NCBI RefSeq assembly: GCF_019900845.1
Contig: NZ_CP074570.1
Span: 4,030,001 to 4,094,000 of the forward strand
DNA: 64,000 nucleotides
DNA from: Paraneptunicella aestuarii
Lineage (GTDB): Bacteria; Pseudomonadota; Gammaproteobacteria; Enterobacterales; Alteromonadaceae
Direction: 5' to 3'
Shown: piece after piece, positions 1 to 64,000 of the stretch
How positions within the stretch are numbered: position 1 is the first letter of the stretch
How the letters are laid out: the number at the start of each line of letters is the position of its first letter
Notes under the pieces: model-generated
Told to the model about the DNA's origin: nothing
What the model saw: only the letters and a program-made list of their open reading frames with translations
Database searches by the model: none
Position numbers and translations under genes: made by a program

Positions 1-1276
1 CATAACCAAAAGACAAAGTGGCTAATTCAAAGTCAGACCAACGATGGCGATCATGGAAAATACCTGAGCTTTCGCCCAGCATGTTAGTGCCAGTGTCACC
101 GACCAACCCCATGCTGTGATACAAATCGATAAAGTGCTCTTTAGGAATAGAGAGCGCCAGTTTAGACGTTCCCATATTGCTGGACTTCTTGATAATTTCG
201 ATGAGATCGACTTTGCCGTAGTTGTGAGAATCCTGAACGATACTGCCCCCCACTCGCATCCAGCCGGGATTAGTATCAATGATGGTTTGCTCGTTGGCAC
301 TGCCGAATTCCAAAGCGCCAATAACCGCTAACGGTTTTACCGATGAGCCCGGCTCAAAGGTGTCGGTAATGGCTCGGTTACGAATGCGATGTGCCGACAC
401 GTTATGACGATTATTAGGATTAAAAGAAGGGCTATTGACCAGCGCCAGCAACTCTCCGGTATGTACGTCTGCAACAACGGCGGAACCAGAGGTAGCCTTA
501 AGATATTGTACAGCCTGCTTCAGCTCTCGATAAGCGAGTGCCTGAATGCGCTGGTCAATAGTTAACTGGATATCAAGCGGTTCCTTGCCTTTCTCTTGCG
601 ACAACAGTTCCACCTGTCGACCTTTCGCATCACGACGAATACGGCGCTTGTCTGGTGTACCGCTCAAATGCTCGTCGTAAACACGCTCAATACCTTCAAT
701 GCCGCGATCATCTACATCGGTAAATCCGATCAAATGTGCAGATACTTCCCCGGTAGGGTAATAACGGCGAGACTCATTTCTTAAATGCAATCCGGGAATT
801 TTCAGCTGCTTAACATAGTTCGCCATGGCAGGTGAAACCTGACGTTGAACATAAACGAAACGACGTTTTGGATCTTCAACTTGAGCCGTCAGCTCTTCCA
901 GAGACTGACCGAGCACTTCTGCCAACGCTTCCCAACGGCGAGTATCCGCTAGCGCATTATTTTCATGAATGATTTTGGGATCTGCCCAAATGGCTTTTAC
1001 AGGCACACTCACCGCCAATTCCTGACCGTTACGATCCAGAATCAAGCCTCGGTGTACCAAACGCTCGCGAGTTCGGATAGTCCGGTTATCGCCCTGCTTG
1101 ATTAACATGTCGGGCTCAACCACCTGGATATAGGCAGCTCGAACCGCCAAGCCAGTGAAAACCAGACTCACTGCCGCCAGAACAGTCAAAAAGCGCCACT
1201 GAACCAAACGTGGCGTTTGCGTGCCTTTAGCTTGCTTCAACGGTTTTGCCATTCTGTTAGCTGCTCGATTAGACAT
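1..1276 (-). CDS. ftsI: Peptidoglycan D,D-transpeptidase FtsI (PBP3), C-terminus beyond the window
   Basis: This class B penicillin-binding protein cross-links septal peptidoglycan as part of the divisome. The minus-strand frame gives 425 residues from ATG 1276 and runs off the left edge; E. coli FtsI has 588. A cytoplasmic start ([14 protein letters not shown]) is followed by one membrane anchor at about residues 28-48, a dimerisation region, then the transpeptidase domain. The acyl-serine motif SSVK is at residues 311-314 (bases 335-346) and the SSN motif at 367-369; the KTG motif would lie outside. Its ATG overlaps the ftsL stop by one base (TAATG), so the genes are translationally coupled in mraZ-rsmH-ftsL-ftsI order. 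Identity is clear from motifs and neighbours. Confidence 0.96.
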   Translation of the reverse strand, partial: MSNRAANRMAKPLKQAKGTQTPRLVQWRFLTVLAAVSLVFTGLAVRAAYIQVVEPDMLIKQGDNRTIRTRERLVHRGLILDRNGQELAVSVPVKAIWADPKIIHENNALADTRRWEALAEVLGQSLEELTAQVEDPKRRFVYVQRQVSPAMANYVKQLKIPGLHLRNESRRYYPTGEVSAHLIGFTDVDDRGIEGIERVYDEHLSGTPDKRRIRRDAKGRQVELLSQEKGKEPLDIQLTIDQRIQALAYRELKQAVQYLKATSGSAVVADVHTGELLALVNSPSFNPNNRHNVSAHRIRNRAITDTFEPGSSVKPLAVIGALEFGSANEQTIIDTNPGWMRVGGSIVQDSHNYGKVDLIEIIKKSSNMGTSKLALSIPKEHFIDLYHSMGLVGDTGTNMLGESSGIFHDRHRWSDFELATLSFGY

Positions 1277-1599
1277 TACTTCACCCTCACCACAACTTCT
1301 TCATCGGGTGCTGGGCGATACATGCCAAGCTGCTTTTCAACGCGGGATTCAATGCGGTTGTGTTCAGTCAGAGCACTTTGCTCCAGAACCAGATTACGCC
1401 ATTCCACATCCAGCAAATCGCGCTCCGCCATCAAGGTTTCCTTGGCGATTGAGAGCTGACGATTATGGTGTGTACCAAGAATTACGGAGATCGCACTTGC
1501 TACAACCATCAAAAACAACAAAACTCGCACGGGGTGGCGAGTCAAATCTGAGGCGATAATACCAACTAAATTAAAGTTGGTTTGAGTCTTGGGTGTCAT
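1276..1599 (-). CDS. ftsL: Cell division protein FtsL
   Basis: Small bitopic divisome protein that forms a complex with FtsB and FtsQ and helps activate FtsWI. It has 107 residues (E. coli 121): a short cytoplasmic tail, one membrane span at about residues 24-43, then a periplasmic stretch suited to a coiled coil (about 50-95). Sequence conservation in this family is low, so the call rests on size, topology and position between rsmH and ftsI. It overlaps the rsmH stop by four bases and the ftsI start by one base. Confidence 0.93.
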
Positions 1600-2534
1600 A
1601 ACTTTTCTGCCACCCGCAACACCGAGCTCCGAGCCCGAATATTGTCCTCGATTTCTTTAGCGGAAGGTTTAATCGCCTTGCCAATGGTTTTCAAAACTCT
1701 TGATGCGGCAATTTCAGATTCTAAAATAGGCATTCCATGAGGGACTTTCATGCCTTGGCTTTGTTCCCGCATAAAACGTTTAACAATACGATCCTCTAAA
1801 GAGTGGAAACTGATCACCGCCAAACGTCCGCCGCTTTTTAATGCCTCAGCAGCAGCTTTCAAGCCCGTTTCAATTTCGCCCAATTCATTGTTTACGTGAA
1901 TACGAATCGCCTGAAAACTGCGTGTAGCCGGATGCTTATGCTTGTCTTTCACAGGCACAGCTTCATCAATTAATTTGGCAAGCTGCAATGTGGATACAAT
2001 GGGATTCTCATCACGAGTCGTCACAATGGCATGAGCAATACGCTTGCCAAATTTCTCTTCACCATATTCTTTGATCACGCGAGTAATTTCGTCAGCCTCG
2101 GCATGAGCCAGCCAGTCAGCAGCGCTTTCACCTCTAGAGGTGTCCATGCGCATATCCAGCTTACCGTCACGAGAAAAACTAAAGCCTCGCTCGGCATCAT
2201 CCAACTGAGGAGAAGACACGCCTAAATCCATCAAAACACCATCCACCTTGCCTTGTAACCCTTGTTCCTCAATCACATGGCCTAAGTGAGAGAAAGGCAC
2301 ATGAAAAATCGTAAAGCGAGGATCAGAAGCCAGCGCTTTGGCTGCTTCAATGGCTTGTGGATCACGATCCAATGCAATTAGGCGTCCCCTGTCAGAGAGA
2401 GCCTGCAAAATGTGGCGGGAATGACCACCACGACCAAAGGTAGCGTCAACATATACACCGTCTGCATTAATGTGTAATGCATCAATGGATTCCTGAAGTA
2501 GCACAGATGTGTGGGTAAAAGTGCCAGTGTTCAT
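1596..2534 (-). CDS. rsmH: 16S rRNA (cytosine(1402)-N(4))-methyltransferase RsmH
   Basis: Methylates N4 of C1402 in the decoding centre of 16S rRNA using S-adenosylmethionine. It has 312 residues, as in E. coli (313). The SAM-binding start [11 protein letters not shown] lies at about residues 28-38, and [10 protein letters not shown] plus the GFSFSRDG stretch are family hallmarks. The C-terminus [16 protein letters not shown] is also typical. It lies directly downstream of mraZ, overlapping its stop by four bases, which supports one transcript. Confidence 0.97.
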
Positions 2535-2989
2535 AGGGAGAAATCCTGGAGGTTCTCGGTGAGTTCAAAATTGGCGTTTTGTTCAGCTTCAATGTCAGCT
2601 TGAACCTGTTGATTCCATGCCTCGGTAGACCAGATCTCAAACTTGTTGAGTTGTCCGACTAACATGATGTCTTTGCCAAGATTCGCGTGTTGACGCAGTG
2701 GTGCAGAGAGTAGAAAACGACCATTTTTATCCATTTCACCTTCCATAGCATATCCAAGCAATAGTCTTTGTAGACGGCGTTCCGCCGGGTTCATGCTGGA
2801 TAAACGACTAAGCTTTTGCTCAATCTCTTCCCATTCAGGGAGTGGGTAAAGCAGCAAACATGGCTGTTTGATATCAATTGTGCAAACGAGCTGTCCCTGA
2901 CAATCGTCCAGCAAGAGCTGACGGTAGCGCGTTGGCACCGTTACTCGCCCTTTAGTGTCCAGACTGATTGCGTTAGCGCCGCGGAACAT
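2531..2989 (-). CDS. mraZ: Transcriptional regulator MraZ
   Basis: First gene of the division/cell-wall cluster and, in E. coli, the repressor of its own promoter. It has 152 residues, the same length as E. coli MraZ, with two SpoVT/AbrB-like halves. Each carries the DxxxR signature: DTKGR near residues 12-16 in the first and DKNGR near the middle in the second. The start [10 protein letters not shown] is typical. A matching operator with three GTGG units at 10-bp spacing and a promoter lie just upstream, consistent with autoregulation. Confidence 0.97.
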
Positions 2990-3050
2990 TCCCCTAGCCC
3001 AAAAGTTGTTTTTGTTATTTGAATCGACACAAAAGATGACTACTGTTCAA

Positions 3051-3080
3051 ACAGATCCACTTTATGCCACTTTTACCCAC
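3051..3080 (-). promoter_or_regulatory. MraZ operator: three GTGG repeats at 10-bp spacing
   Basis: Read on the minus strand, GTGGG, GTGGC and GTGGA follow one another with five-base A/T-rich spacers, giving an exact 10-bp period (the CCAC cores on the plus strand end at 3060, 3070 and 3080). E. coli MraZ binds TGGG-type direct repeats with the same spacing. The array starts just downstream of the predicted -10 element, a good position for autorepression. The repeat pattern is seen directly; the binding is inferred. Confidence 0.8.
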
Positions 3081-3087
3081 AATTCAC

Positions 3088-3117
3088 AGTTTAGGAACCA
3101 CACCCTGCCCCTGTCAA
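3088..3117 (-). promoter_or_regulatory. Predicted sigma-70 promoter of the mraZ operon
   Basis: On the minus strand a perfect -35 box TTGACA (3112-3117) is followed after 18 bases by TAAACT (3088-3093) as -10. The implied transcription start falls near 3081, at the edge of the MraZ repeat array, leaving a leader of about 90 bases before the mraZ start. Prediction from consensus only. Confidence 0.6.
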
Positions 3118-3423
3118 GCTAAAAAAAGTATCTTCAGCGATTCGCCCAGGTTCTTTTCTCAGCAATAAAAGAAAAGTGCTTAAAAAGGAAAAACTTAAGG
3201 AAGAGTACGAAAAATCAGCCTTGACGATTTTTTCTCGTGTAAAAATGTGCTTTGATAGGAGAAATACTAAATTGGGTTAGATATAGCGCCGGATACGTTT
3301 CAATAGCCAGCGATAACATGTGTTCTTCTTAGTAGAAGAACTAGAGATAGAAAACAAGTCGCACCGTATCAATACGATATAAAAAACGAGCACAAGAACG
3401 ACAAGAACAATAAGGCTACGAAT

Positions 3424-4911
3424 ATGAACAACTGCATTCTCGCCATTGACCAGGGCACAACCTCCAGTAGAGCCATCGTATTCGGTGAAGACAGCTCGAT
3501 ACTATTTACCGAGCAGCAAGAATTCCCACAGCATTATCCTGCCGATGGCTGGGTTGAGCACAACCCGGAAGATATCTGGCAAACCACCTTGAATGTCTGT
3601 AAAGCCGTAATCACCAAAGCACAAAAAACTGGCGCCAATATTGTTTCTATCGGTATCACCAATCAACGGGAAACCACAGTCGTATGGGACAGAGAAACTG
3701 GCAAGCCCATCTATAATGCCATCGTCTGGCAAGACAGACGCACCGCAAAGCTCTGTGATGAACTGAAACAAGCCGGGCATGGTAAAGATGTGAGTACACG
3801 CTCTGGGTTGTTGCTGGATCCATATTTCTCTGCCACCAAAATAAGCTGGATACTGGACAACGTCGCCGGCGCTCGTGAACAGGCAGAGCAAGGTAAGCTT
3901 GCCTTTGGCACCATAGACACCTTTTTAATCTGGCGCTTAACAGGCGGCAAAGTTCACGCCACCGACGTTACCAATGCCAGCCGCACCAACCTGTACAATA
4001 TTCATGATTTAGCCTGGGATGAAACATTGCTGCAATTGTTCAATGTGCCCTCCTCTTTGTTGCCGCAAGTATTGGAATGTGCTGATGATTACGGCACTAC
4101 CGACCCCAATGTATTAGGTGTACAGCTTCCCATTCAAGGCGTCGCGGGCGATCAACAAGCCGCTACCATCGGACAATGCGGTTTCCACAAAGGTGATATA
4201 AAGAGTACCTATGGCACGGGATGCTTTGTGTTACTGAACACTGGCGATGAAGTGCTGCAATCACAAAATCACCTGCTTTCAACTATTGCCTACCAAATAA
4301 ATGGCACCGTTCATTATGCACTGGAAGGTTCTATTTTTATTGCCGGAGCTGCCGTGCAATGGTTACGTGATGGTATTAATGTCATTGAACACGCCAAACA
4401 AACCGAAGCGCTCGCCAAATCCCTCAGTTATGACCACGGTGTGTATATGGTGCCAGCTTTTGCTGGAATGGGAGCCCCTTATTGGGAACCAAACGCCAGA
4501 GGTGCGATATTCGGTCTAACTCGCGGAACGACGGAAGCGCATTTAAGCCGAGCCGCACTTGAGTCTGTGTGTTATCAAACCAGCGATCTATTACAAGCGA
4601 TGGCAAAAGACGGTGTGCAAGCCGAGTCATTGAATGTAGACGGTGGCATGGTGGCGAATGACTGGGTATGCCAGTTTCTGGCCGATGTGTTGGATAAACC
4701 GGTGAACCGCCCGAAAGTCATGGAAACCACGGCATTAGGTGCGGCGTATTTGGCAGGATTAAAAGCAGGAATTTACGCTTCGACCAACGACCTGTTGCAA
4801 CATCGTAAACTCGACAAACACTTTAGTCCGAACATGCCATCGTCACAGCGAGATGAATTACTACAAGGTTGGCAATCAGCAATACAAGCAACTTTGACGT
4901 TTAAGCATTAA
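3424..4911 (+). CDS. glpK: Glycerol kinase
   Basis: Phosphorylates glycerol to sn-glycerol 3-phosphate with ATP in the cytoplasm, the entry step of glycerol catabolism. It has 495 residues (E. coli 502). The FGGY-family N-terminal signature [12 protein letters not shown] is at about residues 9-20; [19 protein letters not shown] and the C-terminal GGMVANDW and [12 protein letters not shown] segments are all present. It stands alone: no glpF, glpD or glpR lies beside it, so uptake and oxidation genes must be elsewhere. A terminator-like hairpin follows. Confidence 0.98.
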
Positions 4912-4937
4912 AATACAAGTACATGTACATTAAAAAC

Positions 4938-4967
4938 GAGGCTGAAATTGTAAAATTCAGCCCTTTT
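4938..4967 (+). terminator. Probable intrinsic terminator of glpK
   Basis: A 7-bp stem GGCTGAA (4940-4946) / TTCAGCC (4956-4962) with a 9-base loop is followed by CTTTT. It lies 29 bases after the glpK stop and before the next gene at 5047. Confidence 0.6.
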
Positions 4968-5046
4968 GAATCACTGCCGATATACTGATGCAAAGGAAGA
5001 CTGGATCCATAGCGGAAAAAACGATTTAAGAAAAAGATGATACCGA

Positions 5047-6006
5047 ATGCCTAAGATAGTCCTATTCACAGCACTACTATTGCTTAACCTGTCAGCGTTC
5101 AGCTTGCCTGTTTTTGCCCAGCAGAAGCAATTTAATCGCAGTGAAACCGACACAAGCATAAGCTTCGACTATATGTGGCAGGATTCATCGGAAGTTGCCC
5201 ACACACTTCATTTTACTTTTGAAAAGGCCAAGCTACAGGAACAGTTCCGTCATACCAAGGCCTATCGCAAAGAAATCGCGTTGCGTTATGTGTATATTGC
5301 CTTGCAAAAAGAAGTACAGAAAATCAGCCCAAAGGACGCTAAAATTCAAATTCGCAAGCTGCCTCAGGAAATACAAATTCAGGTAAAAGCTACTTCTGGA
5401 GAAAAACAAAAAGAATGGCTCGACGCCATGCTACAAGCGAAAGAAGAAGCTTTCGATAATTACCTAAACGAAAACCACTATAATCGCTACAAAAGCCCAA
5501 CAGGGGAAGAAGGGGTAAAACCGGATCACACCCGCTTTATTAAAGAAAATATTGAGTTATTGCTCCCGGTAGCCCAAGCGATTTACGACAAACTACTGGA
5601 AGACAGCTCTACTCGCGCTTACGTCAACCTGTTACTCAGCTGGATCCAGAGCATTCCCTACAATCCTCTGGAAGACAGGCTTACATCCAATGGTTCTGGC
5701 TATCTTCCACCTTCGGATGTGATTAACAGCAACCTGGGCGATTGCGATAGTAAAGCCGTACTCACTGCCGCCTTACTGCGTTCCTTACTTCCCAAACTCA
5801 GCATGGTCGTCATATATCTACCCAATCACGCTATGCTTGGGGCGAGCCTTCCACACAGAGAAGATGAGCTAACGGTGAATATCAATGGTATGGATTATTT
5901 GCTGTTGGAACCCACTGGGCCAGCACTATTAAAAGCGGGAGAGATTGCTGAGTCGAGCCGTTACTTTCTCGACAGTGGCATGTTTACCCATGAGAAAGTG
6001 CCTTGA
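5047..6006 (+). CDS. Secreted transglutaminase-like (papain-fold) protein, function unknown
   Basis: A 319-residue protein with a clear signal peptide (about residues 1-24, ending in VFAQQ). The first half is charged and helical. The second half has the core of a transglutaminase-like cysteine hydrolase: NLGDCDSKAVLTAALLR supplies the nucleophilic Cys, NHAMLGA the His and LLLEPTG the acidic residue, in the order Cys-His-Glu expected for the fold. It may act as a periplasmic peptidase or amidase; the substrate is unknown. The upstream base context shows only a weak ribosome site. It is flanked by glpK on the same strand and a convergent diguanylate cyclase gene, so context gives no function. 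Confidence 0.75.
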   Translation: MPKIVLFTALLLLNLSAFSLPVFAQQKQFNRSETDTSISFDYMWQDSSEVAHTLHFTFEKAKLQEQFRHTKAYRKEIALRYVYIALQKEVQKISPKDAKIQIRKLPQEIQIQVKATSGEKQKEWLDAMLQAKEEAFDNYLNENHYNRYKSPTGEEGVKPDHTRFIKENIELLLPVAQAIYDKLLEDSSTRAYVNLLLSWIQSIPYNPLEDRLTSNGSGYLPPSDVINSNLGDCDSKAVLTAALLRSLLPKLSMVVIYLPNHAMLGASLPHREDELTVNINGMDYLLLEPTGPALLKAGEIAESSRYFLDSGMFTHEKVP

Positions 6007-6023
6007 GACAACAAAAAGCGCCT

Positions 6024-6953
6024 TTATTCAGCTAAAATCTCACCGTTGGAATTACTCACTCTATTCTTCCCCGCTTTTTTAGAGCGATACAGGTTTTTAT
6101 CCGCTTCTTGCAATAAATCAATTCGCTTGGAATCCTTTTGCGGGTAAATACTCGCCACCCCACCACTAACAGTCACGATACTATCAACCGATGAATATTC
6201 GTGAGGCAATGCTATTTTCATTACGGCTTTTCGAACCCGGTCGGCTAAATCCAGAGCCTTCTTTTCGGGGCAATTAGGCCACACAAAGACAAACTCTTCG
6301 CCGCCATATCGAGCCACGAAATCCCCAGCTCTTCGCGCTTGAGAAGACAAGGCAACAGCCACTCGCGCCAAGCAATCATCTCCAGCAACATGACCGTAAT
6401 TATCGTTGTAAGGTTTAAAGGAATCGATATCAAACATACCGATTGAAATGGGGTACTGATTACGAATAGCTCTGCGCCACTCTTGTTCAAAGGTATCATC
6501 AAAGTAGCGTCGGTTTGGGATCTTGGTTAAACCATCAATATTAACCATTTGCTCCAGCAAATCGGTCTTCAACTTGAGCAAAACCTGATTTCTCACCCGC
6601 GCTTTCACCAACGCCATATTATAAGGTTTGGTCACATAGTCAGCCGCGCCCATATTCAGGCCACGAACCTCGTCATCTGGTGAACATTTACTGGTAGAAA
6701 AGATGATGGGAATGTCTTTTGTTGCAGGGTTCGTCCTTAATTCATGACACACTTCGTAGCCATTCATATCGGGCATGAGTATATCCAGCAAAATGGTATC
6801 GGGAAGCTCATGCTCCGCCAATTCCAAAGCCTCTGCCCCGGAACTGGCGGTTAGAATGTCGAATTCATCCTGAAGTGTATGTATTAACATGTCCTTATTA
6901 ATAGATTCATCGTCAACAATTAATACCGTTGGTCGATTTAACTGACTTCCCAC
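6024..6953 (-). CDS. Response regulator with GGDEF output (PleD-like diguanylate cyclase)
   Basis: 309 residues. A receiver domain covers about residues 8-125: acidic pocket D14-D15, phospho-acceptor D57 in LLDILMPDMNG and conserved K109 in YVTKP. A GGDEF domain follows at about 140-300 with active-site GGEEF at 217-221. An inhibitory I-site RAGD (208-211) stands five residues before it, so c-di-GMP should feed back on the enzyme. Phosphorylation would control c-di-GMP synthesis from two GTP. No histidine kinase is adjacent, so the cognate kinase is unknown. It is convergent with the preceding secreted protein gene. Confidence 0.93.
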   Translation of the reverse strand: MGSQLNRPTVLIVDDESINKDMLIHTLQDEFDILTASSGAEALELAEHELPDTILLDILMPDMNGYEVCHELRTNPATKDIPIIFSTSKCSPDDEVRGLNMGAADYVTKPYNMALVKARVRNQVLLKLKTDLLEQMVNIDGLTKIPNRRYFDDTFEQEWRRAIRNQYPISIGMFDIDSFKPYNDNYGHVAGDDCLARVAVALSSQARRAGDFVARYGGEEFVFVWPNCPEKKALDLADRVRKAVMKIALPHEYSSVDSIVTVSGGVASIYPQKDSKRIDLLQEADKNLYRSKKAGKNRVSNSNGEILAE

Positions 6954-7008
6954 ACAACTACCTTATTTACTCTATTTAGATGAACCCAGAATAAGAACAT
7001 GCTTTGTT

Positions 7009-8406
7009 TTACAGATTTTCCTCGGCAAACTCGGCTAATCTGCTTCGTACCACGCCATCCAGGTTAATATTCGCACTGCCGGAGAAGTTCTTAAACTTCT
7101 CAACCAAATAGGTCAAACCGGAAGTGACTGGAGACAAATAGTTACTATCAATTTGCGCTAAGTTACCGCCACATATAAGTTTAGTACCTTCTCCACAACG
7201 AGTAATAATAGTTTTTAATTGTGATGCTGTCAGATTTTGAGATTCGTCCAGAATGACAATTGCATTCTGAATACTACGACCACGCATGAAGTTCACCGAC
7301 TTAAACTGAATATTGGCCTTCTCCATAATATAGCTCATGGAACCAGTCACATTCTCGTCGTTCTTATGCAACACTTCCAAAGAGTCGGTAATTGCCGCCA
7401 ACCAGGGCGCCATTTTCTCTTCTTCAGTTCCCGGCAAGAAACCAATAGACTCAGCAATTTCCGGCGTGCTTCTGGTGACGATGATCTTGTCGTACATATT
7501 TTTCTCGACCACCATTTCCAAAGCCGCAGCCAACGCCAGCAAGGTTTTACCGCTACCAGCCGGGCCGGTCAAAATCACCAGATCAATCTGAGGGTCGAGC
7601 AAGGCATGTAGCGCCATGGCCTGGCCTATGTTTTTCGGGCTAATGCCCCAAGCGCTACGCCCCATCAAACGTTCGTAGCCCATGTCGAGAAGCTCAATGT
7701 TTTTCTCGTCCATGTATTCCACGATCGCGGCAAAATTCTCCGATTGATCCAGAATGAACTCGTTTATGTAGGCCTCTGGCAACACATCACGGCTGATTGT
7801 GTGAATGGTATCGCGGCCTTCAGAACGGCTCTCGACCGATTTTACGCTATCCCAGAAATTGCCTTCAAAACGGTAATAGCCTTTGAACAGGAATTGAATA
7901 TCGCTGATCAGCTGATCGGTTCGATAATCCTCTACCAAGGCCATGCCTGCGCCTTTTGCTTTCAGGCGCATGTTGATGTCTTTGGTCACTAACACCACTT
8001 GTCGAGGCGCTTTGACTTTCTGCAAGTACAACGCCGCGCTAATGATGTTGTTGTCGTTCTCGTTCTTGGTGAACACCTTTTGCTCATCGGTCATCGTATG
8101 ATCAGCAAATATCGACAAACGGCCGGTTGGCGCTGACTCACCAGCGGTTGTGCCAGCTAAACTAACACCATCAACCATTTGTTCTGGCGTTGCATCACGC
8201 AGAACATCTTCCATTGCACGTATCGACACTCGAGCATCGCGGGCAACATCTTTTTTACTGTCTTTAATGTAATCCAGCTCTTCCAATACGGTCATTGGAA
8301 TAACAACGTCATGCTCCTTGAAAGATAAAAAAGCGAGAGGTTCGTGAAGAAGAATATTGGTATCGAGTACGTATAGTTTGGTTTGAGAGGCAGGTTCTTT
8401 TGGCAT
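7009..8406 (-). CDS. PhoH-family ATPase with N-terminal PIN domain
   Basis: 465 residues in two domains. The N-terminal PIN-type nuclease domain (about 10-150) starts LYVLDTNILLHEP, with D15 as first metal ligand and further acidic residues such as the D of VLVTKDINMR. The C-terminal PhoH ATPase (about 245-465) has Walker A GPAGSGKT at 281-288 and Walker B VILDE near 384-388. This PIN-PhoH order (YlaK/PhoH2-like) is associated with RNA unwinding and cleavage in studied cases; that role here is inferred. A ribosome site GGAG lies before ATG 8406. Confidence 0.92.
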   Translation of the reverse strand: MPKEPASQTKLYVLDTNILLHEPLAFLSFKEHDVVIPMTVLEELDYIKDSKKDVARDARVSIRAMEDVLRDATPEQMVDGVSLAGTTAGESAPTGRLSIFADHTMTDEQKVFTKNENDNNIISAALYLQKVKAPRQVVLVTKDINMRLKAKGAGMALVEDYRTDQLISDIQFLFKGYYRFEGNFWDSVKSVESRSEGRDTIHTISRDVLPEAYINEFILDQSENFAAIVEYMDEKNIELLDMGYERLMGRSAWGISPKNIGQAMALHALLDPQIDLVILTGPAGSGKTLLALAAALEMVVEKNMYDKIIVTRSTPEIAESIGFLPGTEEEKMAPWLAAITDSLEVLHKNDENVTGSMSYIMEKANIQFKSVNFMRGRSIQNAIVILDESQNLTASQLKTIITRCGEGTKLICGGNLAQIDSNYLSPVTSGLTYLVEKFKNFSGSANINLDGVVRSRLAEFAEENL

Positions 8407-8479
8407 TCGCTTCTCCGAGTCGATTTGTGGTATCTGGCTTTCGCGAGCCCGAAATACAGAAGCTCACGTTTACCAACCC

Positions 8480-8498
8480 GAGCTTGTCAGGCAAGCTC
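8480..8498. other. Perfect hairpin upstream of phoH
   Basis: Inverted repeat GAGCTTG/CAAGCTC with a 5-base loop, about 75 bases upstream of the PIN-PhoH start. It could sit in that gene's leader. It lacks a T-run, so it is not a convincing terminator. Confidence 0.35.
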
Positions 8499-8743
8499 TA
8501 CTTACAAGTTATAGCCAACTTTATGCTTCCCACAATAAAACACTTTTATCTGACATTCACCTACTTTATTTGCCAGATTGCGTTTCATTTAATCAATCAA
8601 CCTATTGAAGTTGATCCAGCTCACGCAAGTGCAGTGAAAAAATATGAATTACTGCTTTGTGAGAATGGGATCAGAAACGATTCTCCGGTAGAATTCACGC
8701 TTTTCCCGAAAACTCGGCGCTACATACCTGTACCAAACTATCT

Positions 8744-8867
8744 GTCATCCGTAGAGAATTAGGAGCAAACCCTCAGCCCTGCTTTTCACTTGATGAATCG
8801 ACGAAGCGGCTGTGGAGCCTACATGGAAGTATCCACGGCGAGTTTGCGATAAATCTCTACGGATGAC
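8744..8867. repeat. MITE-like palindromic element, copy A
   Basis: The ends form a perfect 13-bp inverted repeat GTCATCCGTAGAG (8744-8756) / CTCTACGGATGAC (8855-8867), extending to 16 of 17 paired bases. The interior has a second, bulged stem (8774-8784 with 8804-8812). A diverged copy occurs at 49854-49958: the last 56 bases match at 44 of 56 positions by my count, and both share GAGCA(A/G)ACCCTC near the left end. It is too short to encode a transposase, so it would be non-autonomous. No target duplication is clear. Confidence 0.75.
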
Positions 8868-8933
8868 TGACAATTAAACACAGCTATTTAGTTACTATAG
8901 TATTAGCGCATTAACAGATGTAAAACGAATTTA

Positions 8934-11810
8934 ATGAATCAAACAGCAGCTTTTTATCCTGGCCAACGCTGGCTCAGTAATGCCGAAATGGAACTCGGAC
9001 TTGGTACTGTCATTGCCGTCACAGACAGAGCGATCAATTTATTATTTCCAGCGACGGGAGAAGGTCGCAATTACGCCATAAAAGACGCCCCGCTGACCCG
9101 CGTCGCCTTCAGTGCTGGCGATACGGCTGACCACGCAGAAGGTTGGAGTTTCAGTATCGAATCGGTACAAGAGCAAAACGGCATGCTGACTTATTTTGGC
9201 GTCCGTAGCGACTCAAAAGAAAAGGTGGAAGTAAAAGAAACCTTTTTAGCACACGATTTCCAACTGAACGCCCCTGAACAACGCTTATTCAGTGGTCAGT
9301 TTGACAACCCCAAATGGTTCGATATTCGTAAGCAATGTCTGTTACAACAGCATGCACACCTAACCTCACCCTTATTAGGTTTTGTTGGCGCACGAGTAGA
9401 ACTGATTCAACACCAGATCCACATTGCCCGAGAAGTGGGTCAACGTTTCGCACCACGTGTTTTGCTAGCTGACGAAGTGGGTTTGGGTAAAACCATCGAA
9501 GCGGCGTTGATTATCCACCAGCAACTATTAACCGGCAGAGCGCAGCGCGTGCTAATTGTTGTGCCTTCAAGTCTGGTGCATCAATGGCTGGTTGAAATGC
9601 TGCGCCGGGTCAACCTCGCCTTTGCTATTTTTGATGAAGAACGCTGTGACGCAGCCAGTGAAGATGGCGGCAATCCTTTTGAAAGCGAACAGCTGATTTT
9701 ATGCAGTCTCGATTTCCTGACCGAGAACGAAAAATACTTCGGCCTTGCCCGCGATGCGGGCTGGGATTTATTGGTCGTAGACGAAGCCCATCACCTACGC
9801 TGGAGTCCGCAAGAAGCGTCTCAGGAATATCAGGTTGTTCAGGAAATTGCAGCTAACACCAAAGGCGTGCTTCTGCTTACTGCTACACCAGATCAACTTG
9901 GTCATGAAAGCCATTTCGCTCGCTTACGATTATTAGATGCCGACCGCTTTCATGATTACCAACGTTTTATTGAAGAAGAACAACAATATGCTGAGCTGGC
10001 GCAAGCCATTGCGCCTTTATTGAGCATTCTTGATTCTGGTACAAGCCATATCGACACGCTAAGCCTTGAACATATTAAGGCAATAGAATCCTTTGCAGGT
10101 AAGCAGGAGTGGTTGTCTGCACCTGAACAACTGAAACCAGACGCTATCAACAAGCTGATTTCCGAGTTGCTGGATCGACATGGAACCGGACGCTTATTGT
10201 TCCGTAACAGTCGCAACAATATTGCAGGTTTCCCGAAACGTATTCTGAATTCCTATCCATTAGCTATGCCTGCAACCTATAAAGAAGCGGCAGAAAGTGG
10301 CAAACCGGATATTCATCCAGAAGCGGGTTTACGTAAGCGTTTGGCTCCTGAAAAAGCCATGCTGGATGCCAAAGAATGGCACGATGAAGACCCAAGAGTC
10401 AGCTGGTTTATCGAAAAGTTACAAGCACTGCAAGGCAAGAAAGTCCTGACTATCTGTGCCAAAAGCTCCACAGCCTTAGCCTTGGCTGAAGCGGTTCGCT
10501 TAAAATCAGGCATTCGCACTGCGGTTTTCCACGAACACATGACTATTGTGGATCGCGATAAAGCCGCCAATTACTTCGCTCAAACCGAAGACGGTGCGCA
10601 AGTATTGATTTGTAGTGAGATCGGCAGTGAAGGACGCAACTTCCAATTTGCCCATCATCTGGTTCTGTTTGATTTACCATTAATTCCCGACTTGCTGGAA
10701 CAGCGTATTGGACGCCTTGACCGTATCGGTCAAACTCAGGACATCAACCTGCATGTTCCTTACTTCGAAGGCTCAGCTCAGGAAGTGATGCTGAATTGGT
10801 ATCATCAATCGCTGAATGCGTTCGAGCATACCTGCCCTACTGGCGGTGTAATCTATGAACAGGTGCGTGAAGAGTTAGGCAACTGTCTGCGTCAACCTCA
10901 AGATAGCGACGCTACAGCGCAGCTGATCGAATCGACCAAGCACCTACACCTGGACATGCTACAGAAGCTGGAACAAGGAAGGGATCGCCTGTTAGAACTG
11001 AATTCTTCGGGTCAGGGCAAAATCGCACCATTTATCGAATCCATCCAAGACTCCGATGATTCTCCTTATCTGGAGAAATTCATGAGTAATCTGCTGGATG
11101 GGCTTGGTGTTGCGCAAGAAGAGCGTGACGAGGAAACCTACTTCCTACGTCCAACTGAAAGCATGATCAGCACCTTGCCAGGTATGGATGATGAAGGTAT
11201 GACGGTGACTTATGAAAGAAAAACCGCCACGCAACTAGAGCATGTTCACTTCCTGAGCTGGGATCATCCATTGGTGAATAACGCCATGGACATGCTGTTG
11301 GCGGAGAATAATGGTAAGAGCTCCGTTTGTCTGTTTACCGACAAAACCAAACCCGCCGGTTACTTTTGGCTGGAATGCCTATATGTGCTGACAGGTCACG
11401 CCGACAAGTCTTTGCAATTGCATCGTTTCTTGCCTCCAACACCAATCAATATCAGTCTTGATGCCAAGCAGACACTGATCACCGACGAGTTCCAGGATCT
11501 GCAATCAGTAAAAGGCAAGATAGGCCGCCAATTGTGTCAGGCTCTGAACAAACACATTACAAAGACATTGGAAAGCGCTTCACAACTCGCAGAAAAACAA
11601 GCCAACCAGATTATGCATACCCAAGCTGAACAGGTGAAACAGCTATTGGGAGATGAAATCAATCGCTTGTTATCTCTGAGCAAAATCAATCCATCGATTC
11701 GAGAAGAAGAAATCCAGTTTCTGCAAACTCAATATGATGGCTTGTTGAATGCCATTAGCAGCGCCAAGGTTCGTCTGGAAGCGGTTCGCCTGATCGTAAA
11801 CAATCCATAA
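8934..11810 (+). CDS. rapA: RNA polymerase-associated ATPase RapA
   Basis: Swi2/Snf2-type ATPase that binds RNA polymerase and promotes its recycling. It has 958 residues (E. coli 968). Order: N-terminal Tudor-like region (about 1-110), helicase lobe 1 with Walker A DEVGLGKT at 180-187, DEAHH box at 283-287 and LLLTATP, then lobe 2 ending with the arginine-finger motif GRLDRIGQ, then a RapA-specific C-terminal region. It is followed 28 bases later by rluA, the same neighbour pair as in E. coli, which supports orthology. Confidence 0.97.
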   Translation: MNQTAAFYPGQRWLSNAEMELGLGTVIAVTDRAINLLFPATGEGRNYAIKDAPLTRVAFSAGDTADHAEGWSFSIESVQEQNGMLTYFGVRSDSKEKVEVKETFLAHDFQLNAPEQRLFSGQFDNPKWFDIRKQCLLQQHAHLTSPLLGFVGARVELIQHQIHIAREVGQRFAPRVLLADEVGLGKTIEAALIIHQQLLTGRAQRVLIVVPSSLVHQWLVEMLRRVNLAFAIFDEERCDAASEDGGNPFESEQLILCSLDFLTENEKYFGLARDAGWDLLVVDEAHHLRWSPQEASQEYQVVQEIAANTKGVLLLTATPDQLGHESHFARLRLLDADRFHDYQRFIEEEQQYAELAQAIAPLLSILDSGTSHIDTLSLEHIKAIESFAGKQEWLSAPEQLKPDAINKLISELLDRHGTGRLLFRNSRNNIAGFPKRILNSYPLAMPATYKEAAESGKPDIHPEAGLRKRLAPEKAMLDAKEWHDEDPRVSWFIEKLQALQGKKVLTICAKSSTALALAEAVRLKSGIRTAVFHEHMTIVDRDKAANYFAQTEDGAQVLICSEIGSEGRNFQFAHHLVLFDLPLIPDLLEQRIGRLDRIGQTQDINLHVPYFEGSAQEVMLNWYHQSLNAFEHTCPTGGVIYEQVREELGNCLRQPQDSDATAQLIESTKHLHLDMLQKLEQGRDRLLELNSSGQGKIAPFIESIQDSDDSPYLEKFMSNLLDGLGVAQEERDEETYFLRPTESMISTLPGMDDEGMTVTYERKTATQLEHVHFLSWDHPLVNNAMDMLLAENNGKSSVCLFTDKTKPAGYFWLECLYVLTGHADKSLQLHRFLPPTPINISLDAKQTLITDEFQDLQSVKGKIGRQLCQALNKHITKTLESASQLAEKQANQIMHTQAEQVKQLLGDEINRLLSLSKINPSIREEEIQFLQTQYDGLLNAISSAKVRLEAVRLIVNNP

Positions 11811-11838
11811 GCCTGTTTATTCAATGGCATGACTCTCA

Positions 11839-12531
11839 ATGGCAATATTGAATTACCAACCACCCACCAATCCATACATTAAGGTCGTCTATCAAGACGA
11901 CCATGTGTTGGTATTGGATAAGCCCAGTGGCTTGCTTACCGTGCCGGGAAAAGCGCTGGAACATAGAGATTGCCTGCAATTACGAGTGCAACGAGTCTTT
12001 CCCGAGGCTCGCATTGTGCATCGGCTGGATATGGCAACCTCCGGGCTTATCGTTATGGCTTTTGGAAAATCCAATCAAGGCGCGATAGGCAAGCAATTCG
12101 AACAACGGCAAGTAGACAAAACCTATCAGGCTCTGGTTTGGGAGCATATTGAGGATGATAGCGGCACTGTGTCTTTACCTCTTATTTGTGACTGGCCGAA
12201 TCGCCCGAAACAAATGGTGGATCACGAAAGAGGCAAACCCGCCACTACACACTGGCAGGTCAAGTCACGCAACCTGGAAAACAATGTCTCTCTGAAAAAG
12301 AACATCCCTTTTAGTTTAGTGGAATTGAAACCGGTAACGGGACGTTCCCACCAATTACGAGTGCATATGTTAAGTCTGGGACATCCCATATTGGGTGATC
12401 GGCTGTACGCACATGAACAAGCCTTGGCTGCTCGCCCGAGGTTACAACTGCATGCATGTCAGTTGTCATTTAAGCATCCACAAACTGACGTGCAATTGAA
12501 CTTTGAATCACCTCCCCCTTTTAATATTTAA
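11839..12531 (+). CDS. rluA: Dual-specificity pseudouridine synthase RluA (23S rRNA U746 / tRNA U32)
   Basis: Isomerises uridine to pseudouridine in 23S rRNA and tRNA. It has 230 residues (E. coli 219). The family motif HRLDMATSG is at residues 61-69, with catalytic D64. DKPSGLLTVPG near residues 27-37 and GRSHQLRVHM near the C-terminus are typical of RluA rather than RluC/D, and no N-terminal S4 domain is present. Position directly after rapA matches E. coli and supports RluA over its paralogues. Confidence 0.93.
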   Translation: MAILNYQPPTNPYIKVVYQDDHVLVLDKPSGLLTVPGKALEHRDCLQLRVQRVFPEARIVHRLDMATSGLIVMAFGKSNQGAIGKQFEQRQVDKTYQALVWEHIEDDSGTVSLPLICDWPNRPKQMVDHERGKPATTHWQVKSRNLENNVSLKKNIPFSLVELKPVTGRSHQLRVHMLSLGHPILGDRLYAHEQALAARPRLQLHACQLSFKHPQTDVQLNFESPPPFNI

Positions 12532-12623
12532 TAACGAGTTTGAATTAATAAAACTTCCAAAATTAAAGAGATAGCGGAAGAAACCGATATAGTCAGCATA
12601 AACATCAAATCGGGAAATGGGCT

Positions 12624-13709
12624 TTGTTGCGACGCTATCCTTTTATCATTCTTCTGACGCTTGTGGCACTTATGCTGTTCACGGCATGTACCTTTGCACA
12701 GGAGCAGCAACAAACGGAACAAGCCAGTCAAAGGCAGCAAGAAAATTCAGATACCAGCAATGGAGCCCAAGGCTCGAATGAAGAAGCTGATACAAAAAAG
12801 AGCTCGGAAGAGAACGCTGGAGAACAAGCCCCAGTCGAGCCCAAACAGAAACTCCCCAACCGAGCTAATTTACCGCCTCCGGTTAATATCGCAATAACAG
12901 AGCAAATTAAAGCCGACATTCAACGCTCAATCGAGCCAGATTTTTATCGAACCACACTGGTTGGCGAAGAAGAAATTCTTGTGGTTATCAACGAAGCCAA
13001 TATCGCCCTCACCAAAGGCGTTGCTATTATCGTTAGCGAATCTGGCGTGAACAGCTTGAACAAATTTGCTTTAGCTTCTCTGGTTGAACCCATGAATGAT
13101 CATGGCTGGGTGACAATATTGGTTCCGGCGCCTACGTTGGGGCTAAGAGGTTATCAGCAACCACCTCCAACCGATGCTAATGCAATGATGAATAATGGAC
13201 AGAATGACATTCAGGTTAACGCGAACAACAAAGAAAACATTGCCCCTTATTATCAGTCTCCACTGATTCATGAAGACGATTTTAAAGCTCACGAGCAACA
13301 TATGTTGCAGCTGATGCAGTCTATTGTGCAATACAGCAGCAACTATCCAGGGTTCTTTCTGGTAATAGCACAAGGCACCTCTGCGGCCTGGCTAGCGAAA
13401 ATCTATTCAGAGCAACAAATTCCTCAACCCGATGCCTTTGTCGCAATCAGTGCCAACTGGCCTGAGCATAAATATAATAAAGAATTACCGGAGTACATTG
13501 CCCAAATGCACGCCCCTGTTTTGGATATTTATAATCGTTGGGATACGGAATGGACAACAAAAACGGCCAAAAAACGCTCAATCGCAGCAGAGCGAGCATT
13601 GAAATTACATTACCGACAACGAGAAATTGTGGGTCAATCTTTTGATCACAATCAATTCATATACCTGTCTAAAGAAATTTATGGATGGCTTACGTATATG
13701 GGTTGGTAG
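12624..13709 (+). CDS. DUF3530-like alpha/beta-hydrolase-fold exported protein
   Basis: 361 residues from a TTG start; GGGAA lies about eight bases upstream and no in-frame ATG fits. The N-terminus is a signal sequence (ILLTLVALMLFTACTFAQ), and TAC could serve as a lipobox. Residues about 25-80 are a low-complexity Gln/Glu/Ser linker. The rest resembles the DUF3530 family: VGEEEILVVINEAN, GVAIIVSE, LNDHGW-type segment, a nucleophile-elbow-like GTSAA in LVIAQGTSAAWLA and a late DHNQF that could supply the His. A hydrolase function is plausible but unproven. It stands alone downstream of rluA. Confidence 0.72.
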   Translation: MLRRYPFIILLTLVALMLFTACTFAQEQQQTEQASQRQQENSDTSNGAQGSNEEADTKKSSEENAGEQAPVEPKQKLPNRANLPPPVNIAITEQIKADIQRSIEPDFYRTTLVGEEEILVVINEANIALTKGVAIIVSESGVNSLNKFALASLVEPMNDHGWVTILVPAPTLGLRGYQQPPPTDANAMMNNGQNDIQVNANNKENIAPYYQSPLIHEDDFKAHEQHMLQLMQSIVQYSSNYPGFFLVIAQGTSAAWLAKIYSEQQIPQPDAFVAISANWPEHKYNKELPEYIAQMHAPVLDIYNRWDTEWTTKTAKKRSIAAERALKLHYRQREIVGQSFDHNQFIYLSKEIYGWLTYMGW

Positions 13710-13896
13710 CACTTACTAACCCTAAAAGAACCAGGTAAATAATAACACCAATGGCGTTTTATCAAGTCATTTTCGGTATTCAAAATCATACCAGTTTTCA
13801 ACCAGATACTTTTATGTATTCCTATCGCCAAGATAAACCGAAAAAAAGCAACTATACTCACAGCAAGTGACTTAACTAAATCTTTGAATACTATCT

Positions 13897-14220
13897 GTGA
13901 CAGTTGAAAGCTTTATCAATGCCAAAGCATCTCAGTTAGCTTACTTTGTCAGAGCCTTCTGGGAAGAGCGTATCCCTTATTCAGAAATGAATCTGTATTT
14001 CTGGGATACGCTTGAGGAATGGGTTCAGATAGAAACCTCAACCCATGAGCCCGACTCTCATAAAGAGAGGGTATTCTGGCATCTGCTACACCAAATACAC
14101 TTTTGGCCTGAGCATAAGCTCATGCTCGACCCTTACCTGCGCACCGAACTACTGACCTGTGTAGAATTTCTGGAAGGCGCTCAGGTCTATCCTCTTGATT
14201 GTGTGGGCGTGCGTCCTTAA
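13897..14220 (+). CDS. Small conserved-looking protein of unknown function
   Basis: 107 residues starting with GTG 13897. The protein is acidic and rich in aromatic residues (WEERIPYSE, FWDTLEEWVQ, HFWPEHKL), predicted cytoplasmic and helical, with no signal or membrane segment. I do not recognise a family. It lies on the same strand as the AmpG-like permease gene that starts 88 bases later and may share its transcript. Amino-acid composition is that of a real protein rather than a chance frame. Confidence 0.65.
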   Translation: MTVESFINAKASQLAYFVRAFWEERIPYSEMNLYFWDTLEEWVQIETSTHEPDSHKERVFWHLLHQIHFWPEHKLMLDPYLRTELLTCVEFLEGAQVYPLDCVGVRP

Positions 14221-14308
14221 GAATTTAAAAACTTGTTTAGTTGCTTTCCCAAGACAAGCATGATCAAATAGCCACAATATAATAATAACGCTAGCTATCA
14301 GGTCATTC

Positions 14309-15673
14309 TTGAACCAGTTCATCCAACACCTTTCACACTATAAAGACAAACGGATCCTGACGATTTTCATGTTTGGTATCTCTCAAGGATTCCCTTGGGT
14401 GATGATCGGTTCTGCGTTAACGGCCTGGTTAAAAGAAGCGGACTTATCACGCTCCGCCATCGGCTTATTTGGTGTTATTTTCGTTTCCTACTCCATCAAC
14501 TTCTTATGGTCGCCATTACTGGATCGATTCCAACTTCCTCTTCCCGGGATCAAAAAAATGGGATTGCGTCGAGGATGGATCTTCTCCATGCAGCTATTTA
14601 TAGCCGCTTGCTGCATAGTCATGGCAAATATGGAAATTAATCAAAGCCTATTCTATATCGCGTTGCTGGGATTAGTTATAAGCATCTGCTCAGCGACTCA
14701 GGATGTGGCGATTGATGGCTATCGTATAGACATTATTCCTACGGAAGATAAAGACAATCTTTCCGCCGCATCAGCCGCGGCAACAGCAGGTTGGTGGACG
14801 GGTTACGGTGGCTTGGGTGCTATTCCTTTTTTTATTGCGGACATCCCAGGCTGGAGCTGGTCTCAAAGTTACTATGTACTGGCAGGAATAATGCTGCTAC
14901 TAGGTGTTCCGGTTCTGATGGCGAAGGAACCCAATATTGACCGGGAGCGAATGCTGGAAGGCGCTGACAGGTTTTATCATTCAGCCATTGATAGTGCAAT
15001 ACAAGCGAAAACCTGGCAGCGCATTACAACCTGGCTGCTCATTACCCTGGTTGAACCCTTTCGAGAATTTTTCAATCGTAACGGGGTCAAATTGGCTTTA
15101 TCGGTTCTGCTTTTTATCTTCCTGTTCAAAATGGGTGAAGCTTTTCTGGGTAGAATGTCGATTGTCTTTTATAAAGAAATCGGCTTCAGTAATACCGATA
15201 TAGGCAGCTATTCCAAACTGTTGAACTGGTGGGTGACCATTCTCTTCGCCGCTATTGGAGGACTGGTCAATATTCGCTACGGCATTTATCGAGGTTTAAT
15301 GATTAGCGGTATCGCCATGGCATCCAGCAACCTGATGTTTGCCGCTATTGCCATTGTGGGACCAAGTAAACCGCTTTTCATTGCTACCATTTTTGTTGAT
15401 GGCTTCACCAGCGCCTGGTCGTCCGTCGCCATGGTCGCCTTTATATCACTAATGTGTAATCGCGCCTTTTCTGCCACTCAATATGCCCTGATGGCATCAT
15501 TGGGCGTACTCGGACGCACAGTATTAGCTTCATTAAGTGGTTTTATCGTGGACGGAATGGATGGCAACTGGGCAGGGTTCTTTGTATTAACCACTGTGAT
15601 GGTATTCCCCAGCCTCATATTTCTCTGGCGTATCAAACACCATATAGATGGCTTGGAAAGCAGAAATACGTAA
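14309..15673 (+). CDS. AmpG-like MFS muropeptide permease
   Basis: 454 residues from a TTG start. About twelve hydrophobic segments fill the chain. FGISQGFPWVMIGSALTAWLK near the start and ATQDVAIDGYRIDI in the middle match the AmpG family, which brings anhydromuropeptides from the periplasm into the cytoplasm for wall recycling. No ampC, ampD or ampR gene is close by, so a link to beta-lactamase induction cannot be made. Several AmpG-like paralogues exist in gammaproteobacteria, so the substrate is inferred. It converges on the diguanylate cyclase gene with only seven bases between. Confidence 0.88.
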   Translation: MNQFIQHLSHYKDKRILTIFMFGISQGFPWVMIGSALTAWLKEADLSRSAIGLFGVIFVSYSINFLWSPLLDRFQLPLPGIKKMGLRRGWIFSMQLFIAACCIVMANMEINQSLFYIALLGLVISICSATQDVAIDGYRIDIIPTEDKDNLSAASAAATAGWWTGYGGLGAIPFFIADIPGWSWSQSYYVLAGIMLLLGVPVLMAKEPNIDRERMLEGADRFYHSAIDSAIQAKTWQRITTWLLITLVEPFREFFNRNGVKLALSVLLFIFLFKMGEAFLGRMSIVFYKEIGFSNTDIGSYSKLLNWWVTILFAAIGGLVNIRYGIYRGLMISGIAMASSNLMFAAIAIVGPSKPLFIATIFVDGFTSAWSSVAMVAFISLMCNRAFSATQYALMASLGVLGRTVLASLSGFIVDGMDGNWAGFFVLTTVMVFPSLIFLWRIKHHIDGLESRNT

Positions 15674-15680
15674 GTTCAGG

Positions 15681-16637
15681 TTATTTATTTAAAACCGTGC
15701 GATTTCTGCCACTTTCCTTGGCTTCATACAATCCTTTATCAGCACGATCTATCCAGACTGAATGGGAACTGTAAGATGGATCCAGTTTGGCAACGCCCAA
15801 ACTCACCGTAAATTTGATAGGCTTACCTTCGTATTCAACAGGTAAATGCTCTGCCAATTTACGAATTCGCTCAGCTACCACAAATGCTTTATCAGCATCA
15901 GTATCCGGTAAAATAACCGTGAATTCTTCACCACCGTAACGCCCTGCAACGTCGGTTTCCCGGATCGCCGTAGTGATAATACGCGCCATCGTCTTGATGA
16001 CTTTATCTCCAGCAGGATGCCCATAGTTATCATTAATAGATTTAAAATGGTCAATATCCAGAATAATCAGAGATGCATTGCCACCTGAGCGCTTGCTACG
16101 TTTGTATTCATGTTCACACTGTTCTTCCCAGTAACGGCGGTTATACAAGCCCGTTAAACCATCGGTGCGACTCATTTTCTGCAGTTGTTCGTTTGCAGCC
16201 TGAAAACGCTGTTTACTAATAGCCTCATCGGTAACGTCATAAACAACAGTGCAGATTTGCTCGACTTCACCAGACAAAGAAGTAAGCGGGAACATAGTCA
16301 CGTTCTGATACATGTCCTCAACCGACGAGGTAATAGGACGGTAAGCAGGGAAACGAAACAGGTAGTTACGTTGTTCCCAGATAATAAACGCCGGGCTACG
16401 CAGTTTGAAAACCGGATCACACTTTTGGCGAAACCAGCTTTCATCAATTTCAGAAAACAGTTCAAACAAGCATTTATCAAGTACAGTAGAAGGCATCATG
16501 CCGCTATGATTCTGCATGAACTGATTCCACATCTTAATATTGAAGTCACGATCCAAAATCAGGATGCCAACTTCAATAGAACCCAGCAAGTCATGCTTAA
16601 GATGAAAATCTTCGAGAGCGCTCAGATCTTCTGTCAT
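15681..16637 (-). CDS. PAS-GGDEF diguanylate cyclase
   Basis: 318 residues. A PAS sensor domain lies at about residues 15-140 (IEVGILILDRDFNIKMWN is the typical PAS start), then a helical linker, then a GGDEF domain with DGLTGLYNRRYW and active-site GGEEF. The inhibitory I-site RETD stands five residues before GGEEF. It should make c-di-GMP in response to a ligand, redox state or partner sensed by PAS. No signal or membrane span is present, so it is cytoplasmic. It starts four bases after the stop of the receiver/CheC-like gene, forming a two-gene operon; the two proteins probably act in one pathway. Confidence 0.93.
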   Translation of the reverse strand: MTEDLSALEDFHLKHDLLGSIEVGILILDRDFNIKMWNQFMQNHSGMMPSTVLDKCLFELFSEIDESWFRQKCDPVFKLRSPAFIIWEQRNYLFRFPAYRPITSSVEDMYQNVTMFPLTSLSGEVEQICTVVYDVTDEAISKQRFQAANEQLQKMSRTDGLTGLYNRRYWEEQCEHEYKRSKRSGGNASLIILDIDHFKSINDNYGHPAGDKVIKTMARIITTAIRETDVAGRYGGEEFTVILPDTDADKAFVVAERIRKLAEHLPVEYEGKPIKFTVSLGVAKLDPSYSSHSVWIDRADKGLYEAKESGRNRTVLNK

Positions 16638-16640
16638 CTG

Positions 16641-17651
16641 TTACTCCACAAAATTCACTAATTTCTGGAAGATCATTTCCATCGCCGTATCCGGGAACAT
16701 CAACATCAGGTCGAAGTGGATATCGCTGTCTTCAATAGAATAGGCAATCTCAATGGCAACCACCTTATTCCAACGACTGATACTACTTTCAAGTAGCTGC
16801 TTTAAATCACAATGTCGCCCAAGCACAATGGGATGATTTTGACTGAATCTCACATCCAGTTGCTCAGACAAAGCATTCAAACATGCACCAACAAGAATAT
16901 TGGAAATGTCCATCAGGGCTTCAAGTTCCAACTTCTCAGTCAGGTTATTACTACTGTATTTAAGCAACTTAACCATACTGGCAAAGTTGGCGTCATTAAA
17001 AATCAGTAATGCTTCGCCGTTAATACCAGCACTAACAAAGCCCTGAGAAATGGCAGAGACCGAATTATTCTCATGAATTTCCGCGATAGCCATATGCAAC
17101 TCGGTAGAAGCGATCTCATTCACATTGGGGATGGGCAAGTTAATAAAAACACCGAGCAATCTAGCCAACTTATCTCCCGCCTGCCCCATGGCAACGTTTG
17201 CCATTTCACGATAGGCGTCGAGTTTATCCACTCCTTTTTCCGGAGTGTTAACCATGGCAATAGAAGAATGCACAGACACTTCACCTTCATACAAACCATA
17301 TTGGCTCAGGATCTGGCATAACTTGGCCTGATCAACAGGCTTACGAATAAAATCAAGTGCTCCTAACTTCATCATCCGATCACGCGCTTCAGGCTGTACG
17401 TCACCGGAGACAATGATAACCATGGTGGGAAGGTCTTGTTCCTTAATTCTGAGCATGGTTTGATAACCATCCAAAACCGGCATATTAAGGTCTAGAAACA
17501 TCACTTCGGCTTTGCCCTGGGCAATCATTTCCAGTGCTTCTTCGCCATTTTTGGCATAGCTAACATCAACGTCCCAACCTTCCGGTATGGATCGTGCCAT
17601 TTGCTTTCTGGCAAACCCTGAGTCGTCACATATTAAAACCGAAGTTGTCAT
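16641..17651 (-). CDS. Response regulator with CheC/CheX-like phosphatase output domain
   Basis: 336 residues. The receiver (about 1-120) has acidic residues D9-D10, phospho-acceptor D54 in MFLDLNMPVLDG and a KP pair in DFIRKPVD. The C-terminal half (about 145-336) resembles CheC-type domains: ELEALMDISNILVGACLNAL matches the helix that carries the acidic and Asn catalytic residues, and VAMGQAGDKLARLL occurs before it. Such proteins can dephosphorylate receivers, possibly including their own. It is the first gene of an operon with a PAS-GGDEF protein. The partner kinase is not nearby. Confidence 0.85.
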   Translation of the reverse strand: MTTSVLICDDSGFARKQMARSIPEGWDVDVSYAKNGEEALEMIAQGKAEVMFLDLNMPVLDGYQTMLRIKEQDLPTMVIIVSGDVQPEARDRMMKLGALDFIRKPVDQAKLCQILSQYGLYEGEVSVHSSIAMVNTPEKGVDKLDAYREMANVAMGQAGDKLARLLGVFINLPIPNVNEIASTELHMAIAEIHENNSVSAISQGFVSAGINGEALLIFNDANFASMVKLLKYSSNNLTEKLELEALMDISNILVGACLNALSEQLDVRFSQNHPIVLGRHCDLKQLLESSISRWNKVVAIEIAYSIEDSDIHFDLMLMFPDTAMEMIFQKLVNFVE

Positions 17652-17706
17652 CGGGAGACTTAAACCTTCAACAGTTACTATATTAATCAGTAAATTATAA
17701 TTTTTA

Positions 17707-18540
17707 TTATATTGCTACTGGTGCCTTAATATGAGGATGGCATTCATAATCCAGTAGTTCAAAATCATCATAGGTGTAAGCAAAAATATCTGTTACACCG
17801 GGTTTTATTTTTATTGTAGGCAGTGAATAAGGTTGACGCGTTAACTGCAACTCAACTTGTTCCATATGATTTAAATACAAGTGAGCATCACCAAGTGTAT
17901 GAACAAAATCTCCCGGCTCTAACCCGCAGACTTCGGCAACCATCATGGTTAACAACGCATAACTGGCAATATTAAACGGCACACCTAAAAATACATCGCC
18001 ACTACGTTGGTACAACTGACAGGACAATTTACCATCAATTACATAAAACTGAAACATGGTATGACATGGCGGCAAGGCCTGCTTGTTTTGAGCCGCATTC
18101 TCTTTTGGACTTAGAGACGAATCCGGTAGTGCTGATGGGTTCCATGCACTCACGATCAAGCGACGAGAATCCGGGTTGGATTTGATTTGCTCGATCACGT
18201 CAGAAATCTGGTCAATACTGCCGCCTTCAGGAGTTGGCCAACTACGCCACTGGTAACCATAAACCGGCCCCAACTCACCTTCATCGGTTGCCCATTCATC
18301 CCAAATACTCACACCATTTTCATTCAAGTAAGCAATATTGGTTTCTCCTTTAAGAAACCAAAGCAACTCATGAATGATGGAACGTAAATGACACTTTTTA
18401 GTTGTCACTAACGGAAATCCATCCGCCAGATTAAAACGCATCTGATAACCAAAAATACTCAGTGTACCCGTACCAGTTCGATCTTCTTTCTTAACGCCGT
18501 TGTCTTTTATGTGGCGCATTAATTCTAGATACTGTTTCAT
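17707..18540 (-). CDS. thyA: Thymidylate synthase
   Basis: Converts dUMP to dTMP with methylene-tetrahydrofolate. It has 277 residues (E. coli 264). Family features: [11 protein letters not shown] start, [16 protein letters not shown], the catalytic Cys in [12 protein letters not shown], and [18 protein letters not shown]. The extra length comes mostly from a loop of about 14 residues ([14 protein letters not shown]) directly before the active-site strand. It follows lgt on the same strand (40 bases), as in E. coli. Confidence 0.97.
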
Positions 18541-18580
18541 TTAGATTGCTTACTTTTTATCTACTAAATCAATTACTCAT

Positions 18581-19378
18581 TCATGCATTGGCGACATGTT
18601 GCTTTTTATAGGCATAGATAATAAATCCGATACCAATAAAGCACATAGGTAGTGACAACAACTGTCCTTGCGACAGATACTCGCCATACAATCCAATGTG
18701 CGCGTCTGGCTCTCGATAAAATTCCACAATAAATCGGAACAAACCGTATCCCAGCAAAAACAGACCAGAAATCACTCCAGCCGGACGAGGCTTAATCGAC
18801 ACCAGCCACAGCACAGCAAACAACACTACACCTTCCAGAAAGAATTCATAAAGCTGCGAAGGATGTCTTGGTATTGGCCCCGCTCCAGGAAACACAAAAG
18901 CCCAGGGTACATCAGTTGTGCGCCCCCACAATTCCCCATTAATAAAGTTTCCAATGCGCCCCATGCCTAATCCTATCGGAACAAGTGGAGCCACAAAATC
19001 ACCGACCATCAATAATGAAGCTTGCCTCTGTCGGGCAAAATACATAAGGGCGGCAATAACACCGAGCAAACCACCATGAAAGGACATTCCGCCTGTCCAG
19101 ATTTTAAACAGATAAAGCGGCTCAGATAAAAATAAATCGAACTGGTAAAAGAAAACATAGCCAACGCGACCACCAATAATCACGCCAAGGAATCCGAAAA
19201 ACAACAAGTCACTTAATTGTTCCTCAGTCCATCCTGTACGATACAAACGACGTCTTGCCAGCCACCACGCAGCGCCAAAACCTATCAGGTACATCAAGCC
19301 GTACCAACGAAGAGCCAAAGGCCCCAACTCAAAAATAATCGGATCAATTTCAGGGAATGTTAAATAGTTATTTGCCAT
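18581..19378 (-). CDS. lgt: Prolipoprotein diacylglyceryl transferase
   Basis: Transfers diacylglycerol from phosphatidylglycerol to the lipobox Cys of prolipoproteins, in the inner membrane. About 265 residues with seven hydrophobic spans. The Lgt signature [14 protein letters not shown] is present, and RWYGLMYL near the start and HPSQLYE later are typical. I chose ATG 19378 ([12 protein letters not shown]), which matches the normal N-terminus; an in-frame TTG at 19393 would add five residues. It lies between ptsP and thyA as in E. coli. Confidence 0.96.
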
Positions 19379-19604
19379 TAAATCGTTTTCCAAAACAGCG
19401 TAGTGTCTGTCGTTTTATCTATTGTTATAAATAGCGCTTCCAAGCATCCGAAGCCTTGGGTTTTATCATTCGCCCTGTTAATTACTCCAAATAAGTAATG
19501 GTTAAAGCAAAGACTTCGAGACTGGCCGAAAAAACGCAGAATGTTATCAGAAATGGCAAGCATACAACACTATTGTAAACAGAATATAACCCGGCAATTA
19601 AAGG

Positions 19605-21884
19605 TTACTTGCCCGCTCTCACCAAGCCACCCAGCCCCATATTTTCCAGTTCAAGATTTAATAATTCCTGTACTTCTTCGGGATCAGATTTTTGCAGAAT
19701 ATCTGCCAACAATTGCTCAGCTCTAGCCAGTTTCATATGACTAACCACCCACTTTGCTTTCGCCAAATTCTGACCATTAACGCTTAACTTGCGATATCCC
19801 ATTGCCAATAACAACACGATACCACCAGCATCTGAAGCCATTTCACCGCATAAAGTGATAGGTTTATCCAAACCTGACACAGTTTCTGCTATTTGTACCA
19901 ACACCCTCAAGACAGAAGGGTGGTAACTATTATAAATATTGGAAACTCTGGCATTGTTTCTATCCACAGCCAACAAATATTGCGTTAAATCATTACTGCC
20001 AATTGAGAAGAAATCCACCAGCTTGGCAACTTCATGTAGTTGATAAATGATCGCGGGCACTTCCAACATAACACCCACTTTAGGGCGATTGAGTACCTGA
20101 TTTTTCTTCACCGCATCTTCATTCACTTCATAATATGCTTGGCTAATTAGGCGTTTGGCTTCTCGAACTTCCGACAAAGAGGTAATCATAGGCAGCATAA
20201 TCTGCAAATTCGAATAGCCAATACTGGCTCGCAACATTGCCCGCACCTGAACAATGAAGATTTCAGGATGGTCGAGTGTCACTCGAATACCACGCCAACC
20301 CAGAAATGGATTATCTTCGGTATAATTCAAATAAGGCAGCGGCTTGTCGCCCCCCACATCCAGGGTACGCATGGTGACGGTTTTGTCTGGGTATGCAGTC
20401 AACATCTGACGATACAGCTCGACCTGCTCCTGCTCTGATGGAAACCGCTCACGCTGCATGAAAGGAATTTCGGTACGATATAGACCAACACCATCACCAG
20501 AAGCCAGATAATTGGCATCCAACTCCGCAGACAACCCGGCATTAATAAGCAATTCGATACTGCAGCCATCTTGTGTTGTGGCTTCGATATCAGCGTATCC
20601 AGCAATCGTCTGTTCCAGCTCTTGTTCTTCTTCGACCAACAGTTTGTAGTGCTCTAGAGTCCCTTCGTCCGGGTTGACTTTGATCTCCCCAACATAACCA
20701 TCCAGCACCAATTGCCGTCCACCAAACAACGACAAAGGCACATCAGAGATCCCCATTACCGCCGGGATCCCCATCGCTCGAGCTAAAATCGCAGTATGAG
20801 AATTTGTCGCGCCTTTCAAGGACACAATCCCTTTCAAACTGCCCGCCGGATATTCAGCCAACATGGCGGCAGAAACTACATCCGCGACCAATATCACTTC
20901 ATCCGCAACTTGTTCGAAATCAGTCTTCTCAGCGACCAGATGCAAAAACACTCTGTTACTCAAATCAGCAACATCGATGGCACGTTCTCGCATGTAAGGG
21001 TCAGACATTCTGGAAAAGCGATGCTGATAATCTTCCGACACGATTTTCAAAGCCGATGCAGCATCCCAACCTTCTTTAATCTTGTCTTCCACTTCATGCC
21101 CAAGACTGTTGGCATCAAGCAATAGATCATACATTTGGAAGATAGTGGCAACATCTTCTGGAACGCTACCTTCAATACGCTCATTCAGCTCGGCAATATC
21201 TTGCTTGGTTGCCACAACCGCAGCTCGATATTCTTTAACTTCCCGCTTGGTTTTCTTACTCTTACGCAGTACATAATCTCGAAGATGGGCTCTGGCACTA
21301 GGCACCACGCCTTCACCAATTGCCAGGCCGGGAGAACCAGGAATACCCCAGATAGAGCGCTGCTTATGAGTTTTAACTCCAGACTCGCTAAGTTGCAAAG
21401 CGCCTCTGGCTTCAGCATTGGCAATCTCTAACGCCATTTGAACAGCCAACGTCACTAGCAAGGCTTCATCTTGCTCACTAAATTTTCGACGCTGCTTTTG
21501 CTGAACACTAATAACGCCAAGCACTCGACGTTGATGAATAATGGGGGTGCCTAAAAAGGCATGATAGGATTCTTCTTTAACTTCAGGGTAGTGTTTGAAA
21601 CGCGGATGCGCTTGAGCATCCGCGACATTGATAGGCTCTTCTCTTTGCCCGATAAGGCCAATGAGCCCTTCCGAAAACCCGATTGCCACGCGCCCAACGG
21701 CGTCGGCAGACAAACCTTCTGTGGCAACCAAACGAAAGTGTTGTTCTTGATAGTCAGCCAAATACACACTGCAACAGTCGATTTGCATAACCTCAACCAA
21801 ACGTTGAGCAACACATGTCAATGCTTCTTCCAAAACCGGGATCTGGCTGATTTCCTGCACTATTTCCTTCAGTTTTGTGAGCAT
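19605..21884 (-). CDS. ptsP: Phosphoenolpyruvate-protein phosphotransferase PtsP (EI-Ntr)
   Basis: First enzyme of the nitrogen-related phosphotransferase system, passing phosphate from PEP to NPr. It has 759 residues (E. coli 748). A GAF domain (about 1-160) is followed by the enzyme I modules: PEP-utilising N-terminal helices, the phospho-His in GATNSHTAILARAMG, then the PEP-binding barrel with EIPFMQRERFPSEQEQ, TLDVGGDKPLPY, and SIGSNDLTQYLLAVDRNN. It begins seven bases after rppH, so the two are co-transcribed. NPr and EIIA-Ntr genes are not in the window. Confidence 0.97.
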   Translation of the reverse strand: MLTKLKEIVQEISQIPVLEEALTCVAQRLVEVMQIDCCSVYLADYQEQHFRLVATEGLSADAVGRVAIGFSEGLIGLIGQREEPINVADAQAHPRFKHYPEVKEESYHAFLGTPIIHQRRVLGVISVQQKQRRKFSEQDEALLVTLAVQMALEIANAEARGALQLSESGVKTHKQRSIWGIPGSPGLAIGEGVVPSARAHLRDYVLRKSKKTKREVKEYRAAVVATKQDIAELNERIEGSVPEDVATIFQMYDLLLDANSLGHEVEDKIKEGWDAASALKIVSEDYQHRFSRMSDPYMRERAIDVADLSNRVFLHLVAEKTDFEQVADEVILVADVVSAAMLAEYPAGSLKGIVSLKGATNSHTAILARAMGIPAVMGISDVPLSLFGGRQLVLDGYVGEIKVNPDEGTLEHYKLLVEEEQELEQTIAGYADIEATTQDGCSIELLINAGLSAELDANYLASGDGVGLYRTEIPFMQRERFPSEQEQVELYRQMLTAYPDKTVTMRTLDVGGDKPLPYLNYTEDNPFLGWRGIRVTLDHPEIFIVQVRAMLRASIGYSNLQIMLPMITSLSEVREAKRLISQAYYEVNEDAVKKNQVLNRPKVGVMLEVPAIIYQLHEVAKLVDFFSIGSNDLTQYLLAVDRNNARVSNIYNSYHPSVLRVLVQIAETVSGLDKPITLCGEMASDAGGIVLLLAMGYRKLSVNGQNLAKAKWVVSHMKLARAEQLLADILQKSDPEEVQELLNLELENMGLGGLVRAGK

Positions 21885-21891
21885 AGTGCGG

Positions 21892-22425
21892 TTATCTCCT
21901 ACGCCTTCGTTTGACTCTTTTCTCAGGACTAATTTTACTTGTCAGAGAATGAATGGGCATTGCGGTCGTTACAAACTCTTTCATGACCTTTCGGTACACA
22001 TCGCGTTTAAACGACACAACATTACGCACCGGATACCAATAACTTACCCAGCGCCAATCGTCAAATTCAGGGTGTCCTGAATGTAACAGATTCACATCTT
22101 TCTCATCACAGGTAAGCTGCAACAAGAACCATTTTTGCTTTTGACCAATGCATACCGGATTGGAATCCCGGCGAATTAAACGTTTGGGTAAACGATAGCG
22201 TACCCAATTTTTCGTGATCTTAAGAATTTTAACCTGATGTGGCTTTAATCCGACCTCTTCGTTTAACTCTCTATACATCGCCTGTTCGGCAGTTTCCCCA
22301 TCGTCAATTCCGCCCTGCGGAAACTGCCATGAATGTTGACCAAAGCGTCGAGCCCAAAAAACCTGACCGCTAGGATTGCAAATAATAATGCCAACATTCG
22401 CGCGGAACCCTTCTGTATCTATCAC
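21892..22425 (-). CDS. rppH: RNA pyrophosphohydrolase RppH
   Basis: Nudix hydrolase that removes pyrophosphate from 5'-triphosphate mRNA ends, starting RNase E-dependent decay. It has 177 residues (E. coli 176). [17 protein letters not shown] is the usual N-terminus. The Nudix box occupies residues 38-60 with the required G, E44, R52-E53, E56-E57 and G59. The C-terminus is a basic tail (RVKRRRRR). It is the first gene of the rppH-ptsP pair and diverges from mutH. Confidence 0.97.
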
Positions 22426-22526
22426 CTAGACTCCGGGCGCATAACCATTAGATGTTTTCCATTCTTCCACAAACTGATACGCTTTCAAAGCTTTAGTTAA
22501 ATCACCAAGGTGTGTTGATCTTTCAA

Positions 22527-23210
22527 ATGAGTATTTCAGTTCCCTCTACCCCACCTAAAAGCCAGTCAGAACTTATGGAAAGAGCCATGTCACTGGCTGG
22601 TTATAGTCTGGGAGAATTAGCCCAATTCGCTAATATTCGTATACCAAACGACTTTCGTCGTGAAAAAGGCTGGACGGGTCAACTTATCGAGCTATTCCTT
22701 GGTGCTGAAGCGGGCTCAAAACCAGAACAGGATTTTCCCGCATTAGGCATAGAACTAAAAACCATTCCTGTTGATTATCAAGGGCAAGCGTTAGAAACCA
22801 CTTATGTCTGCTATGCACCATTGATGAATGTGACAGGCATCGAATGGGAAACCAGCAATGTACGCAACAAACTGGCGCAAGTGCTATGGCTACCTATTCA
22901 AGGGCAAAGAGAGCTAGCGCCCGCAGAACGATTGGTAGGTAGCGCCTTTTTATGGCAACCCGATGTGTACCAGACTCAACAGCTTAGACAAGATTGGGAA
23001 GAGTTAATGGATATGATCGCATTGGGTGAAATTGAAAACGTTACCGCCCGACATGGCGAAGTATTACAGCTACGCCCTAAAGCAGCCGATGGTAATGCAC
23101 TTACCGATGCCATTGGTAAAGGCGGTGTAACCATCAAAACTCGCCCAAGGGGTTTTTACTTAAGGAAATGCTTTACCAATACCTTGCTAGCGCAGCATTT
23201 TGGAGATTAG
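22527..23210 (+). CDS. mutH: DNA mismatch repair endonuclease MutH
   Basis: Nicks the unmethylated strand at hemimethylated GATC sites when activated by MutS and MutL. The catalytic D-E-K triad of E. coli (D70, E77, K79) is matched by D69, E76 and K78 in [14 protein letters not shown]. Length is 227 residues from ATG 22527 (E. coli 229), and this start aligns the N-terminus with E. coli; an in-frame GTG at 22512 would add five residues. Its presence implies Dam-directed mismatch repair. It is divergent from rppH. Confidence 0.95.
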
Positions 23211-23238
23211 AGATAGCAAAACACAAGGATGAAAAACG

Positions 23239-24348
23239 TTAATCCTCTACTTCTGCGTCTACACTACGCCCCATCTTACGAATATATTGAACAAAGATAT
23301 CGCTAAGATACTTTTCTGAATCAAAACCCAGCCGTTTGGCAACGGTAGAGACTTTAATATCAGTACGAGTCAGCAACAACTTGGCGTATTCCAAACGATA
23401 GTGATAAATAAAGGCTCTAAAATTGCGATTCAAAATAGAACGGGATGCCACTGCCAGTTCAATAGGTTCAATGTTGGCAACATCGGTAATGTGTCGCAAC
23501 TGTAAGCCTTTCTTTCGGTAAGCCTTATATTTGATAATCGCCTTTTCTGCTTTACTTAACACATCCTGCAAATGCTTTTCACTAAAACCGTGTTTTTCAA
23601 GCTGCTTATAATCCAATGGGCAAAGAGCGAAGCGACGACGTTCAACCATGCTCATCATGACAATACAGAAGATCAACGCATACAAAATGGCTACACCAGT
23701 CTGCCATCCAGAAATAGGCACCAAATCAAACGCCACCAATAATATGGTGAAAAATACCGTTATCCCAATCGAAAGTAAGCCAACCATTGTGGTTTTGATG
23801 GAGTTAAAACTATATAAATTAATATCAACAACATGCTCAGAAATGTGTTCCTGGTAAGAACTGACACTGCGTAAGCTCAAGGCACTGTATACCACCACAG
23901 CAATACTGATACATAAATGTAAACCATAGTACATCCAATGATCCCAGATATTACCCACTAGTGGTTGTTCAGCCATGGCAATTTTCGCATCAGCAGGTAA
24001 CAACAACCCCGGAACTTGCGCAGCAAAAAACAAAGCGATAATGCCATAGTGGATCATGCTACTGCCAGGCTGCTCAAACAGCATTTTACGAATAGACAAA
24101 TAACACAGAACAGAAATAAGAACGGGCACAAAAGTAAAGGTAGATAGAAGATAGGGAGCTTTATATATCCAGCCATATGCTATCAGCACATCGTCAGCCA
24201 GAATAAAAGGGCCAAAGAAAATACAAATAAATGCCAAAGCCGAATGAGGCAGAATATCGTAACGTACCCAAGCGGACATTAACGGAATAATCCAGATCAA
24301 CAGGGTCGATAATATGGCAATGTGGTATGGCGATATCACGTCGTTCAT
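23239..24348 (-). CDS. Membrane-bound AraC-type transcriptional regulator
   Basis: 369 residues. The first 230 or so form about seven hydrophobic spans, for example IAILSTLLIWIIPLMSAWV and VGLLSIGITVFFTILLVAF. The last 120 residues form an AraC-family DNA-binding region: SILNRNFRAFIYHYRLEYAKLL, then DIKVSTVAKRLGFDSEKYLSDIF, the second helix-turn-helix. An integral-membrane sensor fused to AraC-type DNA-binding could respond to a membrane or periplasmic signal. The target genes are unknown. It lies 71 bases downstream of the CYTH-CHAD gene on the same strand and converges with mutH. Confidence 0.85.
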   Translation of the reverse strand: MNDVISPYHIAILSTLLIWIIPLMSAWVRYDILPHSALAFICIFFGPFILADDVLIAYGWIYKAPYLLSTFTFVPVLISVLCYLSIRKMLFEQPGSSMIHYGIIALFFAAQVPGLLLPADAKIAMAEQPLVGNIWDHWMYYGLHLCISIAVVVYSALSLRSVSSYQEHISEHVVDINLYSFNSIKTTMVGLLSIGITVFFTILLVAFDLVPISGWQTGVAILYALIFCIVMMSMVERRRFALCPLDYKQLEKHGFSEKHLQDVLSKAEKAIIKYKAYRKKGLQLRHITDVANIEPIELAVASRSILNRNFRAFIYHYRLEYAKLLLTRTDIKVSTVAKRLGFDSEKYLSDIFVQYIRKMGRSVDAEVED

Positions 24349-24419
24349 TTGTTACTCTTGACCCATGGCTGGTAGCTGCGAAAAACACAATTACAGCCGA
24401 GGCTTATTATTATCGTAGG

Positions 24420-25904
24420 CTACAACTGCGTGAAGTTATACTTTTCCTCGTCCATCAATTCCAACATATGTTGTTGTTTAGTATGGCACCATTGCATCAA
24501 AACATCTTTTTCTTCCAACTGACTCTTGGAAAGATGATTTTCCAGAACGCGTAATGTGTGCAGCTCGCGAATACCATCCAGAATGTTCTTCCAGTTTAAT
24601 TCGTCCGTTGCCACAACAGACATCAATTCATCGCTCAAAAACAGATCCATATACCACATCCGTCGCAACAAATCGGTTTGAGCTAAATATTGGGTTTTTG
24701 AAATTTGTCCAGCATCATTCAATACCTGCTTAATTTCATGAGCAACGTTTTTCACCCATTCCACGGCGCAGGTTTCAATACGCTCCAGATAACCTTTAGA
24801 CTTCACTCTCCACGGCCTTTCAACCAATAAAGACAATATATCTAATTGCACTGAAACATAGGATTTATCCTGTATAAGATTCTCAGGACGATGCTTCTCA
24901 AGCAAATTCCCCACAGAAGCTTTCAATTCCCTGCGTAACCGTTCGTTGCTGGCCAATTTTTTACGAAACGCGCCCTTTTTAGATCTCAACTCACGCAGTG
25001 CGTCCAGTTCACTTGTCCATTTCCAGGAACTTTCAAGCACTTTCAATTTATCGGCCACTTCCAGCAATTCTTCACAGTCTAATTGCTTGCCAAATTGGGT
25101 CAGAAAAAATTGTAAGAAACGAATAGTGCGAGCAATACTACGCAATTCGCGCAATTTCTTCTCTTCGATAAACACCTGTTCACAATGTTGCCAATGTTCC
25201 AGCACTTTCTGCAAACAGGCTAACAGAGCATCTTCCAGACTACCGGATGAAATCTGCGGTAAGCTTTCTCTTAATCTCAATCGTTCCAAAGCAATACCAT
25301 CAACCAAACGATAACCGCGTTGCGCCTTGCTTTGACTACCTAACCGAAAATTAAATCTGTCCAACAGTTTTTGGCTTAATTCAACCAAAACCTTGGGGTT
25401 ACCATGTTTCAGTTCCAGCTCAATTTCACAAATGGACTCTTGGTGTTTTGCCGTTTCAATGGCTCCGGAATCAAATACCAGTTCAACTTCGCTACCAGCA
25501 TAATCAAGCAGATAAATTTCCCGTTGAAACTGAGTGTCGAACAGGCAAGTCAGCTGATCCTGCAATTCGTCCACTAACACACCATCTGGCCAGGGAACAT
25601 CGGTAAATAATTTGAGATTAGGTGTATTGCCCTCAATCGCCACGTTGTATTCGGGACGCTGGTGCAGCCCGCCCACAACCGAACCTCGGGTTTTAATGGT
25701 TTGCTCAAAAACGCCATCTTTTCCGCGCACGCGGCAAGCCATCTCCATACGGTTTAATGCCCTATCAGGCGTATCGTAATAGCTGTTATATAAGAGGCAG
25801 GATTCGTGTGAATATTTGGTAGCGAGATTCTCAACAAAGCAGGATTCTAACTGTTTACCTGCATCGGGACTGACCAAAAGCTTCAGTTCAATTTCATCGG
25901 CCAT
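24420..25904 (-). CDS. CYTH-CHAD inorganic triphosphatase (YgiF-like)
   Basis: 494 residues. The N-terminal CYTH tunnel domain (about 1-200) begins with the ExExK motif EIELK at residues 4-8, and has paired basic and acidic strands (CRVRGKDG, QTIKTRG). The C-terminal CHAD domain (about 225-490) is helical and rich in Arg/Lys/His. E. coli YgiF (433 residues) hydrolyses inorganic triphosphate; CHAD domains bind polyphosphate. It is divergent from the YgiM-like gene, as ygiF and ygiM are neighbours in E. coli. Confidence 0.9.
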   Translation of the reverse strand: MADEIELKLLVSPDAGKQLESCFVENLATKYSHESCLLYNSYYDTPDRALNRMEMACRVRGKDGVFEQTIKTRGSVVGGLHQRPEYNVAIEGNTPNLKLFTDVPWPDGVLVDELQDQLTCLFDTQFQREIYLLDYAGSEVELVFDSGAIETAKHQESICEIELELKHGNPKVLVELSQKLLDRFNFRLGSQSKAQRGYRLVDGIALERLRLRESLPQISSGSLEDALLACLQKVLEHWQHCEQVFIEEKKLRELRSIARTIRFLQFFLTQFGKQLDCEELLEVADKLKVLESSWKWTSELDALRELRSKKGAFRKKLASNERLRRELKASVGNLLEKHRPENLIQDKSYVSVQLDILSLLVERPWRVKSKGYLERIETCAVEWVKNVAHEIKQVLNDAGQISKTQYLAQTDLLRRMWYMDLFLSDELMSVVATDELNWKNILDGIRELHTLRVLENHLSKSQLEEKDVLMQWCHTKQQHMLELMDEEKYNFTQL

Positions 25905-26167
25905 TGTAGTGTGAAGAGTTTGTATTCTCGATCGTAGATTAAAAAAGACACCTTATCCTGAGTCTGCGCTTTACGCAATCAAAATCATGCGCCTCTTGCG
26001 CCTGCCCAACTTTCAACAATGTCAGATTCAACATTACAGCCATACGGAAATCTACACGACAATGCTCGTTGTCGAAAAAGCCCATACCTCCCTCAACAAT
26101 GAATGTTGCCTTTCTATATAGTTCGACCTAACATCTTGTTTGTAATACTGGTTTCAGGATGGAGAGA

Positions 26168-26815
26168 ATGTTGTTTCAACTAATTAAAAGAGTATCGGTT
26201 CTGGCACTTTTGACGGTTTCCATGCAAAGCGTAGGGCAATCGGAAAATGACAGAGCAAACGAACCAGGAACGGTAAAAGCCAATTCAAGTGCAAACGGTG
26301 AAGTACGCTACATTACCGACGAGCTCTATACCTTTCTGCATGCAGGCCCGGGGAGGAATTTCAGAATATTGGGATCAGTGCAAGCAGGCTCAAAAATCAC
26401 ACAACTTGATGTCGATTCAGACAATAATTTCGTAGAAATCGTTGATGACAAAGAGCGCAGGGGATGGGTCGATGGACGCCATGTTGTCGCTCAGGAAACC
26501 CTTCATGCGCGCCTTCCAGTTTTGGAACAGCAGTTGGCATTTAGTGCAGAACAACTGGTATCTCAGCAAAATAAAATTGATGAACTGAGCAAACTCATTG
26601 AATCTCTGGAAAAAAGCAAGACGAATATAGAAACCCAGTATAACAAGCTGCAACAGGAGCATTCACAGGCGCAACAGCAACTTTCGCAAAACGACAGCAC
26701 CGAGAAAAAAGATTGGTTTATGCGTGGAGGCATGCTGTCTCTGGCGGGTGTCTTGTTAGGTGTTTTGCTATCGCTGGTATTGAAACGCCGTCGCCGTCAG
26801 GATAGCTGGATGTAA
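26168..26815 (+). CDS. SH3-domain membrane-anchored protein, YgiM-like
   Basis: 215 residues from ATG 26168, which has AGGA eight bases upstream; ATG 26159 is also possible. Layout: signal peptide to about residue 24, bacterial SH3 domain at about 40-105 (ELYTFLHAGPGRNFRILGSVQAG is diagnostic), coiled coil of about 65 residues, then a C-terminal membrane span (MLSLAGVLLGVLLSLVL) and a basic tail KRRRRQ. The SH3 part should be periplasmic. Family members are of uncertain function, and a cell-envelope role is inferred. Adjacent to the CYTH-CHAD gene as in E. coli. Confidence 0.88.
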   Translation: MLFQLIKRVSVLALLTVSMQSVGQSENDRANEPGTVKANSSANGEVRYITDELYTFLHAGPGRNFRILGSVQAGSKITQLDVDSDNNFVEIVDDKERRGWVDGRHVVAQETLHARLPVLEQQLAFSAEQLVSQQNKIDELSKLIESLEKSKTNIETQYNKLQQEHSQAQQQLSQNDSTEKKDWFMRGGMLSLAGVLLGVLLSLVLKRRRRQDSWM

Positions 26816-27302
26816 TATCATCCCCGCTGTTGAATGAGCGGTTAAATTCAAAGCTTGAAATTAAAAGTTCAAAATATGAGCTTCAAGGCTTGGCAGGTCG
26901 GAGCTGTTAAGCCTTCTTTGCTTCCATCGAATGACACGGATTTGTTAAATTATTCACTTCACCCAATCACGGGCACGCAATACAAATTCTTAGCCATGAA
27001 AGCTATAACTCAGTGTTGGCAGGGGTTATAGAAGGACATTATTATAACTGTTTCAAATTCTTTACAAAATTAGCAATTCCACCAACAATTACCTCTATGT
27101 CAGGCATTGGTTTTACGCCAATTTTGCAAATAATGGCGCCAGTATCAAGTCAGTATCCTGATACTTCCTGAGTTATTGCGAATCAGGCACACATAACCCA
27201 AAAAGACAAATATAAAATTATAGAGAAGATCACGGCGTTCTGTCCGACTTACTCACCCTAACATTTTGATGTAAGAACATCCTGTATTCGGAGGCATATG
27301 CT
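26816..27302 (+). other. Long leader/intergenic region ahead of putA
   Basis: 487 bases without a gene. Nearest YgiM is a weak hairpin CCGCT/AGCGG (about 26824-26843) without a T-run. An imperfect inverted repeat CTATAAC...GTTATAG spans 27003-27031. At 27141-27165 AGTATC occurs twice directly and once inverted, allowing two mutually exclusive hairpins. The end holds a strong ribosome site GGAGG (about 27291-27295) eight bases before the putA ATG. No promoter is convincing by eye. Confidence 0.5.
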
Positions 27303-30300
27303 ATGTTTCGTGCTAGTGAATTAAATAGTGCAACATACTCTATCCCATCACTTGAACAGTTGCGGAAAATTATCACAGACAACTACATTGTCGACGAAAC
27401 TGCATACCTGCAAGAACTGATGACACTGGTCAATCAGGATGAATCTACCTTAAGCGCGATTCGTAGCGATGCCGTTACCCTGATCAACAAAGTACGAGAA
27501 GAAGCCCAGGGCGGCGACAGTATTGATGCCTTTTTACAAGAATACAGCCTTGATACTCAGGAAGGCATTGTATTGATGTGTTTGGCAGAAGCTTTGTTGC
27601 GTATTCCCGATCCTTCTACTGCCGATGCACTTATCAAAGACAAATTATCCAGCGCTAACTGGAAAGCCCACTTGAAAAAAAGCGGCTCTCTGTTAGTTAA
27701 CGCTTCAACCTGGGGCTTACTGTTCACAGGCAAGATATTGCAAACCAATGTGCCAGAATCAGAACAAAATACTCTGGACAGATTAATCAATCGCCTGGGT
27801 GAACCCGTTGTACGCAAAGCCATGTATGCCGCAATGCAAATCATGGGTAAACAATTCGTATTGGGTCGCAATATCGGCGAAGCACTAAAAAGCAGCAAAA
27901 AGCAGCGCCAAAAAGGCTACACCCATTCCTATGACATGTTAGGTGAAGCGGCATTTACAGAAGATGATGCAAAGCGCTATTTCGATGCCTATGCAGCAGC
28001 TATCAAAGCCATTGGCAATGAAAAGTTTCCAGAAGCGCACCCAGCTCCACCAACTATTTCCATTAAGTTGTCGGCGCTTCATCCTCGTTATGAAGTGGCT
28101 AATCAAGAGCGCGTCCTGAATGAAATGTATGAGCGTGTAAATCAACTTATTCAACTCGCTCGTAGCCTGGATGTGGGTATTAGTATCGACGCAGAGGAAA
28201 TGGACAGACTAGAGCTGTCGTTAAGCCTGTTTGAAAAATTATATCGCTCCGACGCCGCTAAGGGCTGGGGCTACTTGGGATTAGTGGTTCAAGCTTATTC
28301 CAAACGTGCGCTTCCAGTTTTAATGTGGGTGACTCAACTGGCAAAAGAGCAAGGTGATTTGATCCCTATTCGTTTGGTTAAGGGCGCTTATTGGGACTCG
28401 GAAATTAAGTGGACTCAAGAGAAAGGTTTACCGAGCTATCCCGTATTTACTCGTAAGGCCAGCACAGACGTCAGTTATCTGGCCTGTGCCAAGTTCCTGC
28501 TGAGCGAGCATACCGAAGGCTATATTTTCCCGCAATTCGCAACCCATAATGCACACACGCTATTGTGTATTCAACGCTTGGCAGGCAGTCGTCACATGGA
28601 ATTCCAACGCTTACATGGCATGGGCGACGAGCTGTACAACACGGTAATGTCGGAAAACGACAAATTGAATGTTCGCATTTACGCCCCTGTTGGCGCTCAT
28701 AAAGATCTGTTGCCTTATTTGGTGCGCCGCTTGTTGGAAAACGGTGCCAACAGTTCTTTTGTACACAAACTGGTAGACCCCAAAACCCCTGTTGAATCAC
28801 TGGTAGATCACCCGCTGCAAACCTTGAAGGAGTACCCGACCATGGCAAATGACAAGATCCCACTTCCAACGGATATTTTCAGTGATCGTCGTAATTCAGA
28901 TGGCACCAATATCAATATTGAGTCATTGCTAACGCCTTTCCTTGAGCAGGTCAGCAAAGCAGCTCAGCAACAGTGGCATGGTGGCAGCATTGTTAATGGT
29001 GAAGTGATCCACACTGGCGACTCAGTTAGCGTTTTCAGCCCACAGAATAAAGACCAATCGGTTGGCAAAATCCATTGGGCAGATAAAGCCACCACAGAGC
29101 AAGCTCTCACTGTTGCTCATCAAGCCTTCCCACAGTGGAACAAAACAGATGTAAATAGCCGCGCCAAGCTGCTGGAAAACCTGGCTGACCAGCTTGAAGC
29201 GAACAAGCACGAGCTTATTGCCATGTGTACATTGGAAGCGGGTAAGTCTCTGCAAGATGGCATTGACGAAGTGCGTGAAGCGGTCGATTTTTGTCGTTAC
29301 TACGCGGTTCAGGCTCGCAAATTATTTGCAACAGGTAAACCATTAGAAGGCCCAACAGGTGAACGTAACGAGTTATTCGTTACCGGAAAAGGCGTGTTCG
29401 TTTGTATCAGCCCCTGGAACTTCCCATTAGCTATTTTCCTGGGACAAGTGGCAGCGGCATTGGTAACAGGTAATACCGTAATCGCCAAACCTGCAGAGCA
29501 AACCGGTCTGGTTGCTTTCCGTACCGTTGAACTCATGCTACAAGCAGGTTTCCCGAAAGATGTTATTCAATTTCTTCCGGGTAAAGGTTCCGAAATTGGC
29601 GCCCAGCTTACCAGCGATACTCGTGTTGCGGGCGTATGCTTCACAGGCTCAACCGATACAGCCAAGCGCATCAATTTATCATTAGCACACCGAGATGGTG
29701 CTATTGCTACCTTGATCGCTGAAACAGGCGGTCAGAATGCCATGATTGTTGACAGCACAGCCTTGCCAGAGCAAGTAGTCAACGACGCATTAACGTCCGC
29801 CTTCAAGAGCGCTGGCCAACGTTGCTCGGCTTTGCGTGTTATGTACATTCAGGATGATATTGCTGAGCGCGTGATTGAGTTGATTCAAGGCGCAATGAAA
29901 GAGCTGGAAGTGGGTGACCCGATGTCGCTGAAAACCGATGTTGGCCCAGTCATTGATAGCATGGCACAAGCAAACTTAAATGCTCACATTCAGTCAATTA
30001 GCCAACAAGGCAAAGTTATCGGTCAGGTCGCCATGCCGGATTACACGAAGAATGGTTCATTTGTACAACCAACAGCTGTTGAAATCGATTCTATTAAGCG
30101 CTTGGAAAAAGAACACTTTGGCCCGATTCTGCACATTGTTCGCTTTAAGGCCGGGCAACTAGATCAGGTGATCGCAGATATTAACGGCACCGGATATGGT
30201 TTAACCCTCGGAATTCATAGTCGCAACGAATCTTTTGCTTTGAAAATTGCTCAGAATGTGAATGTAGGTAACGTCTATATCAATCGTAATCAGGTTGGTG

Positions 30301-30461
30301 CGGTTGTGGGTGTTCAACCCTTCGGAGGTCAAGGGCTTTCGGGCACCGGCCCCAAAGCAGGTGGCCCTCACTACCTGACTCGCTTTGTTACAGAGAAAAC
30401 CATCAGCAACAACATTACCGCCATCGGTGGTAACACGACATTGTTGAGCTTAGACGAATAA
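27303..30461 (+). CDS. putA: Bifunctional proline dehydrogenase / L-glutamate gamma-semialdehyde dehydrogenase
   Basis: Oxidises proline to glutamate in two steps, with FAD-linked then NAD-linked domains and channelling between them. It has 1052 residues (E. coli 1320). The proline dehydrogenase domain covers about 80-490 (IRLVKGAYWDSEIK, EFQRLHGMG). The aldehyde dehydrogenase covers about 550-1030: SPWNFPLAIF, general-base E807 in IAETGGQ and nucleophile C841 in GQRCSALR. The N-terminal ribbon-helix-helix DNA-binding domain of E. coli PutA is absent, so this enzyme should not repress its own gene. No putP lies next to it. The second ATG, not the one at 27298, is the start because the earlier frame stops at once. 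Confidence 0.97.
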   Translation: MFRASELNSATYSIPSLEQLRKIITDNYIVDETAYLQELMTLVNQDESTLSAIRSDAVTLINKVREEAQGGDSIDAFLQEYSLDTQEGIVLMCLAEALLRIPDPSTADALIKDKLSSANWKAHLKKSGSLLVNASTWGLLFTGKILQTNVPESEQNTLDRLINRLGEPVVRKAMYAAMQIMGKQFVLGRNIGEALKSSKKQRQKGYTHSYDMLGEAAFTEDDAKRYFDAYAAAIKAIGNEKFPEAHPAPPTISIKLSALHPRYEVANQERVLNEMYERVNQLIQLARSLDVGISIDAEEMDRLELSLSLFEKLYRSDAAKGWGYLGLVVQAYSKRALPVLMWVTQLAKEQGDLIPIRLVKGAYWDSEIKWTQEKGLPSYPVFTRKASTDVSYLACAKFLLSEHTEGYIFPQFATHNAHTLLCIQRLAGSRHMEFQRLHGMGDELYNTVMSENDKLNVRIYAPVGAHKDLLPYLVRRLLENGANSSFVHKLVDPKTPVESLVDHPLQTLKEYPTMANDKIPLPTDIFSDRRNSDGTNINIESLLTPFLEQVSKAAQQQWHGGSIVNGEVIHTGDSVSVFSPQNKDQSVGKIHWADKATTEQALTVAHQAFPQWNKTDVNSRAKLLENLADQLEANKHELIAMCTLEAGKSLQDGIDEVREAVDFCRYYAVQARKLFATGKPLEGPTGERNELFVTGKGVFVCISPWNFPLAIFLGQVAAALVTGNTVIAKPAEQTGLVAFRTVELMLQAGFPKDVIQFLPGKGSEIGAQLTSDTRVAGVCFTGSTDTAKRINLSLAHRDGAIATLIAETGGQNAMIVDSTALPEQVVNDALTSAFKSAGQRCSALRVMYIQDDIAERVIELIQGAMKELEVGDPMSLKTDVGPVIDSMAQANLNAHIQSISQQGKVIGQVAMPDYTKNGSFVQPTAVEIDSIKRLEKEHFGPILHIVRFKAGQLDQVIADINGTGYGLTLGIHSRNESFALKIAQNVNVGNVYINRNQVGAVVGVQPFGGQGLSGTGPKAGGPHYLTRFVTEKTISNNITAIGGNTTLLSLDE

Positions 30462-30488
30462 TCAGCCACAGCTAATCACAACTCTTAT

Positions 30489-30530
30489 GGCTCACGATAT
30501 TCTTTCTCTTGAGAACAATCGTGAGCCAAT
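30489..30530 (+). terminator. Hairpin downstream of putA, possible terminator
   Basis: Perfect 10-bp stem GGCTCACGAT (30489-30498) / ATCGTGAGCC (30518-30527), followed by AATTT. It lies 27 bases after the putA stop. A second small hairpin GTTGCC/GGCAAC follows at 30543-30558. The T-run is weak, so it may instead be an RNA-stabilising or Rho-linked structure. Confidence 0.5.
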
Positions 30531-30606
30531 TTCAACGGCAATGTTGCCACTTGGCAACAAATACGCATAATAAACAACATTCATATTAAATCGGCAGAAT
30601 CCCTGG

Positions 30607-30888
30607 ATGGGCAGAGCAGTCTCTCTGGTACTTCTCGTTTGCTTGGCATTATTGCAATACCGCCTCTGGTTTGGGAAACACAGTATTCCTGACTATTGGC
30701 GTCAAAAGCAGGAAGTGCAACAGCAAGAATTACAAAACGCAAAATTGCGCCAGCGTAATAGCTTGCTACGTGCGGATGTACAGGATCTGAAAATTGGTTT
30801 GGAAGCAATTGAAGAAAGAGCCCGAAATGAATTGGGATTAATCAAGCCAGGTGAAACCTTTTATCGTATACTTCCCTCCGATAATTAA
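30607..30888 (+). CDS. ftsB: Cell division protein FtsB
   Basis: Divisome scaffold that pairs with FtsL through a periplasmic coiled coil and links to FtsQ. It has 93 residues (E. coli 103): one membrane span at about residues 4-21, a Gln/Glu-rich coiled coil (about 30-68), then the conserved EERARNELGLIKPGETFYRI segment that contacts FtsQ. It leads ftsB-ispD-ispF-truD-surE, as in E. coli. Confidence 0.95.
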   Translation: MGRAVSLVLLVCLALLQYRLWFGKHSIPDYWRQKQEVQQQELQNAKLRQRNSLLRADVQDLKIGLEAIEERARNELGLIKPGETFYRILPSDN

Positions 30889-30948
30889 TGGGATTCAGCG
30901 CATCCCCCAACTGAAACCAAAAACTCAGATAAAACCCAATTATTAGAC

Positions 30949-31698
30949 ATGAACGATGCCTCACAGCCTAATCTTCGGCAATTTTCAGTAATCGTGCCTG
31001 CCGCAGGCATTGGACGCAGAATGGGCGCCAATTGCCCCAAGCAATATCTGCCATTAGCCGGCAAAACGTTACTGGAATGCACACTGGAACGGCTCATAAG
31101 CCATAACCAGATTAACCATATCGTATTAGCCATTAGCCCAGAAGATGAATACTTCCCACAGTTACCCATCGCGAATGCCGATTGGCTCACCGTAGTTAAG
31201 GGCGGTAAAGAAAGAGCAGATTCCGTCCTGGCGGGTCTTGAAGCACTTAATGCTGAGTACAACGAAAGCAGCGATTGGGTTTTAGTTCATGATGCTGCGC
31301 GCCCGTGCATTACTCACAGCGATCTGGATAAACTGCTAGCACTTTACGAAACAGGTATCGGCGGCATTCTCTCCATGCCAGTTCGCGACACCATGAAGCG
31401 AGCCAGTGCAGAACATCCCAATCTCGTGTCTCATAGTGAAGCAAGAGCTCATTTGTGGCATGCCTTAACGCCCCAGTTTTTCCCTAGGCAAGCGCTTCAC
31501 GATGCATTGAAAAAAGCACTGGTTCAAGGGCTTAGCATTACAGATGAAGCATCAGCCATTGAGCTGATGGGGGGTTCCGTTAAGTTAGTCGAAGGGTTAA
31601 CCAGCAATATCAAAGTGACTCACCCTGAAGACCTTGGCTTGGCAGAGTTTTATCTGCAACATCATTCTTCCCGCACACAGATGGAAAAACCAGCATGA
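30949..31698 (+). CDS. ispD: 2-C-methyl-D-erythritol 4-phosphate cytidylyltransferase
   Basis: Third step of the MEP isoprenoid pathway: joins CTP and methylerythritol phosphate. It has 249 residues (E. coli 236). The nucleotide-binding loop [19 protein letters not shown] lies near residues 15-33, with HDAARPCI in the middle and [10 protein letters not shown] near the C-terminus. The gene's last codons overlap the ispF start by four bases. Confidence 0.97.
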
Positions 31699-32198
31699 AT
31701 TTAGGACAAATCCGTATAGGCCAAGGCTACGACGTACACAAGTTCGGCGGTGAAGGCCCAATTATTATTGGTGGCGTCAGTATCGACTACGAACAGGGAT
31801 TACTGGCACATTCAGACGGTGATGTATTACTACATGCAATATGCGACGCCTTGCTTGGCGCCTTAGCGCTGGGCGATATTGGTCATCATTTTCCCGATAA
31901 TGACCCTGCATACGCCAATGTTGATAGCCGTGAGCTACTTCGACAAGTGATGAAATCGGTGAAAAGCAAAGGCTATGTGATTAATAATCTCGATTCGACC
32001 ATCGTGGCTCAAGCGCCCAAAATGGCTCCTCATATCGTTCAGATGCGCGAAATCATCGCCAACGATTGTGCATGTGACATTGACCAGATCAATGTAAAGG
32101 CTACTACTACTGAAAAGTTAGGCTTTACGGGGCGTAAAGAAGGCATTGCCTGCTACGCGAGTGTTATTTTGATTAAGGCTCAGGATAGTAACCAATAA
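31695..32198 (+). CDS. ispF: 2-C-methyl-D-erythritol 2,4-cyclodiphosphate synthase
   Basis: Fifth step of the MEP pathway, forming the cyclic diphosphate. It has 167 residues (E. coli 159). Metal ligands are visible as D13 and H15 in GYDVHKFG and the next His in [31 protein letters not shown] near the end is also typical. Translationally coupled to ispD; truD follows without a gap. Confidence 0.97.
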
Positions 32199-33311
32199 AT
32201 GACAAACTTAAGCACCGAACACTGGAGTTACTTCCTTGGCAAACCAGAAATCACCGCTGTATTAAAGCAACAGCCCGAAGATTTTCAGGTTACAGAAATA
32301 CTGCCTTTTGAACCTTGTGGCGAAGGTGAGCACATCTTCCTCTGGATTGAGAAAACAGGCTTGAATACCGCTTTTGTTGGAGAGCAATTAGCAAAATTTA
32401 CCGGGTTACATCTTCGTAACGTGAGTTTTGCTGGGCGAAAAGACAAACATGCCGTAACTAAACAGTGGTTCAGTATTCACGCGCCGGGCAATCAGGACTT
32501 CGACTGGTCATCATTTGAATTAGAAGGCTGCCGCATTCTCAATGTTATCAGGCATAACAAGAAACTGCGTACAGGCAGTTTAAGTGGCAACCGTTTCTCT
32601 ATTACTCTGCGCGAATTAAATACAACTGAAAGGCTGGAAGAAAGACTAAACCAGATTCAGTTAAATGGTGTACCCAATTATTACGGGCAACAGCGTTTTG
32701 GTGAGATTCGTCAAGCTACAGATCCTCAAACGGGAGAGTCTTTATCAGGAGGTTCTCTTTTAGGTGGCTCTCTTTTGGGAGGAAATCTGGCCCTCGCTCA
32801 AAAAATGATTCAGGGTGAAGAAATCCGTAACCGTAATAAGCGCTCAATGGCCATTTCCGCTTTGCGCTCGTGGCTATTCAATGAGTTTGTGCATCAACGG
32901 TTACAGGCGTCTCGCTCGTTAGAGCAGCCGCAACCCTATGAGCACGCCCTGCCAGGTGATGTTTTCATCTTATCCGGAAGCAACAGTTTTTTCTCGCAAG
33001 AGGAATTAGACGAAACGATTCACAATAGGCTTCATGAGCGAGACATTAATCTTTCCGCACCGTTATGGGGTAAAGGCGAATTAGATTCCAAGCTGGATGC
33101 TCTTAAGCTGGAAACAGAAATAGCCGCTCAGTTTGATGACATCTGTCAGCATCTGGCCTCTTTGGGTCTTAAGCAAGAACGCCGAAACATTTGGTTATTT
33201 CCCAAAGCAATGCAGTGGCAAATACAACATAATACAGTAACCATTACTTTTGAGTTACCTTCCGGTTGCTTTGCAACCTCAGTCATCAGAGAATTAGCCA
33301 ACACGCTCTGA
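32199..33311 (+). CDS. truD: tRNA pseudouridine(13) synthase TruD
   Basis: Makes pseudouridine 13 in tRNA. It has 370 residues (E. coli 349). The catalytic segment [16 protein letters not shown] gives D82. [12 protein letters not shown] is typical. Directly after it is an extra stretch of about 20 residues ending in a Gly/Ser/Leu repeat ([14 protein letters not shown]) encoded by a 15-base tandem duplication (about 32748-32780). Normal TruD sequence resumes at LALAQKM. The insertion is in frame and probably forms a loop. It sits between ispF and surE as in E. coli. Confidence 0.95.
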
Positions 33312-33358
33312 CAACAAGCAACACCAAAAGCGTAGAACGCGATTTTAGGGGAACCGAA

Positions 33359-34105
33359 ATGAACATTTTGTTAAGCAATGACGATGGTGTCCATGCCGAA
33401 GGTCTTGCAGTGCTTCACTCACTATTAGCCAAAGAGCATGAAGTTACCGTGATTGCCCCTGATCGAAACTGCAGTGGCGCAAGCAATGCTTTATCCTTGA
33501 TGCAGCCATTACGCATCCAGGAAATGCATAATGGTTTCCACGCAGTTAATGGCACACCTTCAGACTGTGTACATCTGGGTATCAACAGCTTTTTAGATAA
33601 TGATCCTGAATTGGTTATTTCAGGTATTAATCATGGCCCCAATTTAGGTGACGATGTTATCTATTCAGGCACAGTAGCCGCCGCAACCGAAGGGCGCTAT
33701 ATGGGATTACCCGCCATTGCGGTATCACTGAACAGCAGAACCGGAGAACACTTCGAAACGGCAGCCAAAGTGGTATGTGACATTGTTCGCCATCTCAAAG
33801 AACATCCGCTACCCGCAGATCAGATACTTAACATCAATGTACCCAACATTCCTTATGAAGAATTAAAAGGTATTCAGGTAACTCGACAAGGCAGACGCCA
33901 TCGCGCTGAATCAATGGTAAAATCGCAGGATGCTGCCGGACGTGAGATATATTGGTACGGTAGTGTAGGCCAAGAGCAAGATGCCGGAGAGGGTACTGAC
34001 TTTTACGCCGTCGCAAATGGCTATTGTTCAGTTACGCCGCTAACTGTCGATATGACCGCTTACCAAAGCCTGGAAAACATGCAAGACTGGATCGAAAAAT
34101 TATAA
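33359..34105 (+). CDS. surE: 5'/3'-nucleotidase SurE
   Basis: Survival-related nucleotidase and exopolyphosphatase. From ATG 33359 (preceded by AGGGGA) it has 248 residues (E. coli 253). A longer reading that starts inside truD adds 31 unlikely residues. Metal-site motifs are [15 protein letters not shown] (D8, D9), the Ser in [10 protein letters not shown], and the Asn in [19 protein letters not shown]. The pcm start follows four bases after the stop, the normal partner in this operon. Confidence 0.97.
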
Positions 34106-34109
34106 AACC

Positions 34110-34760
34110 ATGAGTGGATACAAACTGCAACAGACTCGACGTGGCGAAGCTTTAGCGCAACTGCTGCACAAAGAAGGTATTCGAAATACCGAAGTATTGA
34201 AGGCTATCGCCAGTACCCCTAGAGAAATGTTTATTCCTGATGCTCTGCAACATCAGGCATATCTTAATACCGCACTGCCAATCGGCCAGGGACAAACCAT
34301 TTCTCAACCTTATATCGTCGCCAAAATGACTGAATTATTGTTAGAGGGAGAACATCCTCTCAATAAAGTGTTGGAAATAGGCACAGGTTCAGGATACCAA
34401 TCAGCAATATTGGCGCAATTGTTTTCCCATGTTTACTCGGTTGAACGCATTAAGTCACTGCAGTTTCAAGCCAAGCGCAAACTACAGAAACTGGATTTAC
34501 ACAATGTCAGTATGAAGCACGGTGATGGCTGGGAAGGATGGCCGAGTAAAGGTAAATACGATGCCATTATCGTTACGGCTGCCGCTCGTAACCTACCAAC
34601 ACAATTATTAGGGCAACTGGAAGATGGTGGACAGCTGGTGATCCCGGTAGGCACAGATAATCAAATGTTAGAGTTAATCACTCGTCAAGGTGAAGAATTT
34701 GAAACCCGACACATTGAAGCGGTGCGCTTTGTTCCTTTGATTCCTGGGGCGTTATCTTGA
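34110..34760 (+). CDS. pcm: Protein-L-isoaspartate O-methyltransferase
   Basis: Repairs isoaspartyl residues in aged proteins using SAM. It has 216 residues (E. coli 208). Features: [21 protein letters not shown], the SAM site [15 protein letters not shown] and the C-terminal VRFVPLIPG. It is translationally coupled at both ends: four bases after surE, and its stop overlaps the TTG start of the next gene. Confidence 0.97.
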
Positions 34761-35335
34761 AGTTATTCCAGCATCTGTACAATGCATGCTTAAGATGGGC
34801 AAAACATAAACATGCCCAATACTACCTGTTTGTAATGGGCTTTTCCGAGTCCGTCTTTTTCCCCATTCCACCCGATGTCATGTTAGCCCCCATGTCACTG
34901 GCGAAACCTCAAAAAGCGTGGTTCTATGCCATGATAACTACGTTATCATCGGTATTAGGTGGAATTTTCGGCTACATGTTGGGCGCTTATGCCTTTGAAA
35001 GTTACATTCAACCACTAATTGTCGAATGGGGTTATCAAGGCAAACTCGAATTAGCTATTTCATGGTTTAAAGAATACGGAATAGGGATAGTATTTCTTGC
35101 AGGCTTTTCTCCCATCCCGTATAAAATATTTACATTATCAGCCGGTTTTTTAAATATGGCCTTTTTGCCTTTTATCGTTGTTTCAGCAATTAGTAGAGGC
35201 ATGAGATTTTATTTAGTGGCAGGATTAATGTATTGGGGAGGAGAAAAAATGGAAGAGAAACTAAGACAATATATAGATTGGATTGGATGGATAACTATTG
35301 CTTTGGCAATAGTTGCATATTTCATTTTTAGGTAA
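34757..35335 (+). CDS. YqaA/DedA-type VTT-domain membrane protein
   Basis: 192 residues from a TTG start that overlaps the pcm stop. Four to five hydrophobic segments; the motifs [14 protein letters not shown] and [17 protein letters not shown] are those of the VTT (SNARE-associated/DedA) family. Such proteins are thought to move or flip lipids or support membrane potential; the exact activity here is unknown. Its place between pcm and nlpD is a conserved gene order in many gammaproteobacteria. Its stop overlaps the nlpD start (TAATG). Confidence 0.88.
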
Positions 35336-36159
35336 TGATTATGCTTAGAGCTAAATATCCATTCATTTTGCTCTCCTTTTTTCTAACAGTTTTTTTAACT
35401 GCCTGTTCCAGCCGCCAACAGCCCGCCCCGGTCGTTAATTTAGGTGCAAAATCAAAAATAAATGTTATAAAAAAAGAAGCGATTAATTCAAAATATTATA
35501 TCGTCAAAAAAGGCGACACTTTGTATTCAATTGCCTTCTCAGCGGGAAAAGATTTTCAAGAAATAGCCCAATTAAATAACATAGAAAAGCCTTATTCTAT
35601 CTACCCTGGACAGCGTCTTTCTTTAATTACGTCAAAAACTCGGCAGGAAAATAAATCTACCGACAAAAATAAAAGCAATTCAAAAAACGAACTAAATCAA
35701 ACAGTTGATCAGGGCAAAAAGTCGGCGTATGGTAGTCCTGATAAAGGCGATTTGGAATCAAACAAATCACCGTTTCCTTCAACAATTAGTAAATGGAAAT
35801 GGCCAGCCAAGGGGAAAATTATAGATAAATTTTCATTGGCTCCTGAAGGAAATAAAGGTATCGACATTGCCGGGAAAAATGGAGACCCAATATATGCTGC
35901 CGCGGATGGAAAGGTAGTGTATACCGGTGATGCCTTAAGAGGTTATGGAAAACTCATCATTGTTAAGCATTCTGAATCTTATTTAAGTGCTTATGCTCAC
36001 AATGATAAATTTTTGGTTAAGGAACAAGAATGGGTCAAAGCAGGGCAGCAAATTGCGCTTAAAGGAAATAGCGGCACGGATAAAACCATGCTTCACTTTG
36101 AAATTCGTTACAAAGGCAAGTCGGTTGATCCACTACGTTATTTACCGCAAAAGCGATAA
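35335..36159 (+). CDS. nlpD: Murein hydrolase activator NlpD (LysM / degenerate M23 lipoprotein)
   Basis: Outer-membrane lipoprotein that activates the amidase AmiC at the septum. It has 274 residues (E. coli 379). A lipobox LTAC lies near residues 26-29 and a LysM domain at about 55-100 (YYIVKKGDTLYSIAF). A Lys/Asn/Ser-rich linker precedes the C-terminal LytM domain (about 155-274). In that domain the first metal His is missing (KGIDIAG), while YAHND and MLHFEIRY persist, so it is degenerate as expected of a non-catalytic activator. rpoS follows after 84 bases; in relatives an rpoS promoter lies within nlpD. Confidence 0.93.
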   Translation: MIMLRAKYPFILLSFFLTVFLTACSSRQQPAPVVNLGAKSKINVIKKEAINSKYYIVKKGDTLYSIAFSAGKDFQEIAQLNNIEKPYSIYPGQRLSLITSKTRQENKSTDKNKSNSKNELNQTVDQGKKSAYGSPDKGDLESNKSPFPSTISKWKWPAKGKIIDKFSLAPEGNKGIDIAGKNGDPIYAAADGKVVYTGDALRGYGKLIIVKHSESYLSAYAHNDKFLVKEQEWVKAGQQIALKGNSGTDKTMLHFEIRYKGKSVDPLRYLPQKR

Positions 36160-36243
36160 AAATAAGAAGAATAAAAAACAAGAAGAATAAGAAATAAAAT
36201 CGGGGGATAGGTATAAATTTACACCATGCAGGAGAATTAACTC

Positions 36244-37224
36244 ATGGCAAATGATACCTCAGTCGTCGAAATTGAAACCTCAGAAGAAGCAGAATCTGAT
36301 ACAGATATTGAATTAGCGGATTTAGAAGAATCCGAACCAGACTCTCTAGAAGATATTCTGGCAAATCAGGATGATTTACATAAAAACCTGGATGCAACCC
36401 AGTTGTATTTGGGTGAAATTGGTTATGCACCTCTATTAAGCGCCGAAGAAGAAATTTACTTCGCCCGACGAGCACTTAAAGGAGAAGAAGCGGCGCGCAA
36501 GCGGATGATTGTCAGTAATCTACGATTGGTAGTGAAGATTGCTCGACGCTATAACAATCGCGGCTTGGCGTTACTCGATCTCATTGAAGAAGGAAATCTC
36601 GGTCTTATTCGAGCCGTTGAAAAGTTCGATCCAGAAAGAGGCTTTCGTTTCTCCACCTATGCAACCTGGTGGATCCGTCAAACCATAGAACGCGCGATCA
36701 TGAATCAAACGCGTACTATTCGACTTCCCATTCATATCGTTAAAGAGCTGAATGTGTATCTGCGTGCCGCGAGAGAATTGGCGCAAAAACTGGATCATGA
36801 GCCTACAGCGGAAGAAATCGCATTGGCTTTGGAAAAACCAGTTAAGGATGTCACCAAAATGCTCCGCCTTAACGAGCGTATCACTTCCGTTGATACACCG
36901 TTAGGTAACGAGAATGACAAAGCTTTGCTGGATGTATTGTCAGATGAATCTCATCACGGGCCTGAAGATGAGCTACAGGATAACAATGTCAGAAGTAATA
37001 TTGTTTCCTGGCTAGAAGATCTTAATCCCAAACAAAGAGAAGTCTTGGCACGACGATTCGGACTACTGGGATACGAGCCATCGACACTGGAAGATGTTGG
37101 AATTGAAATAGGATTAACTCGTGAACGTGTTCGTCAGATTCAAGTCGAAGCACTACGCAAACTAAAGGAACTTCTTTCTACTCAAGGACTGAATCAGGAA
37201 GCATTGTTTAGTCATATCGAATAA
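36244..37224 (+). CDS. rpoS: RNA polymerase sigma factor RpoS
   Basis: Stationary-phase and general stress sigma factor. It has 326 residues (E. coli 330). An acidic N-terminal tail is followed by region 1.2 ([16 protein letters not shown]), region 2 ([51 protein letters not shown]), region 3, and region 4 with [27 protein letters not shown] good ribosome site AGGAG lies eight bases before ATG. A strong terminator hairpin follows. Confidence 0.98.
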
Positions 37225-37246
37225 AAACCTAAGTCTCATACCATAG

Positions 37247-37279
37247 AAAGTGTTTCTTATCTAATAAGAAGCACTTTTT
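37247..37279 (+). terminator. Intrinsic terminator of rpoS
   Basis: A 14-bp stem (37247-37260 paired with 37264-37277, one G-T pair) with a 3-base loop ends in a T-run (37275-37279), 22 bases after the rpoS stop. It is among the clearest terminators in the window. Confidence 0.85.
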
Positions 37280-37453
37280 GTATTTAAATCACTCAAAAAA
37301 TTAGAGCTTAACCAATTGTTTTTATTACCATTTTCATATATAGGTGAAAATTTACGGACATTTAGATAACCTTTTTTGACTACAAATAAGACTCATAAGT
37401 ATTTATCATAATTACCGAATTTAGAACTTTCTCAGTTCAATAAAGAGGCAAAA

Positions 37454-37669
37454 ATGAAAATGATGAAATTGTGGGTTACGGTTTTTCTAACAGCAATAAC
37501 GTTTGCTAATACAACTTACGCTACAGAGAATGATGCAAATTCTCCCCCTGTACTAAAAACCGAAAATCTGGAAAAACTTGATGGGTGGTGGAACTCCCTC
37601 TCTTTGAGTAAAATAATTCTCACTGGTGAATCTTCATTAACAGGACCAGGTGTTAGCGGTGATCCATGA
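37454..37669 (+). CDS. Small secreted peptide precursor, unknown function
   Basis: 71 residues with a clear signal peptide (basic MKMMK, hydrophobic core LWVTVFLTAITFANTTYA, cleavage likely after YA near residue 23). The mature part would be about 48 residues and ends TGESSLTGPGVSGDP, Gly/Pro/Ser-rich. A ribosome site AAAGAGG lies before the ATG. No cysteines occur in the mature part. I do not recognise a family. A hairpin follows (37700-37720), then a membrane-protein gene on the same strand. Confidence 0.6.
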   Translation: MKMMKLWVTVFLTAITFANTTYATENDANSPPVLKTENLEKLDGWWNSLSLSKIILTGESSLTGPGVSGDP

Positions 37670-37699
37670 GCAGCATTATTGGATTGATTAGTGTAGTTT

Positions 37700-37727
37700 G
37701 AGTCAGAGTCCTTCTGACTCCATATTT
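37700..37727 (+). terminator. Hairpin between small secreted peptide and membrane protein genes
   Basis: Perfect 8-bp stem GAGTCAGA (37700-37707) / TCTGACTC (37713-37720), 5-base loop, followed by CATATTTTGTTTT. It could terminate the small upstream gene or attenuate transcription into the membrane-protein gene that starts at 37743. Confidence 0.5.
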
Positions 37728-37742
37728 TGTTTTGAGTACAAT

Positions 37743-38642
37743 ATGTTGGATTTAGCAATTGCATTCGTTGTTAGCAATGTGTGGATTATTGGTTTTTTCG
37801 TAGCATCTCTTTATAACTATTACCTTCGCCCTGAACACACTCCTATTATCCACGTGGCCTTTATTACTGTAGTGGTATTTGCCCTATCGCATATTGCTTA
37901 TTCACAGTGGGTTTCAGTTGCTCCAGACAAACTGAAAGTTCATTATCTTTACTTATCGTCTTCTGCTTTTTTATTAGCCAGTACAATCTATTTAAATACC
38001 AAACGAAAAGGCTTTATTTTTTATTGGCCAATTAGGTTGATAATCGGGCTGATGCTGTTTGAAACACTAATAACACTCCTCATACATATTGATAGAAACA
38101 TTTTTCCTTTAAATGGTGCGCAGGCTCCTAATGTTGACAAAGAAAATTCATGGTGGCTTTGGAGTTTCAGGAATCTGCTGAGCCATGTAAATAATATCGT
38201 TATGCTAATAAGCTTATTTTTGCCCGTCAGTCTGGTATCAAAAATTAAAAATTATAATCAAGTGACCGAAGCTAACGCACCAAATGTTTATATTCTAAAT
38301 ACCTCTGAACACCCAAGGATTGTGCAGCTCAATACAAAACCAGGATTTAGAAACCTTCATTCAGAGCAATACATCAAAGAAATAGACAATGCCTATGCAC
38401 GTGTAGAAAACATACAGGATCTGATTGATGCGATGCCACAGGGTGAAGCCAAAAATGCCGCCAACCAATTTGCATATACCGCTTCCGAACTCATTACTCG
38501 CCAAGACCAATCCAAGATGGATTTTATGAAGAGCATTACTCTATTGTGTGACAATGCCAGAGACTATGCTATTTACGTCGAAAAGCAGGAAGAAGCCGAA
38601 CAGCTGAAAATACAGGAAAAAGCACAAGAACAAGCGGGTTAG
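37743..38642 (+). CDS. Inner-membrane protein with cytoplasmic helical tail, unknown function
   Basis: 299 residues from ATG 37743; a TTG at 37698 would add 15 residues but falls on the hairpin, so I prefer the ATG. Five or so hydrophobic spans occupy residues 1-190 (for example LDLAIAFVVSNVWIIGFFVA and IVMLISLFLPVSLV). The remaining 110 residues are soluble and helical with an acidic, Gln/Glu-rich end (KQEEAEQLKIQEKAQEQ). No enzyme motif is visible and I recognise no family. It may be functionally linked to the secreted peptide upstream, which is inference only. Confidence 0.6.
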   Translation: MLDLAIAFVVSNVWIIGFFVASLYNYYLRPEHTPIIHVAFITVVVFALSHIAYSQWVSVAPDKLKVHYLYLSSSAFLLASTIYLNTKRKGFIFYWPIRLIIGLMLFETLITLLIHIDRNIFPLNGAQAPNVDKENSWWLWSFRNLLSHVNNIVMLISLFLPVSLVSKIKNYNQVTEANAPNVYILNTSEHPRIVQLNTKPGFRNLHSEQYIKEIDNAYARVENIQDLIDAMPQGEAKNAANQFAYTASELITRQDQSKMDFMKSITLLCDNARDYAIYVEKQEEAEQLKIQEKAQEQAG

Positions 38643-38822
38643 CTACTCTTTAAGTAGATAATTGTATCTGCAGGCCATTCCTGAATGCTCCTGCTCAGCT
38701 AAGGTTATCAATGTCAAAAAACCAATTTACTAGCGCTTATACTCGGAACCCGGTATCCTCACGGCCTTGTGCTACCTATGATTTGATATTGATGCACAAT
38801 CCTATCTAGAGGCTGGTAAATA

Positions 38823-39122
38823 ATGGCGTTTTATTTTTCATCAAAGCAATTACCCGGACTGGAAAATAGCAGTGTACAAGAGAGGCTTGAGGCGATTAAC
38901 CAAGCGAATCGTCAGTTAACAGGCCCTGAGAAAATGCTGTTGAATATCACCAAGCTTTTGATCATTACACCCACTTTCCTGTTATTAGCCTGGTACTATG
39001 ATCAATGGTTTAGCGTCTTGATCATCGTCGCTGGCATTGCAGCTTATCCTTTAATACTCAGACCTTTGCAATTATCGTTATGTGCAAAGTACCTTGCAGC
39101 CAAACCAGATAAGCAACAATAG
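38823..39122 (+). CDS. Small two-span membrane protein, unknown function
   Basis: 99 residues. The N-terminal 40 residues are soluble (QLPGLENSSVQERLEAINQANRQ split over a helix), then two adjacent hydrophobic segments at about 42-59 and 64-80, then a short tail ending in KPDKQQ. It resembles small conserved gammaproteobacterial membrane proteins of unknown function; I cannot assign a family firmly. It converges with mlaA. Confidence 0.65.
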   Translation: MAFYFSSKQLPGLENSSVQERLEAINQANRQLTGPEKMLLNITKLLIITPTFLLLAWYYDQWFSVLIIVAGIAAYPLILRPLQLSLCAKYLAAKPDKQQ

Positions 39123-39146
39123 AAAGAGACAATTCTGTAATGACCA

Positions 39147-39198
39147 TGAGAGCAATTCATTCCTGATATATCCAATCAGATAAATTGCCCTCAAAAAC
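39147..39198. terminator. Possible bidirectional terminator between convergent genes
   Basis: An interrupted stem pairs GAG-A-GCAATT (39148-39157) with AATTGC-C-CTC (39183-39192), with CTGAT/ATCAG inside, followed by AAAAAC. It lies between the convergent small membrane protein gene and mlaA. Weak by eye. Confidence 0.35.
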
Positions 39199-40061
39199 TA
39201 TTCGATACCTTCCAGATAAGCATCAAACTCAGACTCAAGATCTTGCTCTTCCTCTGATTTTTTCTGCTCTTCGCCATTATTCACTTTGTTTTGTAAACGC
39301 TGGAAGTACACATCTTTAACAAACAAATAAGGGTCTAAAGAAGAATTAATAAGCTCTTCCTGCTCAACCAAATCAGCTCGCGCTTCCAAAGCCTTCACCG
39401 CCGATTGCACAATAGAAAGATAAATATTTAAGTCTGCCAGAGGGAAATAGGCATTATCGACAAACTTTCCTGAACCGCTTCGAATATCATTAGGCCCAAT
39501 AGCTGGCAACATTAAATAAGGCCCAGTGCCGATACCCCAGGTCGCTAATACCTCACCAAACTCTTCAGGATGTCTCTCCAGCCCGATTTCTTTTGCCACA
39601 TCAATCGTACCAAGCAAACCAATGCTGGAGTTAATCACAAAGCGTCCAAGACTGGTAAAGGTGCCTTCGAACTGCCCTTGCAGCAAATTATTAATGGTGC
39701 TGGAAGGCTCTTCCAGATTCAACGCCGCATTATGGATGCCTTTACGCATAAAATGCGGCACATATTCACGGTAGCCAACAGCAACCGGACGAAGCAAGGC
39801 TTTATCCAGAAAATCCCAGTTAAACGCCCATATTGAACGGTTAACCGATTCCAAAGGGTCTCTTGGATCATTAGCAGAAGCGATTTGTTCTTCATTTTCT
39901 TGCTCAGAGCTTGCCTGTTCAGAACCTTCTTGCTCAAAGTCACCTTGCTCACTAGCTGCCTGAGTATTCTGTTCCTGTTGTACCTGCTCATCCACATGTT
40001 TGGATGATGCACAGCCGGTTAATGCCAGACAGCCGATAATAAAGACATAACGCCAAATCAT
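39198..40061 (-). CDS. mlaA: Outer-membrane lipid asymmetry lipoprotein MlaA (VacJ)
   Basis: Removes misplaced phospholipids from the outer leaflet of the outer membrane and passes them to MlaC. It has 287 residues (E. coli 251). Signal and lipobox LTGC at about residues 14-17. A low-complexity Glu/Gln/Ser linker follows (about 22-62), accounting for the extra length. The MlaA core starts at DPLESVNRSIWAFNWDF and includes ERHPEEFGEVLATWGIG and GPYLMLPAIGPND. The ATG overlaps the ccmI stop by four bases, so it seems to be the last gene of the ccm operon. The mlaBCDEF genes are not in the window. Confidence 0.95.
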   Translation of the reverse strand: MIWRYVFIIGCLALTGCASSKHVDEQVQQEQNTQAASEQGDFEQEGSEQASSEQENEEQIASANDPRDPLESVNRSIWAFNWDFLDKALLRPVAVGYREYVPHFMRKGIHNAALNLEEPSSTINNLLQGQFEGTFTSLGRFVINSSIGLLGTIDVAKEIGLERHPEEFGEVLATWGIGTGPYLMLPAIGPNDIRSGSGKFVDNAYFPLADLNIYLSIVQSAVKALEARADLVEQEELINSSLDPYLFVKDVYFQRLQNKVNNGEEQKKSEEEQDLESEFDAYLEGIE

Positions 40062-41287
40062 TGTGATAGCTCCTGATCAATAACAATACTTACCTGATTG
40101 CGCTCAAACTTACTCAACGTCATCACCGCTTCTCCCTGCATCTCTTGTTCGCCCACATCCACCTTGTCATCCAACGAGATACGAGCAACGACCTGCGCTT
40201 CTTGCAATCCTGACAAATTGAAACCCGCCATCATGGCATTGCCGTCGGTTAATGTGACGGTCACCGGGAATTGGCCTAAAGGTTGACGAATAACAGCGGC
40301 AGGCATTTTCATTTCAGAGTTCGCTTTTCTGGCAAACACAAATAACATCGCCTCTTTCGGCAATTTATCTTTCAGTCTCTGGGCAATATCAACCTTAACC
40401 ATAAGCTCGGTTTGTCCATGCTGCAACAGTTCAATTTTCGTTTTAATCGTCTCTTGAAGCGGGTCTTCAGGCGCAATTTGTAGGCTGAGTTCTTGCCAGG
40501 TCATCACAGCTAAATCCTTATCGCCACTTTGCTCAGCAGCAATTGCTAACAACCCCATAGCATCTTTCTCGCCCGGCGAAGCCTGTAAGGCTCTTTGTAA
40601 AATCTGCCTGGCTTTTAAGATCTGAGGCTTTTGATTCGTCATGATCAACATCTGGCTGTAGCTAATCAGCGTACCAATTCTATCAGGTTCCAAAGCCAGG
40701 GATTTTTCAAAAGCAGACATAGCCTGCTCGACATTTTGCATCGACGCATAAAGACGTCCGAGCAACAACCAACCCACAGCATCATCGGTTTTTTTAGCCA
40801 ACTTGGTTCTTAGTGCCAAGGTAAAATTCTGATATTCGAGTTGAGTCAAAGAAGCATCACCACGTACTACTCTTTCACCCAACTCTGGTAAACGAGCCTG
40901 TGCATCTTGCCAGTTTTGAATATCGCTGATCTCATTACTATACAGATAACTTCCAACTGCCGTAGCAATCGCGATAAAAGTAAAAAGCAGCAGAACAACA
41001 GAAAACCCTGAAGCGTTTTTTGTCGCTTGGACTTTATTTTCACTGGCAACAGAAACTTCCAGCACTAACGCTTTCTTCAGCTCTGACTCAGCAGCTTGTT
41101 TGTCTTCATCAGACAAGATACTTTCCTGCAAGTCACGTTCTATCTCGGCAACACGATCTTTTACTAACAACACATTCAAACGTTCTTGTTCTTGATCGTG
41201 TTGATTTCGTTTTAAAAGCCAAGGCCAGAAAATTACGATTAAAGAGAGAAAAATAAGTGCGACTGCACCAACCCAAAATATTGTCAC
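40058..41287 (-). CDS. ccmI: Cytochrome c maturation protein CcmI (TPR)
   Basis: Apocytochrome-binding partner of the CcmFH haem lyase. 409 residues: a membrane hairpin at the N-terminus (spans near residues 5-24 and 95-115), then tetratricopeptide repeats (WLLLGRLYASMQNVEQAMSAF is the clearest) and a C-terminal periplasmic domain. Start overlaps the ccmH stop by four bases. Usual last ccm gene in Pseudomonas-type operons, equivalent to the C-terminal part of E. coli CcmH. Confidence 0.93.
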   Translation of the reverse strand: MTIFWVGAVALIFLSLIVIFWPWLLKRNQHDQEQERLNVLLVKDRVAEIERDLQESILSDEDKQAAESELKKALVLEVSVASENKVQATKNASGFSVVLLLFTFIAIATAVGSYLYSNEISDIQNWQDAQARLPELGERVVRGDASLTQLEYQNFTLALRTKLAKKTDDAVGWLLLGRLYASMQNVEQAMSAFEKSLALEPDRIGTLISYSQMLIMTNQKPQILKARQILQRALQASPGEKDAMGLLAIAAEQSGDKDLAVMTWQELSLQIAPEDPLQETIKTKIELLQHGQTELMVKVDIAQRLKDKLPKEAMLFVFARKANSEMKMPAAVIRQPLGQFPVTVTLTDGNAMMAGFNLSGLQEAQVVARISLDDKVDVGEQEMQGEAVMTLSKFERNQVSIVIDQELSQ

Positions 41288-41784
41288 TTGTATTTATCCA
41301 ATAATTCGTCAGCTTTAGACTCGTCCTGATCGACGCCATCTTGTCCGGAAACATCATTGTTTGATGCCACGGAATCCGCGTCGGTTGCATTCATTCGGCT
41401 TCGAACAACCAAAGCAGCAGCAATCAACACAAAGAGTAACGGCAGTAACCATAACCAGATGGTAATGGGTGTTACAGGTGGTTGATAATGAACAAAATCG
41501 CCATAGCGAGCTTTCATGTAATCAATAATCTCTTGCTTGGATTTACCTTGCTCAACCAACTCGAATACTTTTCGCTTTAAATCCAATGCGATCATGGCAT
41601 TAGAATCACCAATGTTCTGGTTCTGACACATAGGGCAACGCAGCTCGGCTTTCAATTCCAGAAACAGCTTTTGCTTGCCTGGATCCTCAAACTGAAACTG
41701 AGTATCGGTTGTCGCCCACACAGAAAAGCTTAGAGCGACAAAGCTCCAAAGAAAGACCAATCTGAACCAATGCATTATTTTCAC
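41284..41784 (-). CDS. ccmH: Cytochrome c maturation protein CcmH
   Basis: Thiol-reducing component that prepares apocytochrome CXXCH motifs. 166 residues: signal-like N-terminal helix, the redox motif LRCPMCQNQNI near residues 48-58, helical bundle DLKRKVFELVEQGKSKQEII, and a C-terminal membrane span (TIWLWLLPLLFVLIAAALVV). The tail is acidic. It lies 27 bases after ccmG. Confidence 0.95.
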   Translation of the reverse strand: MKIMHWFRLVFLWSFVALSFSVWATTDTQFQFEDPGKQKLFLELKAELRCPMCQNQNIGDSNAMIALDLKRKVFELVEQGKSKQEIIDYMKARYGDFVHYQPPVTPITIWLWLLPLLFVLIAAALVVRSRMNATDADSVASNNDVSGQDGVDQDESKADELLDKYK

Positions 41785-41811
41785 TCAGACATTTCCACTA
41801 TGATTCGTTTT

Positions 41812-42402
41812 TTAGCGACCAGCACCTTGGGCTGACGCTTTATCTTCAGAATAATAAGCAGCAAACTTTTCCTGCCAAACACGTGGATTCAAATCACCCA
41901 CATGGTGAACTCGCACAACACCCTGCTCATCGATCAAAAAGGTTTCCGGCGCACCAGTCACCCCTAAGTCCATGCCATAACTGCGCTGCGCATCAAAGAT
42001 ATTAAACTGGTAAGGGTCACCATATTTGCCGAGCATTTCACGAATTTCCCATTGCAATTGAGGCAAGGGTTTGGCTCCAAAATCCGGGTCATTATTGAGT
42101 TGATAATACAAGCCAACAATGCGAATACCTTGCTTGCGTAACTCAGCCAAATAAGGCAACTCAACCGCACAAGTCACACACCAGACGCCCCACACATTGA
42201 GCAAGGTCTTTTGCCCCAGGAACACCTCTTTAGTGTAGATTTGTTGCGGATCCATCACATCAGGCAAGGCAAACTCGGGTACTTGCTTATCAACCGAAAT
42301 CGACACTTCGTAGCGCGCTTCGGAAAAGAGCCCTTTTAACAAAAACAAAGTAATAGATAAAAAGGCTCCGAGAGGGATTAAGAAAAATAGTATTTTTTTC
42401 AT
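41812..42402 (-). CDS. ccmG: Thiol:disulfide oxidoreductase CcmG (DsbE), with CVTC active site
   Basis: Membrane-anchored thioredoxin-like protein that keeps CcmH/apocytochrome thiols reduced. 196 residues (E. coli 185) with an N-terminal membrane anchor, then a thioredoxin fold. The active-site segment reads LLNVWGVWCVTCAVELPYL. The usual CPTC motif has Val in place of Pro, which should alter redox potential; the Cys pair is intact. The cis-Pro loop GVTGAPETFLID is present. The start overlaps the ccmF stop (TAATG). Confidence 0.94.
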   Translation of the reverse strand: MKKILFFLIPLGAFLSITLFLLKGLFSEARYEVSISVDKQVPEFALPDVMDPQQIYTKEVFLGQKTLLNVWGVWCVTCAVELPYLAELRKQGIRIVGLYYQLNNDPDFGAKPLPQLQWEIREMLGKYGDPYQFNIFDAQRSYGMDLGVTGAPETFLIDEQGVVRVHHVGDLNPRVWQEKFAAYYSEDKASAQGAGR

Positions 42403-44420
42403 TATCCTGCGGCTCCTTGAGGTTCATTCGTAGCAGGCTGATTCTTTTGGGAAGCGCTATCATCAAGTTGCTCTGCGTTCTTACGAGCAAATCGAGATAA
42501 GCGATAACGCTTGTCTGACATACTCAACAACCCACCGGCAGCCATAATAAATCCACCTAACCAAATCCACACCACTAAAGGTTTAACGTATAAACGTAGC
42601 GCCCAGGAACCATCTTTAAGTTGATCGCCCAATGCAACAAATAAATCGCGTAACAGAGTGCTATCGATAGCAGCTTCGGTCATGGTAGAGCGTTGTACCG
42701 TGTAAAAACGTTTTTCCGCTTTCAACCGAGCAATGAAATCGCCCTCTTTGTGAACTTCAACAATACCAGCTTGCCCTGAATAGTTAGGCCCATTCAACGA
42801 TTCAATGCCTTTGAATGTAAACTCATAACCAACCAGCTCGACTTTATCACCCTCATCCATGCGCACTTCAATTTCCTGACTGAACTGACTGGTAACAGCG
42901 ATACCCATTAAGCTAATGGCAAAGCCCATATGCCCTAGAACCATTCCCCAGTGGCTACGAGAAAGGCTGGCTAAACTGGCTTTACTGACACCCTGTTTAT
43001 TCACTCTCAACAACACTTCCTGCACTGTCATAACACCAATCCAAATGCTCAAGAAAGTCCCTAACAATGCGATCATCACCAGTTTGTCGTAAGCAAAATT
43101 AATCAACAATGCGCCCAACGCCGCAATGACGGTCGTCATCGCCATTTGCTTATTCAACTCTCCAATCGACTGCTTTTTCCAACGAGATAAAGGCCCTATG
43201 CCGAGCAAAAAGACAAAGGGCACTATCAGAATGGTAAACATCTGATTAAAGAAAGGCTCACCGATAGAAATGGAACCCAAGCCCAGTTCTTTATGCACCA
43301 AAGGCAACAAGGTTCCTAACAACACCACCATGGTGGCAGCGCTCAACAACACATTGTTGCCAAACAACATGACTTCACGAGACATCAGCCCGTAACGCCC
43401 AACGCTTTTTAGCTGGCTGGCGCGCAAGCCATAAAACAGCAAGGAACCGCCAATAACCAGAATCAACAAACCAAGAATGAACAAGCCACGAGCCGGGTCA
43501 CTGGCAAAGGAATGCACAGAAATAATCACCCCGGAACGCACCAGGAAGGTTCCAAGCAAGCTCAGGGAAAATGCAGAAATCGCTAACAATACTGTCCATG
43601 ATTTAAATAGTTTACGTTTTTCCGTGACCGCTAGAGAATGCATCAACGCAGTACCCGCCAACCAAGGCATAAAAGAGGCATTTTCGACCGGATCCCAGAA
43701 CCACCAGCCGCCCCAGCCAAGCTCGTAATACGCCCACCAGCTTCCCAATACGATACCGACGGTCAAAGACGCCCAGGCAGCAATTGCCCAGGGACGAGCC
43801 CAACGAGCCCAGACTGAATCCAATTGTCCGGAAATCAATGCAGCAACCGCAAAGGCAAAAGTAACAGAAAAACCCACATATCCCATGTATAACATAGGCG
43901 GATGAATGATCATGCCAATGTCTTGCAATAAGGGATTCAAGTCTCGACCATCAACGGGATAAAAAGGTAATAAACGCTCAAAGGGGTTGGATGTGAGCAG
44001 GATAAACAAATAAAAACCCGTACCAATCAGGCCAAGAATGCCCAGCACTCTGGCAACCATATGTAACGGAATCGAGCGGCTAAACCAGGCAACAGCGCAT
44101 GTCCAACCGGAAAACATGACCACCCAGAACAGGAAAGAGCCTTCATGCCCGCCCCAAACAGCCGTGTACTTATACTGAATCGGTAACAAGCTATTCGAGG
44201 TATGAGCCACATAGGACAAACTAAAATCATCGGTAACAAAAGCGTAGGTTAAACAACCAAAAGAAAAAGCGGTAAAGAGAAACATGCCTGACGCCAACGG
44301 CTTAGCCATCGCCATCAAATTCTCATTACCTTTTTGTGCGCCCCAAAGCGGATATACCGCCATTAGCATCGACATTAACATTGCCAATGCTAATGAGAAA
44401 TGTCCCAACTCAGCAATCAT
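42402..44420 (-). CDS. ccmF: Haem lyase CcmF
   Basis: Large inner-membrane haem lyase of the type I cytochrome c system. 672 residues (E. coli 647) with about 15 hydrophobic spans. The WWD haem-handling domain is clear: GWGGWWFWDPVENASFMPWL. The C-terminal periplasmic loop and final span (VWIWLGGFIMAAGGLLSM) are typical. It follows ccmE by nine bases and overlaps ccmG. Confidence 0.97.
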   Translation of the reverse strand: MIAELGHFSLALAMLMSMLMAVYPLWGAQKGNENLMAMAKPLASGMFLFTAFSFGCLTYAFVTDDFSLSYVAHTSNSLLPIQYKYTAVWGGHEGSFLFWVVMFSGWTCAVAWFSRSIPLHMVARVLGILGLIGTGFYLFILLTSNPFERLLPFYPVDGRDLNPLLQDIGMIIHPPMLYMGYVGFSVTFAFAVAALISGQLDSVWARWARPWAIAAWASLTVGIVLGSWWAYYELGWGGWWFWDPVENASFMPWLAGTALMHSLAVTEKRKLFKSWTVLLAISAFSLSLLGTFLVRSGVIISVHSFASDPARGLFILGLLILVIGGSLLFYGLRASQLKSVGRYGLMSREVMLFGNNVLLSAATMVVLLGTLLPLVHKELGLGSISIGEPFFNQMFTILIVPFVFLLGIGPLSRWKKQSIGELNKQMAMTTVIAALGALLINFAYDKLVMIALLGTFLSIWIGVMTVQEVLLRVNKQGVSKASLASLSRSHWGMVLGHMGFAISLMGIAVTSQFSQEIEVRMDEGDKVELVGYEFTFKGIESLNGPNYSGQAGIVEVHKEGDFIARLKAEKRFYTVQRSTMTEAAIDSTLLRDLFVALGDQLKDGSWALRLYVKPLVVWIWLGGFIMAAGGLLSMSDKRYRLSRFARKNAEQLDDSASQKNQPATNEPQGAAG

Positions 44421-44429
44421 AGTAAGTAC

Positions 44430-44915
44430 CTACTCGCCTTCTGGCTTATTGTATTGCTGATATTGAGAAGGTTTCTCGTGCTTAATGCCTTTCATTGCTT
44501 CGGCAAGTTCAGGCGGCATATATTCTTCATCGTGCTTAGCCAATACTTCATCCGCCACAATAAGATTACCTTCCTGCAAAACGCCGGTTGCCACAATACC
44601 CTGACCTTCACGGAACAGGTCTGGCAAGATGCCGTGATAAGTCACTTTTACCAGAGGGCCAACATCAATTAAATCAAACTCCACATCCAGTGAATCATGG
44701 CTACGTTGAACCGAGCCTTCGACCACCATGCCACCAATTCTCAAGCGTTGACCAACAGAAGGTTTCACGCCATTTTTGCCGTTCACGATTTCAGAAGGGG
44801 TATAAAAAAGATCAATGTTTTGATTCAGGGCGTATAACATCAGCCCAATAGCAGCAGTCACAATCACAATAACGGCTGAGACAGCAAATAAACGTTTTTT
44901 TCGTCGTGGATGCAT
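44430..44915 (-). CDS. ccmE: Haem chaperone CcmE
   Basis: Carries haem covalently from CcmABCD to CcmF. 161 residues (E. coli 159): MHPRRKKRL start, one membrane anchor (about 9-28), beta-barrel, the segment [19 protein letters not shown], and haem-binding His in [13 protein letters not shown]. The C-terminus is a flexible tail. It follows ccmD by 99 bases. Confidence 0.97.
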
Positions 44916-45014
44916 GATTTGAATTATTCTCCGCTATAAAACTTGAGCGCCAGTAACAATCTCAACTGGATCAGGAAACCATCACTGCTCGCGCTTTTAA
45001 CTCTGTTTCGCTTA

Positions 45015-45236
45015 CTATTCTCGTACCTTAGTCTCTCTAGCTTTTTTCTCTTTTGCTTGAGTAACTCGCTGTATGCGGCGATGTTCTTTCAATACTTGCT
45101 CGCGAATTTTTCTGGCTCGCCATTTGTTTTCAATCACCAATGCCACCAAACTGACCAGGGTGACGAAAAAAGCCAACCAGACATAAAAGCCATATCCGCC
45201 CATATCCAGAAAGGCACTAAAAGAATCAAACTGCAT
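45015..45236 (-). CDS. ccmD: Haem exporter protein CcmD
   Basis: Small membrane protein needed to release holo-CcmE from CcmC. 73 residues (E. coli 69): FLDMGGYGFYVWLAFFVTL, one membrane span, then a highly basic tail. The family's MGGYGFYVW signature is intact. It overlaps the ccmC stop by 11 bases. Confidence 0.93.
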   Translation of the reverse strand: MQFDSFSAFLDMGGYGFYVWLAFFVTLVSLVALVIENKWRARKIREQVLKEHRRIQRVTQAKEKKARETKVRE

Positions 45237-45981
45237 TACCAGTCTCCTCTTTTAATAACATGCTCTGGACCCAAGGGCGTCGCATTTCTCGAGTGAGAAT
45301 TTCATTCTGCAAACGTTTACAGGTAAAGGCTGCCACTAATAGGGCAAAGCCCAGAATATTGATAAGCAAAGGCCACAGCATTGAAGCCGCAATAGAAGGC
45401 TGCTCAAATTTGGTAATCGTGGCTCCCTGATGCAAGGTGTTCCACCATTTCACGGAATAATGAATGATAGGCAAATTCACCACACCCACAATCGACATCA
45501 CGGATGCCGCCTTACCGCCTTGAATTTTGTCGTCAAACGCACCGTACAAGGCAATAATGCCGAGATACAAAAACAACAAAATAAGTTCTGATGTCAGTCG
45601 GGCATCCCATACCCACCAGGTTCCCCACATGGGTTTCCCCCACGCAGCCCCGGTAAACAAAGCAATAAAGGTCATAATGGCCCCAACCGGAGCAATCGCC
45701 GCCACGCCCATATAACAGGTTCTGATTTGCCAAACCAAACCAATAAATCCAAGAATCGCCATTGCCGCATAGGTACTCATAGACAACATGGCGGTAGGGA
45801 CATGAATGTAGATGATACGGAACGAGTCCCCTTGCTGATAATCAGCAGGAGCAAAAACGAGTCCCCAAAAAGTGCCACCAATCAAAAGCGCAACGGCAAA
45901 AAATAGAAACCAGGGGTATAAACGACCACATAACTGGTATGTCGCTTCGGTTTTAGCGTAAGGATGTAACCACTTCCACAT
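45226..45981 (-). CDS. ccmC: Haem transporter/ligase CcmC
   Basis: Presents haem to CcmE. 251 residues (E. coli 245), six membrane spans. The WWD motif is WGTWWVWDARLTSELIL, and periplasmic His ligands flank it (IYIHVPTAMLSM and a later HYSVKWWNTLHQG). It starts one base after the ccmB stop. Confidence 0.97.
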   Translation of the reverse strand: MWKWLHPYAKTEATYQLCGRLYPWFLFFAVALLIGGTFWGLVFAPADYQQGDSFRIIYIHVPTAMLSMSTYAAMAILGFIGLVWQIRTCYMGVAAIAPVGAIMTFIALFTGAAWGKPMWGTWWVWDARLTSELILLFLYLGIIALYGAFDDKIQGGKAASVMSIVGVVNLPIIHYSVKWWNTLHQGATITKFEQPSIAASMLWPLLINILGFALLVAAFTCKRLQNEILTREMRRPWVQSMLLKEETGNAV

Positions 45982-45982
45982 G

Positions 45983-46648
45983 TTAGTTCTGACTCACTTT
46001 AATTGCATGAGCTACGGCAAATGGTGCTAGAGCAAGTGCCAGCAAAAGCATGGCGGCAATGATAGCTAATTGAGCCAAATAAGGTAGATTCAAGCTGGCA
46101 CTTTCCACCGTTGCAGTAGCAAAAATAAGTAACGGAATGTAAACCGGGAGCAAAAGTAGGCCGAGTAAAGTGCCTCCCTTATTCAACCCGGCAGTGAGTG
46201 CCACCGCAATAGCACCAATCAGGCTCATTAAAGGAGTTCCCAGTAATAAGGTAAACAAGAGCGCCCAGTACATATCCCAGGTCAAGTTCAAAAACAAAGC
46301 CAATATGGGCGACAACAACAAAAGTGGTAATGCGCTCACAACCCAATGCACAGTAATCTTGGCTAAAGCCAGTAATGGCAGCGGATAAGGGGTAAGAATG
46401 AGCTGCTCCAGTGAGCCATCGAGAAAGTCCTGCTTAAACAGTTTCTCCAACGCTAATAATGAGGCTAAAAGCGCAGCTACCCAGATAATCCCCGGCCCCA
46501 CTTTTTGTAGTGTTTGCGGTGAAGGGCCGATCCCTAACGGAAACATGGTCACGACTAATAAACAAAACAAAACCGGCTGCAAAAACTCCGCATTTTGACG
46601 AAAAGCCAACACCCAATCACGCTTAAACATAGCCCAGAAGACTTGCAT
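45983..46648 (-). CDS. ccmB: Haem exporter permease CcmB
   Basis: Membrane subunit of the CcmAB ABC transporter that drives release of holo-CcmE. About 221 residues (E. coli 220), six hydrophobic spans, with LEKLFKQDFLDGSLEQLIL near the start of the core. ATG 46648 overlaps the ccmA stop (TAATG) and has GGAGG upstream; an in-frame TTG at 46654 would add two residues. Confidence 0.95.
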   Translation of the reverse strand: MQVFWAMFKRDWVLAFRQNAEFLQPVLFCLLVVTMFPLGIGPSPQTLQKVGPGIIWVAALLASLLALEKLFKQDFLDGSLEQLILTPYPLPLLALAKITVHWVVSALPLLLLSPILALFLNLTWDMYWALLFTLLLGTPLMSLIGAIAVALTAGLNKGGTLLGLLLLPVYIPLLIFATATVESASLNLPYLAQLAIIAAMLLLALALAPFAVAHAIKVSQN

Positions 46649-47274
46649 TACCAACTCGCCTCCAACGCTAAAATGTTGATATTGATTTCAACTGAAAAGT
46701 CCTGATGGGAAGTGGTGATAATGGAACCACCAGCCAGCACCTGCTCAGCCATTTTTTGCTGCAACATCTGAACACCTACCTTATCCAAAGCGGTAAGCGG
46801 TTCGTCCAGAATCCACAAGGCAGCAGGAGCGAGCCATAACTTGGCTAATGCCACACGGCGCTGTTGTCCTGCCGACATTTGGCGCACAAGCACATCTTCC
46901 ATACCGATCAAGGCAAGATCATCAAGGACTTCGAGGATGTCATCAACTGAACGGTGAATTTGGCGTTGTTGTAGCCAGAATTGCAGATTTTCCAAAGCAG
47001 AGAGGTTAGCGCTGAACCCCAACTTGTGACCGATATAAATCAGATCTGACGCATACTGAGTGTTGTCTTCATAGATATTTTGTTCAGACCAGAAAACAGT
47101 GCCTTCTTCCGGGCTTGCCAAACCGGACAATATACGCAACAAACTGGTTTTCCCTGCGCCATTAGGCCCAGTAACGACGAGCATTTGCCCGGGTTCTACG
47201 AGCAAATCCAGATTGTCAAAAAGGAGTCGATCTCTTTTGATACAAGATAACCCCTGAGCGTGTAATCGGGACAA
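46648..47274 (-). CDS. ccmA: Cytochrome c biogenesis ATP-binding protein CcmA
   Basis: ATPase subunit of CcmAB. 208 residues (E. coli 207). Walker A GPNGAGKTSLLRIL, ABC signature MSAGQQRRVALAKLWL and Walker B LWILDEPLTALD are intact. The start is TTG 47274 with GGTGG upstream; no ATG is available nearby. It is the first gene of ccmABCDEFGHI-mlaA and is divergent from fliK. Confidence 0.96.
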   Translation of the reverse strand: MSRLHAQGLSCIKRDRLLFDNLDLLVEPGQMLVVTGPNGAGKTSLLRILSGLASPEEGTVFWSEQNIYEDNTQYASDLIYIGHKLGFSANLSALENLQFWLQQRQIHRSVDDILEVLDDLALIGMEDVLVRQMSAGQQRRVALAKLWLAPAALWILDEPLTALDKVGVQMLQQKMAEQVLAGGSIITTSHQDFSVEININILALEASW

Positions 47275-47461
47275 TTTTCCACCAAGGATGCAAAAAACCC
47301 GCGCATAATATCACAGCACATGGTGGCGTGCTGTTTTTTATCGCCAGATTTTCAATAGTGACCAATAGGGTTTAATGCCATACTCTTATTTGAATTAAAT
47401 GGTTGCATAGAATCTACAATTTAAGCTTAAGCTCCAGGCAAAATGACCCGATAAACTAACT

Positions 47462-49432
47462 ATGGCGCAGATCCTGAATACACAAACAGCGACTCAGACG
47501 ATCACCAATAGTTCTCAGCAACTTGGTGATGTAGCGCTATCCAAGCTTCAAGGGCAACTGGCACAACTGCAACCCACTGCCAATGGCGGCGCTCAATTAG
47601 TATTAAACGGACAAGCCATTAGCCTGCCACGTCTCCCGCAAAACGATAGAAGCCTGCAACAAACCCAGCAGGTCAAACTGAATATATCGCAGCAAAGTAC
47701 ACAAACCTTTTTGGAATTGGTCAAACCAGGCAATACAACCCAATCATTGCAATTAAGCCCTACCCAAGGGAAGCAATTGCTGAATGTTATCGCCAACAGC
47801 CCTAGCGTACTTGCAAACTACACGCCCGGTGTTATCGAAGCCAAAGTATTAAAAGTGGCAGGCGACCAATTAATGCTACAAGTGAGCGGTAAAACGCTTA
47901 CTTTGAATGTCCCTAATGCTTCAGCGCAATTTAAAGAAGGCCAGTTGATATCATTGCGACTGCTGGCAAAACAGGATAGCTGGCAGTTAGAAATCAAAGA
48001 TCCCAAGCAAGGTGCCGATTCCGCCAAGCAAATACAACCAACGGCTCGCCAATTGCCTCAAGTATTAGCGGCAACCTTGCCTCGGAACACGCCATTGATG
48101 TTGGATAACCAAGATAAAGTCGCTCACCTGAATATTCAGCGAGTGCTGCCCTCTTCGTTACAAATGGGATTTAAGCCGGAAATGCCGGGACTGCCTACAT
48201 TCAGCATCGACAAACATCAGCAGTTGAAGATGAGCTGGAGCCAATCAGAACAGGTTTTAGCCAAACTGCCACTAGAAGGTGGATTAAAACAAAAAGCCAT
48301 TGATGTGGTCGCAGGAAGCATGATTCAAAGCAACGCCAGTAATCCGATTAATGCCGGTCAAACCCGATTATCGCCAGAGCAAATAGGCAAAATGCAGATT
48401 AGCCAGGAACTGGCGATGGAAATGACGACTCAGGCAGATAAAACCGCCGTAAGAGCACTTGCCAGAGAAACCATTCTGGCTTCTGTCGATGGCAACAAGA
48501 TCCGCTCCGACTTACAACCACTCATGCGAGGACTACAAGCCAAAGCCGATTCACCCAGTTTCCTCATCAACAATCTGGAAAAGTCGTTGAGCAGTATTGT
48601 TAGCCAGTTGAACTCCCCTATTGGCGAGTATGTCTCGGAAATGAGCAAACTGATCAGCAATGACAAACTGAATCAGGCCAATGGGCAAATAACCGCTCAA
48701 GAGATCAAACAGCTCTTAACTGCGGCACCATTACCTGTTACGCCGTCAACCATAAACAGCCCACCACCACAGGCAAACTTTCTGGCTGGCTTAATGGGAA
48801 TGCTGCAAGTGTCGTTAGCCGCGAGACTAATGCGGCAACAGCCGGAACATTTGGACAAACTCACCCAATTGCTGGTGCCATCGCTGATAGCAAGTGATGG
48901 TAAAACCGATGGCAAGCAAAAAGTCAGTAAGAGTCTGAGCGACTTCTTTCAAGCCGACAGCAAGCTTCAGATATTAAAGAATATCGATAAGCTGTTATCC
49001 GGACATCAGTTCAATAAACTCAGTAATATGGAATCCCAGCTACAAGGGCAAGACAGCCTGTATTATGTGTTGCCCATTGGCGATAACGGACAACGCAAAG
49101 ATTTAGAACTGCTAATAAAGCGGGAACAGGAAAAAGACCCCAAAACCAACAAAGCCAAGGTCAAAGGGACGTATTGGGCGCTCACCATGAAATTACCGGT
49201 CGGCGATATTGGTGAGATTCTGGCAAAAGCGAAAATTAACGGAAACAATCTGGATTTGGATTTCTATACCTCGAATGATGCCACCAAAATACTGGTGTTT
49301 AACTTTATTCCTGTTCTTAAAAAACGCTTTGAACAACTGGGCATTGATATGGGCAACTGCCGCTGCCAGTTAGGCAAAATTCCCGAAGCGTTACAACAGC
49401 GTCCTTATCACCTGTTTGAGGCAAGAGCATGA
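47462..49432 (+). CDS. fliK: Flagellar hook-length control protein (FliK type)
   Basis: 656 residues. The long N-terminal part is Gln/Ser/Thr-rich, low in charge and partly repetitive, as in molecular-ruler proteins. The C-terminal domain (about 525-656) is the FliK/hook-length control domain (YYVLPIGDNGQRKDLELLIK, then GNNLDLDFYTSNDATK). FliK proteins switch the export apparatus substrate from hook to filament through FlhB. The next gene encodes a free FlhB C-terminal domain, which supports the call. It may be a second FliK-like paralogue; the main flagellar operon is not in view. Confidence 0.82.
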   Translation: MAQILNTQTATQTITNSSQQLGDVALSKLQGQLAQLQPTANGGAQLVLNGQAISLPRLPQNDRSLQQTQQVKLNISQQSTQTFLELVKPGNTTQSLQLSPTQGKQLLNVIANSPSVLANYTPGVIEAKVLKVAGDQLMLQVSGKTLTLNVPNASAQFKEGQLISLRLLAKQDSWQLEIKDPKQGADSAKQIQPTARQLPQVLAATLPRNTPLMLDNQDKVAHLNIQRVLPSSLQMGFKPEMPGLPTFSIDKHQQLKMSWSQSEQVLAKLPLEGGLKQKAIDVVAGSMIQSNASNPINAGQTRLSPEQIGKMQISQELAMEMTTQADKTAVRALARETILASVDGNKIRSDLQPLMRGLQAKADSPSFLINNLEKSLSSIVSQLNSPIGEYVSEMSKLISNDKLNQANGQITAQEIKQLLTAAPLPVTPSTINSPPPQANFLAGLMGMLQVSLAARLMRQQPEHLDKLTQLLVPSLIASDGKTDGKQKVSKSLSDFFQADSKLQILKNIDKLLSGHQFNKLSNMESQLQGQDSLYYVLPIGDNGQRKDLELLIKREQEKDPKTNKAKVKGTYWALTMKLPVGDIGEILAKAKINGNNLDLDFYTSNDATKILVFNFIPVLKKRFEQLGIDMGNCRCQLGKIPEALQQRPYHLFEARA

Positions 49433-49779
49433 GCGAAAGCGAGAAAGAGCAAGTAGAAGAGCCAGGAACAGAGGGCAGCCAAAAAGAAAAGCGTCAGGCT
49501 GTTGGCATCAAGTACGAACAAGGTGAAACACCCAAAATCGTTGCCAAAGGCTTTGGCGATCTGGCAGACGAAATTGTTGCTCTGGCAAAAGAAAACGGTG
49601 TGCTGGTGCATGAAGATGAGCACCTTAGCGACTTTTTGGCTCGTTTGGATTTAGGGCAGGAAATCCCACCAGAGCTGTATTATGTGATTGCTGAGCTCAT
49701 TGCTTTTTCTTATGTATTGCAAGGCAAATTCCCCGATAGCTGGAAAACACTACATAACAAAGTGTCGGAACAGGCTTAG
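49429..49779 (+). CDS. Free-standing FlhB C-terminal-domain protein (FhlB type)
   Basis: 116 residues. After an acidic, charged N-terminal tail (about 1-30), residues 31-110 match the cytoplasmic domain of the type III export switch FlhB/YscU: GIKYEQGETPKIVAKG, ALAKENGVLVHEDEHLSDFLARLDLGQ split over helices, then IPPELYYVIAELIAF. There is no membrane domain and no NPTH autocleavage site, so it corresponds to the part of FlhB after cleavage. It overlaps the fliK stop by four bases and may modify substrate switching. Confidence 0.88.
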   Translation: MSESEKEQVEEPGTEGSQKEKRQAVGIKYEQGETPKIVAKGFGDLADEIVALAKENGVLVHEDEHLSDFLARLDLGQEIPPELYYVIAELIAFSYVLQGKFPDSWKTLHNKVSEQA

Positions 49780-49853
49780 ATTATCAAGCAACCTGCACGC
49801 GGTAGACAGGCAGCTTACAAATTCCGAAATGCCCATTTTATATATTCAGTTAT

Positions 49854-49958
49854 GTTATCCATTGAAACTCATGAGCAGACCCTCCGTCGCAGGGATGCGA
49901 CGGTGGAGCTTCCATGGATGGATTCACAGCGAGTCTGCGATGATTTTCTATGGATAAC
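49854..49958. repeat. MITE-like palindromic element, copy B
   Basis: The ends form an 18-base inverted repeat with two mismatches (49854-49871 with 49941-49958; outer eight bases GTTATCCA/TGGATAAC perfect). The interior has a perfect hairpin CCGTCGCA/TGCGACGG (49884-49903). The right 56 bases match copy A (8744-8867) at about 44 of 56 positions, while the central hairpin differs in sequence but not in plan. It lies 29 bases beyond the 3' end of the pigment synthetase gene and could also act in transcript termination. Confidence 0.75.
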
Positions 49959-49987
49959 GCTCTCCCCAAAAGGACTGATATTAAGCA

Positions 49988-52900
49988 TCAAGAGGCGTTA
50001 ATCTCATCCCAAATCGCATCAGCCAGCTCTTTGCTGCCTTTTTCCTTCAATAACTCATAATGATCCGACTGCAAATGAATGGTTTGCGGAGGCGTTACCG
50101 AGAAACTGGCCGCATTTTCAATAAAGGAATAGTTGTCACCTGAGGCTTTAAAAATGCGAATAGGCGCTTTTATCTTACGCTCATGCAACTCTTCAAAACT
50201 GTATTTAAAATCGTAAGTTTGGGTCACGATGTTCACTATCCGCCTCACCAGCAAAGGCTCAAGATGACGGAAACGACTACAAATGAAGTTCACAAAACTG
50301 GCTTCATCAACAGTTTGCTCCAAACAGGGCTTTAGCATAGGGCTATGGATATTGTGCGCAAACACCGAGAACAAAATAGTCACAAAGACCGGGTTATCGA
50401 AGTCAGCTTCACCTTCATTTTGCTCTTCCAGCTCAGAGTAAATCTTGGGTGAACCCGGAGCGATCAAGTACAAAGACTCAATCTCATCACCAGCTTGCTC
50501 CATCTGATGTGCCGTTTCAAAAGCAACACGCGAACCGAAAGAATAGCCCCATAAGGTATAAGGCCCTTCCGGCTGAATACGCTTGATTTCCACGATATCT
50601 TCCGCCGCCATGTCTTGAATCGTGGCGTAAGGCGCTTCACCTGCGTTAATACCCTTGGATTGCACGCCGTAAAAGCCGCGCTTTGGCTCCATCAACTCAG
50701 CTAAACGACGTAAATTCATCGGGTAGCCACCTAATCCCGGCCAGCAAAAAATTGGTGTAGCCTCTACGTCATTCATCTTGATCAAACGAGAAACCGGTTC
50801 CGTATTCTCGCTCTCAATCCACTTGGCAAACTGCGCGATAGTCGGGTACTGAAATAAGACCTGCAATGGAAAGTTAGATTGAAACGCAGAGTTAATACGG
50901 TTAACCAATGCCACCGCCATTAAAGAGTTACCGCCCGTTTCAAAGAAATCATCTGCCGCGGAAGCAGAATCCCACTTCATCACATCTTTCCAGATTTTCC
51001 CGAGGCGCTTTTCAGTGTCTGTTTCTAAAGGCACGAATTCACTGCCCGATGAACATTGCTCCACTTCTTTAGAACTGGACAGTGCCACGTAATCAACCTT
51101 GCCATTGGCTGTCTGAGGCAGGTTGTTCATGATCAATACTTTGTTAGGCACCATAAATGAGGGTAATTGCTGACCTAAATCATCACGTAGTATTTCCGCC
51201 GGCCCTTTCATATGCACGGCGTCTTCACGCATCCCTTCACTGACATATTGTGCCTGGCTGATATGCCCACCGATGCAAAAATAGAATGCATCCATAGGAT
51301 CATTCACAGCTTCCAGAATCGCCCTCATTTTACGCGCTGAAGGCAAGTCATTTCCTGATTTGGAGCTATAGCCGGAAGACATCATCCCCAACAATAAATC
51401 GTTACTTTGAAATGAATGCAGTTTGCGTCCCAAATTAATATAGTGCATCCACTCAGGCGCACCATTGCTGATCATGGCAATACCAAAACTGGCGCGGTCA
51501 TACACTTGCTGGTTAATGGCGATCACTTCTTTACGAGCAATCAGTTCGCTACCTATTAATTCAAATTCACCATCAGCATAGCGATACATGCCTTGCGGCA
51601 TTCCCGGCACATAATTGGCGTGAGTTTGCACATATAAATCAACATGGGGAGACGGCTGCATTTGTTCCAAAGAAGCGATTTCAAACTGCCCCATGTAGTA
51701 ATCGTAGTCGTCACCATCGTACCAATCAGGCAGTTTTTCATCATATGATGACAGCCCAATTGCGAGTCCAAATTCAGGCAATTTCTCATCGAACACACCC
51801 AGCATATGCCCAGTTTCCATTTCCAACACTTCCAGAATGTTGTTCTTGTAAACAGGCTCGATACCGTCATGTTTACCAAGAAAATGAAGATGGATTGTTG
51901 GTGCTTTGGCTTGAGCTTGAGGCTTTTTAGCCACTAACACCAGTTCATGGGACACAGGGTGGTAGTAATAAATGCCGGATTCCAGATCGAACAACTGATG
52001 AATTTCCAGATAGATTTGCGTGGCATATAACGCACCGGGAGACGCAAAGGCATATTTGGGCAACAAACGCTGCTCACTTTTAAACTGCCCAAAATAGCGA
52101 AGCAAAGTGCCAAACTCATCAAAGCTGAGCTCAGTCAATGGGCGCGATTCACCTTTGAATTGCTTTGGTTTCAGTAATGTTTTTAAGTCATCTACCGTAA
52201 CGATTTCGCCATCAAAGAAGCGATAGGTTTTACGCCCAAACGCATATCGACGTTGTTCTTTAGTCGCCTCATTATTCGGTAGCGGAATATGTAATCGGTC
52301 TTTACACAGGTTCTCGCTACGGCAACCGGCATTAGATAACTGTGCCTTGACCTGAACTTTGTTAGATTTGGATTGATGGTGGGAGTCGTGATTGCCCTGA
52401 TCCATCAAGGCTGCTTCCTTCTCATTCAATTGCACACAGGCGATCAGGTTCTGGTATCCCGTGCGAGGATCATTCTTAACCAGAACAGCCGCGGTTTTAA
52501 TCCATGAATGGGCTTCGATAGCATGACGTATTTCGTCAAGCTCAACGCGATAACCGCGAAGTTTTATCTGGTTATCAACACGCCCTGCAAAATGCACATC
52601 GCCTTTGCTGTCTTTTTGTGCCAAATCACCAGTGCGGTAAATGCGCTCATATCCGGGTTCATCAGAAAAGGGGTTGGCCTGAAACTTTTCTTCGGTCAAG
52701 TCAGGTCGGTTCAAGTACCCTCGCGCTACCTGAACACCAGACACACACAACTCGCCGATTTCCCCTTCCTTTGCCAGTTTACCTGTCAACGTCACAATGT
52801 AATAACGAGTGTTATCAACGGCCTGACCGATGGAGATAGCATAGGGGTAATGCGAAATCTGATCTTTATCCAGTACGAAAATCGACGTATTGATACTGCA

Positions 52901-53884
52901 TTCACTAGGGCCGTAGAGATTTATCAACTCGCACTTTCTTAACGTATAGAAAAACTCCTGTGACAAGCTTTTAGTTAAGGTTTCGCCACCACTAAAGACC
53001 TTGTTTAAAGAAGTGCAATCCACAAAAGAGGGATTATCCACCAGAGCCTGTAACAAGGTCGGAACGCACTGCAAGGAAGTGACTTGATGGCGCACTATGG
53101 TGTTAATCAAAGCATCGGGATCGCGATAACATCCGGGAGGCCCGACCACGACCCGACAACCAAACACCGGTGCCAGGATCTCCCACTGCGCCGCATCAAA
53201 ACTCATGGGCGTTTTTTGCAACACCGCATCGTTTTCCCCAAATTCAAATGTGCGTAGTAAATACTGCATTTGATTGACGATATTGCGATGCTCGATCATC
53301 ACGCCCTTGGGCTTACCCGTGCTTCCCGATGTATAAATAATGTAGGCTAATCCATCAACACTCGGCCTCACAGGCCATGACAAGGCACGATTATCCTCAT
53401 CATCAATTTCAGTAGATGGAATATCTTCAGGCGAGAAAACCTTAACATTTGGCGGCAAAATGGCGTTAATTTGGCCTTTTAAATGACTTTGCGCATAAAT
53501 TGTGGTGATCCCTGAGTCCTCGATCATGTAACGAATACGCTCAGAAGGATAATCAGGAGATAAAGGTAAATAGGCTTTACCTGAACTTAAGATGCCCCAG
53601 GCTCCACACATCATTGTAACCGAAGGTTCACAATATAACCCTATGCATTCACTCTCAGACTGATTATGTATGGCGATATAATTACCAATGCGGCAAATTT
53701 CCCGATAAAAGTTCAGGTAATTCAATTCACGATTGCCATCAACAACAGCGCATCGTTCGGGACTACTCAGAATTTGCTGTTCCAGCATATCAATCAAAGT
53801 GCCAGAGGTATGAATCTCTGCTTGCCACAATTCGTCATTTTGTGCATCACTTTGATTTTGAGCCTTAATTTCCACCATAGTCAT
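49988..53884 (-). CDS. Single-module NRPS, A-Ox-T-TE: probable indigoidine synthetase
   Basis: 1298 residues, close to Streptomyces BpsA. Domains: adenylation about 25-485 (A3 YTSGSTGKPKG 184-194; A8 KLRGYRVELDEI near 441-452); a nitroreductase-like FMN oxidase about 495-885 inserted between A8 and A10; adenylation end NGKVDY (927-932, K929); thiolation about 950-1025 with S987 in FETGGNSL; thioesterase about 1040-1298 with S1115 in WGYSFGS. This order is that of indigoidine synthetases, which adenylate L-glutamine, cyclise and oxidise it, and pair two units into a blue pigment. Pocket residues D230, A231, W234, Q272, F297, G299, L323, I331, N332 resemble a glutamine code. The thiolation Ser needs a phosphopantetheinyl transferase encoded elsewhere. 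A transporter and HAD phosphatase diverge from it. Confidence 0.88.
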   Translation of the reverse strand: MTMVEIKAQNQSDAQNDELWQAEIHTSGTLIDMLEQQILSSPERCAVVDGNRELNYLNFYREICRIGNYIAIHNQSESECIGLYCEPSVTMMCGAWGILSSGKAYLPLSPDYPSERIRYMIEDSGITTIYAQSHLKGQINAILPPNVKVFSPEDIPSTEIDDEDNRALSWPVRPSVDGLAYIIYTSGSTGKPKGVMIEHRNIVNQMQYLLRTFEFGENDAVLQKTPMSFDAAQWEILAPVFGCRVVVGPPGCYRDPDALINTIVRHQVTSLQCVPTLLQALVDNPSFVDCTSLNKVFSGGETLTKSLSQEFFYTLRKCELINLYGPSECSINTSIFVLDKDQISHYPYAISIGQAVDNTRYYIVTLTGKLAKEGEIGELCVSGVQVARGYLNRPDLTEEKFQANPFSDEPGYERIYRTGDLAQKDSKGDVHFAGRVDNQIKLRGYRVELDEIRHAIEAHSWIKTAAVLVKNDPRTGYQNLIACVQLNEKEAALMDQGNHDSHHQSKSNKVQVKAQLSNAGCRSENLCKDRLHIPLPNNEATKEQRRYAFGRKTYRFFDGEIVTVDDLKTLLKPKQFKGESRPLTELSFDEFGTLLRYFGQFKSEQRLLPKYAFASPGALYATQIYLEIHQLFDLESGIYYYHPVSHELVLVAKKPQAQAKAPTIHLHFLGKHDGIEPVYKNNILEVLEMETGHMLGVFDEKLPEFGLAIGLSSYDEKLPDWYDGDDYDYYMGQFEIASLEQMQPSPHVDLYVQTHANYVPGMPQGMYRYADGEFELIGSELIARKEVIAINQQVYDRASFGIAMISNGAPEWMHYINLGRKLHSFQSNDLLLGMMSSGYSSKSGNDLPSARKMRAILEAVNDPMDAFYFCIGGHISQAQYVSEGMREDAVHMKGPAEILRDDLGQQLPSFMVPNKVLIMNNLPQTANGKVDYVALSSSKEVEQCSSGSEFVPLETDTEKRLGKIWKDVMKWDSASAADDFFETGGNSLMAVALVNRINSAFQSNFPLQVLFQYPTIAQFAKWIESENTEPVSRLIKMNDVEATPIFCWPGLGGYPMNLRRLAELMEPKRGFYGVQSKGINAGEAPYATIQDMAAEDIVEIKRIQPEGPYTLWGYSFGSRVAFETAHQMEQAGDEIESLYLIAPGSPKIYSELEEQNEGEADFDNPVFVTILFSVFAHNIHSPMLKPCLEQTVDEASFVNFICSRFRHLEPLLVRRIVNIVTQTYDFKYSFEELHERKIKAPIRIFKASGDNYSFIENAASFSVTPPQTIHLQSDHYELLKEKGSKELADAIWDEINAS

Positions 53885-53916
53885 ACTGAGAAATTCCCGC
53901 TGCCTTCGAGGAGGAG

Positions 53917-53930
53917 GGAAATATATTTCC
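53917..53930. promoter_or_regulatory. Perfect 14-bp palindrome at the synthetase promoter
   Basis: GGAAATATATTTCC is its own reverse complement and lies 33 bases upstream of the synthetase start, over the expected -10 region downstream of a TTGACA at 53947-53952. Position and symmetry suggest an operator for a dimeric regulator. The symmetry is seen directly; the function is inferred. Confidence 0.45.
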
Positions 53931-53952
53931 TTTTATAAGACTAAAATGTCAA
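53924..53952 (-). promoter_or_regulatory. Candidate promoter of the indigoidine synthetase gene
   Basis: On the minus strand TTGACA (53947-53952) is a perfect -35. At 17-18 bases the -10 would be GAAATA or AAATAT, a poor match that overlaps the palindrome, consistent with a promoter needing activation or held repressed. Low certainty. Confidence 0.35.
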
Positions 53953-54565
53953 GCCTATTATTTTATAAAACATGCTCTATATCGGTGGTTTAAAATTTTT
54001 ATTTATAAACATAAATCACCAAAACAAGTAGAACATGATGACAAAATCAGCAAAAGGACGTTCAAAAATATTAAATCGTTCAATTTCATTGTGAACAATA
54101 CAGTTTATTTTTAGCTTGTTACGCTATGCGATCGATATCTAATTTTTATAAAAACTTCCCAAACATCATGATGGTCAATTTTTTATTTATTCCAAAATTA
54201 AATATTGTTTAGCATTTAAAATGCTCTTAAGTTATTAGAATGTAACTTAATTAAAAGATACTTTATATGAAGATAAATTCATATAAATCATATTCACAAC
54301 GGGATAACCTGATCTTCAGACCGCTTTACGAGCATAATAAATACAACAGCCTGAGGCTGAATATCAGAAAGAAGCACCAGGCACGTAACCAATTAACAAC
54401 TTTTTCTTTACCTGTACTTTTGCTTTTCACATTTCAGGCTCAATTAACGACATGGGTTATCAGCAAACCGGACGAAAAGCACCTGACGTGTAACAAAGCC
54501 TCTCATTAAAGTTCGGTATAGAAATAATGAAAAACGAAACGACATAACCAACCGGGGATAGTCTA

Positions 54566-55489
54566 ATGACCAAGGGAAATACTTGGCTAAATGTTTTTTT
54601 AACCGCACTGGCTCCCACAATGTGGGGCAGTACTTATATTGTCACAACAGAGCTGTTGCCTGACAACATGCCGCTATTAGCCTCAACGATTCGAGCACTT
54701 CCAGCAGGCTTATTGCTATTGTTAATCTGCAGAACGATGCCATCGGGAAAGTGGTGGGGAAGGATTGCCATTCTGGGTGCGCTCAATATAGGTGCTTTTT
54801 TCTACTGCCTGTTTATGACCGCCTATTATCTACCCGGAGGAGTGGCTTCGTTAGTTATGTCGGTGCAACCCATGATCGTCATTGCCCTAAGTGCGCTGGT
54901 GCTAAATACCCGATTCCTTAAAGTTCATATTTACGCTTCACTTCTGGGCATTGCAGGCATTGCGCTCCTGGTTCTTAACTCCACCATCAATTTAAACTGG
55001 CAAGGCGTAGTGTCGGGTTTAATTGGCACCACCTGCATGGCAACCGGCATCGTTTTTACCAAGCATTGGGGAAGGCCAGAAGGTTTGTCTTTACTGGGGT
55101 TTACTGGCTGGCAACTGACGTTTGGTGGTTTAATGCTACTTCCTATTGCATTATTTCAAGAAGGCATACCCGCAACACTAACGACAACCAATATCGCAGG
55201 CTATGCCTATTTGAGTCTGGTTGGCGCTTTGCTTGGCTATATGCTGTGGTTTAGGGGAATTGAAAAGCTACCCGCCGTTACCATTTCTTTCCTGGGTTTT
55301 CTTAGTAGTCTGGCAGCATTAATTTTAGGTTATGTTTTTCTGGATCAGACCTTCACCACATTACAAATACTTGGCGCAATTGCCATTGTTGCCTGTGTTT
55401 ATCTCTCGACACCCAAACCTCAAGCGGAAGTGAAAGAAGACATAGTTAACGCCGATGATACGTCGAAGCTGGAGGAGCAAAGAGCCTGA
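54566..55489 (+). CDS. EamA/DMT-family transporter
   Basis: 307 residues with ten hydrophobic spans and the two EamA repeats. PTMWGSTYIVTTELLP in the first span and LVGALLGYMLWFRGIEKLP with FLSSLAALILGYVFLDQ in the second half are typical of the drug/metabolite transporter family. The C-terminal tail is acidic and soluble. It diverges from the synthetase gene and precedes a HAD phosphatase gene on the same strand (134 bases). It may export the pigment or a precursor, or take up an amino-acid substrate; the substrate cannot be read from sequence. Confidence 0.88.
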   Translation: MTKGNTWLNVFLTALAPTMWGSTYIVTTELLPDNMPLLASTIRALPAGLLLLLICRTMPSGKWWGRIAILGALNIGAFFYCLFMTAYYLPGGVASLVMSVQPMIVIALSALVLNTRFLKVHIYASLLGIAGIALLVLNSTINLNWQGVVSGLIGTTCMATGIVFTKHWGRPEGLSLLGFTGWQLTFGGLMLLPIALFQEGIPATLTTTNIAGYAYLSLVGALLGYMLWFRGIEKLPAVTISFLGFLSSLAALILGYVFLDQTFTTLQILGAIAIVACVYLSTPKPQAEVKEDIVNADDTSKLEEQRA

Positions 55490-55623
55490 TATTGCTTTAA
55501 ACGCAAGAGCGTGGGCTTGCGGATAAGGTATGGAAAAAGTATAGAGAAAATATGTATCAACTGATTCTGCATTAGCGTTTCAGTTGCTTATCATAGCCAA
55601 CAAAACATCCAGGGGGTTTCGTC

Positions 55624-56316
55624 ATGCAAAGAAGTCGTCAGTTTCAACCTGTTGTTATTTTTGATCTAGATGGAACCTTATTCGATACACCAAGGGCAAT
55701 CGTTGAAGCCTTTACCTACACCTTCAATGAATTACAGGAAGAAATACCTCAACATCGCAATATTCGCTGCACCATAGGCATGCCATTAGAGAAAGCGTTT
55801 GCGTCATTAATGGAGCTTCCGGTAGAACATGAACGTGTCGACAACGCCGTTCAGGAATACCAAAGACAGTTTCGTCAACGAATATTGCCCAAGGCAGAAG
55901 AGCTTCTTTTTGCTGGTGTCACTGAAGGCCTGGATAAACTACTTGAACAAGGCATGGCGTTATCGGTTGCCACTAGCAAATTTGCCAGAAGCGCTAACGC
56001 TTTATTGGAATCTGCAAAAATCGACAGATATTTTGACATTGTAGTCTGTGCCGATGAGGTGACAAACACGAAACCGCACCCAGAGTCAGGATATAAGGTT
56101 CTCGATCACTATAAAGCCAATGTTGACGCCGCCATTATGGTGGGTGATACCACTCATGACATGCTGATGGCGAAAGCAATGGGATGTGCCGGGCTAGCGG
56201 TAACTTATGGTGTCCATACTCCGGAAACGCTGCGAACCAGCGATCCAAAATGGTTAGTGGACTCATTTGATCAAGTTACTGACGTTATCCTGCAACACTT
56301 TTCCGTTTCAGATTAA
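55624..56316 (+). CDS. HAD-superfamily phosphatase (Gph-like), possible IndB equivalent
   Basis: 230 residues. All four HAD motifs are visible: DLDGTLFDT (motif I), VATSKF (II), the Lys in TKPHPESG (III) and MVGDTTHDM (IV). The alpha-helical cap at about residues 25-95 resembles phosphoglycolate phosphatase-type enzymes. Indigoidine clusters in Dickeya and Streptomyces carry a HAD-type phosphatase, IndB, beside the synthetase, so a supporting role in pigment production is possible here; a housekeeping phosphatase is the alternative. A ribosome site AGGGGG precedes ATG 55624. Confidence 0.85.
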   Translation: MQRSRQFQPVVIFDLDGTLFDTPRAIVEAFTYTFNELQEEIPQHRNIRCTIGMPLEKAFASLMELPVEHERVDNAVQEYQRQFRQRILPKAEELLFAGVTEGLDKLLEQGMALSVATSKFARSANALLESAKIDRYFDIVVCADEVTNTKPHPESGYKVLDHYKANVDAAIMVGDTTHDMLMAKAMGCAGLAVTYGVHTPETLRTSDPKWLVDSFDQVTDVILQHFSVSD

Positions 56317-56344
56317 TACGATTATCAAGCTCTGTTGCAACCGC

Positions 56345-56372
56345 AAACAGCCCATTAATAAATGGGCTGTTT
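56345..56372. terminator. Bidirectional terminator-like hairpin overlapping the tautomerase stop
   Basis: Perfect 12-bp stem AAACAGCCCATT (56345-56356) / AATGGGCTGTTT (56361-56372) with a 4-base loop. It lies 28 bases after the HAD stop. On the minus strand its first arm encodes the last codons of the tautomerase gene (KQPIY stop). T-runs are short in both directions. Confidence 0.6.
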
Positions 56373-56579
56373 AATCACTTTATCTGGCTTCGCGTTGATT
56401 TCAACATCAACCACTGTCTCTTGCCATTTCTCAGGTTCAATTTGCTCCAGAACGATAGATACAACCTTATCAGGGCAATCAAACACTTTAACCATCGTCG
56501 CAGTCATCTCATCAATAAGCACCTTTTTTTCTTCTGGAGAGATATCTGTCGGAAAACACTTAATATTGATATGAGGCAT
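56355..56579 (-). CDS. 4-oxalocrotonate tautomerase-family protein (PptA-like)
   Basis: 74 residues (E. coli PptA 77). MPHINIKCFPTDIS is the N-terminus of the PptA branch; removal of Met leaves the catalytic Pro1. SIVLEQIEPEKWQE is the matching mid-segment. These small trimers or dimers tautomerise keto-enol substrates; the physiological substrate of PptA is unknown. AAGGA lies before the ATG. It faces the HAD gene and may or may not belong to the pigment locus. Confidence 0.88.
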   Translation of the reverse strand: MPHINIKCFPTDISPEEKKVLIDEMTATMVKVFDCPDKVVSIVLEQIEPEKWQETVVDVEINAKPDKVIKQPIY

Positions 56580-56737
56580 AAAAATCCTTTAATTATAATA
56601 GGTTATAAAACAACAAAGGGGTTTCCAGATACAACTATTTTTCTGAAAAACAGCCTGCATTGTATCAACGATAGAAAGAGGGTGTTAATTATTACCTATA
56701 TGATTTTAAAACAAGGAATAGATGGTGTTTATATAGA

Positions 56738-57166
56738 TTATTTCTTATGCAGGCTAATGAGTAGTTCCGCTTCTGCGCGAGGAATGTCGCACTCCTGCAT
56801 AATCTCCTCAATTGATGCACCAGCGGCCACCAATTTATTGGCTTTAGTATATAGAGGGCTACTGGCTTCCTGATGTTCAAACTCAACCTGTCGGTTGGCT
56901 ATCTCAGTTTGTTTATTTTCCAGCGTTCTGATACTGGCTTCCAGTTCCTTGACCCGGTTTCCCAGCCCCAACATACCAGTGCGTATCTCGTGCAACATAT
57001 CTTGCAGTTGATTATAGCCTTTCTCGATACTTGGCTGCCGTTGCTCCAGTTGTTGTAACTTCTGCTGTAATTGCTGACGATTTTGCTCACCACGCAAATA
57101 GAAGAACACAGCCAAAATAATAGCGATGCCCGCAACTAATAGCGAAATGTACTGCATTATCAACAA
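56738..57166 (-). CDS. DUF2802-type membrane-anchored coiled-coil protein
   Basis: 142 residues. One N-terminal membrane span (YISLLVAGIAIILAVFFYL), a coiled coil rich in Gln/Glu (about 25-100), and a C-terminal helical motif (LVAAGASIEEIMQECDIPRAEAELLI) typical of DUF2802. TTG 57166 has AGAGG eight bases upstream; ATG 57157 is the alternative. Such genes commonly follow cheW in polar-flagellate gammaproteobacteria, so a role in the polar chemotaxis/flagellar system is likely but undefined. Confidence 0.82.
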   Translation of the reverse strand: MLIMQYISLLVAGIAIILAVFFYLRGEQNRQQLQQKLQQLEQRQPSIEKGYNQLQDMLHEIRTGMLGLGNRVKELEASIRTLENKQTEIANRQVEFEHQEASSPLYTKANKLVAAGASIEEIMQECDIPRAEAELLISLHKK

Positions 57167-57344
57167 GTAAGAAGCCTCTTATGAGATGTTAACTCTGCCA
57201 GTATAGCCCGAACAGAATAAAGAATGCTGCATTTATTAGCAAAATGGAAAGGATTAAATGTCAAATTAAGACTGGCAGACGATATCAGGGATTGACTCCC
57301 TAAATACACATACAAGTGAAGGGCGCTTACGGCACCCTTTAAAC

Positions 57345-57381
57345 GAGAAAAGAAAGCTCCCGTCAGGAAAGTGCGAGAGCT
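57345..57381 (-). terminator. Terminator of the chemotaxis operon after cheW
   Basis: On the minus strand AGCTCTCG (57374-57381) pairs with CGGGAGCT (57355-57362), one T-G pair, followed by TTCTTTTC. It lies eight bases after the cheW stop. A second hairpin, AAGGGTGC/GCGCCCTT at 57319-57339, follows as a backup. DUF2802 therefore may need its own promoter. Confidence 0.65.
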
Positions 57382-57388
57382 CAAATGA

Positions 57389-57877
57389 TTATATTTTGGA
57401 GATTTCGTCCCACTCATCATCAGTGAGCAATTTATTCAAATCCACCAAAATTAATAGCTCGCCATCACGATTAGAAACGCCCTGGATAAATTTAGCGCTT
57501 TCTTCAGTGCCCACATTCGGCGCACTATCGATTTCGGATGTTTTCAGATAGACAACTTCAGCTACGCTATCAACCAAAATACCGACAACCTGTTCATCTG
57601 ACTCAATAATAACGATACGAGTATTATCAGTAGTTTCAGCTGACGGCAAACCAAAACGAGAGCGAGTATCAATAACCGTAACCACGTTACCGCGCAGGTT
57701 GATAATACCCAACACATAATCTGGTGCTCCCGGTACAGGCGCAATTTCAGTGTATCTCAATACTTCCTGCACCTGCATAACATTAATGCCATAGGTTTCG
57801 TCACCAAGGCGATAAGTCACCCATTGCAGGACTTCATCATTTACATCTTCAGCAGTGTTAGTTCTTTCATCACTCAT
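57389..57877 (-). CDS. cheW: Chemotaxis coupling protein CheW
   Basis: Links chemoreceptors to CheA in the signalling array. 162 residues (E. coli 167). After an acidic tail the CheW fold begins at LQWVTYRLGDETYGINVMQVQEVL; GIINLRGNVVTVIDTR and LVDSVAEVV are the canonical motifs. It follows parP by 23 bases and ends the main chemotaxis transcript. Confidence 0.96.
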   Translation of the reverse strand: MSDERTNTAEDVNDEVLQWVTYRLGDETYGINVMQVQEVLRYTEIAPVPGAPDYVLGIINLRGNVVTVIDTRSRFGLPSAETTDNTRIVIIESDEQVVGILVDSVAEVVYLKTSEIDSAPNVGTEESAKFIQGVSNRDGELLILVDLNKLLTDDEWDEISKI

Positions 57878-57900
57878 GAAATGCGCTCCATTAGATCGCT

Positions 57901-58719
57901 TTATTGTTCGTTACTTGTGAGCCCTTTATCAAGCATATCAATTAATTGGGTAATATCGAGCAAAGCACACATCTTTTCTTTTACCATGCCGGCAAGCCAG
58001 GGTCTTTTCCCCCTTTCTTCACGCCATTTAACGTCATCCGGACTTAAGGTAACCGTGTTAATCAGTGTTTCACAAGTCAATCCCCAACGGCTCTCACCTA
58101 GCATTATAAGATATTGATAATTTAATGATTCTGCCAGTTTTTCGTTGTACTTTTCTGGCATTACCCATTTTGCTGTATCGACCGTATTCAATTTTTCTTC
58201 ACGATGCAACATAATCCCCATAAACCAGCTCGGTTTTCCGAACAAGGGGCTTGGTTCTTCCAGATTATGTATACCGCCCAGCTGAATGAGAGGAACAGCA
58301 AGAGTTAAACCAGCAACTTCAAAGAACAATGCCTGGAATCGACCGCCTTTTAGTATCTCCAAACTATCAATGGATGTTTCTACTTTCTCCGGCAATTCCA
58401 GTTCTGGCAATATTTCAGCTATTGGAGCAGAAATAGTTCTAGAAGCAGGTGTCGATACGGGCTCTGGTGTCTTTTCCTCTGGAATTTTCACCCGCGGCGC
58501 TTTTACTTCAACTGCAGGTGGTACATCTACAACTTCTTCAACCATCACTTCTTCAGCAATGATCTCCACAACAGGTTCTGGTGCTTTAGGTTCAACCTTT
58601 TCCAGCAATCGAGCAACAGATTCACGCTGAACCTGATCTTTAACAAAAGGTTCATCTGTCAGCAAGGCTGACAAATATTCTTCCATCACATCTTCATTTG
58701 CAAATGATCCGTTGTTCAT
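57901..58719 (-). CDS. parP: CheW-domain protein of ParP type (polar array localisation)
   Basis: 272 residues. The N-terminal half (about 1-125) is Pro/Glu/Val-rich and disordered (EPKAPEPVVEIIAEEV and similar). The C-terminal half is a divergent CheW-like domain, FFEVAGLTLAVPLIQLGGI, GIMLHREEKLNTVDTAKWV, VKEKMCALLDITQLIDML. In Vibrio, ParP joins CheA arrays to the polar ParC ATPase through this domain. The gene order cheA-cheB-parC-parP-cheW is the same. It overlaps the parC stop by four bases. Confidence 0.88.
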   Translation of the reverse strand: MNNGSFANEDVMEEYLSALLTDEPFVKDQVQRESVARLLEKVEPKAPEPVVEIIAEEVMVEEVVDVPPAVEVKAPRVKIPEEKTPEPVSTPASRTISAPIAEILPELELPEKVETSIDSLEILKGGRFQALFFEVAGLTLAVPLIQLGGIHNLEEPSPLFGKPSWFMGIMLHREEKLNTVDTAKWVMPEKYNEKLAESLNYQYLIMLGESRWGLTCETLINTVTLSPDDVKWREERGKRPWLAGMVKEKMCALLDITQLIDMLDKGLTSNEQ

Positions 58720-59495
58720 AGCGATGGCTCTAATGATTGAATGTAGTTAAGAAGGCTATTGTACGCAAAAACACCTCTGGAGCGAGGGGCGAATACAGAT
58801 GGAGGCGTCTGCGCCTGACTTGCGTCTCTAAAGCGGGTATCAACGGGAATAACACTTGACCACACCGACTTACCATAAGATGTACGCAACTTTTTATAGG
58901 CATCAAGAGCAGCTTTAGTACGCTTATCAAACATTGTGGGTACAATCGTATAGTTAAACTTCTTGTTCTGCGATTTTTCCATGATCACCAGTGTGTGCAT
59001 CATGCGATCCAAACCTTTTAAGGCTAGAAATTCTGTTTGAACCGGAACCAAAATTCGGCTACAGGCAGCTAGAGCATTCACCATCAAAACACCAAGCACT
59101 GGCGGACAATCAATTAATACATAATCAAATTCGTCCTGAATACTTAGCAAAGCTTTACGAAGAACCAACCCCATACCGCCTTTTGTGCCCATCTGTCTAT
59201 CAAGTGTAGCCAGAGCCATAGTGGCGGGCAAAATAAACAAAGAATCGAGCTTGGTAGGGCATAGGCAATCCAGAACTTTGTCTTTAGTTAATGAATCACC
59301 CGATAAAAAGACATCATATACACTACTGGATAGTTCTTCTGAATCAATACCGAAATAATAGCTGAGTGATGCGTGAGGATCAGTATCCACAAGCAATACG
59401 CGCTTACCTCTTTGCGCCAACAGGCCACCCAAAGTTACCGTGGTAGTGGTTTTACCAACTCCCCCTTTTTGGTTAGCAACCGCCCAAATGATCAC
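58716..59495 (-). CDS. parC: ParA-family ATPase of ParC type (polar positioning of chemotaxis arrays)
   Basis: 259 residues. Deviant Walker A KGGVGKT at 10-16, then LLVDTDPHASLSYYFG and DYVLIDCPPVLGVL. The family positions protein or DNA cargo on membranes or nucleoid; the version encoded between cheB and a ParP-type gene directs chemotaxis arrays to the cell pole in Vibrio. No parB or parS lies next to it, which argues against chromosome partition. It is distinct from topoisomerase IV subunit ParC, which shares the name. Confidence 0.9.
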   Translation of the reverse strand: MIIWAVANQKGGVGKTTTTVTLGGLLAQRGKRVLLVDTDPHASLSYYFGIDSEELSSSVYDVFLSGDSLTKDKVLDCLCPTKLDSLFILPATMALATLDRQMGTKGGMGLVLRKALLSIQDEFDYVLIDCPPVLGVLMVNALAACSRILVPVQTEFLALKGLDRMMHTLVIMEKSQNKKFNYTIVPTMFDKRTKAALDAYKKLRTSYGKSVWSSVIPVDTRFRDASQAQTPPSVFAPRSRGVFAYNSLLNYIQSLEPSL

Positions 59496-59538
59496 AAATT
59501 TGCCTTCTACCTTAAATTAAGAATATTATTCCGAGATA

Positions 59539-60642
59539 TTACATCTCTCTTTTAATGGAATCAGCCATTTCAGACAAGGCTATGCTACGCTCAGCAATAT
59601 TAGCCTTGGCGACAGCTTGGGGCATCCCATAAACCACACAGGATTGCTCATCTTGAGCCCAAATCCTGGCTCCTTTATCCTTCAATTTTCGACACCCTTC
59701 TCGTCCATCAGCCCCCATTCCAGTCAGTATAATACCCAAGACATCTCCACCATAAACATCCGCTAAAGAATCGAAAGTCAGGTCAACGCTGGGTTTGTAC
59801 GTCATACTATCATGGATGTTGGAATCCGTAATGCTGATTCTGGGATTGGAAGGCGTCCCTTTTACCAACATCTGTTTTCCTCCAGGAGCAAGATAAGCAA
59901 CCCCCGGGCGTAATACATCACCATCAGCAGCTTCTTTCACTTTAATCTGACACATTTGGTTCAAACGCTCAGCAAATGCCGATGTGAACGTACCCGGCAT
60001 GTGTTGCACTAATATAATAGGATATGAAAAAGTCGCAGGAATTTCAGTCAAAATAGTTTGTAAGGCAACTGGGCCACCCGTCGATGTACCAATCGCTAAC
60101 AGCTGATAACGCTTATGGCGGCTGGAAAAAATATCTCGTCCTGTATCAGCCAAACTGTCAGAACGAATGAATGTTCGGGTTGCCTTGGTCTTGCCCGGAG
60201 TAAATGCCAACTCGGGCGCTCGCCTGAATCGACCAATAGTACCTTTGCGTAAACCTAAAGCTCTGACACGCGATTGCAGCAGTTCAATAACTTCTTTACG
60301 GTCTCGGGCAATGTCCTCAAACTTTTTAGGCAGAAAGTCCAAAGCTCCAGCTTCAAGTGCATCTAACGTAGCTTGAGCACCTTCGTAGGTCAGCGAGGAA
60401 AACATAATGATGGGAACCGGATGTTGATTCATTATTTCCTTAACAGCCGTAATTCCATCCATTATCGGCATTTCAACATCCATAGTAATGACGTCAGGAT
60501 CAAGCTCCCGCACCATCTGAACGGCTTCTTGACCGTTTTTAGCTTCACCGACAACTTCTAACTTTGGATCCTGCTCCAAAATCTCTCGAACTCGTCTTCG
60601 AAAGAAAGTGGAATCATCAACGACCAACACCTTATAAGGCAT
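59539..60642 (-). CDS. cheB: Chemotaxis response regulator protein-glutamate methylesterase CheB
   Basis: Removes methyl groups from chemoreceptor glutamates, allowing adaptation. 367 residues (E. coli 349). Receiver domain about 1-125 ([31 protein letters not shown]), a linker of about 60 residues, then the methylesterase domain with catalytic Ser in [11 protein letters not shown], His in [16 protein letters not shown] and Asp in GMGADGREG. It is separated from cheA by an unusually long 392-base gap. Confidence 0.96.
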
Positions 60643-61034
60643 TATACAAATCTCTTATTTTTCAAAAGGTACTCGCAACAATGTGAGTATCTGAATAATT
60701 CATTTTAAGGGAAACACGGGAATAATCTTTCAATCCGGCTAGTCCCAACTGCGAATTTGACATCAGCCAACTGTGAGCTCTTATACAAGATTTAGAGATA
60801 ACCCTATCTCAAGTGTAGTCAACTAAACTCAAAGGAAACAATTTAAATTGAAGATAGCAATTCAGCTTCGAATGAAACCAAAAATGAGTTCCTACAGTTC
60901 CCTTGCTGTTTAGCGACATCATTCACAGTCCTGACTGCAACTACTTGGAACCATTAAGAAAATAGCTCCCTGAACCATACGTATTTCCCGACAAATTCAT
61001 GCCGGGAAATGCGAGGTATGTAAACCAACAAGCC
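60643..61034 (-). other. Long gap between cheA and cheB
   Basis: 392 bases with no credible gene. Just upstream of cheB a hairpin (GTACTCGC/GTGAGTAT type, about 60669-60690) lies in the leader. Near cheA a perfect 8-bp inverted repeat ATTTCCCG (60983-60990) / CGGGAAAT (61003-61010) follows the cheA stop but lacks a T-run. A separate promoter for cheB and downstream genes is likely here, though none is clear by eye. Confidence 0.5.
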
Positions 61035-63281
61035 TTATTTCAGGGCTTTTTTAGCGTACCTTTTCAATAAGCTTGGTATATCCAATATCAAAGCAATTCC
61101 ACCGTCACTGGTAATTGTCGCACCAGCCATGCCAGGAGTACCTTGTAATAGTTCATCAAGCGGTTTAATAACCACTTCTTCCTGTCCAATAAGAGCATCA
61201 ACAACGAAACCGACTTGCAATGTACCCATTTGAACAACAACAACATGCCCTTTGGCACGTTCAATAGTGCCAGGCTTACGGCGCAACCATTCTCGCAAGT
61301 AGAATAGCGGTATCGCTTTTGAACGAACAATCATGGTTAGCTGTCCGTCAACAGTATTGGTTTTGCTCAAATCGACATTCAAAATTTCATTGACTGAACT
61401 CAATGGCAACGCGAAGGTTTGTCCACCGACAATAATCATCAATGTTGGCAAAATAGCCAGTGTGAGTGGAACCTTGATTTCAAGTCTGGTGCCCACTCCC
61501 ATTTGAGAATGGATATTGATCGAGCCGTTTAACTGATTAATTTTGGTCTTAACAACATCCATACCCACGCCTCGACCAGAGATATCGGATATCTCGGTTT
61601 TGGTCGAAAAGCCGGGGGCAAAAATCAAATTGAACGCTTCAATATCAGACATACGAGCGGCTGCATCTACGTCTAAGACGCCACGAGCAATCGCAATACT
61701 CTTTAATTTCTCAGGATCCATACCCTTACCATCATCTTCAATGGTTAGTAATATATGATCCCCTTCCTGAGCTGCCGCCAATTTGACAGTACCGGTACGA
61801 GGCTTACCGGAAGCAGCACGCTCATCGGGCATTTCAATACCGTGGTCAACAGAGTTACGCACCAGGTGAACCAATGGATCAGCCAATGCCTCGACCAGGT
61901 TTTTATCTAAATCGGTTTCTTCACCTTCCAGCTCAAGAACAATTTCTTTCTTCAAGCTGCGAGCCAAATCTCGAACAACACGAGGGAAACGACCAAATAC
62001 CTTCTTGATCGGTTGCATACGAGTTTTCATGACAGCTCCTTGCAAATCCCCGGTAACTACATCCAGGTTTGCAATGGCCTTGCCCATATTCTCGTCATTA
62101 ATATTAATACCTAGGCTTAACAGGCGGTTACGCACCAACACCAGCTCACCAACCATATTCATAATCTGGTCAAGGCGCTTGGTGTCTACACGAACCGTTG
62201 TTTCAGCTTGAGGAGGTGGCGCGGCGCCTTTCTTGTCATCCTTCTTAGGTCCAGTAGCAGGTGCTGATGCAGCTGGACTAGCAGCGGCGATACTTTGAGT
62301 AGCCTTCACTTTATCAGGTTCTGACTTACTTTCAGGCGCTTTTACAGGCTCAGCTTTAGGAGCTGCGGGCTTATCCTTGGGCTTGGTTTCAGAAGGCTTC
62401 TCAGATTTAGGCTGAGAGGGTGCTGTGACACTTGGACCTTTACCTTGACCATGAAGTTGATCCAGTAAAGCTTCAAATTCATCGTCAGTAATATCTTCGT
62501 CTTCACCAGTGGAAGACGCTACAGGAGCAGGTTTAACTTTGACTGGCTCAGGAGCCTCATCGTCCTCGGAACCGAACTTGCCCTTACCATGTAATTGATC
62601 CAATAACGCTTCGAATTCGTCATCGGTAATATCTTCATCGACATGACCTTTAGGGGAAGGGCCTTTTTTACCAGCCTCTTCATCCTTACCTGGGGCACCG
62701 TTAGGTCCATGAAGTTCGTCTAATAGTTTCTCAAATTCATCTTCGGAAATTTCGTCAATACCGCCATCACGACTATCAGAAGAGTCATCATCTTCACCAA
62801 ATAAATCAAGCCCCAGATCGTCATCATCAACATCAGGAACTATAGGTGATGATGCAGGCTCTGGCGCAACAGAAACTTCTTCATCCTTGCTTTGAGGTTG
62901 ACTCAATCTATGCAGGGTTTCCAACAATTCAGGAGACGCGGGTTGTAAAGGCTCTCTGGATTTGACACTTTGGAACATTTCAACAACAACATCTGTTGCC
63001 TGCAGAATGACATCCATTAATTCAGGAGTTAGCTTGCGCTGTCCATTACGCATTACGTCAAAAACGTTCTCTGCGCCGTGACAAACATCTACCAGTTCAG
63101 TCAGCGATAAGAAACCCGCCCCACCTTTTACAGTGTGATAGCCACGGAATATCGCATTCAACAAATCTGAATCTTCGGGATTATTTTCCAGATCGACGAG
63201 TTGTTCTTGTAGTTGCTCCAGAATCTCTCCGGCCTCGACCAAAAAGTCCTGAAGGATATCCTCGTCCAAGTCAAACGACAT
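61035..63281 (-). CDS. cheA: Chemotaxis histidine kinase CheA with triple LID-type motifs
   Basis: 748 residues (E. coli 654). The Hpt domain (about 1-110) has phospho-acceptor H49 in FRGYHTVKGGAG. Residues 130-360 are a long acidic and then Ala/Pro/Lys-rich linker. It carries three 15-residue motifs at 178-192, 218-232 and 264-278, of the form ITDDEFEALLDQLHG. In Vibrio the corresponding LID region of CheA binds ParP. The dimerisation helices, ATP-binding domain (LVRNSVDHGIE, DDGKGMD, GRGVGMDVV) and C-terminal CheW-like regulatory domain follow. No separate CheY-binding P2 domain is obvious. It lies 13 bases after cheZ. Confidence 0.96.
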   Translation of the reverse strand: MSFDLDEDILQDFLVEAGEILEQLQEQLVDLENNPEDSDLLNAIFRGYHTVKGGAGFLSLTELVDVCHGAENVFDVMRNGQRKLTPELMDVILQATDVVVEMFQSVKSREPLQPASPELLETLHRLSQPQSKDEEVSVAPEPASSPIVPDVDDDDLGLDLFGEDDDSSDSRDGGIDEISEDEFEKLLDELHGPNGAPGKDEEAGKKGPSPKGHVDEDITDDEFEALLDQLHGKGKFGSEDDEAPEPVKVKPAPVASSTGEDEDITDDEFEALLDQLHGQGKGPSVTAPSQPKSEKPSETKPKDKPAAPKAEPVKAPESKSEPDKVKATQSIAAASPAASAPATGPKKDDKKGAAPPPQAETTVRVDTKRLDQIMNMVGELVLVRNRLLSLGININDENMGKAIANLDVVTGDLQGAVMKTRMQPIKKVFGRFPRVVRDLARSLKKEIVLELEGEETDLDKNLVEALADPLVHLVRNSVDHGIEMPDERAASGKPRTGTVKLAAAQEGDHILLTIEDDGKGMDPEKLKSIAIARGVLDVDAAARMSDIEAFNLIFAPGFSTKTEISDISGRGVGMDVVKTKINQLNGSINIHSQMGVGTRLEIKVPLTLAILPTLMIIVGGQTFALPLSSVNEILNVDLSKTNTVDGQLTMIVRSKAIPLFYLREWLRRKPGTIERAKGHVVVVQMGTLQVGFVVDALIGQEEVVIKPLDELLQGTPGMAGATITSDGGIALILDIPSLLKRYAKKALK
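62448..62750 (-). repeat. Three coding repeats in the cheA linker
   Basis: The motifs are encoded at 62706-62750, 62586-62630 and 62448-62492. The second and third give identical protein (ITDDEFEALLDQLHG) with many synonymous differences; the first is diverged (ISEDEFEKLLDELHG). Spacers of about 25-31 residues are low-complexity. Confidence 0.85.
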
Positions 63282-63294
63282 ATATCAGTTCCCC

Positions 63295-64000
63295 CTAGAA
63301 ACCCAAGCTTGAAAGAAGATCGTCAACATCATCCTGACCAGTCACAACATCATCTCGGCTTTCGGCGTCAATAATAGGACCTTCAGGAGATTGGGCTGCT
63401 TTCTCTCTCTTTTCTTTTTTAGAGGTTTCACTCACCTCTGGCTCACCGAACACTTTTAATACGTTAACCAGGCTGTCTTCAACTTCCTTCACCAACTCAA
63501 TAACTCGGCGAATGACCTGACCGGTTAAGTCCTGATAGCCTTGAGCCATCAACACTTCAGTTAGCAAGCCTGTTAATTGGGAAGAGTCATTACTGGACTC
63601 TTCCAGAAACTTATCAACACTATGGCATAATGCTTTAAATTCACCCAATTCCAATTGGCGAGACATGAGTTTCTTCCATTGGGGAAGAATACCATTAATA
63701 TCAGCGCACATTTTCTCGGCAATGGGCATACTACTTTCAACAGCATCCATGGTTTGGTTCGCTGCCTGCTCGGTAGTTTCAATAACATAGTTTAGACGAG
63801 ACTGAGCATCGGGAATGTCTTCTGTCGCCAAGTCAGCAATTCGAGAATCAATGTTGAAACTATTCAATGAATCGTGCAACTGGCGTGTCAATTTTCCGAC
63901 TTCCGCAAACAATTCCATGGAATCCTGAATTTTAGTCGCTTCCAACAAGGCGGTGGCGGCATCGTTGTCGCCAGCTTCCAAAAACTCAACTAATTGTTTG
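63295..64000 (-). CDS. cheZ: Chemotaxis protein phosphatase CheZ, N-terminus beyond the window
   Basis: Dephosphorylates CheY-P. The frame stays open to the right edge (KQLVEFLEAGDND reads in from base 63999), so the true start lies outside. About 235 residues are visible (E. coli CheZ has 214 in total). Key parts: the long helical hairpin, the catalytic region AQGYQDLTGQVIRRVIELV with the Asp and Gln of CheZ (D143 and Q147 in E. coli), an acidic linker, and the C-terminal CheY-binding peptide DDVDDLLSSLGF. It starts the cheZ-cheA-cheB-parC-parP-cheW run seen here. Confidence 0.95.
   Translation of the reverse strand, partial: KQLVEFLEAGDNDAATALLEATKIQDSMELFAEVGKLTRQLHDSLNSFNIDSRIADLATEDIPDAQSRLNYVIETTEQAANQTMDAVESSMPIAEKMCADINGILPQWKKLMSRQLELGEFKALCHSVDKFLEESSNDSSQLTGLLTEVLMAQGYQDLTGQVIRRVIELVKEVEDSLVNVLKVFGEPEVSETSKKEKREKAAQSPEGPIIDAESRDDVVTGQDDVDDLLSSLGF

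Follow-up and report, generated by a model that had tools for sequence, protein, structure and literature searches.

Several described gene clusters offer a frame of reference for the locus reported here. In Dickeya, the indABC genes with pecS/pecM provide a synthetase, an IndB-type HAD phosphatase and a PecM-type exporter, the same three functions that are found in the islet described below. Promoter exchange at indC of Photorhabdus laumondii yielded indigoidine, as related in excerpts of PMC10983751, and in Photobacterium galatheae, which carries a related cluster, indigoidine was sought and not detected, according to passages of PMC5209532. In the biosynthesis of minimycin, as outlined in parts of PMC8724604, a HAD phosphatase and a tautomerase serve the C-nucleoside branch. 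Here we describe a 64-kb stretch of Paraneptunicella aestuarii DNA (64,000 nucleotides, referred to as the window) in which one gene very probably encodes an active indigoidine synthetase, and in which the small islet around it is best read as a stripped, probably laterally acquired indigoidine cassette. The analysis establishes domains, active-site residues, the predicted oxidase fold, phylogenetic placement, partner genes, an empty site in relatives and a second synthetase locus. As an enzyme the protein belongs to a known kind; its setting is probably that of a small, acquired islet in a genome that holds a second such enzyme.

The synthetase gene (49988..53884, minus strand) is a reading frame of 1298 codons without stop or frameshift, and its product is a single module of 1298 aa of the indigoidine type, in the order adenylation, oxidase, thiolation and thioesterase (A-Ox-T-TE). 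The adenylation domain before the insert covers residues of about 28-470 (52475..53803; Pfam AMP-binding 35-391, TIGR01733 65-467) and is followed by an FMN oxidase insert, residues of about 480-895 (51200..52447), which lies between motifs A8 and A9 and retains the conserved R551, S615 and Y679. The remainder of the A domain, C-terminal to the insert and bearing motifs A9 and A10, then occupies residues 896-932 (51089..51199; Pfam AMP-binding_C 896-929), ahead of a thiolation domain with S987 (50816..51007; Pfam PP-binding 960-1023) and a thioesterase domain with S1115 and H1275 (50012..50755; Pfam Thioesterase 1044-1291), all on the minus strand. In a fold alignment that comprised 36 of 49 references and the window protein, the oxidase insert takes the predicted form of a two-lobed FMN nitroreductase, and its nearest solved sequence is BmdC, a thiazoline oxidase. 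The initial annotation had proposed a single module of this length and order, of BpsA/IndC size and architecture and with the oxidase between A8 and A10, all of which is borne out by the Pfam domains, the intact frame and the predicted fold. Not part of it were the minus-strand orientation of the gene, its partners, the islet as such and the other synthetase of the genome.

The substrate pocket is lined by D230, A231, W234, Q272, F297, G299, L323, I331 and N332, followed by K (DAWQFGLINK). For comparison, an alignment of 170 rows, in which some proteins occur twice, was reduced to 156 distinct rows, each more than 2% different from the others; these rows were picked by similarity to the window protein and so describe its family and not glutamine-activating domains at large. 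Within them, DAWQFGLIN-K is common to 144 of the 156, and position nine is Asn in every one, so that Asp is not usual there in this family. The glutamine-like code proposed initially is thus upheld as that of the indigoidine-synthetase family, but the Asn at position nine, which had been singled out as a deviation, is no oddity. Glu/Gln codes quoted in excerpts of PMC12283262 end in D-K. Residues R551, S615 and Y679 of the oxidase, the T and TE serines (S987 and S1115, correctly called intact at the outset) and H1275 of the TE are kept in 156 of 156 distinct rows. Y679 aligns with the residue that, by its position number, we take to be the catalytic Tyr of the oxidase. Two residues from S615, F613 stands in place of a Tyr found in 148 of the 156 rows (Phe in 4 others, Trp in 3); the idea that this substitution removed the catalytic base was dropped because the aligned base, Y679, is intact.

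The nearest named relatives of the window protein are Photorhabdus proteins (P0004-P0006, 59-60% identity). Two trees were built, the larger from 66 of 106 rows after removal of nine duplicate or own-window loci and with about a third of the actinobacterial rows kept (a warning of odd composition in 38 of its 66 rows; long branches for L010, L011 and L012), and the smaller from 28 rows hand-picked from the 66, with those three absent and odd composition in 7 of 28. In both, the window protein groups among indigoidine-type synthetases and Photorhabdus forms the next clade. The initial annotation had asked for its placement relative to thiazole-forming modules; it falls beside the Photorhabdus proteins in trees without thiazole-pathway modules, and for that reason the indigoidine-type placement leans also on whole-length identity, code and partners. 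It is exceedingly improbable that this oxidase-bearing module works on another amino acid in some other pathway, e.g., thiazole formation: Ox domains do occur there as well and BmdC is such an oxidase, but in code, size, identity over the whole length, placement and partners the protein matches indigoidine synthetases, and a Pfam scan of the protein lists no condensation or cyclisation domain. A thiazole-type module was set aside on placement, code and partners, the trees being without such a module. The two relatives nearest to the window protein overall are P0002 and P0003. Synthetases of this kind were found in 8 of 394 genomes of the order, and in none of these eight is the synthetase more similar to P0003 than the window protein is. 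The early description of the host as a marine-type gammaproteobacterium fits, and Flocculibacter collagenilyticus (protein P0013) probably belongs to the same family.

The islet is about 7 kb long and holds, besides the synthetase, three partner genes. Divergent from the synthetase lies an EamA/DMT transporter gene (54566..55489, plus strand; PF00892), several close matches of which carry the source names "blue pigment (indigoidine) exporter" or "Protein pecM"; from its domains, these named matches and its synthetase neighbor, it is predicted to be a PecM-type exporter. Next are a HAD phosphatase of the IndB / MinC-N type (55624..56316, plus strand; PF13419), with its best-scoring match in Photobacterium galatheae (57%), and a small tautomerase of 74 aa (56355..56579, minus strand; PF01361, E 6.8e-11). 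Relatives were counted by BLAST, with one query per partner, in those 66 of the 80 best of 360 synthetase loci that have at least 7 kb on either side of the synthetase frame; the EamA gene has relatives in 27 of these 66, the HAD phosphatase in 20 and the tautomerase in 42. An ordinary phosphoglycolate phosphatase was considered for the HAD gene and rejected: among the NCBIfam families listed (25 of 40), its product scores below the cut-offs of all those for phosphoglycolate phosphatase and PpaX, and the named proteins closest to it stem largely from synthetase-bearing taxa. PsuG (IndA/MinB) has no match in the 64-kb window, nor were UPRT or a MarR/PecS-type gene found there. DUF4243 (Questin_oxidase, part of MinC), which we take to be PF14027, has no match anywhere in the host genome; the same model matches 5 of 8 synthetase-bearing genomes, Photorhabdus and Photobacterium among them, and 0 of 14 control genomes. 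The islet is thus without the PsuG, UPRT and DUF4243 genes that Photorhabdus and Photobacterium clusters have, and with neither PsuG nor DUF4243 it is no complete indABC or minimycin-type cluster and would not yield minimycin on its own.

On its left the islet is flanked by a gene for an FlhB-C-terminal-like protein (49429..49779, plus strand; PF01312) and on its right, as judged by the empty-site comparison, by one for a DUF2802 protein of a chemotaxis region (56738..57166, minus strand; PF10975). These two genes abut in the other species of the genus, where the site is empty; the genomes in which the FlhB-like gene adjoins DUF2802 are G001, G018 and G023. The comparison is not uniform, in that other genes follow the FlhB-like gene in G010 and G136, and no DUF2802 gene was found within the short locus in G082 and G175. 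We infer that the islet was gained in the host lineage rather than lost in its relatives. Close to the left end of the islet, on the 3' side of the synthetase, lies a dispersed repeat of about 90 bp (49864..49953) that has 42 matches in the genome, its own copy counted; a search for direct or inverted repeats at the islet ends turned up nothing notable. The synthetase gene does not differ from its surroundings in G+C, so base composition does not argue for a recent transfer. Promoter-like sites number 11, under the shuffle mean of 15.7 (sd 4.3), and terminator-like sites 12, over the shuffle mean of 6.4 (sd 2.6).

The second synthetase locus (C1:1412000-1431500; L126) is 2.66 Mb away along the contig. 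Its enzyme is 55% identical to the window protein and its neighbors are PsuG, UPRT, PRAI-like, OYE and MarR genes and an EamA exporter of its own, 53% identical to that of the islet; no relative of the HAD phosphatase or the tautomerase was found there. The PsuG gene (C1:1420267-1421133) is the only PF04227 gene of the genome. A within-genome duplication is ruled out by the 28-row tree (p-AU 5.4e-42 for the two copies as one clade): the two synthetases are separate lineages, not sister duplicates. Two synthetases at E<=1e-200 occur in the host genome alone of 196 genomes of the family; elsewhere, among the best 80 of 360 loci, two per genome are seen in Sphaerimonospora mesophila (L020, L080) and Microbispora corallina (L031, L064). 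Nothing on point concerning two copies in one genome was found among the literature matches listed.

Since the host keeps another synthetase, that of the islet could be unneeded, and the gene, intact by reading, might be a silent or decaying relic. We regard this as unlikely, although PsuG, UPRT and MarR were lost from the islet or never there, indC of Photorhabdus is silent in the laboratory (as stated in excerpts of PMC10983751), and the window protein diverges more than most, departing at 19 of the 394 columns on which at least 90% of distinct rows agree (median 7; as many departures in only 10 of 156 rows, counting this protein and the host's other synthetase). Against decay, the 1298 codons are unbroken, the protein conforms at 256 of the 261 columns on which at least 97% of distinct rows agree, and the exporter and HAD frames are open too.

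The complementary contents of the two loci raise another prospect, to which we assign a decidedly low probability: that synthetases of different ancestry divide a branched pathway, in which the islet would contribute synthetase, tautomerase, HAD phosphatase and exporter, feeding the distant PsuG (C-glycosynthase) and UPRT of the second locus. The product, on this rather doubtful account, would be a ribosylated aminopyridinedione, instead of or alongside indigoidine. Each locus does have what the other is without (HAD and tautomerase in the islet, PsuG and UPRT in the second locus); of the 20 well-flanked loci with a HAD gene (from the best 80 of 360), 18 also have PsuG as an open frame, or 19 if the PsuG of L085, read in two frames, is counted; the roles given for MinA-D, MinT and Tau in passages of PMC8724604 are in keeping with it; and clusters with HAD, tautomerase, UPRT and PsuG exist in genomes without a DUF4243 match (Vibrio L015, Marinomonas L045). 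However, the loci are far apart and of different lineages, and clusters of the second-locus type exist without HAD and tautomerase, e.g., in Pseudoalteromonas (L039, L044). Minimycin itself is not expected, because the genome gave no DUF4243 match, and a C-nucleoside of the aminopyridinedione would stop short of it. Such a divided pathway, if true, would have been assembled across two loci after lateral gain.

For the favored reading, an active indigoidine synthetase in a stripped cassette, the substrate, reaction, export and expression are deductions, and the following course may be envisaged. A PPTase encoded elsewhere in the genome would arm the T domain; the A domain would activate L-glutamine and load it onto the phosphopantetheine carried by S987; the TE (S1115) would free and cyclise it to 3-aminopiperidine-2,6-dione; the FMN oxidase would then dehydrogenate the ring, with the opposite order of these two steps also proposed; two rings would join in air to give blue indigoidine; and the divergent PecM-type transporter would export the product or monomer. 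Several points speak against this reading: the HAD phosphatase and tautomerase have no evident part in making indigoidine as such, the window is without a MarR/PecS-type gene, F613 replaces a widely kept Tyr, the protein departs from conserved columns more often than most, indigoidine went undetected in Photobacterium galatheae, and the G+C of the gene is unremarkable. With its two distantly related synthetases, the one set in a fuller cluster and the other in a stripped cassette, this genome allows a natural comparison of the enzyme with and without C-nucleoside genes. Such genes often travel with the synthetase, and the frequent company of HAD and PsuG genes suggests that some clusters classed as indigoidine clusters may yield C-nucleosides.

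Compared with the known systems, the islet, as judged against the description of the Dickeya indABC cluster, is without IndA (PsuG) and PecS. The minimycin cluster minABCDT, likewise compared by its description (in parts of PMC8724604), has in common with the islet a synthetase, a HAD phosphatase, a tautomerase function and a transporter, whereas PsuG (MinB), UPRT (MinD) and the DUF4243 part of MinC are absent from the islet. BpsA / IdgS of Streptomyces lavendulae has the same module and active-site residues at 49% identity, with R539, S603, Y665 and S1102 of the CCM 3239 protein (L009) at the IdgS/BpsA numbers; its code is among the 14 of 170 rows that differ from DAWQFGLINK, and its cluster includes UPRT, PsuG, OYE and PRPP synthetase. 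Closest is Photorhabdus IndC (indC, plu2186 in P. laumondii), of which P0004-P0006 are presumably orthologues, with the same module, 59-60% identity and the adjoining clade in the trees. In the Photorhabdus loci L013 and L014 this gene is surrounded by UPRT, tautomerase, HAD, DUF4243 and PsuG; of these, HAD and tautomerase alone are present in the window, which has an EamA exporter besides.

The gene at 49988..53884 lies on the minus strand. The initial annotation had described its product as a single A-Ox-T-TE module and read it as a probable indigoidine synthetase, and both the observation and the reading are upheld by the active-site residues, pocket code, phylogenetic placement and partners of the enzyme. 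The alignment examined holds 170 rows chosen by similarity to the window protein (that protein, 119 other proteins and locus translations), including duplicates of the same protein, and collapses at 98% identity to 156 distinct rows. The ten-letter code reads DAWQFGLINK in 144 of these and DAWQFGVINK in 10, the remaining 2 having one other substitution; position nine, where the annotation had remarked on an Asn, is Asn in all 156. The code is also unaltered in a Corynebacterium relative of 35% identity. This divergent protein, with its identical pocket code, is encoded on plasmid pET44827 of Corynebacterium aurimucosum (L011, 5914-9708), where its neighbours are UPRT, PRAI, tautomerase, PsuG and EamA genes.

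A Tyr has been proposed as the general base of the Ox domain (PMC8724604, PMC8795117), and Ox-domain mutants of the synthetase IdgS involve Arg R539 and Ser S603 (PMC10989907). By alignment the latter two correspond to R551 and S615 of the window protein, and the TE serine S1102 to S1115, each residue being present in 156/156 distinct rows. The proposed general base, which we take to be the Tyr numbered 665, aligns with Y679, and this column is likewise Tyr throughout the 156. Two residues before S615 the window protein has Phe (F613, 52046-52048) where 148 of the 156 rows have Tyr; Phe or Trp occupies the column in seven other rows, including three relatives from the host's family. Of the 394 columns with a conservation of 90% or more among distinct rows, the window protein departs at 19 (median 7), a number reached by only 10 of the 156 rows, two of which are the window protein and the second synthetase of the host. 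With these departures and its tested active-site residues kept, it is a divergent yet complete member of the synthetase family.

Among the matches listed, the nearest relatives are P0002 and P0003 (64 and 61% identity), Photorhabdus proteins (59-60%), a Photobacterium galatheae protein (60%) and P0008 (58%), all others being at 55% or below. A 66-row tree groups the window protein with P0002 and P0003 (SH-aLRT 98) and next with Photorhabdus (91), and a 28-row tree with bootstraps recovers the same joins at 100/99 and 91/91 (the second without a star). The indC gene of P. laumondii is silent and yields indigoidine upon promoter exchange (PMC10983751); we infer that the Photorhabdus proteins matched are its orthologues.

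The second synthetase of the host (C1:1421307-1425134) is 55% identical to the window protein. Placing the two as sister copies is rejected, since forcing them together in the 28-row tree costs 262.7 log-likelihood units (p-AU 5.4e-42). Synthetases were detected in 6 of 196 family genomes, two copies in the host only (E<=1e-200). The gene order at this second locus is PsuG, synthetase, MarR (opposite strand), OYE, EamA, UPRT and PRAI-like, its PsuG being the sole PF04227 gene of the host genome; in five further family genomes MarR and PsuG likewise lie beside the synthetase. The locus (L126) and L016, L039, L044, L075, L128, L129, L130 and L134 represent a recurrent cluster type with PRAI-like, UPRT, EamA, old-yellow-enzyme (OYE), synthetase, PsuG and usually MarR genes (MarR was not called in L075), the product of which may be a C-nucleoside. 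The host genome is very rich in NRPS genes generally, e.g., at C1:2651206-2701000 and C1:3048347-3100044, with open frames of up to 10,773 residues among the genome's A- and T-domain matches.

In the window, the synthetase is accompanied by a divergently oriented EamA transporter gene (54566-55489), a HAD phosphatase gene (55624-56316; best match by score in Photobacterium galatheae, 57%) and a gene for a 74-residue tautomerase (56355-56579; PF01361). Together they form an islet separating FlhB-like and DUF2802 genes by 6,958 bp, as compared to 9 bp in G001, the one congeneric species in the comparison; the two genes are also adjacent in G018 and G023. Of 10 genomes searched with a FliK-like query, 8 gave a match, including the host. 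Among the seven others both flanking genes are present in G001, G018 and G023, other genes follow the FlhB-like gene in G010 and G136, and DUF2802 was not found in the short loci of G082 or G175, so that not all members of the family share this arrangement. In G001 no synthetase was found at E<=1e-200, and only distant relatives of the EamA (E 3e-6) and HAD (1.5e-12) proteins. The islet EamA protein is nearest to Endozoicomonas, Vibrio and Xenorhabdus proteins (up to 67%, one 96% match aside) and more distant from the host's other EamA copy (53%). The data are most simply read as a gain of the islet through lateral transfer, of which the direction and donor are inferred and to which base composition is of no help. 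A dispersed repeat of ~90 bp lies near the left edge of the islet (49864-49953), with 42 genome matches, itself included, at 71-100% identity; it is overlapped by a weak Rfam match to Ysr224 that falls below the threshold (26.9 bits vs 70).

Several close relatives of the islet EamA protein carry the source names blue pigment (indigoidine) exporter or PecM, and PecM of Dickeya has been described as an indigoidine efflux transporter (PMC6391409). Neighbours were counted at the 66 loci, from the best 80 of 360, with at least 7 kb on either side of the synthetase: relatives of the tautomerase occur at 42, PsuG at 35, UPRT at 32, EamA at 27 and HAD at 20. All three islet gene types are thus recurrent beside synthetases, and their combination without PsuG or UPRT, as in the window, was seen at none of these 66 loci.

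The minimycin synthetase forms a ring that self-couples to indigoidine or is instead tautomerised, whereupon the PsuG-like MinB attaches it to ribose phosphate and MinC (HAD plus DUF4243) carries out the last steps; self-protection is provided by UPRT and a transporter (PMC8724604). DUF4243 (searched as PF14027) had no match in the host genome; it is not universal, being found in five of eight synthetase-bearing genomes searched. The three that gave no match belong to Vibrio (L015), Marinomonas (L045) and Streptomyces (L052), and the Vibrio and Marinomonas clusters have HAD and PsuG. Because PsuG, UPRT and DUF4243 are absent from the islet, and DUF4243 from the genome, the pathway encoded by the islet itself would go no further than the ring and the blue dimer that forms from it. 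Indigoidine is very probably the product. HAD is accompanied by PsuG at 18 of its 20 loci among the 66 counted, or 19 counting one PsuG split over two frames, and therefore the islet HAD looks like either a leftover or a partner of the distant PsuG. The split gene, in Lonsdalea britannica (L085, 6953-7818), consists of two overlapping pieces in different frames, possibly a pseudogene or a sequencing error. A C-nucleoside pathway divided between the islet, with its HAD and other genes, and the PsuG of the second locus is compatible with indigoidine as product, and we regard it as rather improbable. The window enzyme is in itself a typical representative of an established family, set slightly apart by the distantly related second synthetase and the stripped islet. 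Two Photorhabdus loci and that of Photobacterium galatheae have UPRT, tautomerase, HAD, PsuG and DUF4243 genes together; compared to these, the islet is missing PsuG, UPRT and DUF4243 and has kept the synthetase, tautomerase, HAD and exporter.
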